Position numbers and translations under genes: made by a program. Under the pieces are notes generated by a model. It worked only from the letters and a program-made list of their open reading frames with translations. It made no database searches and was not told the DNA's origin. From Aldersonia sp. NBC_00410 (GTDB lineage Bacteria; Actinomycetota; Actinomycetes; Mycobacteriales; Mycobacteriaceae), in contig NZ_JAPENM010000006.1 of the NCBI RefSeq assembly GCF_026342035.1, forward strand, positions 310,001 through 374,000: a stretch of DNA of 64,000 nt. Direction: 5' to 3'. Shown here piece by piece: positions 1 to 64,000 of the stretch (the stretch's first letter is position 1; the number at the start of each line of letters is the position of its first letter).

Positions 1-44
1 GATGTGATTCACCCCCGATGCCAGCCTGCGAAGAGGAACCGCGC

Positions 45-1247
45 ATGACGATCAGTGCAACCGACGCCGCGTATTACGACCCCTGGGACGTCGCCCTCAA
101 CGTGGATCCCTATCCGATGTTCAAGCGGTTCCGGGACGAAGTGCCGTTGTACTACAACGAGGCCCACGACTTCTATGCGGTCAGCCGCTTCGACGACGTG
201 AACCGCACTCTGGTGGACAGCGAATCCTTCAGCTCGGGGCGCGGTTCCGTCCTCGAAATCATCAAGTCGGGCATGGAGATACCTTCGGGCGTGCTGGTTT
301 TCGAGGATCCGCCGATCCACGACATCCACCGAAAGCTACTCTCACGGGCCTTCACACCCCGCAAGATCAACTCGCTCGAGCCGCATATTCGCGAGTTCAC
401 CCGCACCTGCCTGGATGCGGTGGCAGGGGGTGGCAGCTTCGATTTCGTCGCCGATCTCGGCTCGGTGATGCCGATGCGGGTGATCGGCATGCTGTTCGGC
501 ATTCCGGAGGATCATCAGCGCCGGGTGGCGGCCGACGGCGACAAGTTCGTGCGGACCGAGCGCGGCGGGCAGATGACCGACAACCCCGACGGTCCGATCA
601 CCGACGGCGAGGTGTTCGCCGATTTCATCGACTGGCGCAGAGAACATCCCGCGGACGACCTCACCACCGAACTCCTCGAGGCCGAATTCACCGACGAATT
701 CGGCGTCACCCGCAGACTCCGTCGTGACGAACTGCTCATGTTCATGAATGTCGTCGCAGTGGCGGGTGCCGAGACGACTACCCGGCTGCTCGGCTGGATC
801 GGCAAACTGCTGTCCGAACATCCGGACCAGCGCGCGCTCTTGGCTGCTGATCGATCGCTGCTTCTCGGGGCGATCGAAGAGATCCTTCGGTTCGAGCCTC
901 CCGCGCTGCAGATCGCTCGCTATGTCACTCGCGATGTCGAGTTCCATGGCACGACTGTCCCGCAGGGCAGCGCGCTCCTCACGCTCGTCGGTGCCGCGAA
1001 CCGCGACGAACGCCGATTCGGTGACGATGCCGACCGCTTCGACATCACGCGGGCGCCCAAGCAGCACATCACGTTCGGTGTCGGCGCGCACTTCTGCCTC
1101 GGGAATGCGCTCGCGCGCCTCGAGGGTCAAGTCGCGTTGGACGAGATCCTGAACCGTTTCCCGGAATGGACGGTCGACCTCGACCACGCTGTCTTCTCGT
1201 CGGCGTCGGCCGTGCGCGGCTGGGATAGCATGCCGGCGCGCGTCTAG
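45..1247 (+). CDS. Cytochrome P450 monooxygenase
   Basis: Soluble bacterial P450 of 400 residues, expected to hydroxylate a small hydrophobic substrate with electrons from a separate ferredoxin system. The I-helix AGAETTTR, the ExxR motif (EEILR) and the heme loop FGVGAHFCLG with the proximal Cys near residue 351 are all present. The ATG at 45 is preferred over the ATG at 18 because AGAGGA lies 8-13 bases before it. It is the leftmost gene of a catabolic cluster and converges on the aldehyde dehydrogenase, so it may belong to an operon that begins outside the window. The substrate cannot be read from the sequence. Confidence 0.93.
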   Translation: MTISATDAAYYDPWDVALNVDPYPMFKRFRDEVPLYYNEAHDFYAVSRFDDVNRTLVDSESFSSGRGSVLEIIKSGMEIPSGVLVFEDPPIHDIHRKLLSRAFTPRKINSLEPHIREFTRTCLDAVAGGGSFDFVADLGSVMPMRVIGMLFGIPEDHQRRVAADGDKFVRTERGGQMTDNPDGPITDGEVFADFIDWRREHPADDLTTELLEAEFTDEFGVTRRLRRDELLMFMNVVAVAGAETTTRLLGWIGKLLSEHPDQRALLAADRSLLLGAIEEILRFEPPALQIARYVTRDVEFHGTTVPQGSALLTLVGAANRDERRFGDDADRFDITRAPKQHITFGVGAHFCLGNALARLEGQVALDEILNRFPEWTVDLDHAVFSSASAVRGWDSMPARV

Positions 1248-1278
1248 CGACGAGTGATGCACGGGTGGGCGGATTTGC

Positions 1279-2709
1279 TCAGCCCGTAGCCACGGATATC
1301 GACTTCGTTTCGGTGTAGCCGGCGATGCCTTCGCTTCCGAGTTCGCGGCCGTAGCCGCTGTCCTTGACGCCCCCGAAAGGTGCGAAGGGGTCCATGGTGT
1401 AACCCTGGTTGATTCCGAAGGTGCCGGTGTGGATTCGCGCAGCGACGCCGAGGCCACGCTCGACGTCGGCGGTGAACACCGATCCGGCCAGGCCGTAGTC
1501 GGAGTCGTTGGCGATGGCCACCGCATCCTCCTCGTCGCGGTAGGGGATGACCGTCAGCACCGGGCCGAAAATCTCCTCGCGCGCGATGCGCATTGCGTTG
1601 TCGCCGTTGCCGAACAACGTCGGGCGAACGTACCAACCGGTGTCGAGGCCTTCGGGGCGCTCGGTTCCGCCGACCACCAGCTTCGCCCCTGCGTCGGAGC
1701 CGATGCCGATGTAGTCGAGCACCCGGCTCTGCTGGCGCTGGGACACCAGTGGGCCGAGTTGGGTTGCGGGGTCGGCGGGGTCGCCGACGACGAGTGCGGT
1801 CATCTCGTCGGCAAGCGCGTCGACGACCGCGTCGTGTCGGTGCGCGGGGACGAGAACGCGGGTGAGCGCATTGCAGATCTGTCCACTGTTGGACAGGCTC
1901 GCCGAGCGCACCGCGGCCGCGACCGCCTGCGGATCGGCATCATCGAGCACGATCGCCGCGGACTTGCCGCCGAGTTCCAGGGTGACCTTGGTGAGGTTCG
2001 CAGCGCAGGCCGCTGCGACGGCCCGGCCGGCCGAGCTCGAACCCGTAAAGGACACCTTGTCGACTCCCCGATGGCCGACAAGGTGGGCACCGGTCGCCAC
2101 ACCACCCGGCACGACGCTGACGACACCCGGCGGCAACCCGATTTCCTCGAACATCTCCGCGAGTAGCAGCGCATCGAGCGGAGACTCCGGAGCAGGCTTC
2201 AGAACGACCGCGCAGCCCGCGAGCAGTGCAGGCACCAGCTTGGTCACGATGAGGAACTGGGGCATGTTCCAGGGCACGATCGCGGCGACGACGCCGACCG
2301 GGTCTTTCCGAATATGCAGATCCGAACCGAAGAAACCCGAACGGGTTTCGGTCCACGGAAACTGCGCTGCCACATCGCAGAACGCGCCCATCATCATGGT
2401 CGGCAGGCCCACCTGGGCACGCTGCGCAAAGGTGATCGGCGCGCCGATCTGTGCGGAGATAAGTTCGGCCATCTCGCCGCGCCGGGTGCCGTAGACCTCG
2501 GCCAGCCGCCGGATCACCTCGATCCGTTCGGCGGGAGTCGTGCGTGACCACGGACCGTCGTCGACAGCGGCGCGAGCGGCCGTCACCGCCCGGTCGACAT
2601 CGTCCGGGCCGGCGACCGCGACCCGGGCGATGGCCTGCTCGGAATGCGGCGAGGTCACCGTGAGGACTTCGTGTGTGCCGTCCGTGCCACAGTCGCGAAT
2701 CATGGGCAT
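1279..2709 (-). CDS. NAD(P)-dependent aldehyde dehydrogenase
   Basis: Aldehyde dehydrogenase superfamily, 476 residues, a normal length. It oxidises an aldehyde to the acid with NAD(P)+. The general base Glu lies in LELGGK (residue 245) and the nucleophile Cys in SGQICN (residue 279), with the Rossmann motif FTGSSSAG between residues 220 and 230. The start is preceded by GGAGGAA; a second Met at codon 3 is possible. It is transcribed away from the first Rieske oxygenase, and the shared intergenic region carries a predicted MarR operator. It is therefore probably induced with the oxygenase genes and handles an aldehyde made by the P450 or the oxygenases. Confidence 0.93.
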   Translation of the reverse strand: MPMIRDCGTDGTHEVLTVTSPHSEQAIARVAVAGPDDVDRAVTAARAAVDDGPWSRTTPAERIEVIRRLAEVYGTRRGEMAELISAQIGAPITFAQRAQVGLPTMMMGAFCDVAAQFPWTETRSGFFGSDLHIRKDPVGVVAAIVPWNMPQFLIVTKLVPALLAGCAVVLKPAPESPLDALLLAEMFEEIGLPPGVVSVVPGGVATGAHLVGHRGVDKVSFTGSSSAGRAVAAACAANLTKVTLELGGKSAAIVLDDADPQAVAAAVRSASLSNSGQICNALTRVLVPAHRHDAVVDALADEMTALVVGDPADPATQLGPLVSQRQQSRVLDYIGIGSDAGAKLVVGGTERPEGLDTGWYVRPTLFGNGDNAMRIAREEIFGPVLTVIPYRDEEDAVAIANDSDYGLAGSVFTADVERGLGVAARIHTGTFGINQGYTMDPFAPFGGVKDSGYGRELGSEGIAGYTETKSISVATG

Positions 2710-2744
2710 TTCCTCCGTCGCCTCGATCGTGTGCAGACCTTGAG

Positions 2745-2760
2745 TATCAACTACTTGTCA
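2745..2760. promoter_or_regulatory. Predicted MarR operator, site 1
   Basis: The 16-mer TATCAACTACTTGTCA is a pseudo-palindrome (TATCAA-CTAC-TTGTCA) between the divergent aldehyde dehydrogenase and Rieske genes. Its reverse complement matches the site at 6395-6410 at 15 of 16 positions. The pairing with the local MarR regulator is an inference from this match. Confidence 0.6.
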
Positions 2761-2892
2761 TTGCCGTTGCAAGGAGATAGCGTCGGTGTCACGAGCCGCG
2801 GGACTCGCGCCCCTACGCAGCCTGTGAGATGGCGCGAACGATCCCCGAGGCGCTGTGTGCCACCCGTGGCTGGATCGAATCGAGGAGAATCG

Positions 2893-4164
2893 ATGGCTCG
2901 CTTCCCGAAACCGCCGGAAGGCAGTTGGACGCAACACTATCCGGAGCTCGGCACCGGACCGGTTTCCTACGAGGATTCCATTACCCCCGAGATCTGGGAG
3001 CTCGAGCGCAAGGCGATTTTCAAGCGTGCCTGGCTCAATGTTGGTCGCGTCGAACAAATTCCGCGCAAGGGTAGTTACTTCACCAAAGAACTCGCGGCAG
3101 CGAACACGTCTCTCATCCTGACCCGCACCGGCGACGGAGAGATCAAGGCGTACCACAACATCTGCCGGCACCGCGGCAACAAACTGGTGTGGAACGACCT
3201 GCCACAGGAGGAAACCAGCGGCACGTGCCGCCAGTTCACCTGCAAGTACCACGCCTGGCGCTACGACCTCGACGGCAACCTCACTTTCGTGCAGCAGGAA
3301 GGTGAATTCTTCGACCTCGACAAGAGCAAGTACGGCCTGGTTGATGTGCACTGCGAGGTCTGGGCCGGCTTCATCTTCGTCAACCTGTCGAAGGGAGCGC
3401 CGGAGCAGTCACTGCGCGACTTCCTAGGGCCGATGGTTACCGATCTGGAGGGCTATCCCTTCGATCGCATGACATCGCGGTTCACCTACCGCTCCGAGGT
3501 GAAGGCGAACTGGAAGCTGTATATGGACGCGTTCCAGGAGTTCTATCACGCACCGATCCTGCACGGGAACCAGTCGCCGACCGCCTACTCCAAAGCTGCC
3601 GCCCAGGCCGGTTTCGAAGCACCGCACTATCAGCTGGACGGGCCACATCGCCTGGTCAGTACCTCCGGCGTGAAGGCCTGGGAAATGGCCGCCGAAATGC
3701 GTAAGCCGGTCGAGGACATCTGCCAGAGCGGCTTGTTCGGGCCATGGGAAAAGCCGGACCTCGGCGAGATGCCCGTCGGCCTCAATCCGGCCAAGTGCGA
3801 TCCCTGGGGTCTGGATTCGTTCCAGCTGTTCCCCAACTTCACCATCCTGATCTGGAGCCAGGGTTGGATGTTGACGTATCACTACTGGCCAACGTCGCAC
3901 AACACGCATATTTTCGAAGGGACGGCGTACTTCCCGGAGCCGCGCACGCCACGCGAGCGGATTGCCCAGGAGCTCGCGGCCGTAACTTTCAAGGAGTTCA
4001 GTCTGCAGGACGCGAACACTCTGGAGGCCACGCAGTCGATGATCGAATCCCAGGTCGTGCGCGAGTTCCTGCTCAACGATCAGGAAATTCTGATTCGCCA
4101 TCTCCACAAAGAGACCGCCGCCTGGATCGATGACTTTCAGCGCAAGACCGCAGGAGTGAAGTAG
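2893..4164 (+). CDS. Rieske non-heme iron oxygenase alpha subunit, canonical
   Basis: Ring-hydroxylating oxygenase alpha-type protein, 423 residues. The Rieske ligands are complete: C91-x-H93 and C117-x2-H120. The mononuclear iron site is H219, H224 and D373, with E216 in the place of the bridging acidic residue in the DAFQEFYH motif. It should use O2 and electrons from the reductase at 6422-7474. The start follows GAGGAGA, and an in-frame extension upstream is unlikely because it runs through the operator. The next gene encodes a small helical protein 3 bases on. A homologue at 8294-9553 lacks the Rieske histidines. No classical beta subunit is nearby, and the substrate is unknown. Confidence 0.93.
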   Translation: MARFPKPPEGSWTQHYPELGTGPVSYEDSITPEIWELERKAIFKRAWLNVGRVEQIPRKGSYFTKELAAANTSLILTRTGDGEIKAYHNICRHRGNKLVWNDLPQEETSGTCRQFTCKYHAWRYDLDGNLTFVQQEGEFFDLDKSKYGLVDVHCEVWAGFIFVNLSKGAPEQSLRDFLGPMVTDLEGYPFDRMTSRFTYRSEVKANWKLYMDAFQEFYHAPILHGNQSPTAYSKAAAQAGFEAPHYQLDGPHRLVSTSGVKAWEMAAEMRKPVEDICQSGLFGPWEKPDLGEMPVGLNPAKCDPWGLDSFQLFPNFTILIWSQGWMLTYHYWPTSHNTHIFEGTAYFPEPRTPRERIAQELAAVTFKEFSLQDANTLEATQSMIESQVVREFLLNDQEILIRHLHKETAAWIDDFQRKTAGVK

Positions 4165-4167
4165 ACA

Positions 4168-4497
4168 ATGACAGCGTTGCTCCCGTCCGAATTTGTTGAT
4201 CTCGAGCAGTTCTCGGAATGGATCCTGCCCACCGAGCCGCAGCGTTACGCGAAGCGGCTGGGGAGTCGTATGTCCGAGATGCAGGCGTTCTATGACGCCA
4301 TCACCCCGCGCGCCGAAGACGCGATCGCCTACTGTGACAAGTTCCGGCTCGACGACTTGCCCGACGACGTTCTCAACTTGATGCACCTGCTGTATTCGAT
4401 GATCGCGGTGTCGTTTCCTGTGGAGTGCTGGAAACAGCCGCAAATTCCCGATTCCGGTGCCACGAAACTAGACTGCGTGCACGAGCCCGTCCCGTGA
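4168..4497 (+). CDS. Small helical protein paired with the Rieske oxygenase (copy 1)
   Basis: Protein of 109 residues that I cannot assign to a named family. It looks alpha-helical and soluble and is rich in acidic and aromatic residues. It is clearly homologous to the product of 9553-9888: both share FYDA, YCDKF, LDDLP and a Pro-Val-Pro C-terminus. Each copy directly follows a Rieske alpha gene, here with a 3-base gap and a GGAG site inside the upstream gene. The duplicated arrangement suggests an accessory or structural partner of the oxygenase. It is too short for the usual NTF2-fold beta subunit. The function is unknown. Confidence 0.85.
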   Translation: MTALLPSEFVDLEQFSEWILPTEPQRYAKRLGSRMSEMQAFYDAITPRAEDAIAYCDKFRLDDLPDDVLNLMHLLYSMIAVSFPVECWKQPQIPDSGATKLDCVHEPVP

Positions 4498-5747
4498 CGG
4501 GCGTGATCGTCCTCGAGGCGGCACGGTGGGTCGACGTCGTTGCGGGACAAGTGCATTCGCCGGCGACCATCGTGGTCGAAGGGACGCATATCGTCGCAGT
4601 CGATCCGCATGATCCGCTGCCCGAATCCGCCACCGTCATCGATCTCGGCGACGTCACGCTGTTGCCCGGCTTGATGGACATGGAGCTCAACCTGCTCATC
4701 GGCGGCCCGGGCGGGCCCGAGGGCCTGCCGAGCCCGATGCACGGTGTCCAGGACGATCCGGCGTACCGGACGTTGCGTGGTGCGGTCAACGCCCGCACCA
4801 CGCTCGACGCGGGCTTCACCACAGTCCGCAACCTCGGGCTGATGGTCAAGACCGGTGGCTACCTGCTCGACGTCGCACTGCAGCGCGCGATCGATCAGGG
4901 CTGGCACCCCGGTCCCCGTATCCATCCGGCCGGTCATGCGGTGACTCCCTATGGGGGACATCTCGATCCGACCGTGTTCCAGCGTCTGGCGCCCGGCATT
5001 ATGCCGCTGTCGATCGCGGAGGGAATCGCGAACGGCGTGCCGGACGTGATCGCCTGCGTCCGCTATCAGGTTCGCCACGGCGCCAAGCTGATCAAGGTCT
5101 CCGCCTCGGGCGGCGTCATGTCGCACAGCACCTCACCCGGTGCCCAGCAGTACTCCGATGCCGAATTCGAGGCGATCGCCGACGAGGCGCATCGGGCCGG
5201 GGTGAAGGTGGCCGCGCATGCTGTCGGCGACACCGCGATTCAGGCGTGCATTCGCGCCGGTATCGACTGCATCGAACACGGCTTCCTGGCCACCGACGAG
5301 ACGATCCAGATGATGGTCGACCACGGCACCTTCCTGGTCTCTACGACGTACCTCACCGATGCGATGGCGATCGACCGGATCGCACCCGAGCTGCGGGCGA
5401 AGGCGGAAGAGGTTTTTCCGCGGGCAAAAGCCATGCTGCCCAAGGCGATTGCCGCTGGTGTCCGCATCGCGTGCGGAACCGACGCGCCGGCAGTACCGCA
5501 CGGCCAAAATGCGAAGGAACTCGTCGCCCTGGTGGAACGCGGCATGACGCCGTTGCAGGCGCTGCGGTCCGCCACGGTGGTCGCCGCCGAACTGGTCGAT
5601 GTGGACCACGAACTCGGGCGTCTGGCGCCCGGGTACCTGGCCGACATCATTGCCGTTCCCGGTGATCCGTCGCAGGACATCTCCGCAACGCTCGACGTGC
5701 AATTCGTCATGAAGAACGGCCGGATTCACAAGTCTCCCGCCGCCTGA
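4494..5747 (+). CDS. Amidohydrolase-superfamily protein lacking the HxH motif
   Basis: Amidohydrolase-type TIM-barrel protein of 417 residues, related to imidazolonepropionase and prolidase-like hydrolases. Later metal and catalytic positions are present: the Lys of IKVSASGG (about 201), H242, the His of IEHG (262) and D330 in CGTDAP. The first metal motif, normally D-x-H-x-H after strand 1, reads DMELN, so E64 and N66 replace both histidines. The GTG start at 4494 overlaps the stop of the preceding gene in GTGA, which implies coupled translation. It may be a hydrolase with altered metal use, a lactone or amide opener in the pathway, or non-catalytic. Confidence 0.85.
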   Translation: MTGVIVLEAARWVDVVAGQVHSPATIVVEGTHIVAVDPHDPLPESATVIDLGDVTLLPGLMDMELNLLIGGPGGPEGLPSPMHGVQDDPAYRTLRGAVNARTTLDAGFTTVRNLGLMVKTGGYLLDVALQRAIDQGWHPGPRIHPAGHAVTPYGGHLDPTVFQRLAPGIMPLSIAEGIANGVPDVIACVRYQVRHGAKLIKVSASGGVMSHSTSPGAQQYSDAEFEAIADEAHRAGVKVAAHAVGDTAIQACIRAGIDCIEHGFLATDETIQMMVDHGTFLVSTTYLTDAMAIDRIAPELRAKAEEVFPRAKAMLPKAIAAGVRIACGTDAPAVPHGQNAKELVALVERGMTPLQALRSATVVAAELVDVDHELGRLAPGYLADIIAVPGDPSQDISATLDVQFVMKNGRIHKSPAA

Positions 5748-5799
5748 TGGCGCCGCCCGCGGGACCTCGTGGGCGGCTCCATTGCGATAGCGTCGAGAG

Positions 5800-6297
5800 A
5801 TGGCGAGCGAGGAATCCCGTGGTCGGAACGGGCAGGAGAAGCGGTTGGAACTCACCGACAACACGCTCTGGCTGCTGAAGCAGGCCTTCTATTTCTCCCT
5901 CACCACCGTCAACGAGGCCGTCAAGCAACACGGTGTCAGCACCGCCCAGATCGGCCTGTTGCGCCAGCTCACCAACGAACCCGGACTGTCCGGCGCCGAA
6001 CTCGCCCGGCGTCTGCTGATCACGCCGCAGGGGGTTCAAATCGCTCTCACCGCGCTCGAAAAGCGCGGTCTGGTGCAACGCCGCCAGGACCCGCAGCACG
6101 GCCGCATCCTGCAAGCGTTCCTCACCGACGAGGGCAAAGAGGTCGCCGCGGCCGTGGTCAGCGATGCCATTGCCGCACACGAGCAGGTGTTCGGCGTCCT
6201 GACTCCCGAAGAGCACGCGACACTGCGCGATCTCCTGGGCCGAGTGGTCGAAAAGGGGACCGGGCACGAGGTCATCAGCGACCACGTCGATCTCTAG
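5800..6297 (+). CDS. MarR-family transcriptional regulator
   Basis: Winged-helix regulator of 165 residues with a MarR domain from about residue 25 to 150. The recognition helix region is GAELARRLLITPQGV and the wing contains RRQDPQHGR. MarR proteins are usually dimeric repressors released by a small aromatic or lipophilic ligand. It lies inside the catabolic cluster, 52 bases after the amidohydrolase. Three matching 16-bp pseudo-palindromes follow it at 6351-6410, with a fourth at 2745-2760, so it probably represses the reductase and oxygenase transcription units. The ribosome-binding site before the ATG is weak. Confidence 0.9.
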   Translation: MASEESRGRNGQEKRLELTDNTLWLLKQAFYFSLTTVNEAVKQHGVSTAQIGLLRQLTNEPGLSGAELARRLLITPQGVQIALTALEKRGLVQRRQDPQHGRILQAFLTDEGKEVAAAVVSDAIAAHEQVFGVLTPEEHATLRDLLGRVVEKGTGHEVISDHVDL

Positions 6298-6350
6298 GTC
6301 GGGTCTCCGGTCGTTGCCCATTTTGGCCAGTTCGTCCTGCTCAACAGCTA

Positions 6351-6410
6351 TATCAAGTAATTGATATGCGGGTATGTCAACTACTTGATAAGGATGCCAA
6401 GTAGTTGATA
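6351..6410. promoter_or_regulatory. Cluster of three predicted MarR operators
   Basis: Three 16-mers share one architecture: TATCAA-GTAA-TTGATA (6351-6366), TGTCAA-CTAC-TTGATA (6375-6390) and TGCCAA-GTAG-TTGATA (6395-6410). Their centres are 24 and 20 bases apart, roughly two helical turns. The last site ends 11 bases before the reductase ATG, so occupancy should block its promoter or initiation. The region is much richer in AT than its surroundings. Confidence 0.65.
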
Positions 6411-6421
6411 CTCTGCAAGAG

Positions 6422-7474
6422 ATGCCCGAGTCCTCGCCTTCCTCGCCCGCCGTCGCGGCTGTGCCCGACGGTTTTGTGCCGTTGCTGGTAACCGACGTGA
6501 TTCGGGAAACGCCGGACGCCGTGTCCGTCGAATTCGAGGTGCCGCCGGCGAGCCGCCAGCGGTTCCGCTACAGCGCCGGGCAATTTCTCACGCTCTCGAT
6601 ACTTATCGATGGCACCGAATACCGCCGCTGCTACTCGATGTCGTCCACGCCGTCGGTTGGCGAGAACCTTCGGGTCACCGTCAAGCGTGACCGCGACGGG
6701 CGCGTGTCGAATTGGATCAACGACAACGTGACACCGGGGGATCGCGTGCACGCCGCCCCGCCGCAGGGCCGGTTCGTGCTCGATGCATCCGACCGTGAGT
6801 TCGTTGCCTTCGCCGGCGGCAGTGGAATCACCCCGGTGTTCTCGCTGCTGCGCTCCGTACTCGGGAAGACCACTCGCAGCGCGCGTCTCTTCTACGCGAA
6901 CCGGGCCGAGAGTTCGGTGATCTTTGCCGACGCGCTCGGCAGCCTGAGCGATCGGCACGCCGGCAGGTTCGAGCTTCGGCACCATCTCGACGAGACGCAC
7001 GGGGTCGCCAATCCGGAGAGCATCGAATCCTTCCTCGCTGGTGCCGCCGAGTGCGAGTTCTACATCTGCGGCCCTGCACCATTCATGGCGACGGTGGAAG
7101 CAGCGTTGCTTGCCGCCGGCGTGCAGAGCGAGCGGATACACGTCGAGCGATTCGCATCGACGGTGCCGGAGCTCACCGCGCAGGACGAGGCCGCGACCGT
7201 CACCGAGGAGGTGACGATCGAGCTGGACCGGAAGAAGGTCACGCTGCCTTACCGGGCGGGATACACGCTGATGCAGATGGCCCGGTCGGCCGATATGCGT
7301 CCGCCATCCTCCTGTGAGACCGGAACCTGCGGAACGTGCATTGCGCAGGTGACCGAGGGGGCGGCCAGACTGCTCAACAACGACGTGCTCGACGACGACG
7401 AGATAGCCGAGGGCTACGTCGTCACCTGCCAAGCCCTGCCCACCACCCGAACGGTCCGGGTGGTTTACGAGTGA
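6422..7474 (+). CDS. Oxygenase reductase, FAD/NAD(P) with C-terminal plant-type [2Fe-2S] (KshB/PaaE-like)
   Basis: Electron-transfer reductase of 350 residues that should pass electrons from NAD(P)H to the Rieske oxygenase. The order is an FAD domain with RCYSMSS near residue 70, an NAD-binding domain with GGSGITP near 133, and a C-terminal plant-type ferredoxin with C298-x4-C303-x2-C306 and C336. This is the KshB/PaaE order. It is the only oxygenase reductase in the cluster, so it probably serves the canonical alpha protein. It starts just after three predicted MarR operators and runs into the SDR gene. Confidence 0.92.
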   Translation: MPESSPSSPAVAAVPDGFVPLLVTDVIRETPDAVSVEFEVPPASRQRFRYSAGQFLTLSILIDGTEYRRCYSMSSTPSVGENLRVTVKRDRDGRVSNWINDNVTPGDRVHAAPPQGRFVLDASDREFVAFAGGSGITPVFSLLRSVLGKTTRSARLFYANRAESSVIFADALGSLSDRHAGRFELRHHLDETHGVANPESIESFLAGAAECEFYICGPAPFMATVEAALLAAGVQSERIHVERFASTVPELTAQDEAATVTEEVTIELDRKKVTLPYRAGYTLMQMARSADMRPPSSCETGTCGTCIAQVTEGAARLLNNDVLDDDEIAEGYVVTCQALPTTRTVRVVYE

Positions 7475-7500
7475 GCACAGCCGATACCGATGGAGCGGAA

Positions 7501-8247
7501 ATGACGACACGAGTCGCGGTAGTCACGGGCGGAGCGTCCGGCATGGGCGAGGCCACCTGTCATGAACTGGGTCGGCGCGGCTACAAGGTCGCGGTGCTCG
7601 ACCTCGATGAGCAAGCAGCGCAACGGGTTACCGATGATCTGCGGGCCGACGGGGTGACCGCCCTTGCGGTGAGTGCGGACGTCACCGACCGATCCGCGGT
7701 CGAGAACGCCTTCGCAAAGGTGCGCAGCGAGCTCGGCCCGGTGCACGTGCTGGTGACGAGTGCGGGGCTGTTCGGGTTCTCTGCTTTCACCGAGATCACG
7801 ATCGAATCCTGGTCGCGCATCATCGATGTCAACTTGACCGGCACCTTCCATTGCTGCCAGGTCGCCCTGCCGGACATGATCGCCGCGGGCTGGGGCCGGA
7901 TCGTGATGATCTCGTCGTCCAGCGCGCAGCGCGGGTCCCCATTCGCCGCGCACTACGCGGCATCCAAGGGCGGGGTCATCACGTTGACCAAATCGCTGGC
8001 ACGCGAATATGCCACGGCCGGCATCACGGTGAACAACATTCCACCGTCCGGTATCGAGACGCCGATGCAGCATGCCGGGCAGGCGGCGGGCTATCTGCCG
8101 CCGAACGAGGACATTGCCAAAGCGATACCGATGGGCCGGTTGGGTAGCGGAGCGGATATTGCTGCTGCAGTGGGGTTCTTGTGCTCCGACGAGGCGGGGT
8201 TCATCACCGGACAGGTGCTCGGAGTCAACGGTGGTTCGGTGCTGTGA
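7501..8247 (+). CDS. Short-chain dehydrogenase/reductase
   Basis: Classical SDR of 248 residues. It has the cofactor motif TGGASGMG at the N-terminus and the catalytic pair Y152-x3-K156 in YAASKGG, with Ser in the preceding ISSSSA strand. It should oxidise a secondary alcohol or reduce a ketone with NAD(P)(H). The ATG at 7501 follows GGAGCGGAA. A GTG at 7471 overlapping the reductase stop is an alternative that would add ten residues. It sits between the reductase and the second oxygenase, which fits dehydrogenation of a hydroxylated intermediate. Confidence 0.92.
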   Translation: MTTRVAVVTGGASGMGEATCHELGRRGYKVAVLDLDEQAAQRVTDDLRADGVTALAVSADVTDRSAVENAFAKVRSELGPVHVLVTSAGLFGFSAFTEITIESWSRIIDVNLTGTFHCCQVALPDMIAAGWGRIVMISSSSAQRGSPFAAHYAASKGGVITLTKSLAREYATAGITVNNIPPSGIETPMQHAGQAAGYLPPNEDIAKAIPMGRLGSGADIAAAVGFLCSDEAGFITGQVLGVNGGSVL

Positions 8248-8293
8248 CCGGTAGAGCAGGCCAATGTGATTCGACGACCAGCAGGAGGTTGGC

Positions 8294-9553
8294 ATGACTG
8301 CACCAGCTAAGCCGGCGGCGGGGTCGTGGACCGCGCATTACCCCGAACTGGGTACCGGCCCGGTTTCGTTCCGCGACTCGATCTCCCCCGAGTTCTATGC
8401 AGACGAGCGAGAAGGAATCTTCAAGCGTGCCTGGCTGAACCTCGCCCGGGTGGAGGAAACGCCGGCCGTCGGGAGTGTCGCGACCAAGGAGATCGAGGTC
8501 GTCGATGCGTCGGTTCTGCTCGTTCGCGGGCAGGATGACCGAATCCGCGCCTTCCACAACACGTGTCGGCAGCGCGGCCATAAGGTCGTCCCGGTCGGCC
8601 TGGCCGATGCCGCGGACGCCCGTGACAACTTGGCATGCCCGCGCTGCGGATGGCGTTATGCACTCGACGGCGCTCTGATCCACGTTCCGAACGAGTCGGA
8701 GTACTTCGGGCTGGATCGCGCAGCCCATGGCTTGATCGAGGTGCACTGCGATGTCTGGAACGGCTTCGTGTTCGTCAACTTCGACGAAACGCCGCGGCAG
8801 ACGCTGCGCGAGTTCCTCGGCCCGATGATCACGGGCCTCGACGATTACCCGTTCGACAAGCTGACCGAGCGCTACGAGTGGATTGCGCACAACAACAGCA
8901 ACTGGAAGATCTTCGCCGACGCGTTCCAGGAGTACTACCACGTTCCGTCGTTGCACAGCCAGCAGGTACCGGCGGCGGTCCGCAAGCCGAATGGCGGATT
9001 CACCTGTGCGCATTTCCAACTCGACGGTCCGCACCGCTTGGTATCGACGGCGGGCACACGGCGCTGGCTGCTCGATCCCGAATTCATGTACCCGATCGAA
9101 CGGGCGACCGAGAGCGGTCTCGTCGGTCCGTGGCGCTCGCCCGATCTCGGCCCCATCCCGGCAGGCGTGAACCCGGGCGGGGTGGAGAACTGGGGAATCA
9201 GCAATTTCCAGATCTTCCCGAATCTCGAGATCCTCATCTATCACGGCTGGTACCTGCTGTACCGGTACTGGCCGACCTCGCACAACACCCACCGCTTCGA
9301 GGCCTATACCTTTTTCCATCCGGCGCGCACCGTACACGAGCGGATCGAGCATGAGGTCGCGGCCGTGGTGCTCAAGGAATTCGCCCTGCAGGACGCCGGC
9401 ATGCTCGGCGGTACGCAGGCTGCCCTGGAATACGACATCGTGGACGACTTTCCGCTCAACGATCAGGAGATCCTGGTCCGGCACCTGCACAAGGTGGCAG
9501 TCGACTGGGTCGACGAATATCGGTTCGAGCGCGGCGAAACGGTGGTCCGATAA
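8294..9553 (+). CDS. Rieske oxygenase alpha homologue with a degenerate Rieske site
   Basis: Protein of 419 residues, collinear with the alpha protein at 2893-4164 over its whole length. The mononuclear iron ligands are kept (H216, H221, D367, with E213 in DAFQEYYH). The Rieske ligands are not: the first pair reads C91-R-Q93 and the second C115-x2-C118, so both histidines are replaced while three cysteines remain. A normal two-His Rieske cluster therefore cannot form; H88 or H96 might serve as substitutes. The frame is intact with a strong AGGAGG site, so it is not a simple pseudogene. It may be a partner subunit of the canonical alpha, a protein with another cluster type, or a non-redox protein. 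Confidence 0.88.
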   Translation: MTAPAKPAAGSWTAHYPELGTGPVSFRDSISPEFYADEREGIFKRAWLNLARVEETPAVGSVATKEIEVVDASVLLVRGQDDRIRAFHNTCRQRGHKVVPVGLADAADARDNLACPRCGWRYALDGALIHVPNESEYFGLDRAAHGLIEVHCDVWNGFVFVNFDETPRQTLREFLGPMITGLDDYPFDKLTERYEWIAHNNSNWKIFADAFQEYYHVPSLHSQQVPAAVRKPNGGFTCAHFQLDGPHRLVSTAGTRRWLLDPEFMYPIERATESGLVGPWRSPDLGPIPAGVNPGGVENWGISNFQIFPNLEILIYHGWYLLYRYWPTSHNTHRFEAYTFFHPARTVHERIEHEVAAVVLKEFALQDAGMLGGTQAALEYDIVDDFPLNDQEILVRHLHKVAVDWVDEYRFERGETVVR

Positions 9554-9888
9554 TGCCGAACACAATGTTGCCCAGTGCCTTCGCCGATCTCGAGGCGTTC
9601 GCACCGACCTGGTGCCTGGCCACTGAAACCGAGCGCTGGAATGCGCGCATTTCCAGCACGCTGCCGCAGCTCCGTGAGTTCTACGATGCCTTCTTCCCGC
9701 GGCTGGAGGAGGCGATCGAATATTGCGACAAGTTCGACCTCGATGATCTTCCGGAGGATGCACTCAACTTGCTGCACCTGATCTATTCACTCGTCCTGAT
9801 CGCGATGGCCGTCGAAATCATGCATCAGCCCGCGCCGGTCGATGGTGCGGACGCCGTGATGATCCGGACCGACGCACCCGTGCCCTGA
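9553..9888 (+). CDS. Small helical protein paired with the Rieske homologue (copy 2)
   Basis: Protein of 111 residues homologous to the product of 4168-4497, sharing FYDA, YCDKF, LDDLP and the PVP end. Its ATG overlaps the TAA of the degenerate Rieske gene in TAATG, so the two are translationally coupled. The two-gene module (oxygenase alpha plus this protein) has clearly been duplicated within the cluster. No cofactor motif is visible. The function is unknown; an oxygenase-associated subunit is the simplest reading. Confidence 0.83.
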   Translation: MPNTMLPSAFADLEAFAPTWCLATETERWNARISSTLPQLREFYDAFFPRLEEAIEYCDKFDLDDLPEDALNLLHLIYSLVLIAMAVEIMHQPAPVDGADAVMIRTDAPVP

Positions 9889-9955
9889 TTGCCGCGTGCT
9901 CCTTCGAAGCCCGCTGTCTTCCAACCCTGAGTCTTCAAATCGGAAAGGACAGGCC

Positions 9956-10801
9956 ATGAGTCTGCTGACCATCAACAAACTCACCGACACGGTCGGTGCC
10001 GAGGTTGTCGGCATCGATACCGCCCGCATGGTCAGCGACGATGCACTGGCTGAGGCGATTCTTGATGCCTTGGAGGACAACGGCATCCTCGTCTTTCCTG
10101 CTGCGCACTTCGATCCGGCGGATCAGGTCGACTTCTGCCGCCGGCTCGGCGCGATCGACCATTCGGCCGACGGTCACCACGCCGTGCCCGGTATCTATCC
10201 GGTGACGTTGGACAAGTCGAAGAACTCGTCGGCGGCCTACCTGAAGGCCACCTTCGACTGGCACATCGACGGATGCACTCCGACCGACAACTCATACCCG
10301 CAGATGGCGACCGTGCTCTCGGCCGTCCAGGTCGCCAGCAGCGGTGGTGAAACCGAGTTCGCCAGTTCGTATGCGGCCTACGACGGGCTCACCGATGAGG
10401 AGAAGGAGCGCTTCGGCTCGCTTCGCGTGGTGCATTCGCTCGAGGCGTCACAGAGCCGGGTCAACCCCGATCCGACACCGGAACAGCTGGCGCAATGGCG
10501 ATCCCGGCCCACTCACGAACATCCGCTGATCTGGAGTCACCGCAGCGGCCGTAAGTCGCTGGTACTGGGCGCCTCGGCCCACTATGTGGTCGGCATGGAC
10601 TTCGACGAGGGCCGTGCCCTGCTCGACGAACTGCTCGAGCGCGCCACCACCGCAGAGCAGGTGTACAGCCACAACTGGTCGGTCGGTGACACGGTCATCT
10701 GGGACAACCGTGGCGTGCTGCACCGGGCCGCGCCCTACGACGCCAACTCGCCGCGCGAGATGCTGCGCACCACGGTGCTCGGCGACGAGCCGATCCAGTA
10801 G
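9956..10801 (+). CDS. TauD/TfdA-family Fe(II)/2-oxoglutarate dioxygenase
   Basis: Dioxygenase of 281 residues expected to couple 2-oxoglutarate decarboxylation to hydroxylation or cleavage of a substrate. The Fe(II) triad is visible as H103-x-D105 in FDWHIDG and H256 in RGVLHRAAP, with the 2-oxoglutarate-binding Arg shortly after. The start follows GGAAAGGA by six bases. It is co-directional with the oxygenase genes, 67 bases downstream. Family members act on sulfonates, aryloxyalkanoates, carnitine precursors and sterol side chains, so the substrate is open. Confidence 0.92.
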   Translation: MSLLTINKLTDTVGAEVVGIDTARMVSDDALAEAILDALEDNGILVFPAAHFDPADQVDFCRRLGAIDHSADGHHAVPGIYPVTLDKSKNSSAAYLKATFDWHIDGCTPTDNSYPQMATVLSAVQVASSGGETEFASSYAAYDGLTDEEKERFGSLRVVHSLEASQSRVNPDPTPEQLAQWRSRPTHEHPLIWSHRSGRKSLVLGASAHYVVGMDFDEGRALLDELLERATTAEQVYSHNWSVGDTVIWDNRGVLHRAAPYDANSPREMLRTTVLGDEPIQ

Positions 10802-10842
10802 TCCTCTTCCACAAACTAGTTCACCTGAACAGGAGTTCATAG

Positions 10843-11163
10843 ATGGCCAAGTCATTGCTGTTCGTCGAGGGCGAGCCCGCCTCGGCAGACGTCCTCGACG
10901 ATTACCACCGCTGGCACAACGAGGTTCATATTCCCGAGATGCTTGCGCTCGACGGCTTTGTCGGGGCCCGGCGGTGGCAGACCGACGGTGACACCTTCAT
11001 CACCCTCTACGAGATCGACACCGACGTGGAGACCGCCAAGGCAACCCTGAAGGCGTTCTTCGCCAGTGGCGAGATGTCGAAGCCCGTCGGGGTCGCGACC
11101 GATAAGCCGGCGGTCATGCGGTACCTGAGCCTGATCCACGAGGCTCACGACTCGGCGAGCTGA
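10843..11163 (+). CDS. Small EthD-like alpha/beta-barrel protein
   Basis: Protein of 106 residues with the pattern of a dimeric ferredoxin-like alpha+beta barrel, as in EthD. It has a basic and His-containing segment, YHRWHNEVHIPEM, near residue 21. Such proteins are often small accessory or ring-modifying enzymes in degradation clusters. AGGAG precedes the ATG. It lies between the dioxygenase and the decarboxylase-like gene, in the same direction. The family call rests on this motif and on length. Confidence 0.7.
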   Translation: MAKSLLFVEGEPASADVLDDYHRWHNEVHIPEMLALDGFVGARRWQTDGDTFITLYEIDTDVETAKATLKAFFASGEMSKPVGVATDKPAVMRYLSLIHEAHDSAS

Positions 11164-11186
11164 CGATCGGGCGAGCTGACAATCGA

Positions 11187-11726
11187 ATGACATCCCGACA
11201 TCCGCTGCGGTTGGCACCGATGCCGTCCGACGAATGGACCGACGAGGTCCGTTCGTCGCTGACGTCACTGCTCCCCGCCGAGCGCGCCAACCGGGCCGAT
11301 GCCGGCAATGTGTTGTCCACGCTGGTACGCCACACCGATCTGACCCGGGCGTACCTGCCCTTCAACACCTATCTGCTGCGGGACTCGACGCTGTCGCCGC
11401 GCATCCGCGAAGTGGCGCTGATGCGGGTGGTTCACCGTCGAGGCTGTGATTACCTGTGGTCGCATCACATTCCGCTGGCGCATCGTGCCGGGCTCACGGA
11501 CGCCGATATCGACGGCATTCGCGACGGAGCACCCGCCGACGGGTGCGATCGGCTCGTGGTCGCTGCCGTCGACGATCTCGACACGCAGGGCACCATCTCC
11601 GCCGAGGTCTGGGACCAACTCGGCAAGCATTTCGACGACAAGCAACGAATGGATCTCGTCTTCACGATCGGCGGATACGCCCTGCTCGCGATGGCGGTCA
11701 ACACCTTCGGCGTGGAGGACGAGTGA
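11187..11726 (+). CDS. Carboxymuconolactone decarboxylase (AhpD-like) family protein
   Basis: Helical protein of 179 residues of the CMD/AhpD fold. The conserved region EVALMRVVHRRGCDYLWSHH contains one Cys and the downstream His, but not the CxxC pair of peroxidase-type AhpD members. It may be a decarboxylase or lactone-acting enzyme of the pathway. Its stop codon overlaps the GTG start of the acyl-CoA dehydrogenase in GTGA, which ties it to the same operon. The exact reaction cannot be told. Confidence 0.82.
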   Translation: MTSRHPLRLAPMPSDEWTDEVRSSLTSLLPAERANRADAGNVLSTLVRHTDLTRAYLPFNTYLLRDSTLSPRIREVALMRVVHRRGCDYLWSHHIPLAHRAGLTDADIDGIRDGAPADGCDRLVVAAVDDLDTQGTISAEVWDQLGKHFDDKQRMDLVFTIGGYALLAMAVNTFGVEDE

Positions 11727-12862
11727 ACAAGGCAGCACCGGAAACCGAGCTGTTCCTGCGAACGGCTCGGAATTTCCTCGACAAGAGCGCATCGGTGAGC
11801 CATCAGCGTGCGCTGCACGCAGATGGCCGCTCCTACGACCCGGCATGGTGGGAACAGGCCGCCGGGCTCGGCTGGGCCGGTCTGCTGGTCCCGGAAGAAC
11901 TCGGTGGCGGCAGCGTGTCGGGCGACGGCCTACACGATCTCGCTGCGATCGCGGAGCTGATGGGAGCCACGGTTGCCCCAGGTCCGCTGTATCCGGTGAG
12001 CGTGGTGCTCGCAGGATTGGTCGACGCCGAGAACCGCGCCGACCACGCGAGCACTATCGGCGACCTCGTGGACGGTCGAAAGGTGGCGAGCTGGGCGGTC
12101 GAGGAGCCGGGCCGGCAGTTCAGCCCGCACGAGCCGACGGTGGTCGCGACGCGGACGCCGGACGGCTATCGCCTGGACGGCGTGAAGGATCGCGTCGAGG
12201 CCGGTTCGGAGGCCGACCTCCTGCTGGTGACCGCGCGCGCCGACGACGGCGTGCGACAGTTCCTCGTCCCGGCAACCGGGGCCGGGGTAACCGTGCGACC
12301 ACAGCGCAGCCTTGACCTCGTAAAGCATTATGCCCGAATCGAGTTCGATTCAGCAGAGGTCGGCGCCGCTGCGGTGGTGGGTACCGCCGAGCAAACACGG
12401 CAACTGATCGGGCGACAGTCCGATATCGCCAACGTCCTACAGTGCGCCGAGATCGTCGGAGCAATCGACACCGTGCTGAAGTTGACCCTCGAGTGGTCCC
12501 AGCAGCGGTACACCTTCGGTCGGCCACTGGCCTCCTACCAGGCTCTCAAGCACCGGATCGCCGACATGACCATGTGGCTGCACGCATGTCGCGGGATCAC
12601 CGCTGGTGCCGTGGCGGAGGTTGCCGCGGGCAATCCGGCCGCCCCGATCTGGGTCGCCGCCGCGAAGTCCTATCTCGGGGAGCATGCCGGACTATTGGTG
12701 CAGGAATGCGTTCAGTTGCACGGCGGCATCGGCGTGACCTGGGAGCACGATCTGCACGTCTACCTTAGACGGATCGCTCTGTATCGCAACATGTTCGGTA
12801 CGACCACCGAGCATCACCGACTGATTGCTCGCAGCGCAGCAGAGGGGACTCCCGCCGCATGA
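11723..12862 (+). CDS. Acyl-CoA dehydrogenase family protein, subunit 1 of a pair
   Basis: FAD-dependent acyl-CoA dehydrogenase fold, 379 residues from a GTG that overlaps the previous stop. The C-terminal region carries HGGIGVTWEHDLH, typical of one partner in the two-gene actinobacterial enzymes. In Mycobacterium such pairs (for example FadE28-FadE29) form heterotetramers acting on CoA esters of steroid side chains. Its stop overlaps the ATG of the next acyl-CoA dehydrogenase in ATGA, which supports a complex made in equal amounts. It should introduce a double bond into a CoA-activated intermediate. Confidence 0.88.
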   Translation: MNKAAPETELFLRTARNFLDKSASVSHQRALHADGRSYDPAWWEQAAGLGWAGLLVPEELGGGSVSGDGLHDLAAIAELMGATVAPGPLYPVSVVLAGLVDAENRADHASTIGDLVDGRKVASWAVEEPGRQFSPHEPTVVATRTPDGYRLDGVKDRVEAGSEADLLLVTARADDGVRQFLVPATGAGVTVRPQRSLDLVKHYARIEFDSAEVGAAAVVGTAEQTRQLIGRQSDIANVLQCAEIVGAIDTVLKLTLEWSQQRYTFGRPLASYQALKHRIADMTMWLHACRGITAGAVAEVAAGNPAAPIWVAAAKSYLGEHAGLLVQECVQLHGGIGVTWEHDLHVYLRRIALYRNMFGTTTEHHRLIARSAAEGTPAA

Positions 12863-14109
12863 CCGAGACAACGGCCCACGCCGCAACGGAATCGGTGCAG
12901 GAGTTCGCGGCCCGGGCACGCGAGTGGCTCGCCGAGAACATGCCGCGCCTGGACCCGGCGAATCCGCCCCTGGCCGGCCGTGGCGACGATGCCGCATGGC
13001 AGCGGGCGCGCGAACTTCAGCAATTGCTGTACTCGGGCGGCTTTGCGGGCATCTGCTTCCCGCGTGAATACGGCGGACTCGGGCTGGACCCGGCCTACCA
13101 ACGTGCCTTCGACATCGAAGTAGCGCAGTACGAGATGCCGCTGATTCTCAATGTCCCAACCTTCACCATTTGTGCGGCGACGCTGCTCGATACCGGATCC
13201 GAAGAACAGAAACACCAACGTATTTCGGCTGTGCTGCGCGGCGAAGAAGTGCTGGTGCAGTTGCTGTCCGAGCCCAGCGGAGGTTCGGATCTCGCCGGCT
13301 TGATCACCCGCGCGGAGCGTGACGGAGACACCTGGGTGATCCACGGCGCAAAGACCTGGAGCACCAGTGCGTTCGCGGCGGACTACGGACTGCTCTTGGT
13401 GCGCACCGATCCCACCGTGCCCAAGCACGAGGGACTGACCATGTTCCTCGTACCGATCAATTCACCCGGCGTGGAGTTGCGTCGCATCGAACAGGTCGAC
13501 GGTTCGAACGACTTCTGCACGGAGTTCTTCGACGGGCTTCGGCTCGGCGACGATGCGGTGGTCGGCGAGGTCAACGGCGGCTGGGCGGTCGCATCGAGGT
13601 TGCTGTTCCATGAGCGCCGCGCAGTCGGGCAGGGATCGGAGTTCGCCAGTGGCCGCGGCCGCGAGCGCTCCGAGGAGTCGACCGGCGACCTCGTGGCCTT
13701 GGCGCGATCCGTCGGTGCCGCAGACGACCCGCTCGTGCAGGACAAGGTCGGCCGGGTGCTGGCGCGGCGCATGGTGCGCGATCGCCTGGTCGAGCACGTC
13801 TCCGGGGCCATGCGGGACGGCTCGTTGCCGCCGGCCGCGGGGTCGATCATTCGGCTCTTCCATTCCGATGTGACGTTCCTCGAGGTCGACACCGCCACGG
13901 AGATCGCCGGCGGGTTCGGCGTCGTCGAGGGCGAGGAGCAACTGCTGGGCGTCGGGGAGCGGTATTTGTCGCGTCAGACGGTCGCGCTGGGCGGCGGGAG
14001 CAACGAGATGGCTCGCAATGTCATCGGTGAGCGGGTGCTCGGGCTGCCTCGGGAGTACGCCGCCGATCGCGGCGTGCCGTTCAATGAGGTGCGGCACAAC
14101 CGGCTCTGA
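12859..14109 (+). CDS. Acyl-CoA dehydrogenase family protein, subunit 2 of a pair
   Basis: Acyl-CoA dehydrogenase of 416 residues. It has the FAD/substrate-binding middle region with LSEPSGGSDL near residue 137 and a C-terminal segment ending in RNVIGERVLGLPRE. It is translationally coupled to the preceding gene (ATGA). The pair is longest at the N-terminus here and differs strongly in sequence, as expected of unlike subunits rather than a recent duplication. It closes the catabolic cluster, since the next frame downstream is a decayed, unrelated gene. The substrate is likely the CoA ester of the ring- or chain-oxidised compound. Confidence 0.88.
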   Translation: MTETTAHAATESVQEFAARAREWLAENMPRLDPANPPLAGRGDDAAWQRARELQQLLYSGGFAGICFPREYGGLGLDPAYQRAFDIEVAQYEMPLILNVPTFTICAATLLDTGSEEQKHQRISAVLRGEEVLVQLLSEPSGGSDLAGLITRAERDGDTWVIHGAKTWSTSAFAADYGLLLVRTDPTVPKHEGLTMFLVPINSPGVELRRIEQVDGSNDFCTEFFDGLRLGDDAVVGEVNGGWAVASRLLFHERRAVGQGSEFASGRGRERSEESTGDLVALARSVGAADDPLVQDKVGRVLARRMVRDRLVEHVSGAMRDGSLPPAAGSIIRLFHSDVTFLEVDTATEIAGGFGVVEGEEQLLGVGERYLSRQTVALGGGSNEMARNVIGERVLGLPREYAADRGVPFNEVRHNRL

Positions 14110-14329
14110 GAAGTCGGTTCAGTTTGATGACCAACACCTACATGTGGGTTGTGATTCCGTTGGCCCGGTCCGCCGCGTAGGCTCCGATGGTGACCGATGT
14201 TCGCCGTCCGGCGGCGCCGTCAGGTCTCGGGCTCGATCGGCTGCTGATCGATGCGAAGCTCACCGTCCCGCAATCGCGGCCGGGTTGGGTGAGTCCTACG
14301 GGATCGGCGTGGACAGCGATGTTGTTGCC

Positions 14330-14700
14330 CGGCGGGTACACGTTCGAGACCCCACCACCGCTGGTCACCCCGGACGGCATCGTGCCGTCCCGCGACCGGC
14401 GCGCGCAAACTGCATCTGCGGACGCTGTTCTGCTACGGCTACACCGGCATCACTCCGGCGATGTGCATGCGGCTCACCGGAATCGGGTCGCAGTACCTGG
14501 TCGCGTTCAAGGACCACGAAGGTGGATTTTTCGCCGGCGCCCTGGCCTATGCGTTGACGTTGCCGCCCGACATTCCCGCTGCGCGGTTCTGGTCGGTGAC
14601 GTTGTGCAAGGGGTTCTTTGTGATCCTGCGCCTGTACAGCCCGCTCGGTTCGTTCTTCGACAAGACCTGGCGGCCCGGCGAGGTCGGGCGGATCGGGTGA
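14330..14700 (+). pseudogene. Remnant of a DUF1254/DUF1214 protein
   Basis: Fragments of a DUF1254-type protein lie in two frames. YTFETPPPLVTPDG is in one frame up to about 14390; then GYTGITPAM, GIGSQYLVAFKD, LPPDIPAARFWSVTL and ILRLYSPL continue in another frame to the stop at 14700. A frameshift near 14395-14405 separates them. The stretch normally found between FWSVTL and the final segment is missing, so there is also an internal deletion. The usual N-terminal half is not recognisable upstream. I judge it non-functional. Confidence 0.75.
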
Positions 14701-14746
14701 TGTTCGGAAGCGTTTCACAATGCAAACAGTGCTGGAGGCACCGGTC

Positions 14747-16141
14747 ATGACGGAGAAGCGGTTGACAAGGGAAGAGCGGAAGGCCCAGGGCAAGGCCGCC
14801 CGCACGCGGGTGCCGCTGGAGGCGCATGGCGAGTTCGCGCCTGCGCCCGGACGGGATCCGGTGGGGCTGTTGTTGAGTCAGGCACCGTCGCGGGTATCGG
14901 AGTTGGTGCCGATCCGGCATGGCCGGATGTTGGTGTCGCCGTTCACCTATTACCGGGGTGCCGCACTGCCGATGGCTGCCGATCTGGCCGCGACGCCGTC
15001 CACGGATGTGCGGGTTCAATTGTGTGGGGACGCGCATCTGTCGAACTTCGGTGCGTTCGCCGCACCGGATCGTCGGTTGGTGTTCGACGTCAACGACTTC
15101 GACGAGACACTGCCGGGTCCCTTCGAGTGGGACGTGAAGCGGTTGGCCGCCAGCCTGACGATCGCGGGGCGGGACAACGACTTCACCACCGAGCAATGCC
15201 GCGCAGGTGTACTGGCCGCTGTCAAGGCATACCGCACCGCGCTGCGCGAGTTCGCTCATATGCCGATGCTCGGTGTTTGGTATGCCCGTCTGGATATCGA
15301 CGACGCAGTGCGCGGGTTGAGCTCGCAACTCGACGCCAAGCGGGTCCGCAAGACCGAGAAGATGCTGGCGAAGGCGCGCACCCGCGACAGCATGTCGGCC
15401 CTGAGCAAGCTCACCACCGTGGTCGGGGGACAGCGCCGGATCATCAGTGACCCGCCGCTGATCGTGCCGGTCGAGGAACTGTTCTCCGACATGGAGGCCG
15501 ATGCTCTCGCCACGATGATCAATACGCTGCTCGGTAAGTATCTGGGCACCCTGCAGTCGGATCGGCGGCACCTGCTGCGGCAGTTCGATCTTGTTCAGGT
15601 GGCGCGGAAGGTTGTCGGTGTCGGCAGTGTGGGCACTCGCGCGTGGATTCTGCTGCTCGAGGCCGGCGACGGCACGGAGCCGTTGTTCTTACAGGCCAAG
15701 GAGGCGCAGATATCGGTGCTGGCCGATTACTGTGGCGCCAGCGAGTATGACGATCAGGGACAACGAGTGGTCGCCGGGCAGCACCTGATGCAGGCGGCCA
15801 GCGACATCTTTCTCGGCTGGCAACGCACCACGGGCCCCGACGGAATCGAGCGCGACTTCTACGTCCGTCAGTTGCGGGACTGGAAATTCTCCATTCCGAT
15901 CGAGCAACTGCTCCCGCAGGGGATGGCGGTCTACGCCGGTTGGTGCGGCTGGACCCTGGCCCGCGCCCACGCCCGCTCCGGAGACCGCATCGCGTTGGCC
16001 GGCTACCTCGGCAAGAGCGAAACCTTCGACAACGCCATCGCCGATTTCTCCGAGACGTATGCCGATCAGAACGAACGTGATTTCGCAGCGCTGGCCGCCG
16101 CGGTCAGCGACGGACGTGCCGAGGCACAGTCGGGCCTCTAG
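14747..16141 (+). CDS. DUF2252 family protein (kinase-like fold)
   Basis: Protein of 464 residues of the DUF2252 family, common in actinobacteria and distantly related in fold to kinases and phosphotransferases. The phosphotransferase-like signatures are GDAHLSNFG (a catalytic-loop-like HxxN) and FDVNDFDET (a metal-binding-like Asp). The ATG at 14747 is chosen because GGAGG lies just before it; an ATG at 14720 would add nine residues. No biochemical role is established that I could name. It is followed by a strong hairpin shared with the convergent channel gene. Confidence 0.85.
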   Translation: MTEKRLTREERKAQGKAARTRVPLEAHGEFAPAPGRDPVGLLLSQAPSRVSELVPIRHGRMLVSPFTYYRGAALPMAADLAATPSTDVRVQLCGDAHLSNFGAFAAPDRRLVFDVNDFDETLPGPFEWDVKRLAASLTIAGRDNDFTTEQCRAGVLAAVKAYRTALREFAHMPMLGVWYARLDIDDAVRGLSSQLDAKRVRKTEKMLAKARTRDSMSALSKLTTVVGGQRRIISDPPLIVPVEELFSDMEADALATMINTLLGKYLGTLQSDRRHLLRQFDLVQVARKVVGVGSVGTRAWILLLEAGDGTEPLFLQAKEAQISVLADYCGASEYDDQGQRVVAGQHLMQAASDIFLGWQRTTGPDGIERDFYVRQLRDWKFSIPIEQLLPQGMAVYAGWCGWTLARAHARSGDRIALAGYLGKSETFDNAIADFSETYADQNERDFAALAAAVSDGRAEAQSGL

Positions 16142-16152
16142 AACTCGATGAG

Positions 16153-16187
16153 GAATGACCGTGCCGGGCACAGGGGCACGGTCATTC
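16153..16187. terminator. Bidirectional hairpin terminator
   Basis: A perfect 13-bp stem (GAATGACCGTGCC and its complement) encloses a 9-base loop between the convergent DUF2252 and K+ channel genes. Flanking AACTCGA and TCGAGTT extend the pairing. The right arm overlaps the stop of the channel gene. Confidence 0.8.
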
Positions 16188-16721
16188 GAGTTTGGCGCCG
16201 CCCGTCCGCGCGCGCTCGACCGCGCCGAAGATGATCCGGCCGCCGATACCGAGCAGGAAAAGGTTGGCGAGCATTTGAACGGTGACGACCGCTCGGGTCG
16301 TGGCGGTGACGGCGACGATGTCGCCGAAGCCGACCGTCGAAAGGACGGTGACCGTGAAGTACAGCGACCCCATTCGAGACAGGCTCTGCGAGAAGCTGTC
16401 CGGGCTCGCCTCGGCCATCAGGTAGTACATGACCGAGCATCCGATCAGGTAGAGCGGTACGACCACCGCAAGCGCCTCGGCGGCCTGTAGGACCGGTGCG
16501 GTCGACTGTAGGATCCGCTGAAACTGCCAGGCGATGACTACACCGACGGCAAGGAACACGCCGGCCAGCAACAGCCAGCTGCCCTTGTCGTCGAGTTCGT
16601 CCAGCGGCGCAACGAAATACAAGGTGAGGAGTACTGCCGCCGTCAGCGTTGGGCGTACCACCGCCTTGCGCCTTCGGGCACGGCGGGCCCTGCCCGGCAG
16701 GGAATTCCGGGAATCCGACAT
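16182..16721 (-). CDS. Two-pore-helix potassium channel family protein
   Basis: Small membrane protein of 179 residues with an ion-channel pore. The N-terminus is very basic, then hydrophobic segments lie near residues 23-40, 48-65 and 80-101. The pore helix leads to the selectivity filter TVGFGD (129-134), and a final membrane segment follows. There is no RCK or other regulatory domain. It should form a tetrameric K+ channel in the plasma membrane. GGAGG precedes the ATG. The downstream terminator is shared with the DUF2252 gene. Confidence 0.88.
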   Translation of the reverse strand: MSDSRNSLPGRARRARRRKAVVRPTLTAAVLLTLYFVAPLDELDDKGSWLLLAGVFLAVGVVIAWQFQRILQSTAPVLQAAEALAVVVPLYLIGCSVMYYLMAEASPDSFSQSLSRMGSLYFTVTVLSTVGFGDIVAVTATTRAVVTVQMLANLFLLGIGGRIIFGAVERARTGGAKLE

Positions 16722-16776
16722 TGCATCACCTCCGCGTCGAACGGGGGTTTCTTTGCGGGCGTCCGATATTCGGGCC

Positions 16777-17184
16777 TTACCTGCGGTCGGGGGACCAGGT
16801 GGCGACGGCCCAGATCACCACGACGGCGATCGCGATGAGCACGATCGACCACGCCGGGTAATAGGGCAGCCACAGGAAGTTGGTAAGTATCGACATCGAC
16901 GCGGCGATGATCGTCACGATGCGCGCCCAGGTGGCGCCGGTAAAGAGCCCGACCCCGGCGGCGAGCAGCAGCGCGCCGACCAGGATGTGGACCCCACCCC
17001 AGATGGTGGTGTCGAACTTGTAGACGTATTCGACGCCGGTGACAAGGACCTCGTCTTTGGCGACCGCGGAAATTCCTTGCAGCACGGACAGCAGACCGAT
17101 GACGACGAGCAATGCGCCTGCCGCGACCGAAGTGCCGGCTGCGAAGCCTTGCTTGACCGGATGTTCCGTGGGTGTGTGTGTCAT
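16777..17184 (-). CDS. Four-helix membrane protein, DUF7144-like
   Basis: Integral membrane protein of 135 residues with about four hydrophobic segments (residues 18-40, 62-80, 85-103 and 108-128) and a short charged C-terminus. It resembles actinobacterial DUF7144 proteins of unknown function. The ATG at 17184 is preferred over one at 17208 because GGGAGCG lies six bases upstream. It is divergent from the gene at 17340, and a palindrome sits between them. No enzymatic motif is visible. Confidence 0.78.
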   Translation of the reverse strand: MTHTPTEHPVKQGFAAGTSVAAGALLVVIGLLSVLQGISAVAKDEVLVTGVEYVYKFDTTIWGGVHILVGALLLAAGVGLFTGATWARIVTIIAASMSILTNFLWLPYYPAWSIVLIAIAVVVIWAVATWSPDRR

Positions 17185-17243
17185 GGCTCGCTCCCGGTAG
17201 TTGGTCAACCTCCGATTCGATGTTCGTCCGCGGTATGCGCGCG

Positions 17244-17268
17244 CACATCATGTGATGTGGGTGATGTG
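17244..17268. promoter_or_regulatory. Palindrome in a divergent promoter region
   Basis: CACATCA-TG-TGATGTG (17244-17259) is a 7-bp inverted repeat, followed by a third TGATGTG copy at 17262-17268 with nine-base period. It lies between the divergent genes starting at 17184 and 17340. It could be an operator or promoter element; no regulator is encoded next to it. Confidence 0.4.
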
Positions 17269-17339
17269 TGGCGGCCCGCCAGGACCGATGCTCGACATGT
17301 ACACCGAATCAGCAACGAATCGATCGTGGAGGCATTCTC

Positions 17340-17867
17340 ATGGCCATGGATACGTTTATCCTGCTCGCGGCGACCTATGAATCGACGGACGCGGCGATCG
17401 CCGACTACGACGCGGTGCACACCGTGTACAAGGAGACGGACCTGCTCGACACCTACGACGCTGCCGTGATCAGCAAGAGCGACGGCGGCAAAGTGAAGAT
17501 CGTCAAGAAGCACGAGCAGCCCACCCGGCAGGGCTCCTGGGGCGGGTTGGGCATCGGACTGGTCGGCGGTGCCTTGGTGGCGCTTTTCCCGGCCGTCGGG
17601 ATCGGTGCGGGTCTGTTGGTCGGTGGGGGCGGCGGTGCAGCGCTCGGTGCCCTCGCCGGGCACGTGGCGGCCGGGCTGAGCCGCTCGGATCTGAAGGAGC
17701 TCGGCGAGCTCCTCGACGCGGGCGACAGCGGCCTGCTGGTCGTCGCCGCGACGGACCTGGAATCGCGGGTGGAGAAGGCGATCGAACGCGCGGACAAGCT
17801 CACCAAGAAACAACTCGAGGCGGACGTGGACCAGGTCAGCAAAGAAATCGACGCTGCCTCCGCATAA
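17340..17867 (+). CDS. DUF1269-like protein with a glycine-rich hydrophobic core
   Basis: Protein of 175 residues. The N-terminal half is an alpha/beta segment, the middle (about residues 58-110) is a very Gly/Ala-rich hydrophobic stretch, and the C-terminus is a charged helix with many Lys and Glu residues. This matches DUF1269-type proteins of unknown function, often linked to stress in actinobacteria. The ATG at 17340 follows GTGGAGG; an ATG two codons on is possible. It precedes the lipid kinase in the same direction. Confidence 0.75.
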   Translation: MAMDTFILLAATYESTDAAIADYDAVHTVYKETDLLDTYDAAVISKSDGGKVKIVKKHEQPTRQGSWGGLGIGLVGGALVALFPAVGIGAGLLVGGGGGAALGALAGHVAAGLSRSDLKELGELLDAGDSGLLVVAATDLESRVEKAIERADKLTKKQLEADVDQVSKEIDAASA

Positions 17868-17926
17868 CCCCAGAACATGCCCGTGCGGCTGTGGCCACGA
17901 AATTGAATAGCCGGGGAGGCTGACCG

Positions 17927-19249
17927 ATGAGCAGTGCGGACGACGACAAAAGTATCGACCACGCACAGCGGTGGTGGGCGAGGGGCGCATTCGCGTCCGC
18001 CGGCGCTGCTGCGGTCGTGCCGATCGTGTCGGCCGGGGTGGCAGCCTCGGTGGGATTGCTCATCACGGTTGTCGGTGCCGTCGTGGTCACGGTCGCGGCG
18101 CTGTACTGGTTTCTTGCCGGTCGCCGTGTGGTGCGGTGGGTTTCGCTCGCGATCGCGGTACTGGCGCCGATCGTCGTGCTGGTCGAGTTCGTTGTCGCGG
18201 GGCTTCTCGCAGAAGTAGTGGTGACACTCGTACTGGCGGGGCTTGCCGTCTACTGCGGTCGGGCGGCGCTGCGCGGTCGTCGGTGGGCAGCGCGGATGCC
18301 CGAGCACGACGTCGCGCCGCCGCAGCGCGCGTTTCTGATCATGAATCCGCACTCGGGTGGTGGCAAGGTCGCGAAGTTCGATCTGAAACGCAAGGCCGAG
18401 GAACTCGGGGCCGAGGTGGTGCTGCTCGATGGTCCGGGAATGGTCGACGTCGCCGCACTCGCAAGGCAGGCTGTCGCGGACGGCGCCGACCTGCTGGGTG
18501 TGGCCGGCGGCGACGGGACACAGGCGCTCGTCGCTGCGGTGGCGGCCGAACACGACGTGCCGTTCCTCGTGATCAGCGCAGGGACCCGCAACCATTTCGC
18601 GATGGATCTAGGAATCGACCGCGCAGATCCCAGTCGGTCGCTCGACGCGCTGCGCGACGGCGTCGAAATGCGCATCGACCTCGGCAGGATCAACGGCCGC
18701 GTGTTCGTCAACAATGCCTCATTCGGGGTGTACGCGGAGGTCGTACGCAGCCCGGCCTACCGCGATGACAAGACCGCCACGGTACTGAAGCAATTGCCGG
18801 ATCTGCTTGGCGCGCAGACAGGTTCACGGCTCGTTGCGCGGATCGGGGAGGTCACGGTGACCTCGCCGCAGGCGATCCTGGTGAGCAACAACCCCTATGG
18901 GGCAACCGATCTCGCAGGACTGAGTCGTCGCGACCGAATCGACCGCGGCGTGCTCGGTGCGGTTACGGTGTCGGTGGCGAGTGCTCGCCAGGCGATCGGC
19001 CTGCTGCGCCGGGTCAACGTCGGCGGTCTCACCACGCACACCACTCCCGAGGTGATCGTCGAGGCCGATAGCCCTGAGATACCGGTCGGCGTCGATGGTG
19101 AGTCACTGATGTTGACCACGCCCGTGCGGTGCACGATCGATACCGGCGCGCTGCGTGTGCGGGTGCCGCGGGATCGGCCCGGTGTGCGGCCTGCGCAGCC
19201 CAAAGTCGACTGGGTTCGGCTCCGCGCGCTCGCCGGCCGCCACCGGTGA
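17927..19249 (+). CDS. Membrane-anchored diacylglycerol kinase-family lipid kinase
   Basis: Protein of 440 residues. The first 100 residues hold about three hydrophobic segments, and a diacylglycerol/sphingosine kinase catalytic domain follows from about residue 130. Seen there are the NPHSGGGK nucleotide-binding loop and GGDGT near residue 194, then SAGTRNHFA. It should phosphorylate a lipid with ATP at the membrane. GGGGAGG precedes the start. The N-terminal membrane segments are an addition to the usual ~300-residue bacterial enzymes. Confidence 0.88.
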   Translation: MSSADDDKSIDHAQRWWARGAFASAGAAAVVPIVSAGVAASVGLLITVVGAVVVTVAALYWFLAGRRVVRWVSLAIAVLAPIVVLVEFVVAGLLAEVVVTLVLAGLAVYCGRAALRGRRWAARMPEHDVAPPQRAFLIMNPHSGGGKVAKFDLKRKAEELGAEVVLLDGPGMVDVAALARQAVADGADLLGVAGGDGTQALVAAVAAEHDVPFLVISAGTRNHFAMDLGIDRADPSRSLDALRDGVEMRIDLGRINGRVFVNNASFGVYAEVVRSPAYRDDKTATVLKQLPDLLGAQTGSRLVARIGEVTVTSPQAILVSNNPYGATDLAGLSRRDRIDRGVLGAVTVSVASARQAIGLLRRVNVGGLTTHTTPEVIVEADSPEIPVGVDGESLMLTTPVRCTIDTGALRVRVPRDRPGVRPAQPKVDWVRLRALAGRHR

Positions 19250-19331
19250 GCGCCCGGGATAGGTCTGATTCGCGCTTCCTTCCTGTTCGTGCTGATGTGG
19301 AGGCGCGCGCTGCTTCACGCAGCAAAGGTTT

Positions 19332-20513
19332 CTAGAGTGGGATCAGGCTTGCGGCGACCGTGTGCGGGTACACCTCGCTGCGATGTTGGAAGGTCAGCAC
19401 GTTCGGATTCAGGATCTCGCCGTCGCGGATCTCGATCGCGCGCCCGATGGTCGGATCGGACTCCCATGCGGCGCGGCCTGCGAGCACGGTCCGCAGGTGC
19501 GGCAGCAGAGCCTCGCTGATCTCCCAGGTGGCCGAGTTCCAGAGGTATGACGGGCTGTGATCGACAGCGTAGTAGTGCACGTTGTCACCGACCGTGAAGG
19601 TAGGAGCGGTGAACGAGGTGGGGCGCGCCCAACTGAAGCCCATCTTCTCGTCGCAGGACACGTCCACAATGAGACTGCCCGGCCGGAACGCGCCGAGGTC
19701 CTGTTCGGTGAGGAACGTCAACGGCGCCTCGGTGTCTTGCAGCACGCAGTTGACGATGATGTCGTTCTCGGCCAGGAACGGCGCGAGTGCCACTCGGCCA
19801 TCGGTAGTGACGACGCAGGTGAGGTCCGGGTTGTCGGAGTCGTGGTCCAGGTGCACGATCTCCACCGAGTGAATCGGTGAGCCGACGGCAGCAACCATCC
19901 GATTGGTCAGCACTCGAACGTCGCCGATACCGTGTGCGTTGAGCGCTGTCACCGCTCCTCGGGCCGTGGCGCCGAAGCCGATGACCGCCGCGCGCAGCCG
20001 CCGACCGTAAACGCCGGTCGTTCCGAGCAGTTCGAGCGCGTGCAGCACCGAGCAGTAGCCCGCGAGTTCGTTGTTCTTGTGAAAGACGTGCAGCAGGAAG
20101 CGACCGTCATGAGTCCAGTGGTTCATCGCCTCGAACGCGATCAGGGTCAACCGCCGGTCGATGGCCAGCTGGGTGACCTCGGCGTCCTGGACGCAATGCG
20201 GCCAGCCCCAAACGATCTGGCCTTCCCGCATCTCCGCGAGATCACTGGGCTGCGGCTTCGGCAGCAAGATGACGTCGCATTCGGCGAGCAGCCGGTCACG
20301 GGGCAGTAGCCCGGCTACGTACGGCGCCAACTGTTCGTCGGTCACACCGAACGGCTCGCCGTACCCGTTCTCCACATGGATATGTGCCCGAAGGTCGGCG
20401 TCGATTCGCTCGAAATGCATCGGATGGATCGGAAGGCGTCGTTCGTTCGCCTTGCGCGAATGTGCCGTGACGCCAAGTTCGAGTAGTGGGCGAGCGTTAG
20501 CGCTTCTTGGCAT
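19332..20513 (-). CDS. Alanine dehydrogenase/carboxyethylornithine synthase-like oxidoreductase
   Basis: NAD(P)-dependent dehydrogenase of 393 residues in the alanine dehydrogenase/pyridine nucleotide transhydrogenase family, closest in feel to N5-(carboxyethyl)ornithine synthase. The N-terminal substrate domain contains RRLPIHP, and the Rossmann loop is AAVIGFGATARGA near residue 176. It may reductively couple pyruvate with an amino acid or act as an amino acid dehydrogenase. The annotated ATG overlaps the 3' end of the small basic gene at 20497-20640. The true start could be slightly downstream, as the family usually begins near the ELGVTAHSRK segment. Confidence 0.8.
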   Translation of the reverse strand: MPRSANARPLLELGVTAHSRKANERRLPIHPMHFERIDADLRAHIHVENGYGEPFGVTDEQLAPYVAGLLPRDRLLAECDVILLPKPQPSDLAEMREGQIVWGWPHCVQDAEVTQLAIDRRLTLIAFEAMNHWTHDGRFLLHVFHKNNELAGYCSVLHALELLGTTGVYGRRLRAAVIGFGATARGAVTALNAHGIGDVRVLTNRMVAAVGSPIHSVEIVHLDHDSDNPDLTCVVTTDGRVALAPFLAENDIIVNCVLQDTEAPLTFLTEQDLGAFRPGSLIVDVSCDEKMGFSWARPTSFTAPTFTVGDNVHYYAVDHSPSYLWNSATWEISEALLPHLRTVLAGRAAWESDPTIGRAIEIRDGEILNPNVLTFQHRSEVYPHTVAASLIPL

Positions 20514-20640
20514 GGAACGCGGTCTCGACGGAGTGATCGGCCGAGTGCGCCTTCTTATCGGCCTTGGCGGCGCGCTTTTCCTTGAGCGACTTGCCGGATT
20601 TTTTCGTCATGGACTGACGCGGTGACTTGTCGGACATCAT
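20497..20640 (-). CDS. Small lysine-rich basic protein, 47 residues
   Basis: A short frame encodes 47 residues, beginning MMSDKSPRQSMTKKSGKS and ending in HAKKR. It is full of Lys, Ser and Arg and has no hydrophobic segment. GAGGGA lies just before its two possible ATGs, and its stop overlaps the start of the dehydrogenase at 20513, which suggests coupling. Very similar small basic proteins of unknown function are, to my knowledge, common in actinobacteria. Nucleic-acid binding is only a guess from composition. Confidence 0.65.
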   Translation of the reverse strand: MMSDKSPRQSMTKKSGKSLKEKRAAKADKKAHSADHSVETAFHAKKR

Positions 20641-20737
20641 TGGTCCCTCGATTGGGAACCTGAGCGGTCCCGATGCCTCGACGGTACGCCATATTCAGCC
20701 GCTATCCCGCATCTCGAGTCGGGGCCCGCCGTGGCGC

Positions 20738-21445
20738 TCAGGCCGGCGTCGAGAGGTGCTCGATGCTCAGGTCGATCCTTCGCTCATTGGTGATGTGCGT
20801 TGCGGCGTTCACCAGCCACTCCAGGCCGTTGCAGAACACGGCCGAGCCCGCCGGGTTCTCGCCGGCGAGGCGAAGTTGGTAGCGCGTACCGGTGACATCG
20901 GCGACGGCGAGACGCGCATGGATGGGTTTCACCGGGTCGTATGGCGAAGGAATGTCGTCGATGCGGCACTCGTCGCCCAGTCCGGGTCCGTACACGCGGA
21001 CCCGGTAATCGATATCCCACTGCGGCGGATGCGACGTGTCGATGCCGAGAATCTCCAGGCGCGCGGACATGCCGCCACCGACAGGCACGGTCGCGGCCGG
21101 TGTGTAGTACGTGCGCGCAGTGAGCGGAACGTCGGTAGGTGGTGCGTCCCAGGTGAACGGCCTGGTGGTGCTGTTCGCGGTGTACACGTCGATCGCGCCC
21201 GCTGGTATGTCGAATTTCAATGCGCCGTACTCGAACTGGCCACCTTCGATGCGGTACAGCTGACACGACGACGTCGGCGCGTCGTCGAACCAGCCGTCGT
21301 CGTCGTATGCGTCGGTGCGGGCACAGCGATCCCAATCCGGCGTGGCGACGGCGACGCCGGTGTTCAGCACGAGCAGCACGGCCGCCGACAGCGCGATCCA
21401 CAGTGCCCGCATCGCAGTCGCCGTCATCGCGTTCGAGGTACTCAC
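20738..21445 (-). CDS. Secreted protein of a tandem pair (1)
   Basis: Protein of 235 residues with an N-terminal signal peptide: a hydrophobic run to about residue 29 and a likely Ala-x-Ala cleavage before TPDW. The mature part has four to six Cys and shares PDWxRC, GGxFExG and YGPGLGDxCRI-type segments with the product of the next gene. It is probably exported and disulfide-bonded. The GTG start overlaps the stop of the upstream paralogue in GTGA. I do not recognise the family and assign no function. Confidence 0.78.
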   Translation of the reverse strand: MSTSNAMTATAMRALWIALSAAVLLVLNTGVAVATPDWDRCARTDAYDDDGWFDDAPTSSCQLYRIEGGQFEYGALKFDIPAGAIDVYTANSTTRPFTWDAPPTDVPLTARTYYTPAATVPVGGGMSARLEILGIDTSHPPQWDIDYRVRVYGPGLGDECRIDDIPSPYDPVKPIHARLAVADVTGTRYQLRLAGENPAGSAVFCNGLEWLVNAATHITNERRIDLSIEHLSTPA

Positions 21446-22233
21446 AGTGCCGCCACAGGGATCGTGTAGTGGTCGAGGGTGAACGTCATCGTGTTGCCGG
21501 GTGTCAGTTGCAGCGCCGCGTCGACGACGGGATCGCTTCGGGCACATCCCGATGCGGTGCCTTTCCAGAGTGTCGCGTCCAGCCGGACGTCGCGATCGAC
21601 CCACCCTGCGCCGAAGGACTGCCGGTTGCCGGGTTGCACGACTTCCAGCGCGCCGGCGTGCTCGTAGGGGACTGTCGGATCGAGCATCCCGAACCCGATC
21701 CGGCAGGTGTCGCCGAGTCCGGGTCCCCACAGACGCAGGTCGACGTCGAAGGCGTATCCGATGAGGCGGGGCGGGCGCGGGGCGTCCCACGGCCTTGGCC
21801 CCTCGTCCCAATACGGGGTCATGCCGTGCCGCGAGCCGGCGCTGGGACGCGGCTCGAACTGCGCGGTGTACTGGCCGAACGGTGCATCCAGTGGTGTCGG
21901 CGCACCGACGAAGGCCCGTGCGGTACGGGCGATTTCACCTGCCGAACGGGACCATCGCTCCGTGTAGTACGTTTCGATCGCGCGCGGGCCGACATGGGCG
22001 CGTACCGGGCCGAGTTCGAAGTAGCCACCGGTGACGATCATCGCGTGACAGTGCTGCGGCGGATGGTCGTCGCCGTATCCGGCGTAACCCGGATCCTCGA
22101 GCGGGAAGCAGCGCTGCCAATCCGGTGCCGAATTCGCGCCGGCAATCCCGCCACCGGTCAGCATCAACGCGGCGACGGCCAGGAGAATGCCGCTACGAAT
22201 TGTCACGCCCCTTACCAGATGCCCCACCTTCAT
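21442..22233 (-). CDS. Secreted protein of a tandem pair (2)
   Basis: Paralogue of the following gene, 263 residues. The signal peptide covers about 33 residues (basic start, then ILLAVAALMLTGGGIAGA). Shared with the partner are PDWxRC, GGYFELG and WGPGLGDTCRIG. Extra loops rich in Pro and Arg lie near residues 110-150. The ATG at 22233 is chosen over a GTG at 22263 because GGTGAG precedes it and the signal peptide then has normal length. The function is unknown; the coupled pair may form a cell-surface complex. Confidence 0.75.
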   Translation of the reverse strand: MKVGHLVRGVTIRSGILLAVAALMLTGGGIAGANSAPDWQRCFPLEDPGYAGYGDDHPPQHCHAMIVTGGYFELGPVRAHVGPRAIETYYTERWSRSAGEIARTARAFVGAPTPLDAPFGQYTAQFEPRPSAGSRHGMTPYWDEGPRPWDAPRPPRLIGYAFDVDLRLWGPGLGDTCRIGFGMLDPTVPYEHAGALEVVQPGNRQSFGAGWVDRDVRLDATLWKGTASGCARSDPVVDAALQLTPGNTMTFTLDHYTIPVAAL

Positions 22234-22393
22234 CTGCGCGCTCACCGTGTACCTCGGTGCCACCGCACTGGGCCGCCTTTCGGTTCCGCCCGTTGGTTGC
22301 GCCCATCCATTGGTGCCGGAGATGTTGCGTTACAGTAGATTTTGTCCATCTTTCACCCCTTTCGTAGGCTCTTTGATGATCACCGCACACTCG

Positions 22394-23326
22394 TTACAGT
22401 TCGTCGTGATCGGCAGAGCCGCACCGCAAGAAGCCGGTCAAGGCAGTGGCGACCGCGTCCGGGTTCTCCACCTGCGGGTAGTGTCCGGTCACCGGCTCCT
22501 CGTCGAGGGCGACGATCCGCGCATTGGGGAAACGTTCGTTCAGGCGGGGCAGGACGTGCGCTCCGCTGACCGGGTCCGCTGGTCCCCAGATGAACAGCAT
22601 TGGCCCCCGATACCCTTCCAGCGCCGATCGCCAACGTTCGGCGTTCTCCCGTCGCTCGTCGATGTAGCGCAACAAGCGATGCTGGACCCGCTTTCCGTTG
22701 TGCATCGTGGTGGCCCGCCACATGTCGTGCAGGTCGACCTCGCCCACCTCGCGACCGAGGATCTCGCGCAAGGACTTTCGGTACATCGGTTCCGTGATCA
22801 CGTGTTGCAGCACGACGCCGGCGGGGCCATGGAGCAGCCGTTGCGCCCGCGTCGGGCGATGCAGATCGGGATACAGGCCGCCGTTGAGAAAACCGGCCGC
22901 GGTGACCCGGCCTGCATCGCGGTGCAGCAGTTCCTGTGCGACCGACACCCCGTAGTCGTGTGCGACCAGCGCGGTCGGACCGACGCCGAGCCGCCGCCAC
23001 ACCTCCACCACGATCGAGGCTTGCTCGACGATTCGAAAGGCGTGGCCGACCGGCTTGGCGCTCGCACCGAAACCGAGCAGGTCCATGGTCGTCACCCGGT
23101 GTCCCGCATCGACGAGCGCCGGGACGATCGGCGCCCAGTCATGCGACGACGTCGGGAAACCGTGCACGAGTGTCACGGGTCGACCGTCGACCGGACCGTC
23201 CTGCCGGTAGAAGATGTCGTGACCGTCCCACCGCAGGTGCGTGCCGCCGGAAACCCACTCGTCCAGACCGGGGTGCATCACCGGTCCGCTACGTCCGGCA
23301 CATTGGCGCAACGTCCGGTTGGCCAT
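22394..23326 (-). CDS. Alpha/beta hydrolase of the haloalkane dehalogenase/epoxide hydrolase type
   Basis: Hydrolase of 310 residues. The oxyanion motif is HGFPTSSHDW and the nucleophile elbow reads AHDYGVS, so the nucleophile is Asp (residue 124) rather than Ser. This is the hallmark of epoxide hydrolases and haloalkane dehalogenases. The acid and base follow in WGPADPV and GHYPQ. It should open epoxides or remove halide through an aspartyl-ester intermediate. The start could be the Met at 23278 instead, as neither has a clear ribosome-binding site. It stands alone between the secreted pair and another hydrolase. Confidence 0.82.
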   Translation of the reverse strand: MANRTLRQCAGRSGPVMHPGLDEWVSGGTHLRWDGHDIFYRQDGPVDGRPVTLVHGFPTSSHDWAPIVPALVDAGHRVTTMDLLGFGASAKPVGHAFRIVEQASIVVEVWRRLGVGPTALVAHDYGVSVAQELLHRDAGRVTAAGFLNGGLYPDLHRPTRAQRLLHGPAGVVLQHVITEPMYRKSLREILGREVGEVDLHDMWRATTMHNGKRVQHRLLRYIDERRENAERWRSALEGYRGPMLFIWGPADPVSGAHVLPRLNERFPNARIVALDEEPVTGHYPQVENPDAVATALTGFLRCGSADHDEL

Positions 23327-23427
23327 CGGAAATGTCCATCACGGTAGCGATGGTAGTTCTGAAATGCGTCGACGGGCCCTGAAATATTCGGCCCGCAGGA
23401 TGGCTCGAGGTCCCAACCTCAGAGGGC

Positions 23428-24321
23428 TCAAATAGCGCGCGGCGCACCGATCTTCCGCTTGGCCTTGGTCGCGGGTCGGCGAGCAGGCACGGTCGAGACG
23501 AACTCGTGGATGATGTCGGTCACCGCAGCCGGGTCTTCGACGTGCGGGAAGTGACCGAGACCCGGGAGCACGGTGAGACGGCTACCGGGGATGGCGTCGT
23601 GGGCGGCGTAGCCGTGTGCGACGGGGATGATGTTGTCGCGGTCGCCCCAGATCAACTGAGTGGGCAGGTCCGACGTCAGGTAGAGCCGCTCGAGCGCGCT
23701 CACCGCCTGGCCGCGATAGTCGACCACCGCGCGCAGGGTGCGCAAGAATGCGTGCCTGGTCTCGCGGTCGGCGAGCGAGGCGTACGCAGCCCACATCTCG
23801 TCGGCCTGGCCCGACTCGAGCCCCACCCGCGCGAGCCATGAGCGGACCTTGTTGCCGGCCTCGAGCACGGGTTTCGGGGCCACCAGGGGAAGCAGCAATT
23901 CGGTGCCGGGCGCCGACAGCGCACGCAGCAGCCAGTTCACGTCGGGGCCCAGGCCACCGCTGCCGATGAGGACGAGGCGGTCGCAGTAATCGGGATGCTG
24001 GTAGGCGAACTGCATCGCCACGCCGCCGCCCAGCGATTGCCCGACGACCGTGGCCCGCTCGATCTCGAGCTCGTTGAGCAGGTCGCGCAGCCACGCCGCG
24101 AACGCACCGAGCGAATAGTCGCCACGCGGTTTTCCGGACTCGCCGTGGCCGGGTAGGTCGGGAGCGATGACCCGGTGGTTCTGGGATAGCGCCGGCAACA
24201 CCGAGCGCCAGGTCGCCGAGCTGCCCGCCATACCGTGAATGAGCAGCAGTGTGTCACCACGTCCGACGTCGCGATAGGCGACACGTTGTCCGTGAAGTTC
24301 GAGGTGCATGCACGTGGTCAT
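23428..24321 (-). CDS. Alpha/beta fold hydrolase (serine nucleophile)
   Basis: Hydrolase of 297 residues. The oxyanion-hole motif is LLIHGMAGS, the nucleophile elbow GQSLGGG contains Ser96, and the acid and histidine follow in WGDRDNI and GLGHFPH. The C-terminal tail is basic (KAKRKIG). It could be an esterase, lipase or C-C hydrolase, and the sequence does not decide. The ATG at 24321 follows GGAGAA; upstream in-frame codons are less likely. It is divergent from the AraC regulator, with an inverted repeat between them. Confidence 0.85.
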   Translation of the reverse strand: MTTCMHLELHGQRVAYRDVGRGDTLLLIHGMAGSSATWRSVLPALSQNHRVIAPDLPGHGESGKPRGDYSLGAFAAWLRDLLNELEIERATVVGQSLGGGVAMQFAYQHPDYCDRLVLIGSGGLGPDVNWLLRALSAPGTELLLPLVAPKPVLEAGNKVRSWLARVGLESGQADEMWAAYASLADRETRHAFLRTLRAVVDYRGQAVSALERLYLTSDLPTQLIWGDRDNIIPVAHGYAAHDAIPGSRLTVLPGLGHFPHVEDPAAVTDIIHEFVSTVPARRPATKAKRKIGAPRAI

Positions 24322-24380
24322 TCGACAGTTCTCCATCAGTTGTCCGGATCCATCGGGGGGCGGTACCGACTTCGAGGTCA

Positions 24381-24399
24381 ATGCCAACGGTAGTGGCAT
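24381..24399. promoter_or_regulatory. Inverted repeat between hydrolase and AraC gene
   Basis: ATGCCA-ACGGTAG-TGGCAT is a 6-bp inverted repeat with a 7-base spacer in the 171-base divergent intergenic region. It could bind the adjacent AraC-type regulator, though AraC proteins often prefer direct repeats. Support is the symmetry and the position only. Confidence 0.35.
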
Positions 24400-24492
24400 A
24401 TCGCGTGGAAGGTTGGAGTCGAGCGATGAGTGTCACGTGGGCGGCCGAACGTGTCGCGCCCCGCCGACCGCGTAGCGACGTACGATTCGCAT

Positions 24493-24930
24493 GTGACCCG
24501 CAGCACCACTCCGCAACTGCGTGACCTCGGGCTGTTGCGCCGCGTCCGCGATCGGATCGACCGGGAGTACGCCGAGCCGCTCGACGTGGAGGCGCTCGCT
24601 CGAGGCGTGAATATGTCGGCCGGTCACCTCAGTCGCGAGTTCCGGCGCGCGTACGGCGAATCGCCGTACAGCTACCTGATGACCAGGCGTATCGAGCGGG
24701 CGATGGCGTTGCTGCGCCGAGGCGACCTCAGCGTCACCGAAGTCTGTTTCACGGTCGGCTGCTCGTCGTTGGGCACGTTCAGTACCCGGTTCACCGAGTT
24801 GGTCGGAGTGCCGCCGAGCGTCTACCGGCGCGACCATGCGAGCGCCACCGAGGGCATGCCGTCATGTGTCGCGAAACAAGTCACCAGACCGATCAGGAAT
24901 CGAGAAGCACAGTCCGTTCGTCGCACCTAG
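24493..24930 (+). CDS. AraC-family DNA-binding protein, HTH domain only
   Basis: Regulator of 145 residues that consists almost only of the AraC DNA-binding domain with its two helix-turn-helix units. The first is in LARGVNMSAGHLSREF and the second in VTEVCFTVGCSS, followed by the usual FSTRFTELVGVPPSVYR. There is no sensor domain. It starts at a GTG without a clear ribosome-binding site. It heads a row of AraC, glyoxalase-like and UvrA-like genes with short gaps, and is probably their activator. Confidence 0.87.
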   Translation: MTRSTTPQLRDLGLLRRVRDRIDREYAEPLDVEALARGVNMSAGHLSREFRRAYGESPYSYLMTRRIERAMALLRRGDLSVTEVCFTVGCSSLGTFSTRFTELVGVPPSVYRRDHASATEGMPSCVAKQVTRPIRNREAQSVRRT

Positions 24931-24940
24931 CGTCGTCGGT

Positions 24941-25351
24941 ATGGACATTTCAATTGCTTCGAGCTTCCTTCCACAGAACGATCCGGAAGCCGCATTGGCC
25001 TTTTATCGCGACGTCCTCGGCTTCGAGGTTCGCAACGACGTCGGCTTCAACGGGATGCGGTGGATCACGGTCGGCCCAGTGGGCCAGCCCGCAACCTCCA
25101 TCGTGCTGTACCCACCGACAGCCACGCCCGGTATCACCGACGACGAACAAAGCACGATCGCCGAGATGATGGCCAAGGGCACGTTCGGCTCGATCCTGCT
25201 GGCCACCCCCGATCTCGACGACACCTTCGAGAAGGTGCAGGCCACCGACGTCGAGGTAGTCCAGGAGCCGACCGAGCAGCCGTACGGGGTTCGCGACTGT
25301 GCGCTGCGTGACCCGGCGGGCAATATGGTTCGCATCCAGGAACTGCGCTGA
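24941..25351 (+). CDS. VOC (glyoxalase/bleomycin-resistance fold) protein
   Basis: Protein of 136 residues with the paired beta-alpha-beta-beta-beta units of the vicinal oxygen chelate fold. It shows DPEAALAFYRDVLGFEVR at the N-terminus and a C-terminal ALRDPAGNMVRIQE strand with the metal or ligand position. Members bind drugs or act as isomerases or dioxygenases. It lies 10 bases after the AraC gene and 36 bases before the UvrA-like gene. That suggests a small resistance or detoxification operon, which is an inference. Confidence 0.87.
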   Translation: MDISIASSFLPQNDPEAALAFYRDVLGFEVRNDVGFNGMRWITVGPVGQPATSIVLYPPTATPGITDDEQSTIAEMMAKGTFGSILLATPDLDDTFEKVQATDVEVVQEPTEQPYGVRDCALRDPAGNMVRIQELR

Positions 25352-25387
25352 GCCGCTACGGAGATCGACGAACGGAGAACACGGAGT

Positions 25388-27784
<2,397 letters not shown>

Positions 27785-27796
27785 CGCGGCGCGAGT

Positions 27797-27843
27797 GCAC
27801 AGTTCTCCGGCGTGTGCGGCCGTCCGATCCGGAATAACTGTGC
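27797..27843. terminator. Possible terminator hairpin
   Basis: GCACAGTT (27797-27804) and AACTGTGC (27836-27843) form an 8-bp stem in the gap after the UvrA-like gene, with further CCGG pairing inside. No T-run follows. The function as a terminator is probable but not certain. Confidence 0.45.
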
Positions 27844-27864
27844 GCTGGGCGGTAAGAAGAGGGC

Positions 27865-28260
27865 ATGACCACGACGCCACGAACGGTCGCCCGCCTAACG
27901 TTGGCCGGCGCGATGATCTTCGCCGGACTCTCGCACCTGTTCTGGGCGCGCGAGGAATTCCAGGCCCAGGTGCCCGAGTCGGTTCCGATGGATCCGGACG
28001 GTGTCGTGATGGCGTCGGGCGGTGTGGAGGTCATGCTCGGCGTCGGCCTGGCGACGCTGACCCGCGATCGTGTCAAGATGGGCCGTTTTCTCGCGGCCTT
28101 CTTCGTCGCGGTGTTCCCCGGCAACCTCGCGCAGTACCTCAACAAGCGCGACGGGTTCGGGCTCGACAGCGACCGCAAACGATTGGTTCGGCTGTTCTTT
28201 CAGCCGGTGCTGATCGCCTGGGCGTTGTGGTCCACCGCGGCGCCGCGCGACAAGCGCTGA
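27865..28260 (+). CDS. DoxX-like integral membrane protein
   Basis: Membrane protein of 131 residues with about four hydrophobic segments (residues 8-24, 45-62, 70-90 and 108-125) separated by short charged loops. The pattern ALTLAGAMIFAGLSHL-like plus GGVEVMLGVG fits the DoxX family. These proteins may take part in redox or lipid handling, but their biochemical role is poorly defined. GAAGAGGG precedes the ATG. It converges on the TetR gene with only five bases between them. Confidence 0.78.
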   Translation: MTTTPRTVARLTLAGAMIFAGLSHLFWAREEFQAQVPESVPMDPDGVVMASGGVEVMLGVGLATLTRDRVKMGRFLAAFFVAVFPGNLAQYLNKRDGFGLDSDRKRLVRLFFQPVLIAWALWSTAAPRDKR

Positions 28261-28265
28261 GCGGG

Positions 28266-28874
28266 TTATCGCGTCCCACCGCCCAATCGCCGCAGCAACT
28301 CGTCGATCCGCAGCTGTACCGACCCGGTGACCTCATCGGGCGGCATCACGCTGGCGAACAGCGCGGCACCCGACGCGATCACCAGAAACGCAAGCGCATC
28401 GATCTCGGTGTCCGCGCTGTGCGTGCCTACGGAATTGTCGGCGACGGCGGTGGTGGCCGGCTTGACCAGGCTCTCCCACAGTCGATGGCGCAATTCAGGA
28501 TCATGCTCGAGGGTGGTGAGCAGGCCCGGCAGCGCCGACCGGATATCGGGTCGCTCGAATAGGGCGCGGCTGACCGTGATCACCGAGTCGACCCAGCCCG
28601 CCGCGGTGGTGCCCACCACCGGGTCGACAGTGGGCAGGTCGCCGAGCGCCGCGTCGAGGACGAGTTCGGCCTTCGACGCCCAACGTCGGCTGATCGTGGC
28701 GCGGCCGACCCCGGAGCGCGCCGCGACTGCGCGCACGCTGAGCTCGTTCCAGCCCACTTCTGCCAGCATTTCGCGCACGACGGGCAGGACGCGACCCTCG
28801 ATCGTTTCGTCACGAGGACGCCCGCCGCGCGGACGTGCGTCGGCGACGGCATTCGTCGAACCCGTCGTGCTCAA
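28266..28874 (-). CDS. TetR-family regulator divergent from CYP125-like gene
   Basis: Regulator of 202 residues. The N-terminal helix-turn-helix reads LSVRAVAARSGVGRATISRRW, followed by a helical ligand domain that ends in LRRLGG. The start is TTG at 28874, supported by GGAGG eight bases upstream. It is divergent from the CYP125-like gene 108 bases away and is the natural candidate for its repressor. A direct repeat GGTATCGT/GGTACCGT lies in the shared gap, but no clean palindrome is evident. Confidence 0.88.
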   Translation of the reverse strand: MSTTGSTNAVADARPRGGRPRDETIEGRVLPVVREMLAEVGWNELSVRAVAARSGVGRATISRRWASKAELVLDAALGDLPTVDPVVGTTAAGWVDSVITVSRALFERPDIRSALPGLLTTLEHDPELRHRLWESLVKPATTAVADNSVGTHSADTEIDALAFLVIASGAALFASVMPPDEVTGSVQLRIDELLRRLGGGTR

Positions 28875-28982
28875 GTCTTGACCTCCATTGCTGTGCCACT
28901 GGTATCGTAACCGGCGGTACCGTTTCTACGCGGCGCCCCTGATGTTCGAGTGAACCAGGCAGAACCGGCGAAGGTAATGACG

Positions 28983-30257
28983 ATGACCATAAGCGCCAAC
29001 GAAGACGTAATACGGGCGTCGACCGACCCCCGCGCGTGTCCGTTCATGCACGAGGGTTACGACTTCACCCACCCCGATGCCTTGGCGAACGGCACTCAGC
29101 TCTCCGAGTTCGCCCAGCTGCGCAAGACCGCGCCCGTGTGGTGGAACGCCCAGCCCAATCTCGACCTGTTCGGCGACGACGGCTATTGGGTGATCAGCAA
29201 GCACGCCGACATCAAGGCGATCTCCAAGGATTCGGACCTGTGGTCGACGAACAAAAAGGGCGTCATCATGCGGTTCCCGGATGAGATGCTGCCCGAACAA
29301 CTCGAGATGACCAAGGCACTGCTGATCAACCACGATCCGCCGGAGCACACCCGGCTGCGCAAGCTGATCTCCAAACTGTTCACCCCGCGCGCCGTCCACG
29401 GCCTGCACGAGAAGCTCGACGAAGCCGCGCGCAAGCTGGTCCGCGAGGCGGTGGAGAAGGGCGAGGGCAACTTCGTCGACGAGATCGCCGGCCCGCTTCC
29501 GCTGCTCGCGATCGCGGACCTCATCGGTGTGCCCGAGGAGGACCGGGAGAAGCTGTTCCACTGGTCGAACTCGATGATGAACACCGACGACCCCGACTTC
29601 GAAGACGATCCGCAGCAGGCCAACGCCGAGGTGCTCGCCTACGCGTACAACATGGCCGAGCAGCGCCGCAAATGTCCCGCCGACGACATCGTCACCACGC
29701 TGGTGAACGCCGATATCGACGGCGAGTCGCTCGACGAGATGGAGTTCGGCTTCTTCGTGATCCTGCTCGCCGTCGCGGGCAACGAGACGACCAGAAACGC
29801 CATCGCGCACGGCATGAATGCCTTCTTCGAGAACCCCGATCAGTGGGAGCTCTACAAGCGCGACCGCCCGAAGACCGCGGCCGACGAGATTGTCCGGTGG
29901 GCCACCCCGGTGAATGCCTTCCAGCGAACCGCCCTGCGCGACACCGCGATCGGTGGGGTCGCGATCCGTGAGGGTCAGCGGGTCGGCATGTTCTACGGCT
30001 CGGCCAACTACGACGAGGACGTCTTCGACCGGCCGTTCGAGTTCAACGTGGCCCGTGATCCGAACCCGCACCTCGGCTTCGGCGGCTTGGGCACGCACTA
30101 CTGCATCGGCGCCAACCTCGCGCGCATGGAGATCGACATCATGTTCAATGCCATTGCCGATATCGCGCCCGACCTGTCGAAACTCGCTGAGCCGCAGCGG
30201 TTGCGCTCGGGCTGGATCAACGGGATGAAGAACCTCTCGGTTCGTTACACGTCCTGA
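28983..30257 (+). CDS. CYP125-like cytochrome P450
   Basis: P450 of 424 residues that closely follows the CYP125 pattern. The I-helix is AGNETTRN, ExxR lies in ADEIVRWATP, the segment RTALRD comes before the heme loop, and the loop FGGLGTHYCIGANLARM holds C374. CYP125 enzymes hydroxylate the terminal C26/C27 of the cholesterol side chain. ATG 28983 is selected because GCGAAGG lies eight bases upstream; GTG 28950 and ATG 28977 are alternatives. No other steroid genes are beside it, so the substrate could be a related sterol or branched lipid. Confidence 0.9.
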   Translation: MTISANEDVIRASTDPRACPFMHEGYDFTHPDALANGTQLSEFAQLRKTAPVWWNAQPNLDLFGDDGYWVISKHADIKAISKDSDLWSTNKKGVIMRFPDEMLPEQLEMTKALLINHDPPEHTRLRKLISKLFTPRAVHGLHEKLDEAARKLVREAVEKGEGNFVDEIAGPLPLLAIADLIGVPEEDREKLFHWSNSMMNTDDPDFEDDPQQANAEVLAYAYNMAEQRRKCPADDIVTTLVNADIDGESLDEMEFGFFVILLAVAGNETTRNAIAHGMNAFFENPDQWELYKRDRPKTAADEIVRWATPVNAFQRTALRDTAIGGVAIREGQRVGMFYGSANYDEDVFDRPFEFNVARDPNPHLGFGGLGTHYCIGANLARMEIDIMFNAIADIAPDLSKLAEPQRLRSGWINGMKNLSVRYTS

Positions 30258-30278
30258 CGAGGAGTTCGGCTATGCGAC

Positions 30279-31196
30279 TCAGGGCTCGCATGGCGGGCGC
30301 ACCACCATAACCGGGCAACGTGCATGCACGACAAGTGCATTGGAGGTGGATCCGAGCAGCAGGCCGCGGAAGCCGCCACGTCCGCGGCTGCCGACGACGA
30401 GCAGTTGCGCCTCGTCGGACAGGTCGAGCAGCCGTTCGCGGGGCGCGTCCGGGTAGATCCGGCGCTCGACTCGGACATCGGGGTACTTTTCCTGCCAGCC
30501 GGCGAGCCGCTCGGCAAGTACCGCGTGCTCGATGGTTTCGAACTCGATCGGCGGGGTCAGCAAGCCCCGATCGCCGGCGAAATCGCCGGTGGAGAAGGCG
30601 GTATCGCTCCACGTGTGCACCGCGACGAGGTTCGCGTTGCGGCGCGAGGCCTCCTCGAAGGCGACGCCGATCGCGTGATCGCTGACCGCGCTGCCATCCA
30701 CGCCGACCACCACAGATCCGGTCGCGGCAGGCGCGTCGTCGGCGGCGGCGGTGCGCACCACGATGACCGGGGTGTGCGCGTGGCTGGTGACGGCCACCGC
30801 GGTCGAGGCCACCGCGCCAAGGCGCCCGGTGCCGGACCCGCCGACCACGACGAGATACGCGTGCTCGGACAGGTCGACGAGCAACCGGGCCGGTGGTTGC
30901 GGGGAGACCTCGGCGATGATGTCGAGACTGTCGTCGATGGTGCGGGCCAGTGCGGTGGCGTCGGCGAGGATGCGCTTGCCGGCAAGACGCAGTTCGTATT
31001 CGATGCTGGGGACCGCACCATAGTCGGTGCCGTATACCCAGCCCATGTCTGCGAGCCCGATCCCGTACACGATTCGCAGCGGACGCTTGCGGGCGGACGC
31101 GAGCTGCGCAGCGTAGCGAACGGCGGCTGTCGCGGCGGCCGAGCCATCGACTCCGACGAGAATGTCGAGTCGCTTGGTCTGCATGTTCGAGGTCAT
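30279..31196 (-). CDS. Universal stress protein with two UspA domains
   Basis: Protein of 305 residues with two tandem UspA domains, each starting with an ILVGVDGS-type strand. The second keeps the ATP-binding pattern in VVGSRGRGGFRGLLLGS, while the first has the weaker GGSGTGRLGAVA. Such proteins in mycolata are linked to hypoxia and stress survival. GGAGGAGCA precedes the start. It lies opposite the CYP125-like gene with a short gap and has no operon partner. Confidence 0.9.
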   Translation of the reverse strand: MTSNMQTKRLDILVGVDGSAAATAAVRYAAQLASARKRPLRIVYGIGLADMGWVYGTDYGAVPSIEYELRLAGKRILADATALARTIDDSLDIIAEVSPQPPARLLVDLSEHAYLVVVGGSGTGRLGAVASTAVAVTSHAHTPVIVVRTAAADDAPAATGSVVVGVDGSAVSDHAIGVAFEEASRRNANLVAVHTWSDTAFSTGDFAGDRGLLTPPIEFETIEHAVLAERLAGWQEKYPDVRVERRIYPDAPRERLLDLSDEAQLLVVGSRGRGGFRGLLLGSTSNALVVHARCPVMVVRPPCEP

Positions 31197-31364
31197 TGCT
31201 CCTCCTCGGGCGGGCGCTGGTCAACCCGATCGGTGACGGTTCGAACACCCTCTCCACCAGCCATGATTCGCCCGTTCACGGTGCGCGGAAAGGGACTCGG
31301 GTCCCTTGGGCGTGGGACCTTTGTCGGGCAACTAGCATGAGCCGAACCGAAGCGACACCCCGTG

Positions 31365-31407
31365 TGGACAGCCCGACCCGGGCTGTTTTGGACAGCCCGA
31401 CCCGGGC
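31365..31407 (+). repeat. Two tandem 19-bp direct repeats upstream of a flavin monooxygenase gene
   Basis: The same 19-mer, beginning TGGACAGCCCGACC, occurs at 31365-31383 and 31389-31407 with a 24-base period. Each copy contains the small inverted repeat GCCCG-ACC-CGGGC. They end one base before the GGAGG of the LLM gene, so they sit in its leader and could affect its expression. Confidence 0.6.
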
Positions 31408-31418
31408 GGAGGCAATCG

Positions 31419-32309
31419 ATGACGATCCAGTTCGGGGTTTTCGTCCCGCAATTCCGTATCGACCTCGCCGGAATGCGGGACCGGGCGAGCGCCGCGGAAG
31501 AGGCCGGCTTCGACTCGTTCTGGGTAATGGACCACCTGTTCTCGCCCGGAACGCGGCCCACCGACACGCTGGAGAGTTGGACGCTGCTCACCGCGCTCGC
31601 GGGCGCCACCACCGACATCCGGCTCGGGCACCTCGTCGGATGCAACCCGCTGCGCCATCCCGCCGTGCTGGCGAAAATGGCGGCCACGCTCGATCGGGTC
31701 AGCGGTGGACGCTTCGATCTCGGCATCGGGTGGGGATCGGTGGAGGCCGAGTTCGAGATATTCGGAATTCCGGTCGGCTCCCGTCGGGCACGCGCCGAAC
31801 AACTCGGCGAGACCCTGGAAATCTTCCGGGCAATGTGCAGCGGTGAGGTGTTCGACTATGCCGGTAAGCATTTCGAACTACGCGGCGCCTACGGTCTGCC
31901 GACGCCGGTGCAAGAGCGCATTCCCGTCCATATCGGCGGCGCCGGGGTGCAGTTGACGATGCCGCTCGTCGCCGAGCACGCCGACTGGTGGAACTGCGTC
32001 GGCCACGCGCGGCCGCGATTCGACGAACTCGCGCCATTGCGCGGCAATGCCCGAATCTCGGCCCAGTACCCGGTCGGATTCGCCGCCGACGCAGCCGACG
32101 TCGACGAGGTCGCCGCGGCGACCGCGCGGCGGATGCCCGAGAGCGGTTGGGGCGAACCGTTACTCGGCACCGCCGATGCGATTATCGAGCAACTGCGCGC
32201 CGAGCACGAGCGCGGTGTCGAACTGTTCGTGCTGCGGTTCCACGATTTCGCCGACCCGGCTACGCTGCGCCGGTTCGGCCGTGATGTCATTGCGCCGCTG
32301 CGAGGCTGA
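31419..32309 (+). CDS. LLM-class flavin-dependent (luciferase-like) oxidoreductase
   Basis: Luciferase-like monooxygenase or F420-dependent oxidoreductase of 296 residues. It shows the N-terminal strand FGVFVPQF, the region FDSFWVMDHLF, the cofactor segment RFDLGIGWG and a C-terminal barrel closure. It uses reduced FMN or F420 on an unknown substrate. GGAGG lies six bases before the ATG. The 3' end carries a near-tandem duplication that covers its last codons. It converges with a TetR gene two bases away. Confidence 0.88.
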   Translation: MTIQFGVFVPQFRIDLAGMRDRASAAEEAGFDSFWVMDHLFSPGTRPTDTLESWTLLTALAGATTDIRLGHLVGCNPLRHPAVLAKMAATLDRVSGGRFDLGIGWGSVEAEFEIFGIPVGSRRARAEQLGETLEIFRAMCSGEVFDYAGKHFELRGAYGLPTPVQERIPVHIGGAGVQLTMPLVAEHADWWNCVGHARPRFDELAPLRGNARISAQYPVGFAADAADVDEVAAATARRMPESGWGEPLLGTADAIIEQLRAEHERGVELFVLRFHDFADPATLRRFGRDVIAPLRG

Positions 32310-32334
32310 TGTCATTGCTCCGCTACGCGGAGGC
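32282..32334. repeat. Near-tandem duplication at a convergent gene junction
   Basis: TGATGTCATTGC begins at 32282 and again at 32307, each followed by a similar CGCCGCTGCGAGGC / TCCGCTACGCGGAGGC stretch. The two ~25-28-base copies span the 3' ends of the LLM gene and the opposing TetR gene. The second copy supplies the end of the TetR reading frame. It looks like a local duplication that has since diverged. Confidence 0.55.
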
Positions 32335-32938
32335 CGGGCATGACGTAACGGCGCAGGTGGCGCAGCACCGCGTTGGGATCGTCCGGATCGAGGGTCAGGC
32401 CGGGCACCGTGGCGAGGCTGATCAGGATGCGGGCAACCCACTCGCTGACCTCGGCGACGTCGCTGCCCGCGGCGATCTCACCGCGGATCCGAGCGGCCTC
32501 GACATAGGGCGACCAGAACAGCGCAAGGTCGGGCACCAGGGCCTGCACGCCGGCGCCTGCACAGGCGGCGAACTCCTCGGGCTCGGTCATCCGCAGGCGC
32601 ATCACCAGCGCACCCGGCGAGTCGTAGGCGGATCTGCCGAGCCGCACGCCGGCGGCGAGCTGTTCGTCGAAGAATGCGACCTCGCTCAGCTCACGATGTG
32701 AGCGCGCCCAGAATTCCTCGTTGAGGCGCACGATCGCGGCGCCGAGTAGCGACTGCTTGTCCGGAAAGTGCCGGTACAGCCACGCCCGCGATACGCCGGC
32801 CTCCTCGGCGACCTGCAGGACCGTTGTTGCGCGAATCCCTTTGGCCGCAAGGAGCTTCTCGGCAGCGTCGAGCAGTCGTTCGGTCACCGTGGACGTCGCG
32901 GTGCCGACGCCGTCGGTGCGATTGTCGGTTTCGGTCAT
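32312..32938 (-). CDS. TetR-family regulator divergent from flavin monooxygenase
   Basis: Regulator of 208 residues. The helix-turn-helix reads TTVLQVAEEAGVSRAWLYRHF, preceded by LLDAAEKLLAAKG. The C-terminal domain is helical. The start at 32938 follows GAGGA. It is divergent from the flavin-containing monooxygenase, and the gap contains a 17-bp inverted repeat and a repeated TAGACAGAT. It is the likely regulator of the monooxygenase-hydrolase-synthetase operon. Confidence 0.9.
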   Translation of the reverse strand: MTETDNRTDGVGTATSTVTERLLDAAEKLLAAKGIRATTVLQVAEEAGVSRAWLYRHFPDKQSLLGAAIVRLNEEFWARSHRELSEVAFFDEQLAAGVRLGRSAYDSPGALVMRLRMTEPEEFAACAGAGVQALVPDLALFWSPYVEAARIRGEIAAGSDVAEVSEWVARILISLATVPGLTLDPDDPNAVLRHLRRYVMPGLRVAEQ

Positions 32939-32992
32939 CGTGGTCCTCGTCTGCCGGGTGGAGAGTGGCGCACTCCGGACTGTAACAAGTTC

Positions 32993-33035
32993 TAGACAGA
33001 TCCGAAAATGTGTGTACTGTCCCGGGTAGACAGAT
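32993..33035. promoter_or_regulatory. Candidate TetR operator region
   Basis: CTGTC-CCGGGTA-GACAG (33017-33033) is an inverted repeat, and TAGACAGAT occurs twice (32993-33001 and 33027-33035, 34 bases apart). The region lies midway between the divergent TetR and monooxygenase genes and is richer in AT than its surroundings. Assignment to the adjacent TetR is by position. Confidence 0.45.
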
Positions 33036-33094
33036 TTACGACTCTGTGTACCGTGCTGGTGACCGTACCGCGCGGGCATCGAAGGAGCTGGCGA

Positions 33095-34480
33095 ATGGCA
33101 CTTCCGGAAACCGCTGTCATCGGCGCGGGGATCAGCGGTCTCACGGCCGCCAAGATGCTTGCCGACTACGGCGTCCCGTACGTCTGTTTCGAGTCCTCGG
33201 ACCGGATCGGCGGAAACTGGGCCTTCGGTAATCCGAACGGCCACAGCAGCGCGTACCGCTCGCTGCACATCGACACCTCGAAGCATCAGCTGTCCTTCCG
33301 CGACTATCCGATGCCCGAGGAGTTTCCGGATTTCCCGCACCACACCCAGATCAAGCAGTACCTCGACGGATACGCCGAAGCGTTCGACCTGGAGCGAAAC
33401 ATCGAGTTCCGCAACGGCGTCACCCATGCCAAGCGTCTCGATGACGGTGGCTGGGAGCTGGCGACCGAAACGGGCCAGTCGCGGCGCTTCGACCTGCTCG
33501 TCGTCGCGAACGGACATCACTGGGACCCCCGCTACGCAGACTTCCCGGGCGAGTTCACCGGCGAAAGCATGCACGCCCACCATTACATCGATCCGCAGAC
33601 GCCGTTCGACTTCACCGACAAGCGGATCCTCGTGGTCGGGCTGGGCAACAGTGCCGCCGACATCGCCGTCGAGCTGTCGTCGAAGGCGTTGGGCAACAAC
33701 GTGACCCTGTCCACCCGGTCCGGTGCCTGGATCGTGCCGAAGTACATCGCCGGCCGCCCCGCGGACAAGTACTACAAGACCAGCCCGTACATCCCGCTGT
33801 CCTGGCAGCGCAAGTTCGCGCAGACCTTCCAGCCGCTGACCGCCGGCCGCCCCGAGATGTTCGGCCTGCCGACGCCGAATCACAAGTTCTTCGAGGCCCA
33901 TCCGACCCAGTCGGTGGAGTTGCCGTTGCGGCTCGGCTCGGGCGACGTCATCCCCAAGCCGAACGTCAAACGACTCGACGGTGCCACAGTGCATTTCGAC
34001 GACGGCACGTCCTCGGACTTCGACATCATCATCTACGCCACCGGATACAACATCACCTTTCCGTTCTTCGACGAGAGCTTCATCAGTGCGCCGGATAACC
34101 GGATCGACCTGTACAAGCGGATGTTCAAACCGGGCATCGACGATCTGATCTTCGCCGGCTTCGCGCAGGCGACACCGACACTGTTCCCGTTCGTCGAAGC
34201 CCAGGCCCGGCTCATCGGCGCATACGCGGTCGGCCGCTACCGGCTGCCGTCGGTCGCCGAGATGAACGAGGTGATCGTGGCCGACATGCAGAAGTACACC
34301 GGGCACATGCTCGACCGACCGCGACATACCCAGCAGTTGGACTACTTCCTCTACGAACACGACATGCGTGCCCGCGAGATCCCGGCCGGGGCACAACGAG
34401 CGCAACGGCACGGGCCGCCCACCTGGGCCGGCGTCGGGAGCGATAGCGATCGGACCGAACTGACGGCGGGAGCACTGTGA
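33095..34480 (+). CDS. Flavin-containing monooxygenase (FMO/Baeyer-Villiger type)
   Basis: FAD- and NADPH-dependent monooxygenase of 461 residues. The FAD motif GAGISG lies at residues 9-14 and the FMO fingerprint FTGESMHAHHY near 153. The NADPH Rossmann motif GLGNSAA is near 182, and ATGYNITFPF lies toward the C-terminus. It may oxidise N or S atoms or carry out Baeyer-Villiger insertion. The ATG follows GAAGGAG. It is first of three co-directional genes with a hydrolase and a CoA ligase, so ketone to ester to acid to acyl-CoA is a plausible route. Confidence 0.9.
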   Translation: MALPETAVIGAGISGLTAAKMLADYGVPYVCFESSDRIGGNWAFGNPNGHSSAYRSLHIDTSKHQLSFRDYPMPEEFPDFPHHTQIKQYLDGYAEAFDLERNIEFRNGVTHAKRLDDGGWELATETGQSRRFDLLVVANGHHWDPRYADFPGEFTGESMHAHHYIDPQTPFDFTDKRILVVGLGNSAADIAVELSSKALGNNVTLSTRSGAWIVPKYIAGRPADKYYKTSPYIPLSWQRKFAQTFQPLTAGRPEMFGLPTPNHKFFEAHPTQSVELPLRLGSGDVIPKPNVKRLDGATVHFDDGTSSDFDIIIYATGYNITFPFFDESFISAPDNRIDLYKRMFKPGIDDLIFAGFAQATPTLFPFVEAQARLIGAYAVGRYRLPSVAEMNEVIVADMQKYTGHMLDRPRHTQQLDYFLYEHDMRAREIPAGAQRAQRHGPPTWAGVGSDSDRTELTAGAL

Positions 34481-35415
34481 TGCGGCAGACTGTGGAGTTC
34501 GATTCGCAGGGCACCCCGTGCGAGGCCTGGTTCTACCCGGCCCCGGACGACGCGGGCATCGAACTGGCGTCCCCGGCCGGCCGCCCGGTGGTGGTGATGG
34601 CGCACGGACTGGGCGGCACAAAGGATTCCGGACTCGAACCCTTCGCGCAGCGGCTGGCGGCGGCGGGACTACCGGTGTTCGCGTTCGACTACCGCGGGTT
34701 CGGCGGGTCGTCCGGCACGCCGCGGCAATGCGTCTCGATGAGCGGCCAGATCGCCGACTACCGTGCCGCGATGACGGCGGCCGCCGCGCTGCCGGGCATC
34801 GATCCGAACCGCCTCGTTCTCTGGGGCGTTTCGTTGTCCGGCGGGCACGTGCTGAGCGCCGGCGCCGGCCGCAGCGACGTGGCCGCGATAGTGTCGATCA
34901 CGCCGATGGTCAACGGATTCGCCGCTGCGCGGATGGCGCTGCGCCACCACACGGCGAGCTCCATCGCACGGTCGAGCACGGCAGGCATGGCCAGTTCGTT
35001 CTCGAAGCGGATCGGCAAGCCGCCCGTCATGATGCCGGTCGTCGGCCGGCCGGGCGAGGTCGCCGCCTTGAGCATGGACGGCTACTACGAGGACTACCTC
35101 GCGATCGCCGGCCCCACCTGGCGCAACGAGATCGACGCGAGCCTCGGCTCGCAACTCGGCGCGTACCGCGCAGACCGCAGTGCGGCTCAGATCGATTGCC
35201 CGACGCTCGTGCAGATCGCCGATTTCGACCGCGGCGCGCCGCCCCGGGCGGCCGCGAAAGCCGCCTTCAAGGCTCGCGCCGAGGTGCGGCACTATCCTTG
35301 CGACCATTTCGGCGTCTATTCCGGACAGGATTTCTTCGAGCCGGTGGTGCGTCATCAGACCGCGTTCCTGCTCCGCCATCTCGCCCGGTCCACCGCATCG
35401 GCAACGTCTCGCTGA
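34480..35415 (+). CDS. Alpha/beta hydrolase in the monooxygenase operon
   Basis: Serine hydrolase of 311 residues related to dienelactone hydrolase and dipeptidyl-peptidase-like folds. The nucleophile elbow is GVSLSGG with Ser118, preceded by GLGGTKDSG, and the catalytic His lies in CDHFGVYSG near the end. The ATG shares one base with the TGA stop of the monooxygenase gene, and a GTG three bases earlier is also possible. It is translationally coupled to the monooxygenase, so ester or lactone hydrolysis after Baeyer-Villiger oxidation is a reasonable role. Confidence 0.87.
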   Translation: MRQTVEFDSQGTPCEAWFYPAPDDAGIELASPAGRPVVVMAHGLGGTKDSGLEPFAQRLAAAGLPVFAFDYRGFGGSSGTPRQCVSMSGQIADYRAAMTAAAALPGIDPNRLVLWGVSLSGGHVLSAGAGRSDVAAIVSITPMVNGFAAARMALRHHTASSIARSSTAGMASSFSKRIGKPPVMMPVVGRPGEVAALSMDGYYEDYLAIAGPTWRNEIDASLGSQLGAYRADRSAAQIDCPTLVQIADFDRGAPPRAAAKAAFKARAEVRHYPCDHFGVYSGQDFFEPVVRHQTAFLLRHLARSTASATSR

Positions 35416-35427
35416 GGAGAACAAACC

Positions 35428-37029
35428 ATGGCCGACACCATCCAGCAGCTGCTTCGGGAACGCGCTGAGAGTGATTCGACCGCAATTATTTACGGCGATC
35501 GTCGGGTCAGCTGGCGCGACTACATCGCCGACGCATCCGCCGAAGCCGCGGCGCTGATCGCGATGGCCGACAAGGCCCGCCCGATGCACGTGGGCGCGCT
35601 GCTGGCCAATTCGCCGGACATGCTCGTGGCCATGGCAGGCGCCGGTCTCGGTGGCTATGTGCTGTGCGGCATCAACAACACCCGCCGGGGTGAGAACCTG
35701 GCACGCGATATCGCCAAGGCGGACTGTCAGATCCTGCTCGTCGATGCCGCGCATCGAGAGCTACTCGAAGGACTCGACCTGCCCGGCGTCACGGTCGTCG
35801 ACGTCGAGGATCCGCAGTGGCAGCAGAGCTTGGCCGCAGCCGGTGCGCTCGTTCCGCACGCCGAGGCGAGCGCCACCGACACCTACATGATGATCTTCAC
35901 CTCCGGGACGAGCGGCGACCCCAAGGCCGTCCGGGTGGCGCACCTGATGATCATGTTCGCCGCGGACATGCTCGCCGACAAGTTCGGTCTCACCCCGGAC
36001 GACGTGTGCTATCTGTCGATGCCGCTGTTCCATTCGAATGCCGTGGTCGCGGGTTTCGGCGTGGCACTGGCCGCCGGCGCTGCGATGGTTCCCGCGAAGT
36101 TCTCCGCGTCGGCCTTCCTCGACGACGTGCGTCGCTACGGCGTGACGTACATGAACTACGTCGGCAAGCCGCTGGCCTACATCCTGGCCACCCCCCAGCG
36201 TCCCGACGACGGGGGAAACACGCTGCGCGTCGCGTTCGGCAACGAGGCGTCGGACCGCGATATCGCCGAGTTCGCGCGACGATTCGGCACGTATGTGCTC
36301 GACGGATTCGGGTCGACCGAGAACGCCGTGATCATCGCCCGCGACTCGGAAACGCCCATCGGGTCGGTTGGCAAGGGGCTGCCCGACGTGGGCATCTACG
36401 ATCCGGTGACGGTCACCGAATGTGCCACCGCGCGATTCGACGAGGCAGGTGCGCTGGCGAACCCGGACGAAGCGATCGGCGAACTGGTCAACACCCAAGG
36501 CAGTGGGTTCTTCTCCGGGTACTACAACGACACCGCGGCCACCGAGGATCGGATGCGGCACGGCATGTTCTGGTCGGGCGATCTCGCCTACCGGGACGCC
36601 GAGGGCTGGATCTACCTGGCCGGCCGCACCGCCGACTGGATGCGGGTGGACGGCGAGAATCTCGCCGCGGCACCGATCGAGCGGGTGCTGCAGCGACTCG
36701 GCGCGCTCAGCCGTGTCGCGGTCTACGCGGTGCCGGATGCGAACGTCGGCGATCAGGTGATGGCCGCGATCGTGCTGCGCGACAACGAGACCCTCACTCC
36801 GCAGGAGTTGACCGACTTCCTCGCCGAACAGCTCGACCTGTCACCCAAGGCGTGGCCACGCTACGTCCGGATCGGCGACGATCTACCGACGACGGCGACG
36901 AACAAGATCCTCAAGCGAACGCTGGCCTCGGAGGGCGTGACGGCGGGCGACGGGACGCTGTGGGTGCGCGAGGAGCGGGGCACGGCCTACCGTGCGCAGA
37001 ATTCGGATGTCGCGGTGGCCACCTCATAA
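35428..37029 (+). CDS. AMP-binding acyl-CoA synthetase
   Basis: ANL-superfamily ligase of 533 residues. The AMP-binding P-loop reads IFTSGTSGDPKAV near residue 155. Later motifs include YLSMPLFHSN, a GFGST-type adenine-binding turn and a C-terminal TNKILKR lysine region. It should activate a carboxylate as the acyl-AMP and transfer it to CoA. GAGGAGAAC precedes the ATG, 12 bases after the hydrolase. It completes the oxidation, hydrolysis and activation order of this operon. Confidence 0.9.
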   Translation: MADTIQQLLRERAESDSTAIIYGDRRVSWRDYIADASAEAAALIAMADKARPMHVGALLANSPDMLVAMAGAGLGGYVLCGINNTRRGENLARDIAKADCQILLVDAAHRELLEGLDLPGVTVVDVEDPQWQQSLAAAGALVPHAEASATDTYMMIFTSGTSGDPKAVRVAHLMIMFAADMLADKFGLTPDDVCYLSMPLFHSNAVVAGFGVALAAGAAMVPAKFSASAFLDDVRRYGVTYMNYVGKPLAYILATPQRPDDGGNTLRVAFGNEASDRDIAEFARRFGTYVLDGFGSTENAVIIARDSETPIGSVGKGLPDVGIYDPVTVTECATARFDEAGALANPDEAIGELVNTQGSGFFSGYYNDTAATEDRMRHGMFWSGDLAYRDAEGWIYLAGRTADWMRVDGENLAAAPIERVLQRLGALSRVAVYAVPDANVGDQVMAAIVLRDNETLTPQELTDFLAEQLDLSPKAWPRYVRIGDDLPTTATNKILKRTLASEGVTAGDGTLWVREERGTAYRAQNSDVAVATS

Positions 37030-37042
37030 TCGGTCCCCCAGT

Positions 37043-37112
37043 CCGCGGTGATCACGAGCAACTTGCCCCAAAAACTTGGCGAATCGGGGCCATTTACTCG
37101 TGATCACCGCGG
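37043..37112. terminator. Large perfect inverted repeat between convergent operons
   Basis: A perfect 16-bp inverted repeat (CCGCGGTGATCACGAG, 37043-37058, and its complement, 37097-37112) encloses a 38-base loop. The loop contains inner GCCCC/GGGGC pairing. It lies between the ends of the synthetase and SDR genes, so bidirectional termination is likely. The length and internal structure are more elaborate than a standard terminator and could mark a dispersed repeat family. Confidence 0.7.
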
Positions 37113-37138
37113 GAGCCCGGTCACGGCGGGAGCCCGGT
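37109..37138. repeat. Two 13-bp direct repeats
   Basis: GCGGGAGCCCGGT occurs at 37109-37121 and 37126-37138 with 17-base period, overlapping the right edge of the large inverted repeat. It ends seven bases before the SDR stop codon. The function is unknown. Confidence 0.5.
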
Positions 37139-37144
37139 GCGGCG

Positions 37145-37918
37145 CTATTGCGCCAACGCGGCGATCTTGCCCAGCACGTCGGGGTAGCGGCGGGTGTGCG
37201 CGCCGCCGTTGAGGTCGATCGCCGCGCCGGTCATCCAGCCGGCCTTGTCGGAGGCGAGGAACACGACCATTTCGGCGATTTCCTCCGCTGTGCCCGAACG
37301 GCCGAGCGGGGTGTTCTCGATGTACTCGTCGAGCAGCCCCGGCACGACGGACAGCCCCGCCACGAGTGGGGTGTCCACGAGGCCGGGGGAGATGGCGTTC
37401 ACCCGGATCTTGCGCGAGGCGAGTTCCATTGCGGCGACCTCGGTCAGCATGAGGACGGCGGCCTTGGCGGCGCAGTAGGCAGCCATACCGGCGGCGGGCT
37501 GTCGGCCGTTGAGCGAGGCGATACACACCACGCTCGCGCCGTCGGACACGTGCCGCGCGGCATGCTTGAGTACGAGGAAGGTCCCGGTCTGGCAGACGTC
37601 GATCGTGGTCTGCCAGGCGGCGAGTTCGAGGTCGGCGATCGCGCCGGGCAGCGTCAAACCCGCGCAGTTGACCACCGTGTCGATTCGGCCGTGCTCGGCG
37701 ACGGTATCGGTGAAGAGTCGGGCGACCGTGCCTTCGTCGGTGACATCGACGTTGGCGGCCGTCACCGCAGCACCGAACTCCGCTGCCCGATCGCGGGCCG
37801 CGGACTCGTTGACGTCGGCCAGCACCACCGCCGCGCCCTCGCGCGCCAGCGCCGCCACGGTGGCGAGCCCGATTCCCGAGGCGCCGCCGACAACGATGGC
37901 GACCTTGCGTTCCGACAT
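37145..37918 (-). CDS. Short-chain dehydrogenase/reductase
   Basis: Classical SDR of 257 residues with the cofactor motif VGGASGIG, NCAG and the catalytic YCAAKAAV. It should interconvert an alcohol and ketone with NAD(P)(H). Its ATG directly follows the TAG of the upstream acyl-CoA synthetase gene with no spacer, and GGAGCGG lies inside that gene's end, so the two are coupled. Family and context fit a hydroxyacyl-CoA or alcohol dehydrogenase of the same pathway. Confidence 0.92.
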   Translation of the reverse strand: MSERKVAIVVGGASGIGLATVAALAREGAAVVLADVNESAARDRAAEFGAAVTAANVDVTDEGTVARLFTDTVAEHGRIDTVVNCAGLTLPGAIADLELAAWQTTIDVCQTGTFLVLKHAARHVSDGASVVCIASLNGRQPAAGMAAYCAAKAAVLMLTEVAAMELASRKIRVNAISPGLVDTPLVAGLSVVPGLLDEYIENTPLGRSGTAEEIAEMVVFLASDKAGWMTGAAIDLNGGAHTRRYPDVLGKIAALAQ

Positions 37919-39655
37919 CTACCGCTCCTTTGTCTGTGCCGATGAACGTGCCAGATAACGTTGACGCAGTTCGCGTTTGACGACCTTGCCGGTCGCTGTC
38001 CTTGGCAATGGTCCGAGGTCGAACACCACCTCGGTGGGGACCTTGTAGTCGGACAGGACCGCACGCGTGAGATCGCGCACGGCTTCGGCGTCGAGGTCGC
38101 GAATCCCGTCGCGAACCGTGACCGCAGCGACGAGTCGCTCGCCGCGCCGGTCGTCGGGCACACCGAACGCCGCTACCTCGCTGAAGCGATCCGACTGAGC
38201 CAGCGCGGCTTCCACTTCCGCACACGAGATGTTCTCGCCGGCGGAGATGACCAGATCCTTCGCTCGGTCGACCAGATACACCAGGCCGTGGTCGTCGACA
38301 TAGCCCAGGTCGCCGGTACGCAGCCAGGCGCCGTCGAACGCGTCGGCGGTGTCGTCCGGGCGCCCCGCGTAGCCGGCCATCACGAGCGCGCCGCGCAACT
38401 GCAACTCGCCGACCTGTCCGGCGGGTAGCTCGGCGCCGTCCCAATCAACCACGCGCACATCCATTGTCGGACTCATTGCGCCGGAGGTGGTCGGATGTGC
38501 GGCGAGAATGTCGCCGCCTGCCGTGCATACACTGCCGCCCACCTCGGTCATACCCCAGCCCGCGCTGCGCCGCGCGTTCGGCAGGCGATCGGCGATGCGG
38601 GCGGTGACGTTCGGCGGTGTCGCCTGACCGCCCGGCACGACGTTGAGCAGCGTGCCGAGACGCTCCGCGCCATCGGGCAGTGCGAGCAGATCGTCCACGG
38701 TCATCGGCGGTCCGGCCATAAGGCTCAATTGGTACTCGGCGATGAGATCGGCCGCGGCTGAGGCGTCCCAGCGCGGCATCGTGGCGACCCGACCGCCGGC
38801 GTTCATCGTCGCCATGAGTGCGGCGATGCCGGAGACGTGGAACAACGGGAAAATGAGCAGGGCAGAAACCGTCGGCATCAGTGTGCGCAGGTCTTCGACG
38901 GCAATACCGTATGTTCTGGAGGCGAATTCGAGGTTCGTGTCCGCGACGAAGCGCATGTTCAGCACGACGTTGCAGATGTTGCGATGAGTGAGCAGCACGC
39001 CCTTCGGCCGACCGGACGTGCCGGAGGTGAACAGGATCAGACAGACCGAATCGGTATCCGAGACATGCGGTTCGGGTGCCGACCGAGGCGTCGCGGTGAG
39101 GTCGGTCAGGTTCGGCGTGGCGGGTGTCTCGGCATCCGTCGCAATAAGCTGTGCCGAGACGCCTGCCGACGCGAGCGTGCGCAGCGACTTCGGGTCGGCG
39201 ACGATGACGGCGCAGGGCACTTCGACTGCCGCCGCGCCGATTTCGTTCGCGCTCGATCTGCTGTTGAACAGCACGGCGACGGCGCCGATCCGGGTGATCG
39301 CGAACAGCGCGATCAGATAGTCCGCTCGATTGTTCATCATGATGCCGACGTGCTCGCCGGGCCCGACCCCATACACCTCGTGCAGGACCGCGGCGAAGCG
39401 CCGTGCCCGTTCGAACACCTCGCGGTAGGTCTGCTCGCCGCCGACGCCGACCGTGAGGGTGTTGTCGGCGAAACGCTGCTCGAAATCGGCGACGACGGTG
39501 TACAGCGTCGGCGCGGCATGCCGATAGGTCCGGATCGTCGCGCCCCGGACGTGCGCGTCGACCATCTCGAACGGAGCCCCGGGCGCGGTGAGCGCCGCCT
39601 CGATCTCGCGATAGGCGGCTACCGGGGACTTCACTTCGACGGTGGAATCCGACAC
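37919..39655 (-). CDS. AMP-binding acyl-CoA synthetase (FadD-like)
   Basis: Ligase of 578 residues. The P-loop is LFTSGTSGRPKGV, and the later motifs GWGMTE and RTGDLGYVDD, plus the C-terminal TGKVVKRELR lysine, are complete. It activates a fatty or aromatic acid as its CoA ester. The GTG start at 39655 follows GGAGCAGGC; the longer upstream frame is less likely. It forms a two-gene unit with the SDR and is divergent from the TetR gene at 39767, which probably controls it. Confidence 0.9.
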   Translation of the reverse strand: MSDSTVEVKSPVAAYREIEAALTAPGAPFEMVDAHVRGATIRTYRHAAPTLYTVVADFEQRFADNTLTVGVGGEQTYREVFERARRFAAVLHEVYGVGPGEHVGIMMNNRADYLIALFAITRIGAVAVLFNSRSSANEIGAAAVEVPCAVIVADPKSLRTLASAGVSAQLIATDAETPATPNLTDLTATPRSAPEPHVSDTDSVCLILFTSGTSGRPKGVLLTHRNICNVVLNMRFVADTNLEFASRTYGIAVEDLRTLMPTVSALLIFPLFHVSGIAALMATMNAGGRVATMPRWDASAAADLIAEYQLSLMAGPPMTVDDLLALPDGAERLGTLLNVVPGGQATPPNVTARIADRLPNARRSAGWGMTEVGGSVCTAGGDILAAHPTTSGAMSPTMDVRVVDWDGAELPAGQVGELQLRGALVMAGYAGRPDDTADAFDGAWLRTGDLGYVDDHGLVYLVDRAKDLVISAGENISCAEVEAALAQSDRFSEVAAFGVPDDRRGERLVAAVTVRDGIRDLDAEAVRDLTRAVLSDYKVPTEVVFDLGPLPRTATGKVVKRELRQRYLARSSAQTKER

Positions 39656-39704
39656 GCCTGCTCCTCTCGATCTGTGACGCTGCGCACACACACTCCGCCA
39701 TTAG

Positions 39705-39722
39705 TCATAGCAGGTTCTATGA
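39705..39722. promoter_or_regulatory. Candidate TetR operator in a divergent promoter
   Basis: TCATAG-CAGGTT-CTATGA is a perfect 6-bp inverted repeat with a 6-base spacer, extended imperfectly on both sides by AGT/ACT. It lies between the divergent synthetase and TetR genes. It overlaps a possible ATG at 39719, which argues for the later TetR start. Confidence 0.5.
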
Positions 39723-39766
39723 ACTCAGTCACGAAGTCATCCCGGGGCTGGCTATCATCTGCAGTC

Positions 39767-40381
39767 GTGGTTGTCAGCGCCAAGGGGACGCGGCTGAATC
39801 GGCGCGGTCTGCAGACGCGGCTGCACATGATCGATGTCGCGATCCGGTGCCTGGCCGCACCGCCCGAGGGCGAGCAGGTCAGCGCGAATCTGGTCGCGCG
39901 CGAGGCTGGGGTGACCTGGGGGACCGTCCAACATCAGTTCGGCGACGCGGACGGCTTGTGGGCCGCGGTGCTCGAGCACATCCTCACCGAGTGGCAGCCG
40001 GTGCACGCGGCAACCGGCGATCCCGAGCCACTGGCGAGTCGAATCGATGCCATCGTGACGCGATTCTGGCGGTCGTTGGCCGCGCCGCAGGCTCGTGCGG
40101 TGGGGAACCTGCGGCAGTTGCTGCCCGGGAACCGGAGCGAGCTCGAACTCGCTTTCCCGCACAGCGCGGCGGCAATCGCCGCGTGGGACCGGGCGTGGAC
40201 CGAGGCGTATGCGGGGGCGCTGGCCGGACTCGACGTCGACGAGGAGAAATTGCATCGCGTACGCATCTTCTTGCCGGGTGCGTTACGTGGCATGCGGGCC
40301 GAGTCGGAGCTGTCCACCTACTTCGACATCGACGAAGGTCGTCGCGGCATGGTCGAGGCGATCGTGGCGTATCTCAGCTGA
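39767..40381 (+). CDS. TetR-family regulator
   Basis: Regulator of about 204 residues. The helix-turn-helix region reads VSANLVAREAGVTWGTVQHQFGD, with a helical C-terminal domain. The start is uncertain: GTG 39767 is chosen because ATG 39719 falls inside a palindrome that is probably an operator, and neither has a strong ribosome-binding site. It is divergent from the acyl-CoA synthetase-SDR pair and is likely their repressor. The family is clear from the HTH; the ligand is unknown. Confidence 0.8.
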   Translation: MVVSAKGTRLNRRGLQTRLHMIDVAIRCLAAPPEGEQVSANLVAREAGVTWGTVQHQFGDADGLWAAVLEHILTEWQPVHAATGDPEPLASRIDAIVTRFWRSLAAPQARAVGNLRQLLPGNRSELELAFPHSAAAIAAWDRAWTEAYAGALAGLDVDEEKLHRVRIFLPGALRGMRAESELSTYFDIDEGRRGMVEAIVAYLS

Positions 40382-40500
40382 CCGTGCGGCATGCTGCGAT
40401 GGGGACCCCGGGGCTGATCATCGGTATTGTCTGCAGGGTTGGTCACGCGTTTTGTTGGTCAGCTCGGCCGGTGTGACGAGACGTAAGGACGTGGTTGACG

Positions 40501-41721
40501 ATGCGTGCGCCGCACGACCCGGACTCGACCCCGCCGCTCGGCCTCGCAGCCGTCGACACGGCGCATTGGGAGCAGCTCGCGCTGCTCCTGGTCGAGGATG
40601 ATCGGGCCGACGCGCTGCTGGTCGAGGAGCTGATCATCGATGCGGGCGCACCGATCGAGATGACCTGGGCGCCGTCGATGGCGGACGCCGAGCGGGAAAT
40701 CGCCACGGCCCGGCCCAACTGTGTGCTGCTCGACCTCAATCTCCCCGACGCCCACGGTATAGACGCGCTCGCCAGGATCGGCAGGTTCGACCCGACCATT
40801 CCGGTCGTCGTGCTCACCGGCCTGAACGACGAGCATTTCGGTGTCCTGGCGGTCGCGTCGGGCGCGCAGGACTACTTGGTCAAGGGGCGGGTGGAACCGG
40901 AAACGCTGCGCCGCGCGGTGCTGTATGCGATCGAGCGCAAGCGTGCCGAGCTCACCGCTGTCGACCTGCACGCCAGCCAATTGCAGGCGCGGGAGAACGC
41001 CCGGCTGGAGCGCGGGCTGCTCGCCTCGCCGCTGCTCGACGACGATCCCGGCGTCGAGATCGTCACCCGGTACCGGCCCAGCCGGGAACACGCGTTGCTC
41101 GGCGGCGACTTTTTCGATGTCGTGCAGACACCGGACCGCACGGTGCATGTGCTCATGGGCGATGTATCCGGGCACGGTCCGGACGAGGCGGCACTCGGGG
41201 TAGCGCTGCGGATCGCCTGGCGCGCATTGACATTCGCGGGCCTGCACGGTTCGGAGCGGATGCGGCAGCTCGAACGAATCCTGCGCACCGAGCGTGCCAA
41301 GGACGGCATCTTCGCGACCGTCATGAGCCTCGCCATCCGCGAGGGCAGCCCGATCATCACCGCGGTTCGCGCCGGCCACCCCGGCATGCTGCTGCACGGG
41401 CAGGGCACGGTCGAGTGGGTCGAACCCGTCGGCGGTGCCGCGCTCGGCCTGAACACCGTCGCATGGCTCCCGGCGCAGGTGGCGTTCCCGCCTGGTTACG
41501 GGCTCGTGCTGCTGACTGACGGCCTGTTCGAGGGCCACTCCGGCCTCGGCAACGAGCGACTCGGCGAGGACGGGCTGCTCGAACTTGCCCGGTCGATCGC
41601 ATCGCTACCCGGGGCCGAGTTCGTCGACGCCCTGATCGACGGGGCGGAGAAAGCTGCCCAAGACCACGGTGGGCTCGCCGACGACATTGCCGTGGTGCGC
41701 GTCGAACGGACATCGTTATGA
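40501..41721 (+). CDS. Response regulator with PP2C-type (SpoIIE/RsbU) phosphatase domain
   Basis: Protein of 406 residues. The N-terminal receiver domain (about 22-140) has the phospho-acceptor Asp in LLDLNLPD and the conserved Lys in YLVKG. After a linker, a PP2C-like SpoIIE phosphatase domain shows LGGDFFD and MGDVSGHG metal-binding motifs. Such proteins dephosphorylate anti-anti-sigma factors of the RsbV type. It is the first of three genes joined by 4-base overlaps with a histidine kinase and a second receiver. The RsbW/RsbV-like genes at 57786-58707 could be related, but they are distant. Confidence 0.88.
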   Translation: MRAPHDPDSTPPLGLAAVDTAHWEQLALLLVEDDRADALLVEELIIDAGAPIEMTWAPSMADAEREIATARPNCVLLDLNLPDAHGIDALARIGRFDPTIPVVVLTGLNDEHFGVLAVASGAQDYLVKGRVEPETLRRAVLYAIERKRAELTAVDLHASQLQARENARLERGLLASPLLDDDPGVEIVTRYRPSREHALLGGDFFDVVQTPDRTVHVLMGDVSGHGPDEAALGVALRIAWRALTFAGLHGSERMRQLERILRTERAKDGIFATVMSLAIREGSPIITAVRAGHPGMLLHGQGTVEWVEPVGGAALGLNTVAWLPAQVAFPPGYGLVLLTDGLFEGHSGLGNERLGEDGLLELARSIASLPGAEFVDALIDGAEKAAQDHGGLADDIAVVRVERTSL

Positions 41722-43406
41722 GCACGAGCGTCTCGCCGGCGACCCACTCCGGCGTCTCGCCACAGCGCGGTGCGCCGCTCACCGTGCAGGGCTGGATGTA
41801 TCTCGTGGTCTCGGTCATGGGCATCGTGGTGCTCGCCGGTGCCATCGCGGGGGCGGTGTTACTCGACCGGACCAATCAGGTGTCCGACGAGCTGATCGAC
41901 AACGTCCAGCCCGCGCGGGTCGCGGCGTACCAGCTGCAGGGGGCGTTGCGTGACCAGGAAACGGCGGTCCGCGGGTACAGCATCGCAGCCGACCCGCGGT
42001 TCCTGGAGCCGTACTACGAGGGTCAGCGCAACGAAGGCCTGGCAGCGCAGACCATCCGGGATTTGGTCGATGGCCAGGATGAGCTGATGGCCGATCTCGA
42101 CGCGGTCGAACAGGCCGGCGCGACCTGGCGCAGCTCGTCCGCCGAACCACTCATCGCCGGCGTCGCGCCGGGGAGCCCGAGGCTCGTCGATAGCGAGTCG
42201 GCGCTGCAGGGGAAGGTCGAATTCGACCGGATGCGGGTGCTTTTCGACAAGCAGAACGACAATTTGAGCGTGGCTCGTCGGGACGGTATCGAGCACCTCT
42301 CGACGATGCGGAGTTGGCGTGACACTGTGCTCGCGGCCATGATCGGCGCCTTCTTCGTCACCGCGATCGTGCTGGTGATCCTGGTCCGATCGGCGGTCAC
42401 CCGGCCGCTCGGCGCGCTCGCCGCGGCGTGCCGGCGGATCACCGAGGGCAGCTTCGGCGAACGGATCGTGCCGCAGGGACCGAAGGATATTCGGGCGATT
42501 GCGACCGATGTGGAGAACATGCGGCAGCGCATCGTCGACGAGCTCGACGCATCGCGCAAAGCCAGAGAGCGGTTGGCCGAGCAGGCCGGGGAGCTCGACG
42601 AACAGGCGACCGAGCTGCGCCGGTCGAATGCCGAACTCGAGCAATTCGCCTATGTCGCGTCGCACGATCTGCAGGAGCCGCTGCGCAAGGTGGCCTCGTT
42701 CTGCCAGCTACTCGAGAAGCGCTACGGCGACAAACTCGACGAGCGCGGTACCGAATACATCCGCTTCGCGGTCGACGGCGCGAAGCGGATGCAGGTCCTC
42801 ATCAACGACCTGTTGACCTTCTCGCGGGTCGGACGGCTCAGCACGACACAGGCCGACGTGGATCTGGAAGCGACGGTCGATCTGGCGCTGGGCAACCTGC
42901 AGACCTCGATCGAGGAGTCCGGTGCCGAGGTCGTGCGTCCGGATCGCCCGCTACCCCACATTTCCGGCGACCCCACGCTGATGACGATGCTGTGGCAGAA
43001 CCTGATCGGCAACGCCGTCAAGTTCAAGCGGCCCGGGGTCGCGCCCCGGGTCGTGATCGATTGCGACCGCGCGCCCGATTCCGACGAGGAATGGCTGTTC
43101 AGCGTGACCGACAACGGCATCGGCATCGCCGAGGAATTCGTTGACAAGGTGTTCGTCATCTTCCAGCGGCTACACGGTCGCGACGCCTACACCGGCACGG
43201 GTATCGGCCTCGCGCTGTGCAAGAAGATCGTCGAGCAGCACGGCGGCACGATCTGGATCGACACGTCCTACACCGACGGAACTCGTTTCCGCTTCACCAT
43301 CCCGGTTACCGTGGACCACAACTCTGTTGCACTGGGGAGCGAAGCTCCCTCCGTTGCAATTGGGAGCGAAGCTCCACGGCCCTTTCTGGAAGGAACCAAC
43401 GCATGA
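41718..43406 (+). CDS. CHASE3-HAMP sensor histidine kinase
   Basis: Membrane histidine kinase of 562 residues. A first membrane segment (about 30-53) is followed by an extracytoplasmic CHASE3-like region, a second membrane segment (about 207-228) and HAMP. HisKA has the phosphorylated His in ASHDLQEP (about 315), and the ATPase has NAVKFKR and DNGIGIAEEF. It overlaps both neighbours by ATGA, so all three components are coupled. The final ~20 residues contain two 9-residue repeats (SVALGSEAP/SVAIGSEAP) coded by palindromic DNA. The ligand is unknown. Confidence 0.9.
   Translation: MSTSVSPATHSGVSPQRGAPLTVQGWMYLVVSVMGIVVLAGAIAGAVLLDRTNQVSDELIDNVQPARVAAYQLQGALRDQETAVRGYSIAADPRFLEPYYEGQRNEGLAAQTIRDLVDGQDELMADLDAVEQAGATWRSSSAEPLIAGVAPGSPRLVDSESALQGKVEFDRMRVLFDKQNDNLSVARRDGIEHLSTMRSWRDTVLAAMIGAFFVTAIVLVILVRSAVTRPLGALAAACRRITEGSFGERIVPQGPKDIRAIATDVENMRQRIVDELDASRKARERLAEQAGELDEQATELRRSNAELEQFAYVASHDLQEPLRKVASFCQLLEKRYGDKLDERGTEYIRFAVDGAKRMQVLINDLLTFSRVGRLSTTQADVDLEATVDLALGNLQTSIEESGAEVVRPDRPLPHISGDPTLMTMLWQNLIGNAVKFKRPGVAPRVVIDCDRAPDSDEEWLFSVTDNGIGIAEEFVDKVFVIFQRLHGRDAYTGTGIGLALCKKIVEQHGGTIWIDTSYTDGTRFRFTIPVTVDHNSVALGSEAPSVAIGSEAPRPFLEGTNA
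43325..43375 (+). repeat. In-frame 27-bp repeat with palindromic core in the kinase gene
   Basis: Two 24-base near-identical copies (43325-43348 and 43352-43375) with 27-base period each carry GGAGC-GAA-GCTCC. They extend the kinase by nine residues each. The hairpin-forming cores lie just before the start of the next gene and could influence its translation. Confidence 0.65.
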
Positions 43407-43843
43407 CACCCGCCGTTCGGGCAATCGACGTGTTGCTCGTTGAAGACGATCCTGGGGACGAGTTGATCACCCGGGAGGCTTTCGAGCACAACAAAATCAA
43501 GAACAACCTGCACGTCGCGCACGACGGTGAGGAAGGTCTGGACTTCCTCTACAAGCGTGGCGCCCATGAGGGCGCGCCGCGGCCGGATCTGATCCTGCTC
43601 GATCTGAACCTGCCCAAGTACGACGGTCGTCAGCTGTTGGAGAAAATCAAGTCCGACATCGACCTGTGCCATATTCCGGTCGTCGTGCTGACCACCTCCT
43701 CGGCCGAAGAGGACATCCTGCGCAGCTACAAGCTGCACGCCAACGCCTACGTGACCAAGCCCGTGGATCTCGACCAGTTCCTGAGCGCAGTGCGCCAGAT
43801 CGACGAGTTTTTCGTTCAGGTCGTGCGGCTGCCGCAGTTCTGA
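43403..43843 (+). CDS. Single-domain response regulator, Rcp1-like
   Basis: Receiver-only protein of 146 residues. The acidic pocket is VEDDPGDE, the phospho-acceptor Asp lies in LLDLNLPK, and Thr and Lys follow in TTSSAEED and TKPVDLDQF. It resembles the response regulators of phytochrome-type kinases and has no output domain, so it acts by protein contact or as a phosphate relay. It starts in ATGA at the stop of the histidine kinase, with AAGGA upstream. The kinase may phosphorylate both this protein and the phosphatase receiver. Confidence 0.9.
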   Translation: MTPAVRAIDVLLVEDDPGDELITREAFEHNKIKNNLHVAHDGEEGLDFLYKRGAHEGAPRPDLILLDLNLPKYDGRQLLEKIKSDIDLCHIPVVVLTTSSAEEDILRSYKLHANAYVTKPVDLDQFLSAVRQIDEFFVQVVRLPQF

Positions 43844-43873
43844 TTCATTCGATGCACGGCTCCGCGTGGGCGC

Positions 43874-44500
43874 TCAAGCACGCGCACGCCGCGCGGTAAG
43901 GAAATCGTCGACGATCTGCGTGTGCGCGGGCTGCGTCAGGGACGGCAGCCCCGCGATCCGCGAGAACACGATGGGCCCGATCAATTGGCAGACGGCCAGT
44001 GTCCGATCGAATTCGCCGAGTTCGGCGACCGTTTCCGGGTCACTGAGCAGCTCGTCGAACGGCATCCGGTACTGCTCGATGATCCGGCTGCGCAGCGAGG
44101 CGATCGCATCGGGCTGCTGTGGGTCGGTCGATCCGAGCGCGAGCCACGCGAGCGCGGCGACCTGAATCGGCACGTCTTCGATCAATGCGGCCTGGCCGCC
44201 GACCAGCTCCACGAGGCGGTCGCGCAGCGAGCCGCGCTGTGGCGGCGGAGATACCGGTGGCACGAGGCGTTCGAAGGCTGCGGCCAGGAGCTCCGTGCTG
44301 CTGGGAAAGTGCCGGTACAAGGTGGTCCGGGCGACTCCGGAGGAGCGGGTGACCGCGTCGATCGTCACCGCGTCCACCCCGCCGCTGAGCAGCAGTTCGG
44401 TGGCCGCGTCGAGCAGCCGGGCGCGCGAGCGCAGCCGGCGGGGGTCGATGTTGTCCTGATCCTCGGTCTGCCACGCCGTCGTGGTGCTGTGCTCGCTCAT
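43874..44500 (-). CDS. TetR-family regulator
   Basis: Regulator of 208 residues. The helix-turn-helix reads VTIDAVTRSSGVARTTLYRHF, followed by a helical domain with a C-terminal helix typical of the family. It is convergent with the response regulator gene. It has no obvious divergent partner, since the region upstream holds the terminator of the secreted-protein gene. Targets cannot be inferred from the window. AGGCAGGG precedes the ATG. Confidence 0.88.
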   Translation of the reverse strand: MSEHSTTTAWQTEDQDNIDPRRLRSRARLLDAATELLLSGGVDAVTIDAVTRSSGVARTTLYRHFPSSTELLAAAFERLVPPVSPPPQRGSLRDRLVELVGGQAALIEDVPIQVAALAWLALGSTDPQQPDAIASLRSRIIEQYRMPFDELLSDPETVAELGEFDRTLAVCQLIGPIVFSRIAGLPSLTQPAHTQIVDDFLTARRARA

Positions 44501-44632
44501 CCCTGCCTTGTGGTCGTTTTGCCCGATCGCTCCCGACGCGCGGAGTCTATCGCGGCAAGGCAGTGCAGGTAACGGTGGTAGCGAAGGGATACTTCCGGTC
44601 CACCTTCGCGCGAAACATCGGGGTGCGGAAAC

Positions 44633-44673
44633 ACCGCATCCCGGCGGGCCTGTCGGCCCACCGGGATGCGGCG
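44633..44673. terminator. Strong hairpin terminator
   Basis: CCGCATCCCGGCGGGCC and its near-complement form a 17-bp stem with one mismatch around a four-base loop. It lies 20 bases after the stop of the minus-strand secreted-protein gene and should end its transcript. Confidence 0.75.
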
Positions 44674-44692
44674 TGTTGCGTCTGCGCGAAGG

Positions 44693-45463
44693 CTACTTCG
44701 CGGCCGGCGGCGCGGTGAAGGGCTGCTGGGTCTGCACCAGGTAGTTGATCCCGGCGCCGATCGCGACGGGAACGGTCACCAGCACCGCGCCGGTGAGGGC
44801 GCCGAGGGTACCCAGTCCGGCTGCACCGGCGGCGCAGCCTGCCACCCCACCCAGAGGGGCGAGCGGCCCGGTGACGACGGCTCCACTGGCCAGGCCGACA
44901 ACGCAGCCGGTAACGCCGCCGACGATCAGACCGGTCGCGGTGCCGACGGTGGCACCGATCGAGATGGTGTCCTTCATCCGGTTGAATTCCCACTGCTCGC
45001 GTTCCTGCCAGGTCTTGAAACGCGGATCGGGGCCCGCGACCTGGGTGACGCCGGGGACGCCGGCCGTCGCCGCGACCGGGCTAACGGCAACAGCGGCGGG
45101 CGCCGGTGCGGGGAGCGCCGAATCGGCGGTGGCGAGCAGCGCAGGGGCGACTGGGGCCAGCGCCGCGGAGACGGGGGCGAGTGGGGCGCTGACCGAGACG
45201 GTCCCGGTCGGTCCGGTCATCCCAATCTGGCCGCCACCGACCTGAATGGTCCCGAACGGGGTGGCCAGCGCCGCGGACGCTGTCGGAGCGGCCGCAGGTG
45301 CGAGCACCTGGTGGGCAGCGGCACCAAGGAAATCTGTGGCGTTGCTCACGATTTGCTGACCGGGGTCGGTGGTGGGCGCGGGCGCTGCGTTCGCGGTGCC
45401 GGCAGCGGCCGCAACGGCGGTGGCGGCCATCGCCGCAACCGCGGCGTAGTTCCTCGTCCTCAT
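44693..45463 (-). CDS. Alanine/proline-rich secreted protein with a glycine-rich hydrophobic C-terminus
   Basis: Protein of 256 residues. A signal peptide covers about 28 residues (AVAAMAATAVAAAAGTANA), then a low-complexity Ala/Pro region to residue ~135. A charged linker (FKTWQEREQWEFNRMKD) leads to a C-terminal Gly/Ala/Val-rich region with three hydrophobic runs. It resembles secreted or envelope proteins of nocardiae, but I do not recognise a named family. The start at 45463 gives a normal signal peptide. A strong terminator follows. Confidence 0.75.
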   Translation of the reverse strand: MRTRNYAAVAAMAATAVAAAAGTANAAPAPTTDPGQQIVSNATDFLGAAAHQVLAPAAAPTASAALATPFGTIQVGGGQIGMTGPTGTVSVSAPLAPVSAALAPVAPALLATADSALPAPAPAAVAVSPVAATAGVPGVTQVAGPDPRFKTWQEREQWEFNRMKDTISIGATVGTATGLIVGGVTGCVVGLASGAVVTGPLAPLGGVAGCAAGAAGLGTLGALTGAVLVTVPVAIGAGINYLVQTQQPFTAPPAAK

Positions 45464-45773
45464 GTTTCTGGTGGACCCTTCTGTCGCATGCATGTCTGGG
45501 AGTGGTTGGAGAAGAACGCTTTTCCTACACCCAGCGGGACCTGGGGGCGGTCGTGGCGATCAACCGGGGTAACAGTGCGCCGAGGTTGTGACGGATCGGC
45601 ATCGCAACGGTTGCCGGAACTTGAACAACTCATGACCGTCTGTGCTTGCCTTGTGATAGCTCGGGCAATCCGGGCACGCGGTCGGAGTTCCGCACCGCGC
45701 GCAGGGGGGTTGTCATTCGGAAAATGAATAACAGGTGTCCGGAGAGCAAACTGTTTCCTGAGATGATTTACCG
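45464..45773. other. Divergent intergenic region, 310 bases
   Basis: No gene is visible. The stretch should hold the promoters of the secreted-protein gene on the minus strand and of the small helical protein on the plus strand. An AT-rich patch lies near 45715-45765. I saw no convincing palindrome or RNA structure. Confidence 0.5.
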
Positions 45774-45977
45774 GTGAAGCTTTCTTTCAACGAGGCACGG
45801 ATGATGGCGGTGGTTGTGGAGCGGCTCGCCGGCCGATATCCGCAGATACCGCTTGCCGAAGTCGCGCACGTAGTCGACGATGTGTACGCGAAATTCGCCT
45901 CGTCGCCGGTCCGGGATTACATCCCGATGCTCGTCGAGCGGCACGCCGAGCACGAGCTCGCCGCCCGCGAAGGGTGA
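45774..45977 (+). CDS. Three-helix-bundle dimerization-domain protein
   Basis: Protein of 67 residues, mostly helical, with the pattern VVVERLAGRYPQIPL, VVDDVYAKF and RDYIPMLVERHAEHEL. This matches the small three-helix-bundle (DUF3562-like) dimerization proteins seen in actinobacteria, which may bind partners or nucleic acid. It starts at GTG 45774. It precedes the sigma factor gene by 111 bases. No function is established. Confidence 0.72.
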   Translation: MKLSFNEARMMAVVVERLAGRYPQIPLAEVAHVVDDVYAKFASSPVRDYIPMLVERHAEHELAAREG

Positions 45978-46004
45978 TCCGGACAAAATTAGGTAACAAA
46001 AGTT

Positions 46005-46049
46005 TGTGAAATGCCTGTGCACGCGGGCCCTCCATGGTGTGAAATGCCT
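46005..46049 (+). promoter_or_regulatory. 12-bp direct repeat upstream of the sigma factor gene
   Basis: TGTGAAATGCCT occurs at 46005-46016 and 46038-46049, 33 bases apart or about three helical turns. It lies 40-84 bases before the GTG of the sigma factor gene. Two protein-binding sites or promoter elements are possible. Confidence 0.4.
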
Positions 46050-46088
46050 ACAGTCCCCTTCTCCCGGGGGCGTGGATGAGGAGCAAGT

Positions 46089-47072
46089 GTGTGGCGGCTT
46101 CAGGTCGATGACGACGCGGAAGGTGGCGTGGGTCGGTCCGATCAGCTGCTCTGGGCAGTGGAATCGCCGAGCCCGGTGGTACGGCGGCACGCGCGCGTCG
46201 AGCCGGACGAGCGAGCCGACACCACCGAACCCGACGAGCGGTCCGATGTCTTGGAACTCTTGGTTGAGGGCCGGTTTGTCGGCGCGGAACGATTGCCCGG
46301 TGAGCGCTCCGGTGTCTTGGAACTCGCCGGTGTGGGCGGGTTTGTCGGTGCGGACCGATCGCCCGGCGAGCGCTCCGAAGTCACCGGACGCGGCGGTGCA
46401 GGCCGGTTCGCCAGCGCGGACCGATTGCCGGACGAGGACGGCTCGTGGATGGCCGAACTCGAGGCCACCGTTGGCCCGGCCAGCCGGGGTGATTCTACGG
46501 CTCTCGCGCGGGTGCTCGAGATAATCCGTCCGATCGCGCTGCGCTACTGCCGCGGCAAAATCGGGCCCTACGATCGCAGCGGCGTCTCTGCCGATGATGT
46601 GGCGCAGGACATCTGTCTCGCCGTGCTGACCGCGTTACCGCGCTACCGCGACGAATCCCGTCCGTTCATGGCATTCGTCTACGGTATTGCCGGGCACAAG
46701 ATCGCCGACGTGCATCGGGCGACAGGGCGGAACAAGACCGATGCGGTGGCCGAGATGCCCGAGATGCCGTCGGTGGACAACAACCCCGAAGACAAGGTCA
46801 TCGCGTTCGAGTCCGGCCGCGAGATCGGCACACTGCTCGGCGTCCTTTCCCCGAAGGACCGCGACATCCTCGTCCTGCGAGTCGCACTCGGCATGTCGTC
46901 GGAAGAGACAGCGGAAACGATGGACACGACGCCCGGCGCGATCCGGGTCGCGCAGCACCGCGCGCTGGGTAAGCTGCGTGCGGCGCAGGCCCGGGTAGCT
47001 GCGGGCGAACCGCTCGACCCGAAGGCCGGGCGCAAGAATCGGACACGGCGACGCAAGAAGGTGGACGGCTAG
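46089..47072 (+). CDS. SigD/ShbA-type RNA polymerase sigma factor with a repeat-containing N-terminal extension
   Basis: Sigma-70 family protein. The core (about 121-327) resembles mycobacterial SigD: region 2 with SADDVAQDICLAVLTALPRY and FMAFVYGIAGHKIADVHRA, and region 4 with LSPKDRDILVLRVALGMSSEETA and a basic tail. The 120-residue N-terminal extension contains three in-frame 22-residue repeats and is absent from SigD as I know it. GTG 46089 has AGGAG five bases upstream; an ATG at 46449 would give only the core, with a weaker GAGGA. Its stop overlaps that of the threonine aldolase gene. The length of the product is uncertain. Confidence 0.82.
   Translation: MWRLQVDDDAEGGVGRSDQLLWAVESPSPVVRRHARVEPDERADTTEPDERSDVLELLVEGRFVGAERLPGERSGVLELAGVGGFVGADRSPGERSEVTGRGGAGRFASADRLPDEDGSWMAELEATVGPASRGDSTALARVLEIIRPIALRYCRGKIGPYDRSGVSADDVAQDICLAVLTALPRYRDESRPFMAFVYGIAGHKIADVHRATGRNKTDAVAEMPEMPSVDNNPEDKVIAFESGREIGTLLGVLSPKDRDILVLRVALGMSSEETAETMDTTPGAIRVAQHRALGKLRAAQARVAAGEPLDPKAGRKNRTRRRKKVDG
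46236..46433 (+). repeat. Three in-frame 66-bp tandem repeats
   Basis: Units begin at 46236, 46302 and 46368 and each encodes 22 residues starting ERS and ending near LPG/SPG/LPD. Copies 1 and 2 are the most alike, and copy 3 has diverged. A partial earlier unit may lie near 46209. The reading frame is kept through all copies. Confidence 0.8.
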
Positions 47073-48103
47073 CCGAGCAGTTCCGGATCGGCCGCGACTC
47101 GGTCGCGTACCTCGTCGATGTCGGCCGTGGACACGTCGCGGTGTGTGACGAATCGAAGCTTTCCTGCCGTGACACTGGCACCGATTCCCAGTTCCGCGAG
47201 GCGAGCGGCCGCCACCTGCGGGTGCGGTAGGTCGACCAGGACGATGTTGGTTTCGGGCACCATTGCGCCGACTCCGAGTTCGCGCAATCCCGCGGCGAGC
47301 CGGGCGGCATTGGCGTGGTCATCGGCGAGCCGGTCCATCGAGCGCAATGCAACCAGCCCGGCCGCCGCGAGCACCCCACCCTGCCTGATGCCGCCGCCGA
47401 GCATCTTCCTGATCCGGCGGGCTTCGCCGATGCGGTCGGCGTCGGATGCGAGGACCGAACCGACGGGCGCGCCGAGCCCCTTGCTCAGACACACCTGCAC
47501 GGTGTCCGCGCCCGCGGCGAGCGTGGCCGGCGAAAGCCGAAGGGCCGCGCTGGCGTTCCAGATCCGCGCGCCATCGAGGTGCACGGCGAGGCCGCTCGCC
47601 CGTGCTGCTTGGACGAGGGCGGTCCACTCGGGCGCGGGTATCACCGCGCCGCCGGCGAAGTTGTGCGTGTTTTCCAGGCACAACAGCGTGGTGGTGAGCG
47701 TGTAGTACGGGCCGGTGCCGCCGGCGACGGCACGAACGGTGGCCGGTGTCGGGCGTCCCGGGCCGCCGTCGTGCGGAAGGGCCTCGGGCATGCCGTTCGC
47801 GATCCACGCCGCGGTACCGAGTTCCGAGCCGAGCACATGCGCGTGCTCGGGCGCGAGGAACCGGTCGCCGCGGCGCAGGTGCAGCATCAGCGCGATCAGA
47901 TTGCCCATGGTGCCGCTCGGCACCCACAGCGCGGCCGGTTGGTCGAGAAGTTCGGCGACCCGCTCCTCGAGCTCGGCCATCGTCGGGTCGTGATCGAGCA
48001 CGTCGTCGCCGACGTCCGCGGCGGACATGGCTCGGCGCATCTCGTCGTCCGGAACCGTCACAGTGTCGGAACGGAGGTCGATCTTCGGTACGTGGACGGA
48101 CAT
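47069..48103 (-). CDS. Low-specificity L-threonine aldolase
   Basis: PLP-dependent beta-eliminating lyase of 344 residues that splits L-threonine or L-allo-threonine to glycine and acetaldehyde. The N-terminal DLRSDTVTVPDDEM is a hallmark, the PLP lysine is K208 in VCLSKGLGAPVGS, and HLDGARIWNA follows the family pattern. The length is normal. It converges on the sigma factor with overlapping stop codons in GCTAGC. It is probably co-directional with the oxidoreductase upstream, though 10 bases separate them. Confidence 0.92.
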   Translation of the reverse strand: MSVHVPKIDLRSDTVTVPDDEMRRAMSAADVGDDVLDHDPTMAELEERVAELLDQPAALWVPSGTMGNLIALMLHLRRGDRFLAPEHAHVLGSELGTAAWIANGMPEALPHDGGPGRPTPATVRAVAGGTGPYYTLTTTLLCLENTHNFAGGAVIPAPEWTALVQAARASGLAVHLDGARIWNASAALRLSPATLAAGADTVQVCLSKGLGAPVGSVLASDADRIGEARRIRKMLGGGIRQGGVLAAAGLVALRSMDRLADDHANAARLAAGLRELGVGAMVPETNIVLVDLPHPQVAAARLAELGIGASVTAGKLRFVTHRDVSTADIDEVRDRVAADPELLG

Positions 48104-48113
48104 CGCGGCCGGG

Positions 48114-48521
48114 TCAGTTCTGCTTCAGTGCGCCCCAGCCGTGCCAGGACTCGATCTCGATCCAGGCGCTGACCCGCGGACGGCTGCGTACCACGTAGGG
48201 CTTGCCGGTGTAGTGCTCGGAAATCCGGTCGATGTCGACGAGATCCTTGTCCTCGACCCAGTCGACGACCCGGCCCTGGATGCTCAGGTGTGTTACCCAG
48301 TCCGATGGGTCCATCGCGGTGAGACTGACCCGCGGATCGTTGCGCAGATAGGAGATGCGCTTGCGGCGGTTGTCCATGTTCACCAGTACCCGGCCATTCT
48401 CGTAGAGGTACCAGGTGGCGACCGACACCGGCTGCCCATCGGGGCGGACCGCCGTGATGGTGGCGTAGTTCGGGTGCGCGAACATCTGTGCGGCGTCGTC
48501 GGGCAGGGGCGGCTTCGGCAT
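48114..48521 (-). CDS. PPOX-class (split beta-barrel) F420- or flavin-dependent oxidoreductase
   Basis: Protein of 135 residues with the pyridoxamine-5-phosphate-oxidase-like split barrel. Seen are the N-terminal HPNYATITAVRPDG strand, NMDNRRKRI, and LRNDPRVSLTAMDP, then a C-terminal hydrophobic strand. In mycolata such proteins often use F420 or FMN. The ATG at 48521 follows GAGGTCGCCC. It lies just upstream of threonine aldolase on the same strand, with no functional link evident. Confidence 0.85.
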   Translation of the reverse strand: MPKPPLPDDAAQMFAHPNYATITAVRPDGQPVSVATWYLYENGRVLVNMDNRRKRISYLRNDPRVSLTAMDPSDWVTHLSIQGRVVDWVEDKDLVDIDRISEHYTGKPYVVRSRPRVSAWIEIESWHGWGALKQN

Positions 48522-48598
48522 GGGCGACCTCGTGGGCAGTGGTGGATTGGGCAGTGGGGTGGATCGGGCAGGGGTGGATTCGGGTATCGGTCGCGACC

Positions 48599-49783
48599 TT
48601 ACCGACTTCGCGGGCGCTGCCCGGAGGTCCGCAGCTCTTTCTCCAGCGGCGTCGGGAATGACGGCACCACCGCGGCGCCTTCGAGCCGCGGGTGCAGCAA
48701 GGCCGCGGCGCGGTCCACCGCGCGAGCCGCGGCCTTTCCGCGATCGGCGAGCAGTCCGGTGACGATCGACCCGTCCGAACGCACCGACCACGCGCCGATG
48801 ATCTCGCCGCCCCACCAGATCGTCGGGCCGATGTTGCCGTTGCGGTCGAACAGCGGTTGCCAATTTTCGGGTAGGTACCAGTCGCGCTGCTTCCATCCCA
48901 TCGCGGTCGGATCCAGCGCAGGCAGCAAAGTCGCAGTGGGCTTGCCGGGTTCGTCCGGGACGGTGTCGTCGGCGAGGACGAGCCCGCACCCCACGTCGAC
49001 GGTGTCGAGGGCGGCGAGCGCCTTGCGGGTGGTGCCGAGCGCCCATCCCGTCCACCAGGCGATGTCGGTCTCCGTCGCCGGGCCGAATCGGCGTAGATAC
49101 AGCTGCACCAGCCGCGCCTTCGCATCCACGACCGGTGGGATGCCGTCGGGCCACCAACGCATGCCGGGTTCCCAGGTATGGGCGCGCGAGGTCCAGCCGC
49201 CCCGCGGCTCGGCGCGCACCAGCAGGCTCCGTGCCCCCAACGTCACGAGAACCTGAGTTGTGATGTTGCGCTTGATATCCCACTTCTTGTCTGTGGTGGG
49301 CAGTAAGGCGGTGCGCAGCCGCGGCTCGTCGTTGGACAGCTGCGCGGCCGATGCTGCACCGCGGGCGAGGATTGCCCGCTCCACCGAGGCTTCGACCGAA
49401 GTCAGCCAGGTTTCGAGATCGTCGGGGAGTTCGGGATCGGTGGGCACGGTACGCAGCTGGGTGAGCAGGCGGGTGCGTTGTTGCGCGGCGATGTCGAGCG
49501 CGGCCGCGTGATGGATGACCGGGACCGTCGCGGCGGGCACGACGAACAGTGTCCGGCGCATGGCCAGCATGCGGACCAGACTGCGCTCTTCGTGCAACGC
49601 GTGCCCCACGTCGGCGAGGGCGGCGCTCGCGCATCGAGCGAGCACCGATAGGTACACCGATGCCGGCTCGGTCGCGTGCAGCACCACGACACCGGACGCC
49701 GCCTCGACCGGACCACTCGCGGTGCCGCCCAGGTGATGCCGCGCGACCAACCGGGCTCGTCGGTGCGCGGTCGAGAACTCCAT
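48599..49783 (-). CDS. Winged-helix DNA-binding protein (HTH_42/AlkZ-like)
   Basis: Protein of 394 residues in the winged-helix family that includes the DNA glycosylase AlkZ/YcaQ. It begins with EFSTAHRRARLVARHHLGG, contains RRTLFVVPAATVPVIHHA near residue 90, and later has the WWGGEIIGAWSV and DRTA-like segments of the family. The diagnostic catalytic QxQ of AlkZ is not clearly visible, so glycosylase activity is unproven. It is divergent from the isochorismatase-like gene. DNA repair of bulky or crosslinked bases is a possibility. Confidence 0.8.
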   Translation of the reverse strand: MEFSTAHRRARLVARHHLGGTASGPVEAASGVVVLHATEPASVYLSVLARCASAALADVGHALHEERSLVRMLAMRRTLFVVPAATVPVIHHAAALDIAAQQRTRLLTQLRTVPTDPELPDDLETWLTSVEASVERAILARGAASAAQLSNDEPRLRTALLPTTDKKWDIKRNITTQVLVTLGARSLLVRAEPRGGWTSRAHTWEPGMRWWPDGIPPVVDAKARLVQLYLRRFGPATETDIAWWTGWALGTTRKALAALDTVDVGCGLVLADDTVPDEPGKPTATLLPALDPTAMGWKQRDWYLPENWQPLFDRNGNIGPTIWWGGEIIGAWSVRSDGSIVTGLLADRGKAAARAVDRAAALLHPRLEGAAVVPSFPTPLEKELRTSGQRPRSR

Positions 49784-49851
49784 GGACCATTGCTACCAGG
49801 CCTGGACGACACGTCGACTGCGGCGATCGGTAGCAGAGCTAAAGTTTTGTC

Positions 49852-50433
49852 ATGACTGTCAGCGCCGTGGATCCCCGGATCGCCCTCGTCGTCATCGACC
49901 TGCAGGACGGCGTCGTCGCCGGACCGGTCGCGCCGATTCCCGCGTCCGATGTCGTCGCCCGCTCCGTTTCGCTCGCGGAGACCTTCCGGGCGCACGGTGC
50001 ACCGGTCGTGCTGGTCCGGGTCTCGTTCGCCACCGACGGCGCCGATGCGGTGCCCGGGCGGATCGGAGCGGGCCGCGGGAGCAGGCCGCGGCCCGCGGGC
50101 TGGGATCGCATCGTCGACGAATTATCCGGCGAGCCAAGCGATATCGTCGTCACCAAGCGCAACTGGGGCGCGTTCTACGGCACCGACCTCGATCTGCAGC
50201 TACGCCGCCGCGGGGTCACCCAGATCGTGCTCACCGGCATTGCCACCAGCATCGGGGTCGAGTCGACCGCCCGCGCCGCGCACGAGCACGGGTACCACGT
50301 CACGATCGCCGCCGACGCGGTCAGCGATCTCAACGAGTCCGCGCACCGCAACAGTCTCGACTGGGTCTTCCCGATGCTCGGCGAATGCGGCACCACCGCG
50401 GAGATCATCGAACTGTTCGAGAAGACGCGTTAA
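49852..50433 (+). CDS. Isochorismatase-family hydrolase without the catalytic Cys
   Basis: Isochorismatase-fold hydrolase of 193 residues. The Asp of the usual triad is in VVIDLQDG and the Lys in TKRNWGAF. The position of the Cys nucleophile, normally in a TxxCV turn, reads ATSIGVEST, so Gly takes its place. Isochorismatase itself and several uncharacterised homologues also lack this Cys, so activity is possible but not amidase-like. It converges on the Nudix gene, with stop codons overlapping in TTAA. Confidence 0.87.
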   Translation: MTVSAVDPRIALVVIDLQDGVVAGPVAPIPASDVVARSVSLAETFRAHGAPVVLVRVSFATDGADAVPGRIGAGRGSRPRPAGWDRIVDELSGEPSDIVVTKRNWGAFYGTDLDLQLRRRGVTQIVLTGIATSIGVESTARAAHEHGYHVTIAADAVSDLNESAHRNSLDWVFPMLGECGTTAEIIELFEKTR

Positions 50434-50906
50434 CCCGGCTCGTCCGCGATCAGCGCGCGCAGCGCGGCGAGCACGGGCCGCTGACCTTTCACGAGCTTGA
50501 CCTCGGCGACGTCGCTCGGGAACCACTGCGCGTCGTCGACCTCGGGGAAGCTCTGCCGCCGGCCCGACCGTGGTGGCCACTCCAACTCGAACGTGTTGCT
50601 CTGCACGAACCCGAGATCGCCGGTGTACGGCGCGGCGAAGACCATGATCGTCTTCCGCGAGGACTGGCGGAACTCGCCGAGCAGTCGGTAGTCGAGCGCC
50701 GGAGCCGGCACGCCGATTTCCTCTTCGAACTCACGCCGTGCCACGGCATGCGGATCCTCGCCCTCGTCGTATTCCCCTTTCGGGATCGACCATGCGGCCT
50801 CGTCCTTGCCCGACCAGAACGGCCCGCCCATGTGGGCGAGGAACACGGCGACCCCTTCCGGATCGGCCTGCCGGTACAGCAGAATTCCGGCGCTCGTGGT
50901 CGGCAT
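50430..50906 (-). CDS. Nudix hydrolase
   Basis: Nudix protein of 158 residues. The Nudix box is complete (GEYDEGEDPHAVARREFEEEIG) and binds divalent metal for pyrophosphate hydrolysis. The N-terminal AGILLYR, AHMGGPFW and AAWSIPKGEYD regions resemble diadenosine polyphosphate-type or general housecleaning enzymes. The ATG at 50906 follows AAGGGCC. It is convergent with the isochorismatase-like gene. The substrate is unknown. Confidence 0.92.
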   Translation of the reverse strand: MPTTSAGILLYRQADPEGVAVFLAHMGGPFWSGKDEAAWSIPKGEYDEGEDPHAVARREFEEEIGVPAPALDYRLLGEFRQSSRKTIMVFAAPYTGDLGFVQSNTFELEWPPRSGRRQSFPEVDDAQWFPSDVAEVKLVKGQRPVLAALRALIADEPG

Positions 50907-51025
50907 ATCGGCCCTTCGTCCAAGTGTGGTGCGACGCACGCTAGCAGGGGTTTGACGCCGTGGGCGCTGGGCTACTCCACGGGCACAGAGCTTTCGCGTC
51001 CAACGCGAGAAGGAGGAAGCAGACT

Positions 51026-51565
51026 ATGACGTCGTTCACCGTTCCAGGTCTCAGCGCCGAACAGGGTCTCACCGTGTCGAACACGCTGCAGCAGCGGCTG
51101 AGCACGTACAACGACCTGCATCTGACGCTCAAGCACATCCACTGGAACGTGGTCGGACCGAACTTCATCGGGGTGCACGAAATGATCGACCCCCAGGTGG
51201 AGACCGTGCGCGGATATGCCGATGCAGTTGCCGAACGAATCGCGGCGTTGGGCAGCGCCCCCAAGGGCACGGTTGGTGCGATCGAGAAGGATCGCGCCTG
51301 GGACGACTACTCGGTCGGACGCGACACCGCGCAGGCCCACTTGGCCGCGCTCGACGTCGTCTACGACGGGGTGATCAAGTCGAACCGCGCCGCCATCGAC
51401 CAAGTCGGTGAGATCGACAAGATCACCGAAGACCTGTTGATCGGGCAGACCGCGGAACTGGAGAAGTTCCAGTGGTTCATCAGGGCGCACCTCGAGAGTG
51501 CCGGCGGCAAGCTGGCCAACGAGGGCATTCCCACCGAGAAGGGCGCGGCCAAAGCCGCTCGGTAG
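51026..51565 (+). CDS. dps: Dps-family DNA-binding ferritin-like protein
   Basis: Protein of 179 residues of the Dps family, expected to form a dodecamer that stores iron oxide and protects DNA in stress. The ferroxidase region reads HLTLKHIHWNVVGPNFIGVHEMID, with a second Asp and Glu motif following. The C-terminus has a short basic tail (KGAAKAAR). AAGGAGGAA precedes the ATG. It is monocistronic and divergent from the Nudix gene. Induction by oxidative or starvation stress is expected from the family. Confidence 0.92.
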   Translation: MTSFTVPGLSAEQGLTVSNTLQQRLSTYNDLHLTLKHIHWNVVGPNFIGVHEMIDPQVETVRGYADAVAERIAALGSAPKGTVGAIEKDRAWDDYSVGRDTAQAHLAALDVVYDGVIKSNRAAIDQVGEIDKITEDLLIGQTAELEKFQWFIRAHLESAGGKLANEGIPTEKGAAKAAR

Positions 51566-51607
51566 GGAATCAGGAGGGAGCGGAACCGCTGGCCGGTCGC
51601 GGTCGGG

Positions 51608-51985
51608 TCACCTCGAGACGATGGTCTCGACGGTGACCCGGTCGGGGTAGAACGCGACATGGCCGGCGATTTCGCCGACTGCCGGGTAGGGCGTCTCGTA
51701 GGTCCACACGACGTCGTCGAGGATTCCCTCCGGCGTGCTGAGCGAATAGTAGGAGCACTCACCCTTGTAGGGGCAGTAGGTCTTCGTGTCGCTGCGCTGT
51801 AGCAGTGCGGTATTCACATCCTCGAACGGAATGTATTGCACTGCAGGGTAAGCGGACTCTCGCAGGGTCAGCGCGCGATCGGAGCGGGCGACGTCGAGTT
51901 CGCCCACCCGCGCCGTCACCGTGGCCGGTGTCGGCTCGACCGAGATCGGGTGGTCGGGCCCAGGTTCGCGCCGCGTCCGTGTCAT
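51608..51985 (-). CDS. DUF427 domain protein
   Basis: Protein of 125 residues with the DUF427 beta-barrel domain. It carries YPAVQYIPFEDV, TYCPYKGECSYYSL and HVAFYPDRV, typical of this widespread but uncharacterised family. No catalytic residues are established, although the Cys pair of CPYKGEC is conserved in members I know. GGGAGG precedes the ATG. It is convergent with dps and downstream of the phosphatase/kinase gene. Confidence 0.88.
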   Translation of the reverse strand: MTRTRREPGPDHPISVEPTPATVTARVGELDVARSDRALTLRESAYPAVQYIPFEDVNTALLQRSDTKTYCPYKGECSYYSLSTPEGILDDVVWTYETPYPAVGEIAGHVAFYPDRVTVETIVSR

Positions 51986-52059
51986 CGATGCCTCCCGGTT
52001 CTTGGGGTGCCTGGCGTCATATCTCCAGCCAACCATCCGAAGCGGCCGCCGATTCCCGG

Positions 52060-53562
52060 TCAGGAGCCAGTCGGGGCAAAGACGACCAGCGCGCCCGGTT
52101 GCTTGACGAACTCGAGGCGTGCGGGGCCGTCGACGACTTCGCCGTCGTAGGCGAACGGGCCGTCCGCCGAACGCTGCACGACCACCGTCGCGCGCGTGTC
52201 CTCCCGATAGCGCGGATCTCGTTCGAGATGACCGAGGATTGCAGTAGCGACCGTGCGCAGGCCGCCGAAGAACCCATCGGCGTCCAGCACCCGTACGTCG
52301 AGCAGTCCGTCGTCGAGGCGGGTGCGCGAGTTCGGTGCGAAACCGCGTGGTGCGTAGCGACCGGAACCGAGGAAGAACAACGAGGTCCGGTGCCGCCGGC
52401 CGTCGATCAGCAAATCGAGCGGTTCGGTCCGGCGGGCCACCTTCAGCAATGCCAGCGCTGCCGCGACCGGCTTGCCGAGCCGTTTCTCGTACTTCTCCCG
52501 CGTGGTGACGAACTCCGGGTAGGCGCCGACGCTCGCGGTGTTCACCAGTACCCGGCCGGCGACCCGCGTGACATCGACGCGCAGGGCATGACCTGCGCGC
52601 ACCGCGGCGAGTGCGGTCCGTGGATCTTCGATGCCCACGTCGGCGGCGAAATGGTTGAACGTTCCGCCGCACAGCACGAGGAGCGGCACGTCGTGATCGA
52701 CGGCAACGCCGGCTGCGCACGCGACACTGCCGTCCCCGCCGGAGACGCCGAGGACCTCGGCCCGCTGCGCGGCCTCAACGAGCAGTTCGAGCAGGTCGCC
52801 GTCCGGCGGGACTTCGATGATTTCGGCCGCGGGAAGTTCGCGGCGAAGCAGTTCGACCGGGTCGGGTCCAGCGCCGACACCCGACGAGGGGTTGATCACG
52901 GCGACCACGCCGGCACCGTCCGGACGCGGTGGCTGCGGCGCAGGCTCGGCGACCGGCCCGTCCGGCTCGGGCTCGGGCGTGCGAACGATCCGGTTGACGC
53001 CTATCGCGACCGCCCCGCCGAGTGCGATCCCGGCGAGCACATCGCCTGGATAGTGCACGCCGGTGTAGATGCGGCTATAGGCGACCGCGCCGGCCAGCAG
53101 TCCGATCGGCACCGCGAGTTCGGGCACCTCCCGGCCCACCGAGAAGGCGAACGCCGCGGCCGAGGCCGAATGGCCGGACGGGAACGAGGGTGAGGTGGGA
53201 ATGCGCCGGGCCAGCCGCGCGAGCGGTACCCGCGACCGATCCGGGCGGTCGCGCGGAAGTAGCTGCTTGGCAACGAAATTCGCAGTGAAACTGGTGGCGG
53301 CGATGGACAGCAATCCGCGGCGCGCGGCGTGGGTCAGCCGTGGGTTGTTCGACGCGATGAGTGCCGCCGCAACCGACGCCCACAACACCGAATGGTCGGC
53401 CGTGCGGGTGAGCCGTGGCAATGTCGCGTCGAGCAGCGGACTGTGCGAACTGCTGACCCGGTCGAACGCCTGCATGTCCAGTTCCTGCAGTCGACGAAGC
53501 ACCTCGCGGAGCCGCCGTGCAGGCTCGTCGCGGCGGTTCGCCCGCTTCGTCAGCCGTTGCAT
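52060..53562 (-). CDS. PAP2 phosphatase-diacylglycerol kinase fusion
   Basis: Protein of 500 residues joining two lipid enzymes. The N-terminal half is a PAP2 phosphatase with KQLLPRDRP (about 99-107), PSGH (128-131) and SRIYTGVHYPGD (163-174). After an acidic/Pro linker (195-217), a diacylglycerol-kinase domain shows NPSSG (224-228), GGDGS (275-279) and GGTFNHFA. The fusion has opposing phosphatase and kinase functions on a membrane lipid. The start has no strong ribosome-binding site. This fused arrangement is known in actinobacteria; its lipid is unknown. Confidence 0.9.
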   Translation of the reverse strand: MQRLTKRANRRDEPARRLREVLRRLQELDMQAFDRVSSSHSPLLDATLPRLTRTADHSVLWASVAAALIASNNPRLTHAARRGLLSIAATSFTANFVAKQLLPRDRPDRSRVPLARLARRIPTSPSFPSGHSASAAAFAFSVGREVPELAVPIGLLAGAVAYSRIYTGVHYPGDVLAGIALGGAVAIGVNRIVRTPEPEPDGPVAEPAPQPPRPDGAGVVAVINPSSGVGAGPDPVELLRRELPAAEIIEVPPDGDLLELLVEAAQRAEVLGVSGGDGSVACAAGVAVDHDVPLLVLCGGTFNHFAADVGIEDPRTALAAVRAGHALRVDVTRVAGRVLVNTASVGAYPEFVTTREKYEKRLGKPVAAALALLKVARRTEPLDLLIDGRRHRTSLFFLGSGRYAPRGFAPNSRTRLDDGLLDVRVLDADGFFGGLRTVATAILGHLERDPRYREDTRATVVVQRSADGPFAYDGEVVDGPARLEFVKQPGALVVFAPTGS

Positions 53563-53600
53563 CCAGACAGCCTAGCCATTGGTAGCGAGACCGCTCGGGC

Positions 53601-53960
53601 TCACCGGATGCCGTCCCAGACCGCACGCAGCGCGGGGTGCGGGTTGGTGACGACGCTGGATTCGTCGTCGAAGCGAATGAGCGTGCGTTCGTCGTCATAG
53701 GGTGGCCAGCCGGGGTCGCACGAACGACACCCAGGCGCGGTGCATCGCGTCGGCGACGTGCTGCGGTGGCGTGGGCCCGGTCAGCGCGGCACCGTTCGGA
53801 TCGGCCAGATTGTCGAACACGAAACCCAGCTCGAGGCTGAGCGTTGCGCCTAGTGCGCCCGTCGAACTGCGGGGTCCGCCAGCCGAACTCGTACACGGTC
53901 GCGCGCGAACGCTTCGCGGGCGTCGGCCCGTAGCCGGTGGCGTCACGGATACCGGATCAG
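53601..53960 (-). pseudogene. 3' remnant of a type-B carboxylesterase
   Basis: Three frames together give the C-terminal end of a carboxylesterase. VYEFGWRTPQFDG is in one, then LGATLSLELGFVFDNL and PTPPQHVADAMHRAW in a second, and WPPYDDERTLIRFDDES to the stop at 53601 in a third. At least two frameshifts and loss of the catalytic N-terminal part are needed to explain this. It is a decayed gene that probably once spanned more than 1 kb. Confidence 0.78.
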
Positions 53961-53971
53961 GCGGTGGCGGG

Positions 53972-54709
53972 TCAGGCGCCGTAGGGATTTGCGCCGGCGC
54001 GCGACACCACGATCTTCGGCACGACGGCCTGCGCCGAGAGCCGTAGCAGCGCGTCGACGATCTCGACGATGTCCTCGACCGCGATCATCTCCTCGGCCGG
54101 GATGCGGTCCTTGATCCAGTCGGTCATGTCGGTGTCGACGAAGGCAGGCGCGACCGAGCAGCCGGAAACGCCGTTACCCGACTCCTCCATGTTCATCGTC
54201 TCGATGAGCGAGGTGAGGGCGGCTTTCGTGGCGCCGTAGGCGGCCATCGTCGGCTCCGCGTAGACCCCGGTGATCGACGAGATCGCCACCACCTTGGCGC
54301 CGCGCCGCGGTTCCTGTGCGGCGGCTGCGCGCAGCAACGGCAGCGCCCGTTGGATGAGCGCGAACGGAGCCGAGAAGTTAACCGCCACCGTCTTGTCGAG
54401 GCGACGCTGCGGGAAGTCCAGCAGCGCGCCCGCGGTGCCGATTCCGGCGTTCAGGATCAATGCACGCATATCGCCGAACGCCTCGGCGTGCCGCGCGACG
54501 AGGGTCTCGGCGGCCGCCGGGTCGGCCATGTCGGCGGGGACCACGACCACATTCGGCGCGCCTGCCTCGCGCAGCGACTTCGCAGCGAGTTCCAACGTGT
54601 CGGTGCTGCGCGCGGAGATGGTCAGCCCGTAGCCGGACTGTGCGAGGCGGGTGGCGATCGCCAGCCCGATACCGCGGGAGGCGCCGGTGACGAGGGCGCT
54701 GGGGCTCAT
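53972..54709 (-). CDS. Short-chain dehydrogenase/reductase in the kinase-dehydrogenase operon
   Basis: SDR of 245 residues with TGASRGIG and the catalytic YGATKAAL. It follows the phosphotransferase gene on the same strand, with AAGGAAAACG before the ATG. The SDR may generate or remove the hydroxyl or keto group of the substrate used by the kinase and acyl-CoA dehydrogenase. SDR genes recur beside such kinase-dehydrogenase pairs in my knowledge of actinobacterial genomes. The substrate is not shown by the sequence. Confidence 0.9.
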   Translation of the reverse strand: MSPSALVTGASRGIGLAIATRLAQSGYGLTISARSTDTLELAAKSLREAGAPNVVVVPADMADPAAAETLVARHAEAFGDMRALILNAGIGTAGALLDFPQRRLDKTVAVNFSAPFALIQRALPLLRAAAAQEPRRGAKVVAISSITGVYAEPTMAAYGATKAALTSLIETMNMEESGNGVSGCSVAPAFVDTDMTDWIKDRIPAEEMIAVEDIVEIVDALLRLSAQAVVPKIVVSRAGANPYGA

Positions 54710-54747
54710 CGTTTTCCTTCGTTCGGTCGTATTGGGTGTCGAGTTGT

Positions 54748-55779
54748 TCAGCCGTTCAGGGCGGCGAGACCGGCGGCGGCGAAGAGCGGCACGGCCGCGG
54801 CGACCTCATCCGTCGTCACGGCGCCGGTGCCCTCGGCTTGGGCAGCTCGCAACCGGTGGTCGATGCCGGCGGCGATGACGGCAAGCTTGAAATTCGCCAG
54901 GCCCAGATAGAAATCCCAGTGCGGCAGATCGCTTCCGGTTGCGCTCGCATAGCGCTGCGCCAGATCGTCCGCGCTCGGGATCCGCTCGCTCGACCAGGCG
55001 GCATCCTCGTTGAGCACCTTGCTGAACGAGGGATTGCGATAAACGCACATCAGCGCGACGTCGGTCAACGGGTCACCGAGAGTGGACATTTCCCAGTCCA
55101 GAACGGCCTCGACGCGTCCGGCATCGGTTTTCGACAGGATCGTGTTGTCGATGCGATAGTCGCCGTGCACGATCGTGGTGACGTCGCGCTCGGGAATCCG
55201 GTCGGCGAGCAGCGCGCCGAGCCGGTCCACATCCGGAATCTCGGTCGCCTTCACCCGATCCCACTGGCCGTTCCAGATTTTCACCTGCCTGCCCACGAAA
55301 CCGGAAGGCTTACCGAAGGTTTCGAGTCCGACGGCGCGGTAGTCCACGCCATGCAGCGCCGCGAGGACGTGGACCAGTTCGTCCACGCAGGACTCGAGCT
55401 CGGCATCGGTAAGCGTGTCGAGCTGCCTCGCTGTCCGGATTACCCGGCCGTCGACGTGCTCGACGACCGCGAACGGTGCTCCCATGACCGACGTGTCCTC
55501 GCACAGCACTTCCGTGCGTGCGACCGGGACCGGGGTCTGCTGCAGGGCGGCCGCCACCCGGAACTCGCGCACGACGTCGTGCGCCGACGGGGTGAGACCG
55601 GCCAGCGGCGGGCGGCGCAACACCCAGCGGGAGCGGTCGTCGGCGACCAGGAAAGTCAGGTTCGAGCGGCCGCCTGCGATGAGCTCGGCGCGCAGCTCCC
55701 CGTCGACCGTCACCCCATTGGCGGCGAAATAGCTTGTCAGCGCGGCAAGATCGAGGCCGGCAAGGGCGGTGTCGGTCAC
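54748..55779 (-). CDS. Aminoglycoside-phosphotransferase-like kinase (ACAD10/11 kinase half)
   Basis: APH-fold kinase of 343 residues. The catalytic loop HGDYRIDN and the metal-binding Asp of DWEMSTLGDP are complete, and the N-lobe has AGGRSNLTFLV. Its GTG start overlaps the stop of the acyl-CoA dehydrogenase in GTGA. The same kinase and dehydrogenase domains are fused in animal ACAD11 and ACAD10, where the kinase phosphorylates a hydroxyacyl-CoA and the dehydrogenase completes its removal. An antibiotic role is much less likely here. Confidence 0.88.
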   Translation of the reverse strand: MTDTALAGLDLAALTSYFAANGVTVDGELRAELIAGGRSNLTFLVADDRSRWVLRRPPLAGLTPSAHDVVREFRVAAALQQTPVPVARTEVLCEDTSVMGAPFAVVEHVDGRVIRTARQLDTLTDAELESCVDELVHVLAALHGVDYRAVGLETFGKPSGFVGRQVKIWNGQWDRVKATEIPDVDRLGALLADRIPERDVTTIVHGDYRIDNTILSKTDAGRVEAVLDWEMSTLGDPLTDVALMCVYRNPSFSKVLNEDAAWSSERIPSADDLAQRYASATGSDLPHWDFYLGLANFKLAVIAAGIDHRLRAAQAEGTGAVTTDEVAAAVPLFAAAGLAALNG

Positions 55780-57014
55780 CGGCCCGATTCCTTCGCGGCG
55801 CTGTCGGCATTTACCGCGACGCGGCGGCGGCGCGCGGCACCGACGGTGCGCTTCGCGATCGCCCAGCGATGCACTTCGGAGGGTCCGTCGTAGATCCGGA
55901 ACGGCCGGACCTCGCGGGACAACCGGGCCAGCGGCAGGTCGTCGGACACCCCGAGACCACCGCACATCTGAATCGAGCGATCGACGATCCGGCCGACCGC
56001 CTCCGCGGCATAGGTCTTCGCGATCGAGGTCGAGTTCGCGGCGCGATCACCGCGGTCGAGTTCCCAGCACGCGTGCAGCAGCAGCGCCCTGGTCGCGGCG
56101 ATGTCGATCTCGTTGTCGGCGATCATCTGCTGGACCATGCCAAGGTCACCGAGCTTGGCGCCGAAAGCTTCTCGGTCGGCTACCAGATCCACGGCGACAT
56201 CGTGAGCGCGCCGCGCCGCGCCGAGCCAGCGCATGACGTGCGTCATCCGGGCGGGTCCGAGCCGGACCTGGGCGTAAGCGAAACCCTTGTCGACCTCGCC
56301 GAGCACGGCGTCATCGGACAGGCGCAGATCCTCGAACGTCACCTCGCAGTGACCGCCGATCATCGCGCGGTCCAGCGTGGTGATGTGTCGTCCGACGCCC
56401 AGTCCCGGCGTGTCGGCGGGCGCGAGGAACATCGTCGCGCCGCCGGCCTGCCCGGGCTCACCGGACGTGCGGGCCATGATGATGAAGTAGCCGGCACCGT
56501 CGGCGCCGGTGATGAAGTGCTTGCGGCCGTTGATCACCCAGCCGCCGTCGGTCCGCGTCGCGCGGGTGGCGAGCGCGTTCGGGTCGGATCCGGCACCGGG
56601 GGCGGGTTCGGTCATCGCGAAAGCCGAGCGCACATCGCCGCGGGCGAGAGGGGCGAGGAACTGTTCCTTCTGCTCGGCGTTCGCCACATGCGCAAGCATG
56701 TGCACGTTGCCCTCGTCGGGCGCGCCGATGTTGAGCGCGATCGGGCCGAACAGGGAGTACCCGCCCGCTTCGAAGACCGGGGCGCGGTCGACCATATTCA
56801 ACCCGAGACCGCCGTATTCGACCGGCGCGTGCGGCGCGAAAACACCGTGCTCGCGGGCCTTGTTCTGCAAGTCGACACGGACCTCGTCGCCGCCCGCGGC
56901 AGCGATGTCGCCGCCGTGTGCGTCCTCGAGGGGCAGCACCTCGGACCGGATGAATTCCGACGTCTTCTCGACGAGGGTCTGTACCTCCGTCGAGTGGGCA
57001 AAGTCGATGGCCAC
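55776..57014 (-). CDS. Acyl-CoA dehydrogenase, ACAD11-like
   Basis: Acyl-CoA dehydrogenase of 412 residues with AMTEPAPGAGSD near residue 142, the FAD-binding WVINGRKHF region, and a C-terminal segment with QMCGGLGVSDD and REVRPFRIYDGPSEVH. This last motif is typical of the ACAD10/11 subgroup. The GTG start at 57014 follows AAGGGAGTT. It is translationally coupled to the kinase gene. A 20-bp palindrome lies 35-54 bases upstream and probably binds the TetR product of 57099-57725. Confidence 0.9.
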   Translation of the reverse strand: MAIDFAHSTEVQTLVEKTSEFIRSEVLPLEDAHGGDIAAAGGDEVRVDLQNKAREHGVFAPHAPVEYGGLGLNMVDRAPVFEAGGYSLFGPIALNIGAPDEGNVHMLAHVANAEQKEQFLAPLARGDVRSAFAMTEPAPGAGSDPNALATRATRTDGGWVINGRKHFITGADGAGYFIIMARTSGEPGQAGGATMFLAPADTPGLGVGRHITTLDRAMIGGHCEVTFEDLRLSDDAVLGEVDKGFAYAQVRLGPARMTHVMRWLGAARRAHDVAVDLVADREAFGAKLGDLGMVQQMIADNEIDIAATRALLLHACWELDRGDRAANSTSIAKTYAAEAVGRIVDRSIQMCGGLGVSDDLPLARLSREVRPFRIYDGPSEVHRWAIAKRTVGAARRRRVAVNADSAAKESGR

Positions 57015-57048
57015 AGCAACTCCCTTCACGGCTCTGTCCACACGAACA

Positions 57049-57068
57049 GACCGAACGCTCGCTCGGTC
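57049..57068. promoter_or_regulatory. 20-bp palindromic operator candidate
   Basis: GACCGAACGCTCGCTCGGTC is a near-perfect palindrome (one mismatched pair in each arm) between the TetR stop and the acyl-CoA dehydrogenase start. Its ACCGA-N8-TCGGT pattern is the sort recognised by TetR dimers. It is positioned to control the dehydrogenase-kinase-SDR operon. Confidence 0.6.
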
Positions 57069-57098
57069 AGCGAGAGTGACACATGCTTCCGACCACAG

Positions 57099-57725
57099 TC
57101 AAGCGGAGGCGCCGATCGCAGCGCGGGCGATTGCCAGGTATCGCTCGACGATTTCGTCGGGCGCCTGCGGTCCGTCCGGTCGATACCAGGTGGCGACCCC
57201 GACGCACATCGTCGTGACCGCTCGGCTCGCATCGTCGGGGTACCGGGTGTGGAACTCGCCGGCCGTCACACCAGCGCGCACGATCTCGTCGAGCATGTGC
57301 TGCTGCTCGTCGCGCATCGCGACGTATGCGGACCGGTTCTCCGGCGCCAGGCTGCGAATCTCGGAGGCGCCGACGAAGGCCTGCTCGCGCCGGAACATAT
57401 GGAAGCGCAGCAGCGACTCCACGATCGCGTCGAAGCGGTTGCTCGGCAAATCCCCGGCATCGGCGACAGCCCGTCGGCTGCGGTCGAGCAACTCGTCCAT
57501 CACGGTGGTCATCAACTCGGCCAGCAGTGTCTGCTTCGACGGGTAGTGGTGATAGAGCCCGGGTACCGAAAGGCCGGCCCGCGTCGCGATCTCCCGAATG
57601 GACGCACCGTCGTAGCCGTTTTCGGCGAAGGCCTCGAGGGCGGCGACCAGCGGGCGTGCCATCTCCGGGGCATCGTAGTCACGCCACGTTGCCGGATCGT
57701 CGACGGACCGCGCGCGGGTTTCCAT
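57099..57725 (-). CDS. TetR-family regulator of the kinase-dehydrogenase operon
   Basis: Regulator of 208 residues. The helix-turn-helix reads ASIREIATRAGLSVPGLYHHYPSK, followed by a helical ligand domain. It is immediately upstream of the acyl-CoA dehydrogenase on the same strand, with the palindrome between them. It is therefore probably the local repressor, with an acyl-CoA as ligand by analogy with related TetR regulators. ATG 57725 is used; a GTG at 57734 would add three residues. Confidence 0.88.
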   Translation of the reverse strand: METRARSVDDPATWRDYDAPEMARPLVAALEAFAENGYDGASIREIATRAGLSVPGLYHHYPSKQTLLAELMTTVMDELLDRSRRAVADAGDLPSNRFDAIVESLLRFHMFRREQAFVGASEIRSLAPENRSAYVAMRDEQQHMLDEIVRAGVTAGEFHTRYPDDASRAVTTMCVGVATWYRPDGPQAPDEIVERYLAIARAAIGASA

Positions 57726-57785
57726 GGCAGTCACGCTATGTCACGCGGTGGTGCGCACCTACCCGCCGACACGAGAACACCCGAT

Positions 57786-58283
57786 TCAAGCGATCGGTTG
57801 CCCGTTGCTCTCCGGTCGGCCGTCGCCCTCGAAATGTGCCGACACGCCCTGCCAGCGCAGCTCCACGCAGGTGCCCGTTTCGTCGGACTGAATCGAGGCA
57901 TCCGTCGTCAGTGCGCGAATCAGCGGAATGCCGCGCCCCCGCAAATGGAGCGGATCGGGCGAGGGATTTCGCCACGAGCCGTGGTCGCGAACGGTGACGA
58001 CCAGCGTGGCGGTGCGGCGCTCGTACTGGGCGTGCACCTCCACGGTGCCGGGGGCGGCGTCGCCGGCGTAGGCGTGTTCGACGGCATTGGCCAGCGCCTC
58101 GTTGACGGCGAGAGTGAGATCGCTCAACTGTTCCGCGGTCGATGCGAGCCGGCGGGTGATCCAATCCCGGAACGCGGTGCGCAATGCCGAGGCCCCGGCC
58201 GGGGTGCTGGTGCTGCTGCGCGCGAACGCCACCTCGCTATCGGCCCGAGTTGGGTCGACCGCGCGCGGGTCCGTGGCATTCAT
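57786..58283 (-). CDS. RsbW-like anti-sigma regulatory ATPase
   Basis: HATPase-type protein of 165 residues. It contains LTLAVNEALANAVEHAY, a DHGSWRNP-like turn and a GRGIPLIRALTTDA segment, matching RsbW/SpoIIAB-type serine kinases that bind a sigma factor and phosphorylate the anti-anti-sigma partner. It is downstream of the STAS gene on the same strand. No sigma factor gene is adjacent, so it may act in a wider partner-switching network, or in signal transduction without a sigma factor. Confidence 0.87.
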   Translation of the reverse strand: MNATDPRAVDPTRADSEVAFARSSTSTPAGASALRTAFRDWITRRLASTAEQLSDLTLAVNEALANAVEHAYAGDAAPGTVEVHAQYERRTATLVVTVRDHGSWRNPSPDPLHLRGRGIPLIRALTTDASIQSDETGTCVELRWQGVSAHFEGDGRPESNGQPIA

Positions 58284-58302
58284 GCCGCTGCGGCCTCCCG
58301 GC

Positions 58303-58707
58303 TCACTTCACCGAGAAGGCCTCGAGGGCCGAGTCGAGTGTGGTGTGCAGGGTGAGCAGTTTGTCGATACCGACCAGGCGCATCGGCCGGCCGGTGGCCG
58401 GGCCGTCGGCGACGACGGCGAACCGTGCCGAGTTTCCGATCTGCTCGTGTGCGGCGATGAGCACGGTCATGCCGGCAGAGGCCAGGAACTCGACACCGGT
58501 CAGATCCACGACGACGGCGGCTGGATCGTTCGACAGCGACGTCAGGATCGAATCGGTGAGTTGCGGCGCGGTCACCATGTCGAGCGTCCCCGAAACGCCG
58601 AGGACGACGACGGTGTCATGCCAGGCGACAGCGACCTCGAACCCGGACGCGCCGATTCCCGGCTCGGGAACTCCGGCTGCGTCGTTTCCGGTCGTCGATT
58701 CCAACAC
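58303..58707 (-). CDS. STAS-domain anti-anti-sigma factor (RsbV-like)
   Basis: STAS protein of 134 residues. The phospho-accepting Ser is in DLTGVEFLASAGMTVL, and the strand-helix pattern fits RsbV/SpoIIAA. Its usual partner is the RsbW-like kinase encoded 20 bases downstream. The PP2C phosphatase at 40501-41721 is a candidate for reversing its phosphorylation, which is an inference. The start is GTG with GGTGGTGAG upstream; a TTG one codon later is possible. Confidence 0.87.
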   Translation of the reverse strand: MLESTTGNDAAGVPEPGIGASGFEVAVAWHDTVVVLGVSGTLDMVTAPQLTDSILTSLSNDPAAVVVDLTGVEFLASAGMTVLIAAHEQIGNSARFAVVADGPATGRPMRLVGIDKLLTLHTTLDSALEAFSVK

Positions 58708-58891
58708 CGCTCACCACCTACTCAGAGATCTCGCACAGAGGATACGAGTCTGCGGTTACCCGCACAGTTACAACCGGCTGTTTACGGCAGCCAGTTACTG
58801 CGAGGCTACGGAACGACTGTCCTGGTGATCAAGCCAGGGAACCCTGTGACGCTTCCCCCTCGCGTCGCGGGATGTGGCCGCGGACGCGGGA

Positions 58892-59032
58892 CTATTGCTG
58901 GATGGTCAGGATGTCGCGACGCTCGGTCCGCTCGATGCGGCGGGCCTCTGTCCATGCCAGGGCCGCGATCGCAGTGGCCGCGGACACGGCTGCGACGGGA
59001 ACGAGCGCGGCGAGCGCGATAAGGATGTACAT
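58892..59032 (-). CDS. Small single-pass membrane protein, 46 residues
   Basis: A short frame encodes MYILIALAALVPVAAVSAA and then a charged tail (EARRIERTERRDILTIQQ). It has one membrane segment near residues 3-27 with a cytoplasmic basic end. A clear AGGAGG lies before the ATG at 59032, which is good evidence for translation. It is too short for most gene callers. The function is unknown. Confidence 0.6.
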   Translation of the reverse strand: MYILIALAALVPVAAVSAATAIAALAWTEARRIERTERRDILTIQQ

Positions 59033-59447
59033 GCCACTGCCTCCTGAAACCGCGAGGTCACGCGGTGCTACTTGTGAGCGGAAGTCATCGGCGACACAGC
59101 AAAATCTAGTGCACCCGTGCCAGTTTTTCGCCCCCTTTGCGGCGTGTCGCATGGCGGCGTGGGCGGAGTCACACCGCATGCCGGCGAGCGTGCCTGCGGC
59201 TTTGCCCAACGTTCACCGAGCCGACATATTGCGGCTGTGCACGGGGTGGAGCGCGTTCGTGTGGTGGTGATCAGTGGTGAACCCGGTCACCCACGCGCTG
59301 ATTCTCAGTTTGTCGCAATCGTCCGATGTCGCCGCGGACCGGGCGGCATCCTTGAAACGTGTGGTCGTCCCAGGCGCCGTGAACTCCACGGCCGCCCCGG
59401 ACGTGATCTCGACGATTGCTCGACAGCCCCCGAGACTTGGAGATCCC
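59033..59447. other. Intergenic region, 415 bases
   Basis: No convincing gene. An open plus-strand frame from 59274 runs into the Rieske gene but has no family resemblance before 59448, where a ribosome-binding site and Tat signal mark the real start. The region should contain the promoters of the two divergent genes. Confidence 0.5.
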
Positions 59448-59888
59448 ATGAGTGCAGAAGACCTCATGATCAATCGCAGAACCGCCGTCGCGGGTGCGGG
59501 AGTGGCGGTTGCCGCCGTCGCATTCGCCGCCGCGTGCAGCAGTGACTCGTATACCGAGTCCGACGCCACCACCAGTGCGGGGGCCAGTCCAGCGCCCGCG
59601 GGTCAGGCCGGGAACATCGTCGGCAAGACTTCGGACGTGCCGGTCGGTAGCGGTGCGATCCTCGGCGACGTCGTAGTCACCCAGCCGACAAGTGGCACGT
59701 TTCTCGCGTTCTCGCCGGTATGTACGCATAAGGGTTGCAATTGCGACGCGGTGACGGGCGCGACGATCAATTGCCCATGCCACGGTAGCAAGTTCAATCT
59801 CGATGGCAGCGTGGCGGTCGGACCTGCGACGCAACCGCTTGCGGCGAAGGCGGTGACCGTCGACGGCGACTCGATCATCGTCACCTGA
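59448..59888 (+). CDS. Tat-exported Rieske [2Fe-2S] lipoprotein
   Basis: Protein of 146 residues. The Tat motif NRRTAVAG near residue 9 is followed by a hydrophobic stretch and the lipobox-like AFAAAC, then a Ser/Thr/Ala linker. The C-terminal Rieske domain holds CTHKGCNC and CPCHGSKF. It is anchored outside the membrane and probably takes part in electron transfer to an unknown acceptor. GGAG precedes the ATG. It is unrelated to the oxygenase Rieske domains at the left of the window. Confidence 0.88.
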   Translation: MSAEDLMINRRTAVAGAGVAVAAVAFAAACSSDSYTESDATTSAGASPAPAGQAGNIVGKTSDVPVGSGAILGDVVVTQPTSGTFLAFSPVCTHKGCNCDAVTGATINCPCHGSKFNLDGSVAVGPATQPLAAKAVTVDGDSIIVT

Positions 59889-59950
59889 GGCGGTCGTCGG
59901 CGGACACATTTGAATAACGGCGACCGCAGCCGGTTGTCTCTGGCCCAATG

Positions 59951-59996
59951 TGTTGCAACAGTTACTGATGTTATTGATGTTACTGATGTTGCATAT
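59951..59996 (+). promoter_or_regulatory. Repeats upstream of the cell-wall amidase
   Basis: The palindrome TGTTGCAACA (59951-59960) is followed by GTTACTGAT, GTTATTGAT and GTTACTGAT in 9-base steps (59961-59987) and a half-match, GTTGCATAT. The stretch is strongly AT-rich for this genome. Direct repeats of RTAAC type can bind MtrA-like regulators of cell-wall genes, but this link is only a suggestion. Confidence 0.45.
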
Positions 59997-60039
59997 GTGA
60001 AAGGAGGCGGCGCGGCTGCGTGAGCGTGCCGGTCCCGAT

Positions 60040-61116
60040 ATGAAGAACATCGTCCTCACCGGCGGAGTCTGCGTGGCGTTGACCGCCGCGGTCCTGGCGC
60101 CCGGCGGCGCCGCGGCGGATCCGGCTGCCGACCCCATGATGTCCAAGCTGGTCGGCAAGACGGTCTTCCTCGATCCCGGCCATCAGGGGACAGGCCACCG
60201 CGAGAACCTCACCCGTCAGGTGAACGACGGCCGCGGCGGCACCAAGGAATGCCAGACCACCGGGATGACCACGCTCGGGGGCGTCCCGGAGCACACGATC
60301 ACCTGGAACGTTGCGCAGTTGGTCAAGGCGTCGCTGGAAACCCTCGGCGCGACGGTGCAGCTCAGCCGGGCCGATGACACCGGATGGGGCGGCTGCGTCG
60401 ACGAACGGGCCGCTGCGGCGAGCAAATCGGGTGCCGACGTGGCGCTGAGCATCCATGCCGACTCCGCGCCGGCCACCGACCATGGTTTCCATCTGATCGT
60501 GCCCGCGCTACCGATTCCGGACCCGAAGGTGAACGAGGTCCAGTCCGGTAAGGGCCTCGATTTCTCCGAGGCGATGCGCGACGCGTACGTGAAATCAGGC
60601 TTCGTGTCGGCGAACTATGCCGGCGTCGTGGATGGTCTGCAGACCCGCGCAGACATCGCCGGACCGGCACTGACCACGGTCCCGCTGGCCTTCATCGAGA
60701 TGGGCAACGGCGCCAACAGCGAGGACGCCCCACTGCTCGAGACCGAGGACGGTCAGGTCAAGCAGGCGATCGCGATCACCACCGGCATCGTCGGCTATCT
60801 GCTCGGCAACACCTCGCCCTCGCCCGGAACCGATGTGCGTGGAACGCCGCCGAGTGCGAATCCCACGAATCCGGGCACCGCACAGCCCGGCACGACGAAA
60901 CCGCAGGCACAGAAGTCGACACCAGCCACACCCGGTGACCGCAAGGAAGGCGGCACCCTCGACTCGGTGCTCGGGATGCTGTCCCCGTTGCTCGGGGCGC
61001 TCGGTATCGGCGACGAGGGATCGGTGGACGGCGAGATGGTCGACCTGATCTCCCAGCTGGCAAACACGCTGCTCGACCTGGTGCTGAACTCCGACCTTCT
61101 CGGCGGCGGCAAGTAG
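60040..61116 (+). CDS. N-acetylmuramoyl-L-alanine amidase, Rv3717-like
   Basis: Zinc amidase of 358 residues with a signal peptide of about 26 residues, then the Amidase_3 domain. The zinc ligands are H in LDPGHQG, E in PEHTITWN and H in SIHADS, and the catalytic Glu is in IEMGNG. This matches mycobacterial Rv3717. A Pro/Thr-rich linker (about 264-305) leads to a C-terminal hydrophobic helical segment. It cleaves the peptide stem from muramic acid in cell-wall remodelling. GGAGG lies well upstream of the ATG. Confidence 0.9.
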   Translation: MKNIVLTGGVCVALTAAVLAPGGAAADPAADPMMSKLVGKTVFLDPGHQGTGHRENLTRQVNDGRGGTKECQTTGMTTLGGVPEHTITWNVAQLVKASLETLGATVQLSRADDTGWGGCVDERAAAASKSGADVALSIHADSAPATDHGFHLIVPALPIPDPKVNEVQSGKGLDFSEAMRDAYVKSGFVSANYAGVVDGLQTRADIAGPALTTVPLAFIEMGNGANSEDAPLLETEDGQVKQAIAITTGIVGYLLGNTSPSPGTDVRGTPPSANPTNPGTAQPGTTKPQAQKSTPATPGDRKEGGTLDSVLGMLSPLLGALGIGDEGSVDGEMVDLISQLANTLLDLVLNSDLLGGGK

Positions 61117-61132
61117 CCGAGCGGACCTGCTC

Positions 61133-61553
61133 CTACAGCCCCACCCATTCGGACACGCCGTCATCGAAGTGCTGGCGCTTCCAGATCGGCACCTCGTGTT
61201 TGATCCGCTCGACGAGTTCGGCACAGGCACGGAACGCCTCGGCGCGGTGCGGTGCGGCGACGGCGGCGACAAGCGCGAGATCGCCGATCGCGAGATCGCC
61301 GACCCGGTGAATCGCGGCCACCGGTAGACCTGTGGCGGCCGCGACCTCCGCGCAGCAGGTCTGCAGGAACCGTTCCGCGTCGGGATGCGCGTGGTACTCG
61401 AGCGCCGACACCGCCTGTCCGCCATCGTGATCGCGCACCACCCCGGAAAACAGCACGACCGCGCCGTGCTTGCGCCCGGACACCGCGGCGTCCACCACCG
61501 CCGGGTCGAGCGGTTCCGCCGAGATGCGCGCCAGCACCTCGAGCGCGGGCACG

Positions 61554-61561
<8 letters not shown>
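61133..61561 (-). CDS. moaE: Molybdopterin synthase catalytic subunit MoaE
   Basis: MoaE of 142 residues, which transfers sulfur to precursor Z together with the small subunit MoaD. The family pattern LFSGVVRDHDGG, LEYHAHPDAE, AIHRVGDLAIGD and VPIWKRQHF, with the catalytic Lys region, is complete. The ATG overlaps the stop of moaCB and follows GGAGGTGCCC. It is the last gene of the moeA-moaCB-moaE unit. No moaD lies in the window. Confidence 0.93.
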
Positions 61562-62533
<972 letters not shown>

Positions 62534-62537
<4 letters not shown>

Positions 62538-63712
62538 AGCGGCCACACTTGCACACTCGTCCCGGCGTCCAGCGCGGTGACCTCGGCCGGTACCTCGATC
62601 AGCACATCGGCACGTGCCATCGCGGCGATCAGATGCGAGCCGGGACCCGACACCAACTCGACGCCGCCCTGCGTGACATGGCCGCGCAGGAACTGTTGTT
62701 TGCCGGCCGGGGAGACGAGGTCCGCGCACAGCGGCAGCGGCTCGGACTGCAGCGGTGCCAGCCCGGCGAGCGCCCGCAGCGTGGGGCGGGCGAAAATCTC
62801 GAACGAAACGAGCGTGCTCACCGGGTTGCCCGGGAAGCTGATGACGGGGATGCCGTCGACGACCGTGAGCCCCTGCGGCCCGCCCGGCTGCATCGCGACG
62901 TGCGCGAACCAGCCGCCCAGGGGAGTGAGCGCCTCACGCACGACCTCGAAATCGCCCATCGACACACCCCCCGAGGTGAACACGACATCCGCGCCGGACG
63001 CAGCCTCGCGCAGCGTCGCGAGGAACGTCGGCGCGTCGTCGATGCTGTGCGTAACGGCTGTGACTTCGCCTTCGCTGGCCGTGATTGCGGTCGCGAGTGA
63101 GGTGCCGTTCGAGTCGTAAATCTGTCCCGGCCCAAGCGGAGTGCCGGCCGGGACGAGTTCGGCGCCGGTGGTGATGACCGCGGCTCGCAGCCGCCGGCGC
63201 ACCGGCACGGTGCCGACGCCCGCAGCGGCCAGCGCCGCGATGTGCTGGACCCCGAGGCGGCGGCCGGCGGGCACGAGCAGGTCCCCGTTGCGCACGTCCG
63301 ACCCGGGTTCGCGGACGAACTCACCCGCCGTGCGGCCGCGTTGCACCGTCACGATCGCGCCGTCGGTGGTGGTGTCCTCGACCGGGACGACACAGTCGGC
63401 ACCGGTCGGCAGCGGCGCGCCGGTCATGATCTTGATCGCGGCGCCCACCGGAAGGTCGCGCGGCCCGTCCCCGGCGGCGACGGTTCCATGCACCGGCAGC
63501 GTCGCCGGCACTGCGGCGACATCCGTCGATCGCACCGCGTACCCGTCCATCTGGGAGTTGCGGAACACCGGCAGATTCACCGGCGACATCACGTCGGCGA
63601 CGACGACCCGGTGCAGCGCGGCGCGGACCGTGATCTCCTCGGTGCCCAGGCTGTCGGCGGTGGGCAGCGCCTCGGTGACGATCTGCAGGTGCTCGGCGAC
63701 CGTTCGCGTCAT
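62534..63712 (-). CDS. moeA: Molybdopterin molybdenumtransferase MoeA
   Basis: MoeA of 392 residues, which inserts molybdate into adenylylated molybdopterin. Family motifs include FRNSQMDGYAV, MTGAPLPTGAD, FTSGGVSMG and ISFPGNPVS. Its stop overlaps the start of moaCB in ATGA. It is divergent from moaA, with 115 bases between, so both directions may share one promoter region with the palindrome at 63729. Confidence 0.93.
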
Positions 63713-63728
63713 ACCGGCAGGCTATCGC

Positions 63729-63738
63729 CAAACGTTTG
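63729..63738. promoter_or_regulatory. Palindrome between moeA and moaA
   Basis: CAAACGTTTG is a perfect 10-bp palindrome in the divergent region. It lies 17 bases before the moeA start. It may be an operator, but short palindromes occur by chance. No molybdenum-cofactor riboswitch was recognised. Confidence 0.3.
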
Positions 63739-63827
63739 CGGTCGAACATGACCCGCGGGTGGCCTGCAATTGCCTGGACACGGTCGTGTGTATGTGACCA
63801 ACACGGCGGTGTGGGCATACTGGGGGC

Positions 63828-64000
63828 ATGACGTTGGTCGACATCGGGATTCCCGTTCTCCGGGACGCGGTGGACGCGCGCGCCGACCGGCCCGACGTGC
63901 CGTACCTGCTCGACCGGTTCGGCCGGATCGCGCGGGATCTGCGGGTCTCCATCACCGAGCGTTGCTCGTTGAGATGCACCTACTGCATGCCGGAGGAGGG
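63828..64000 (+). CDS. moaA: GTP 3',8-cyclase MoaA (start only)
   Basis: The first 57 residues of MoaA, a radical SAM enzyme that begins molybdopterin synthesis. The radical SAM motif is visible in [13 protein letters not shown] at residues about 46-57, with the three Cys of CxxxCxxC. The gene runs off the right end of the window. It is divergent from moeA and completes the visible set of cofactor genes. Confidence 0.9.

Follow-up and report, generated by a model that had tools for sequence, protein, structure and literature searches.

A paired Rieske-type oxygenase module in Aldersonia whose second large subunit carries replaced Rieske ligands

The window, a stretch of 64,000 nucleotides from Aldersonia sp. 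NBC_00410, contained two genes encoding large subunits of the Rieske oxygenase family, referred to here as alpha and alpha', each followed by a gene for a small partner protein. The features of this region were as follows:

2893..4164, + strand: alpha (P0001), 423 aa, canonical large subunit of a Rieske oxygenase, with the Pfam domains Ring_hydroxyl_A and Rieske
3163..3171, + strand: alpha motif 1, C91-x-H93, Rieske ligand pair
3241..3252, + strand: alpha motif 2, C117-x2-H120, Rieske ligand pair
3538..3564, + strand: alpha bridging Glu216 and iron ligands His219 and His224; third ligand Asp373 at 4009-4011
4168..4497, + strand: alpha small partner, 109 aa, no known family
4497..5747, + strand: amidohydrolase, 3' of the alpha module, start codon ambiguous; also adjoins other alpha modules
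5800..6297, + strand: MarR-type regulator
6422..7474, + strand: FAD/NAD reductase with a plant-type [2Fe-2S] domain, likely electron donor
7501..8247, + strand: short-chain dehydrogenase, between the reductase and alpha'
8294..9553, + strand: alpha' (P0002), 419 aa, large subunit in which the Rieske ligands are non-canonical
8564..8572, + strand: alpha' motif 1, C91-x-Q93, His93 lost
8579..8581, + strand: alpha' His96, candidate replacement ligand
8636..8647, + strand: alpha' motif 2, C115-x2-C118, with Cys at the position of alpha His120
8930..8956, + strand: alpha' bridging Glu213 and iron ligands His216 and His221; third ligand Asp367 at 9392-9394
9553..9888, + strand: alpha' small partner, 111 aa, predicted four helices

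An earlier note, made from the sequence, had described this duplicated module, and its frames, ligand residues, and partners were confirmed in the window, including the mononuclear triads that are intact in both proteins (H219/H224/D373 and H216/H221/D367). The large subunits are collinear homologues (211 of 411 residues identical, 51%, E 1e-161 in pairwise protein comparison), and the small partners are homologous as well (50/109 identical, 46%, E 2e-34). In line with the intact frame, strong ribosome-binding site, and coupled translation claimed for alpha', AGGAGG lies upstream of its ATG, and its stop codon overlaps the start of the small-partner gene by one base (9553). Pfam detected Ring_hydroxyl_A and Rieske in alpha' as in alpha; the Rieske score was lower in alpha' (38.2 bits) than in alpha (53.4 bits), and the catalytic domain (PF00848, cut-off 24.9) scored 123.1 bits in P0001 and 161 bits in P0002. 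The C-x-H/C-x2-H set was present in P0001 and absent from P0002 and 60 other alpha' sequences. Therefore, alpha' is a relative of the Rieske oxygenase family that, judged from its ligands, is no Rieske protein itself. In the window alpha', the loss of His93 was accompanied by a His at position 96 (CRQRGH).

The set of relatives compared was not random: it comprised 80 loci and further stretches, mostly those nearest the degenerate P0002, as well as 18 low-scoring or mid-ranking genomes. Four fragments shorter than 330 aa (L073, L092, L154, and L246) were dropped, identical cores were merged, and seven alpha'-type sequences slightly nearer P0001, all intact, lie outside the 162 unique alpha' sequences and the 99 pairs described below. 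Both Rieske histidines were kept in 101 of the 162 unique alpha' sequences, and 61 of 162 were without the canonical set, a fraction that is not a prevalence because of this sampling. The latter comprised C-x-H/C-x2-C (14/162), C-x-[RQ]-x2-H/C-x2-C (28/162), C-x2-C/C-x2-C with four Cys (16/162), and C-x-H/C-x2-S (3/162), and these states form an ordered replacement series. A remade Rieske site in alpha' occurs in the Aldersonia bacterium of the window and in many mycobacteria. The earlier note had proposed that homologues keeping both His would indicate local decay. Such homologues do exist (the 101 sequences above). Since the ordered series is shared by 61 sequences from many species, they nevertheless do not point to local decay; a sequencing error was rejected on the same recurrence of similar changes.

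The mononuclear E/H/H/D residues were found in 162/162 unique alpha' sequences, including the 61 degenerate ones. Cys91 and Cys117 were retained in 61/61 degenerate sequences and Cys120 in 58/61; among the 45 without four Cys, these counts were 45/45, 45/45, and 42/45 (three with Ser), and the 16 four-Cys sequences, which form one clade, each had Cys91, 94, 117, and 120 (16/16). Four possible ligands are kept in all degenerate sequences but 3. The residues W100, C112, R113, T116, K118, and Y119 were at or near 100% in intact alpha' and drifted in the degenerate sequences without four Cys. A consistent Q/C replacement, as anticipated in the note, was rejected as a rule of the family: in alpha' sequences lacking His93, position 93 was Q in 2/162, and otherwise R or G. 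The idea of an all-Cys site held in part, since a four-Cys ligand set exists in 16/162 relatives, whereas the window alpha' itself is C-x-Q/C-x2-C and does not have the two C-x2-C knuckles of a zinc ribbon or rubredoxin that are present in those 16. The four-Cys form fell under the Pfam Rieske cut-off (15.5 vs 20.3 bits), and one example (L139) matched zinc-ribbon models weakly, below cut-off (E 0.03-0.05). Judged from the sequences, a mixed alpha/alpha' assembly and an all-Cys cluster may both be kept as live readings.

His96 or Cys94 was found in 44/44 sequences without His93 vs 4/85 with His93, an association that comprises 3 independent pairs only and falls short of significance. CntA, with its canonical cluster, likewise has a His at position 96, and for these two reasons His96 was not accepted as a proven new ligand. 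The tree hints at two separate origins of degenerate alpha', and a single origin of all of them was not rejected in a 39-sequence subset (AU p 0.345).

Outside the Rieske lobe, dN/dS was 0.087, 0.101, and 0.115 in the three larger degenerate alpha' classes, and 0.066 between the window alpha' and its Aldersonia relative, compared with 0.075 in intact alpha'. The corresponding values for the lobe itself were 0.12-0.23 in the degenerate classes, 0.41 in the window pair, and 0.066 in intact alpha'; the faster lobe evolution in degenerate sequences would also be expected from plain relaxation. The alpha' model matched CntA (6y9c) with Z 30.0 and rmsd 3.0 over 330 residues at 17% identity. Confidence was high in the ligand loops (pLDDT 91 in block 91-100 and 91 in block 111-120) and low at 101-110 (pLDDT 54) and at 211-250, the surroundings of the active site (56-57). 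The purifying selection and the conserved fold and active-site residues agree with the earlier view that alpha' is probably functional.

Among 99 alpha/alpha' pairs, both subunits were intact in 70, the canonical set was lost in alpha' only in 28 and in alpha only in 1, and it was lost in both in none; the absence of double losses is statistically weak, and the alpha-only case comes from a single genome. In that reversed case (G118), the second His was again replaced by Cys, in C-x4-C. The sequences matching P0001 best comprised 108 canonical ones with EHHD, one CH|CR (G118), and two with a canonical Rieske site in which the aligned Asp was missing (one gap and one Q). In two other families of the class, 15 loci also kept the pair with both subunits intact; these loci were chosen for two close-lying members, and L332 and L348 contain masked residues. 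The alpha/alpha' pair is widespread and old and not a local duplication. Additionally, a separate paralogue with the Rieske lobe deleted was identified in six genomes, and in the Aldersonia genome it is at most a candidate partner of the canonical alpha, from which it is about 70 kb distant on one contig.

The pairing of large-subunit genes with small partners, described in the note, was conserved in relatives: a small-partner gene was located immediately 3' of 297 of the 301 family members examined. The window small partners (P0003/P0004) had no Pfam or NCBIfam match, and a Pfam scan of 69 small-partner members gave stray matches only (lowest E 0.021, none shared by more than 2 members). Comparison with PDB sequences gave a best E of 0.43, and Foldseek gave no match to PDB structures at E<=0.001. 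The small partner was predicted to be all-helical (pLDDT 91.2), and for the NTF2-type beta subunit of alpha3beta3 oxygenases the search covered P0003/P0004. The small helical partner looks like an undescribed oxygenase subunit.

No description of the present alpha/alpha' system was found in the literature searched, which was covered in part. The nearest precedent for alpha' is NdmC, an oxygenase without its own Rieske cluster to which the Rieske domain is supplied by NdmD (PMC10380055). NdmCDE resembles alpha' in having a catalytic iron domain without its own Rieske cluster plus a non-catalytic helper (PMC10380055); it differs in that alpha' retains the lobe with Cys replacing His, and in that the window reductase has no extra Rieske domain, the candidate donor being a full paralogous oxygenase. 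The two systems are compared here by description. Proteins of the mitoNEET type, with a 3Cys-1His [2Fe-2S] cluster, have the ligand count of the C-x-H/C-x2-C class, and such a cluster is a candidate for alpha'. The mitoNEET-type fold is unrelated. NdmA and NdmB are two paralogous alpha proteins that reportedly form a mixed alpha3-alpha'3 hexamer but, unlike the window pair, both have canonical Rieske clusters (PMC10380055). The canonical CntA/Stc2 and HcaE type shares the full-length fold with alpha', which differs from it by the absence of C-x-H/C-x2-H, the intact paralogous alpha alongside, and a small partner without a known family. The bridging acid of alpha' is Glu as in CntA, not Asp; Glu205 is described as essential in CntA (PMC7948474), and in naphthalene dioxygenase (NDO) the bridging residue contacts the Rieske His of the neighbouring subunit (PMC4231759). 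In a Rieske-type ferredoxin of Sulfolobus, a 3Cys-1His [2Fe-2S] cluster of low potential is reported for the exchange His64Cys, and an Fe(Cys)4, rubredoxin-like site for the triple mutant His44Ile/Lys45Cys/His64Cys (PMC2946596); two natural alpha' states match these mutants at the homologous positions. These mutants are laboratory forms of a stand-alone ferredoxin, whereas alpha' is a natural oxygenase subunit, and position 93 is Ile in the engineered protein and R, Q, or G in alpha'.

With the sequence series, conservation, pairing, and selection observed here, we infer a complex of alpha and alpha', the direction of electron flow in it, and the identity of the metal in the lobe. Alpha and alpha' would be an old pair of cooperating large subunits, and each would have a small helical subunit of its own. 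In the lineage including the window, alpha' would have lost the canonical Rieske ligands, beginning with the second-motif His, which by homology to NDO is the residue from which the electron passes to the adjacent subunit. Alpha' retained the bridging Glu and the 2-His-1-carboxylate site and should therefore still be able to accept an electron from alpha. The donor would be alpha's intact Rieske cluster on the other side of the subunit interface, with the chemistry at the alpha' iron, and the former Rieske lobe may be retained, mainly as fold support, as a site of 3 Cys and 1 His or of 4 Cys holding Zn, a rubredoxin-like Fe site, or a 3Cys-1His [2Fe-2S] cluster of low potential. These results suggest that the altered alpha' is now supplied with electrons by intact alpha. 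We regard as the most likely reading, at even chances, that alpha' is an electron acceptor fed across the interface by the Rieske cluster of alpha, with its lobe a remade metal site. That the whole is a half-wired oxygenase, with a stepwise change of the Rieske site into a Cys-rich site (Zn ribbon, rubredoxin-like Fe, or 3Cys-1His), one-way transfer from alpha to alpha', and a new class of small subunit, is plausible at somewhat less than an even chance. Against the paired reading, a ring of three cannot accommodate alpha and alpha' at 1:1.

According to a long-held view, electron transfer in these enzymes runs between subunits, with the Rieske cluster in one as the donor and the iron in its neighbour as the acceptor. 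With a natural pair of which just one member can send, this rule could be tested in a single enzyme and without mutants, and the question would arise of whether inequality of the subunits provides control. The series from intact to three-Cys to four-Cys across species may represent a route by which a Rieske site becomes a zinc-ribbon- or rubredoxin-like site, a link that has so far come from structure comparison and engineering (PMC2946596).

Alternatively, alpha' might act by itself, as a homo-oligomer in which the altered lobe remains an electron carrier, through a low-potential 3Cys-1His [2Fe-2S] cluster or, in the four-Cys form, Fe(Cys)4. The matching sites assembled by the Sulfolobus mutants, the near-complete retention of four possible ligands, and the plant-type [2Fe-2S] domain of the operon reductase are consistent with such a carrier; we nevertheless regard it as unlikely, since the residue replaced first would be the contact to the bridging acid of the neighbour, the lobe evolves 2-6x faster relative to synonymous change than that of intact alpha' and tolerates Ser120 in 3 sequences, and alpha is intact in 28/28 pairs whose alpha' is degenerate. 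A role of alpha' as a pseudo-subunit of the alpha oxygenase, structural or regulatory but without catalysis, would fit the relaxed lobe and one loss of the ligand set confined to a lineage, but is doubtful in view of the invariant bridging Glu and three iron ligands and the low dN/dS of the catalytic domain.

Alpha' could also draw its electrons from elsewhere than alpha, either from the reductase or from a distinct Rieske protein, the part that NdmD plays for NdmC. In G204, the Rieske-deleted paralogue was the sole family member found at E<=1e-25, so at least this protein cannot rely on a family partner, a point that also counts against the paired reading, and 18 matches to further Rieske proteins were obtained in the Aldersonia genome. 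Such a donor seems improbable for alpha', as the reductase at 6422-7474 has only FAD, NAD, and Fer2 domains and no Rieske domain, no Rieske ferredoxin gene was found among the ten neighbours scanned, and alpha is the conserved neighbour. Least of all do we expect simple decay, a redundant Rieske site drifting with no metal and no new role: the 101 intact sequences imply that the loss is derived, lobe dN/dS is raised, and the reading frame of one intact-type alpha' (G438) is disrupted, yet the retained Cys91, Cys117, and Cys120, the Cys94 gained throughout one clade, and the strong constraint outside the lobe make it a very remote prospect.

The neighbours of the module include genes for a P450, an aldehyde dehydrogenase, an amidohydrolase, a TauD-type oxygenase, CMD, and an acyl-CoA dehydrogenase. 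This neighbourhood would place the candidate substrate class within catabolism, and no finer.

The window (C8:310001-374000) contained two modules, one of which has both Rieske histidines replaced, as the earlier note had described; the ligand residues, iron-site residues, and small partners all bore this out. The genes were arranged in the order P450, aldehyde dehydrogenase (opposite strand), alpha (a canonical Rieske oxygenase large subunit), small partner, amidohydrolase, MarR regulator, reductase, short-chain dehydrogenase, alpha' (with non-canonical Rieske ligands), small partner, TauD-type oxygenase, unassigned small protein, CMD protein, and acyl-CoA dehydrogenase. Searches with alpha' (P0002) and its small partner (P0004) identified four small partners in the whole genome, two of them in the window, and the following four alpha-type genes, two on contig C20.

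Window 2893-4164: alpha, with C91-x-H93 and C117-x2-H120
Window 8294-9553: alpha', with C91-x-Q93, His96, and C115-x2-C118
C20:200893-202152: canonical alpha-type gene
C20:270413-271543: P0005, 393 aa, both ligand loops deleted

Alpha and alpha' shared 51% identity across 411 residues, and the mononuclear iron site (bridging Glu with His, His, and Asp) was present in both. The small partners, 46% identical to one another, had no match in Pfam or NCBIfam; four helices were predicted for the small partner of alpha' (pLDDT 91.2, pTM 0.82), and a Foldseek search of the PDB with this model gave no match at E<=0.001.

After merging of identical sequences, 162 alpha' rows were compared (residues in alpha numbering), and the iron-site E, H, H, and D were kept in all of them.

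Ligand classes of alpha', with rows and dN/dS (custom Nei-Gojobori count) outside and inside the Rieske lobe (residues 84-130). Class counts are not prevalences, because genome fetching favoured P0002-like rows.
Canonical C-x-H/C-x2-H (intact): 101 rows; outside 0.075; inside 0.066
C-x-H/C-x2-C: 14 rows; outside 0.101 (only 8 pairs); inside 0.231
His93 lost, His96 present, C-x2-C (His96 class): 28 rows; outside 0.087; inside 0.123
C-x2-C in both loops, typically CPRC..CKRC (four-Cys class): 16 rows; outside 0.115; inside 0.181
C-x-H/C-x2-S: 3 rows

Most rows of the His96 class read CRRRGH; the window and Aldersonia kunmingensis sequences read CRQRGH. When the four-Cys clade is set aside, 45 degenerate rows remain; in these, Cys91 (45/45), Arg92, Gly95, and Cys117 (45/45) were invariant and Cys120 was kept in 42, while Trp100, Cys112, Arg113, Thr116, Lys118, and Tyr119, near-invariant in intact alpha', were variable. 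All four Cys were invariant in the 16 four-Cys rows, as were many other positions because these rows are closely related. Cys112, an extra Cys five residues ahead of the second Rieske motif in alpha and intact alpha', was present in 99% of the intact alpha' sequences; most degenerate ones had lost it. One further alpha' with the canonical motif (L246) had a disrupted frame and is likely a pseudogene or assembly error.

Low dN/dS outside the lobe and, in the degenerate classes, higher values inside it (0.066 and 0.410 for the window alpha' against Aldersonia) indicate that the protein is kept while the lobe is relaxed or changing by its own rules. Together with the universal iron site, this indicates that the degenerate copy is conserved; decay was rejected as an explanation of altered alpha'. 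In a tree built without the ligand columns, 44 degenerate rows grouped together with SH-aLRT 88, and L231 joined the 16 four-Cys rows in a second clade (97) adjoining intact rows (93); a single degenerate clade was not rejected on a 39-row subset (AU p 0.345).

Cys94 or His96 was present in 44/44 rows without His93 versus 4/85 rows with it, which amounts to only three independent comparisons. On these sequence patterns, Cys94 is likely a replacement ligand and His96 a possible one; position 96 is also His in CntA, whose cluster is normal. Both mutant ligand combinations of an engineered Sulfolobus Rieske-type ferredoxin (3Cys-1His and four-Cys) occur naturally in alpha', and excerpts of that study report that a single change to Cys at the position homologous to 93 failed (PMC2946596). 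Cys was found at position 93 in none of the 162 rows. The alpha' model (mean pLDDT 80.0) aligned over its full length with CntA 6y9c (Z 30.0, rmsd 3.0, 330 residues, 17% identity); pLDDT was 91 in both ligand loops, 54 between them, and 56-57 at residues 211-250 near the iron ligands.

The second-motif His, which we take to be equivalent to His104 of naphthalene dioxygenase (NDO), was altered in all 61 degenerate alpha', so that alpha' would be impaired as a sender and intact as a receiver. Most simply, alpha and alpha' would form a mixed assembly, with alpha supplying the electron to alpha'. According to excerpts of the cited papers, bridging Asp205 of NDO touches His104, which ligates the Rieske cluster of the adjacent subunit (PMC4231759); in CntA, 12.2 A separates cluster and iron across the interface, compared with 44 A inside one subunit, and the bridging Glu205 is essential (PMC7948474); and the bridging acid connects ligand histidines of both centres (recent review, PMC12445004). 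Two precedents likewise come from excerpts (PMC10380055): NdmC is an oxygenase that lacks a cluster of its own, and NdmA/NdmB are described as forming a mixed alpha3-alpha'3 hexamer. Among 99 unique alpha/alpha' pairs, both members were intact in 70, only alpha' was degenerate in 28, only alpha in one, and both in none, which is suggestive of a rule that at least one stays intact. The reverse case is one genome (G118), whose alpha motif is C-x-H..C-x4-C, the second His again being changed to Cys with two residues inserted; no second such case was found in its genus sample (9 genomes). These results indicate that the ligand change is real and conserved and that alpha', as judged from sequence, represents a Rieske oxygenase variant in which the cluster site of one of two paired subunits has been remade; the proposed complex, metal, and activity are candidates.

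The alpha/alpha' pair is old and widespread. A genome-contig scan gave 80 loci, almost all from Mycobacterium or Mycolicibacterium, plus Aldersonia and Gordonia, in which alpha, alpha', and a small partner for each co-occurred repeatedly, except where loci were cut by contig ends. Matches to P0002 were found in 97/401 genomes of a family-wide sample (E<=1e-60) and 212/396 of a mycobacterial genus sample (E<=1e-185), and matches to alpha (P0001) in 50/394 of a class-wide sample (E<=1e-70). Of the 301 unique family members with sufficient sequence available, 297 had a small partner starting between -60 and +150 nt from their stop codon. In two further families, whose loci were fetched because two members stood close together, all 15 two-member loci had the canonical motif, and 14 had an E-F-Y-H iron site in one member and E-Y-Y-H in the other, the same difference as between alpha and alpha' (L340 had a partial second member). 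At L157, two equal-scoring C20-type alpha copies with small partner stood on either side of a P450 gene and one of alpha' type, as if recently duplicated.

The deleted paralogue P0005, in which Pfam recognised the catalytic domain (120.1 bits) but not a Rieske domain, is an independent cluster loss with the catalytic domain retained. It matched 18/401 genomes at E<=1e-130, giving 20 loci; the iron-site E-x2-H-x4-H was kept in all 20, and the canonical motif was present in 14 and absent in six (the present genome G000, G118, G184, G027, G204, and G145; four genera). The G184 copy (365 aa) had lost most of the lobe. All six motif-less loci had an adjoining small partner and a conserved divergent neighbour; the single copy tested encodes a TetR-type regulator. 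The deleted paralogue was the only family member found in G204 at E<=1e-25; therefore, a partner alpha of the same family is not always at hand. A TauD-type oxygenase lay downstream of both the alpha' (window 9956-10801) and Rieske-deleted (L253:10934-11800) modules. Additionally, a Rieske domain (47.6 bits) was present in a 204-aa protein encoded at window 59274-59888 (+), about 50 kb from alpha/alpha', and a putative lipoprotein (signal by eye) encoded at L256:4978-6399 (-), on C20 near 305 kb, had three tandem Rieske domains above the Pfam cut-off.
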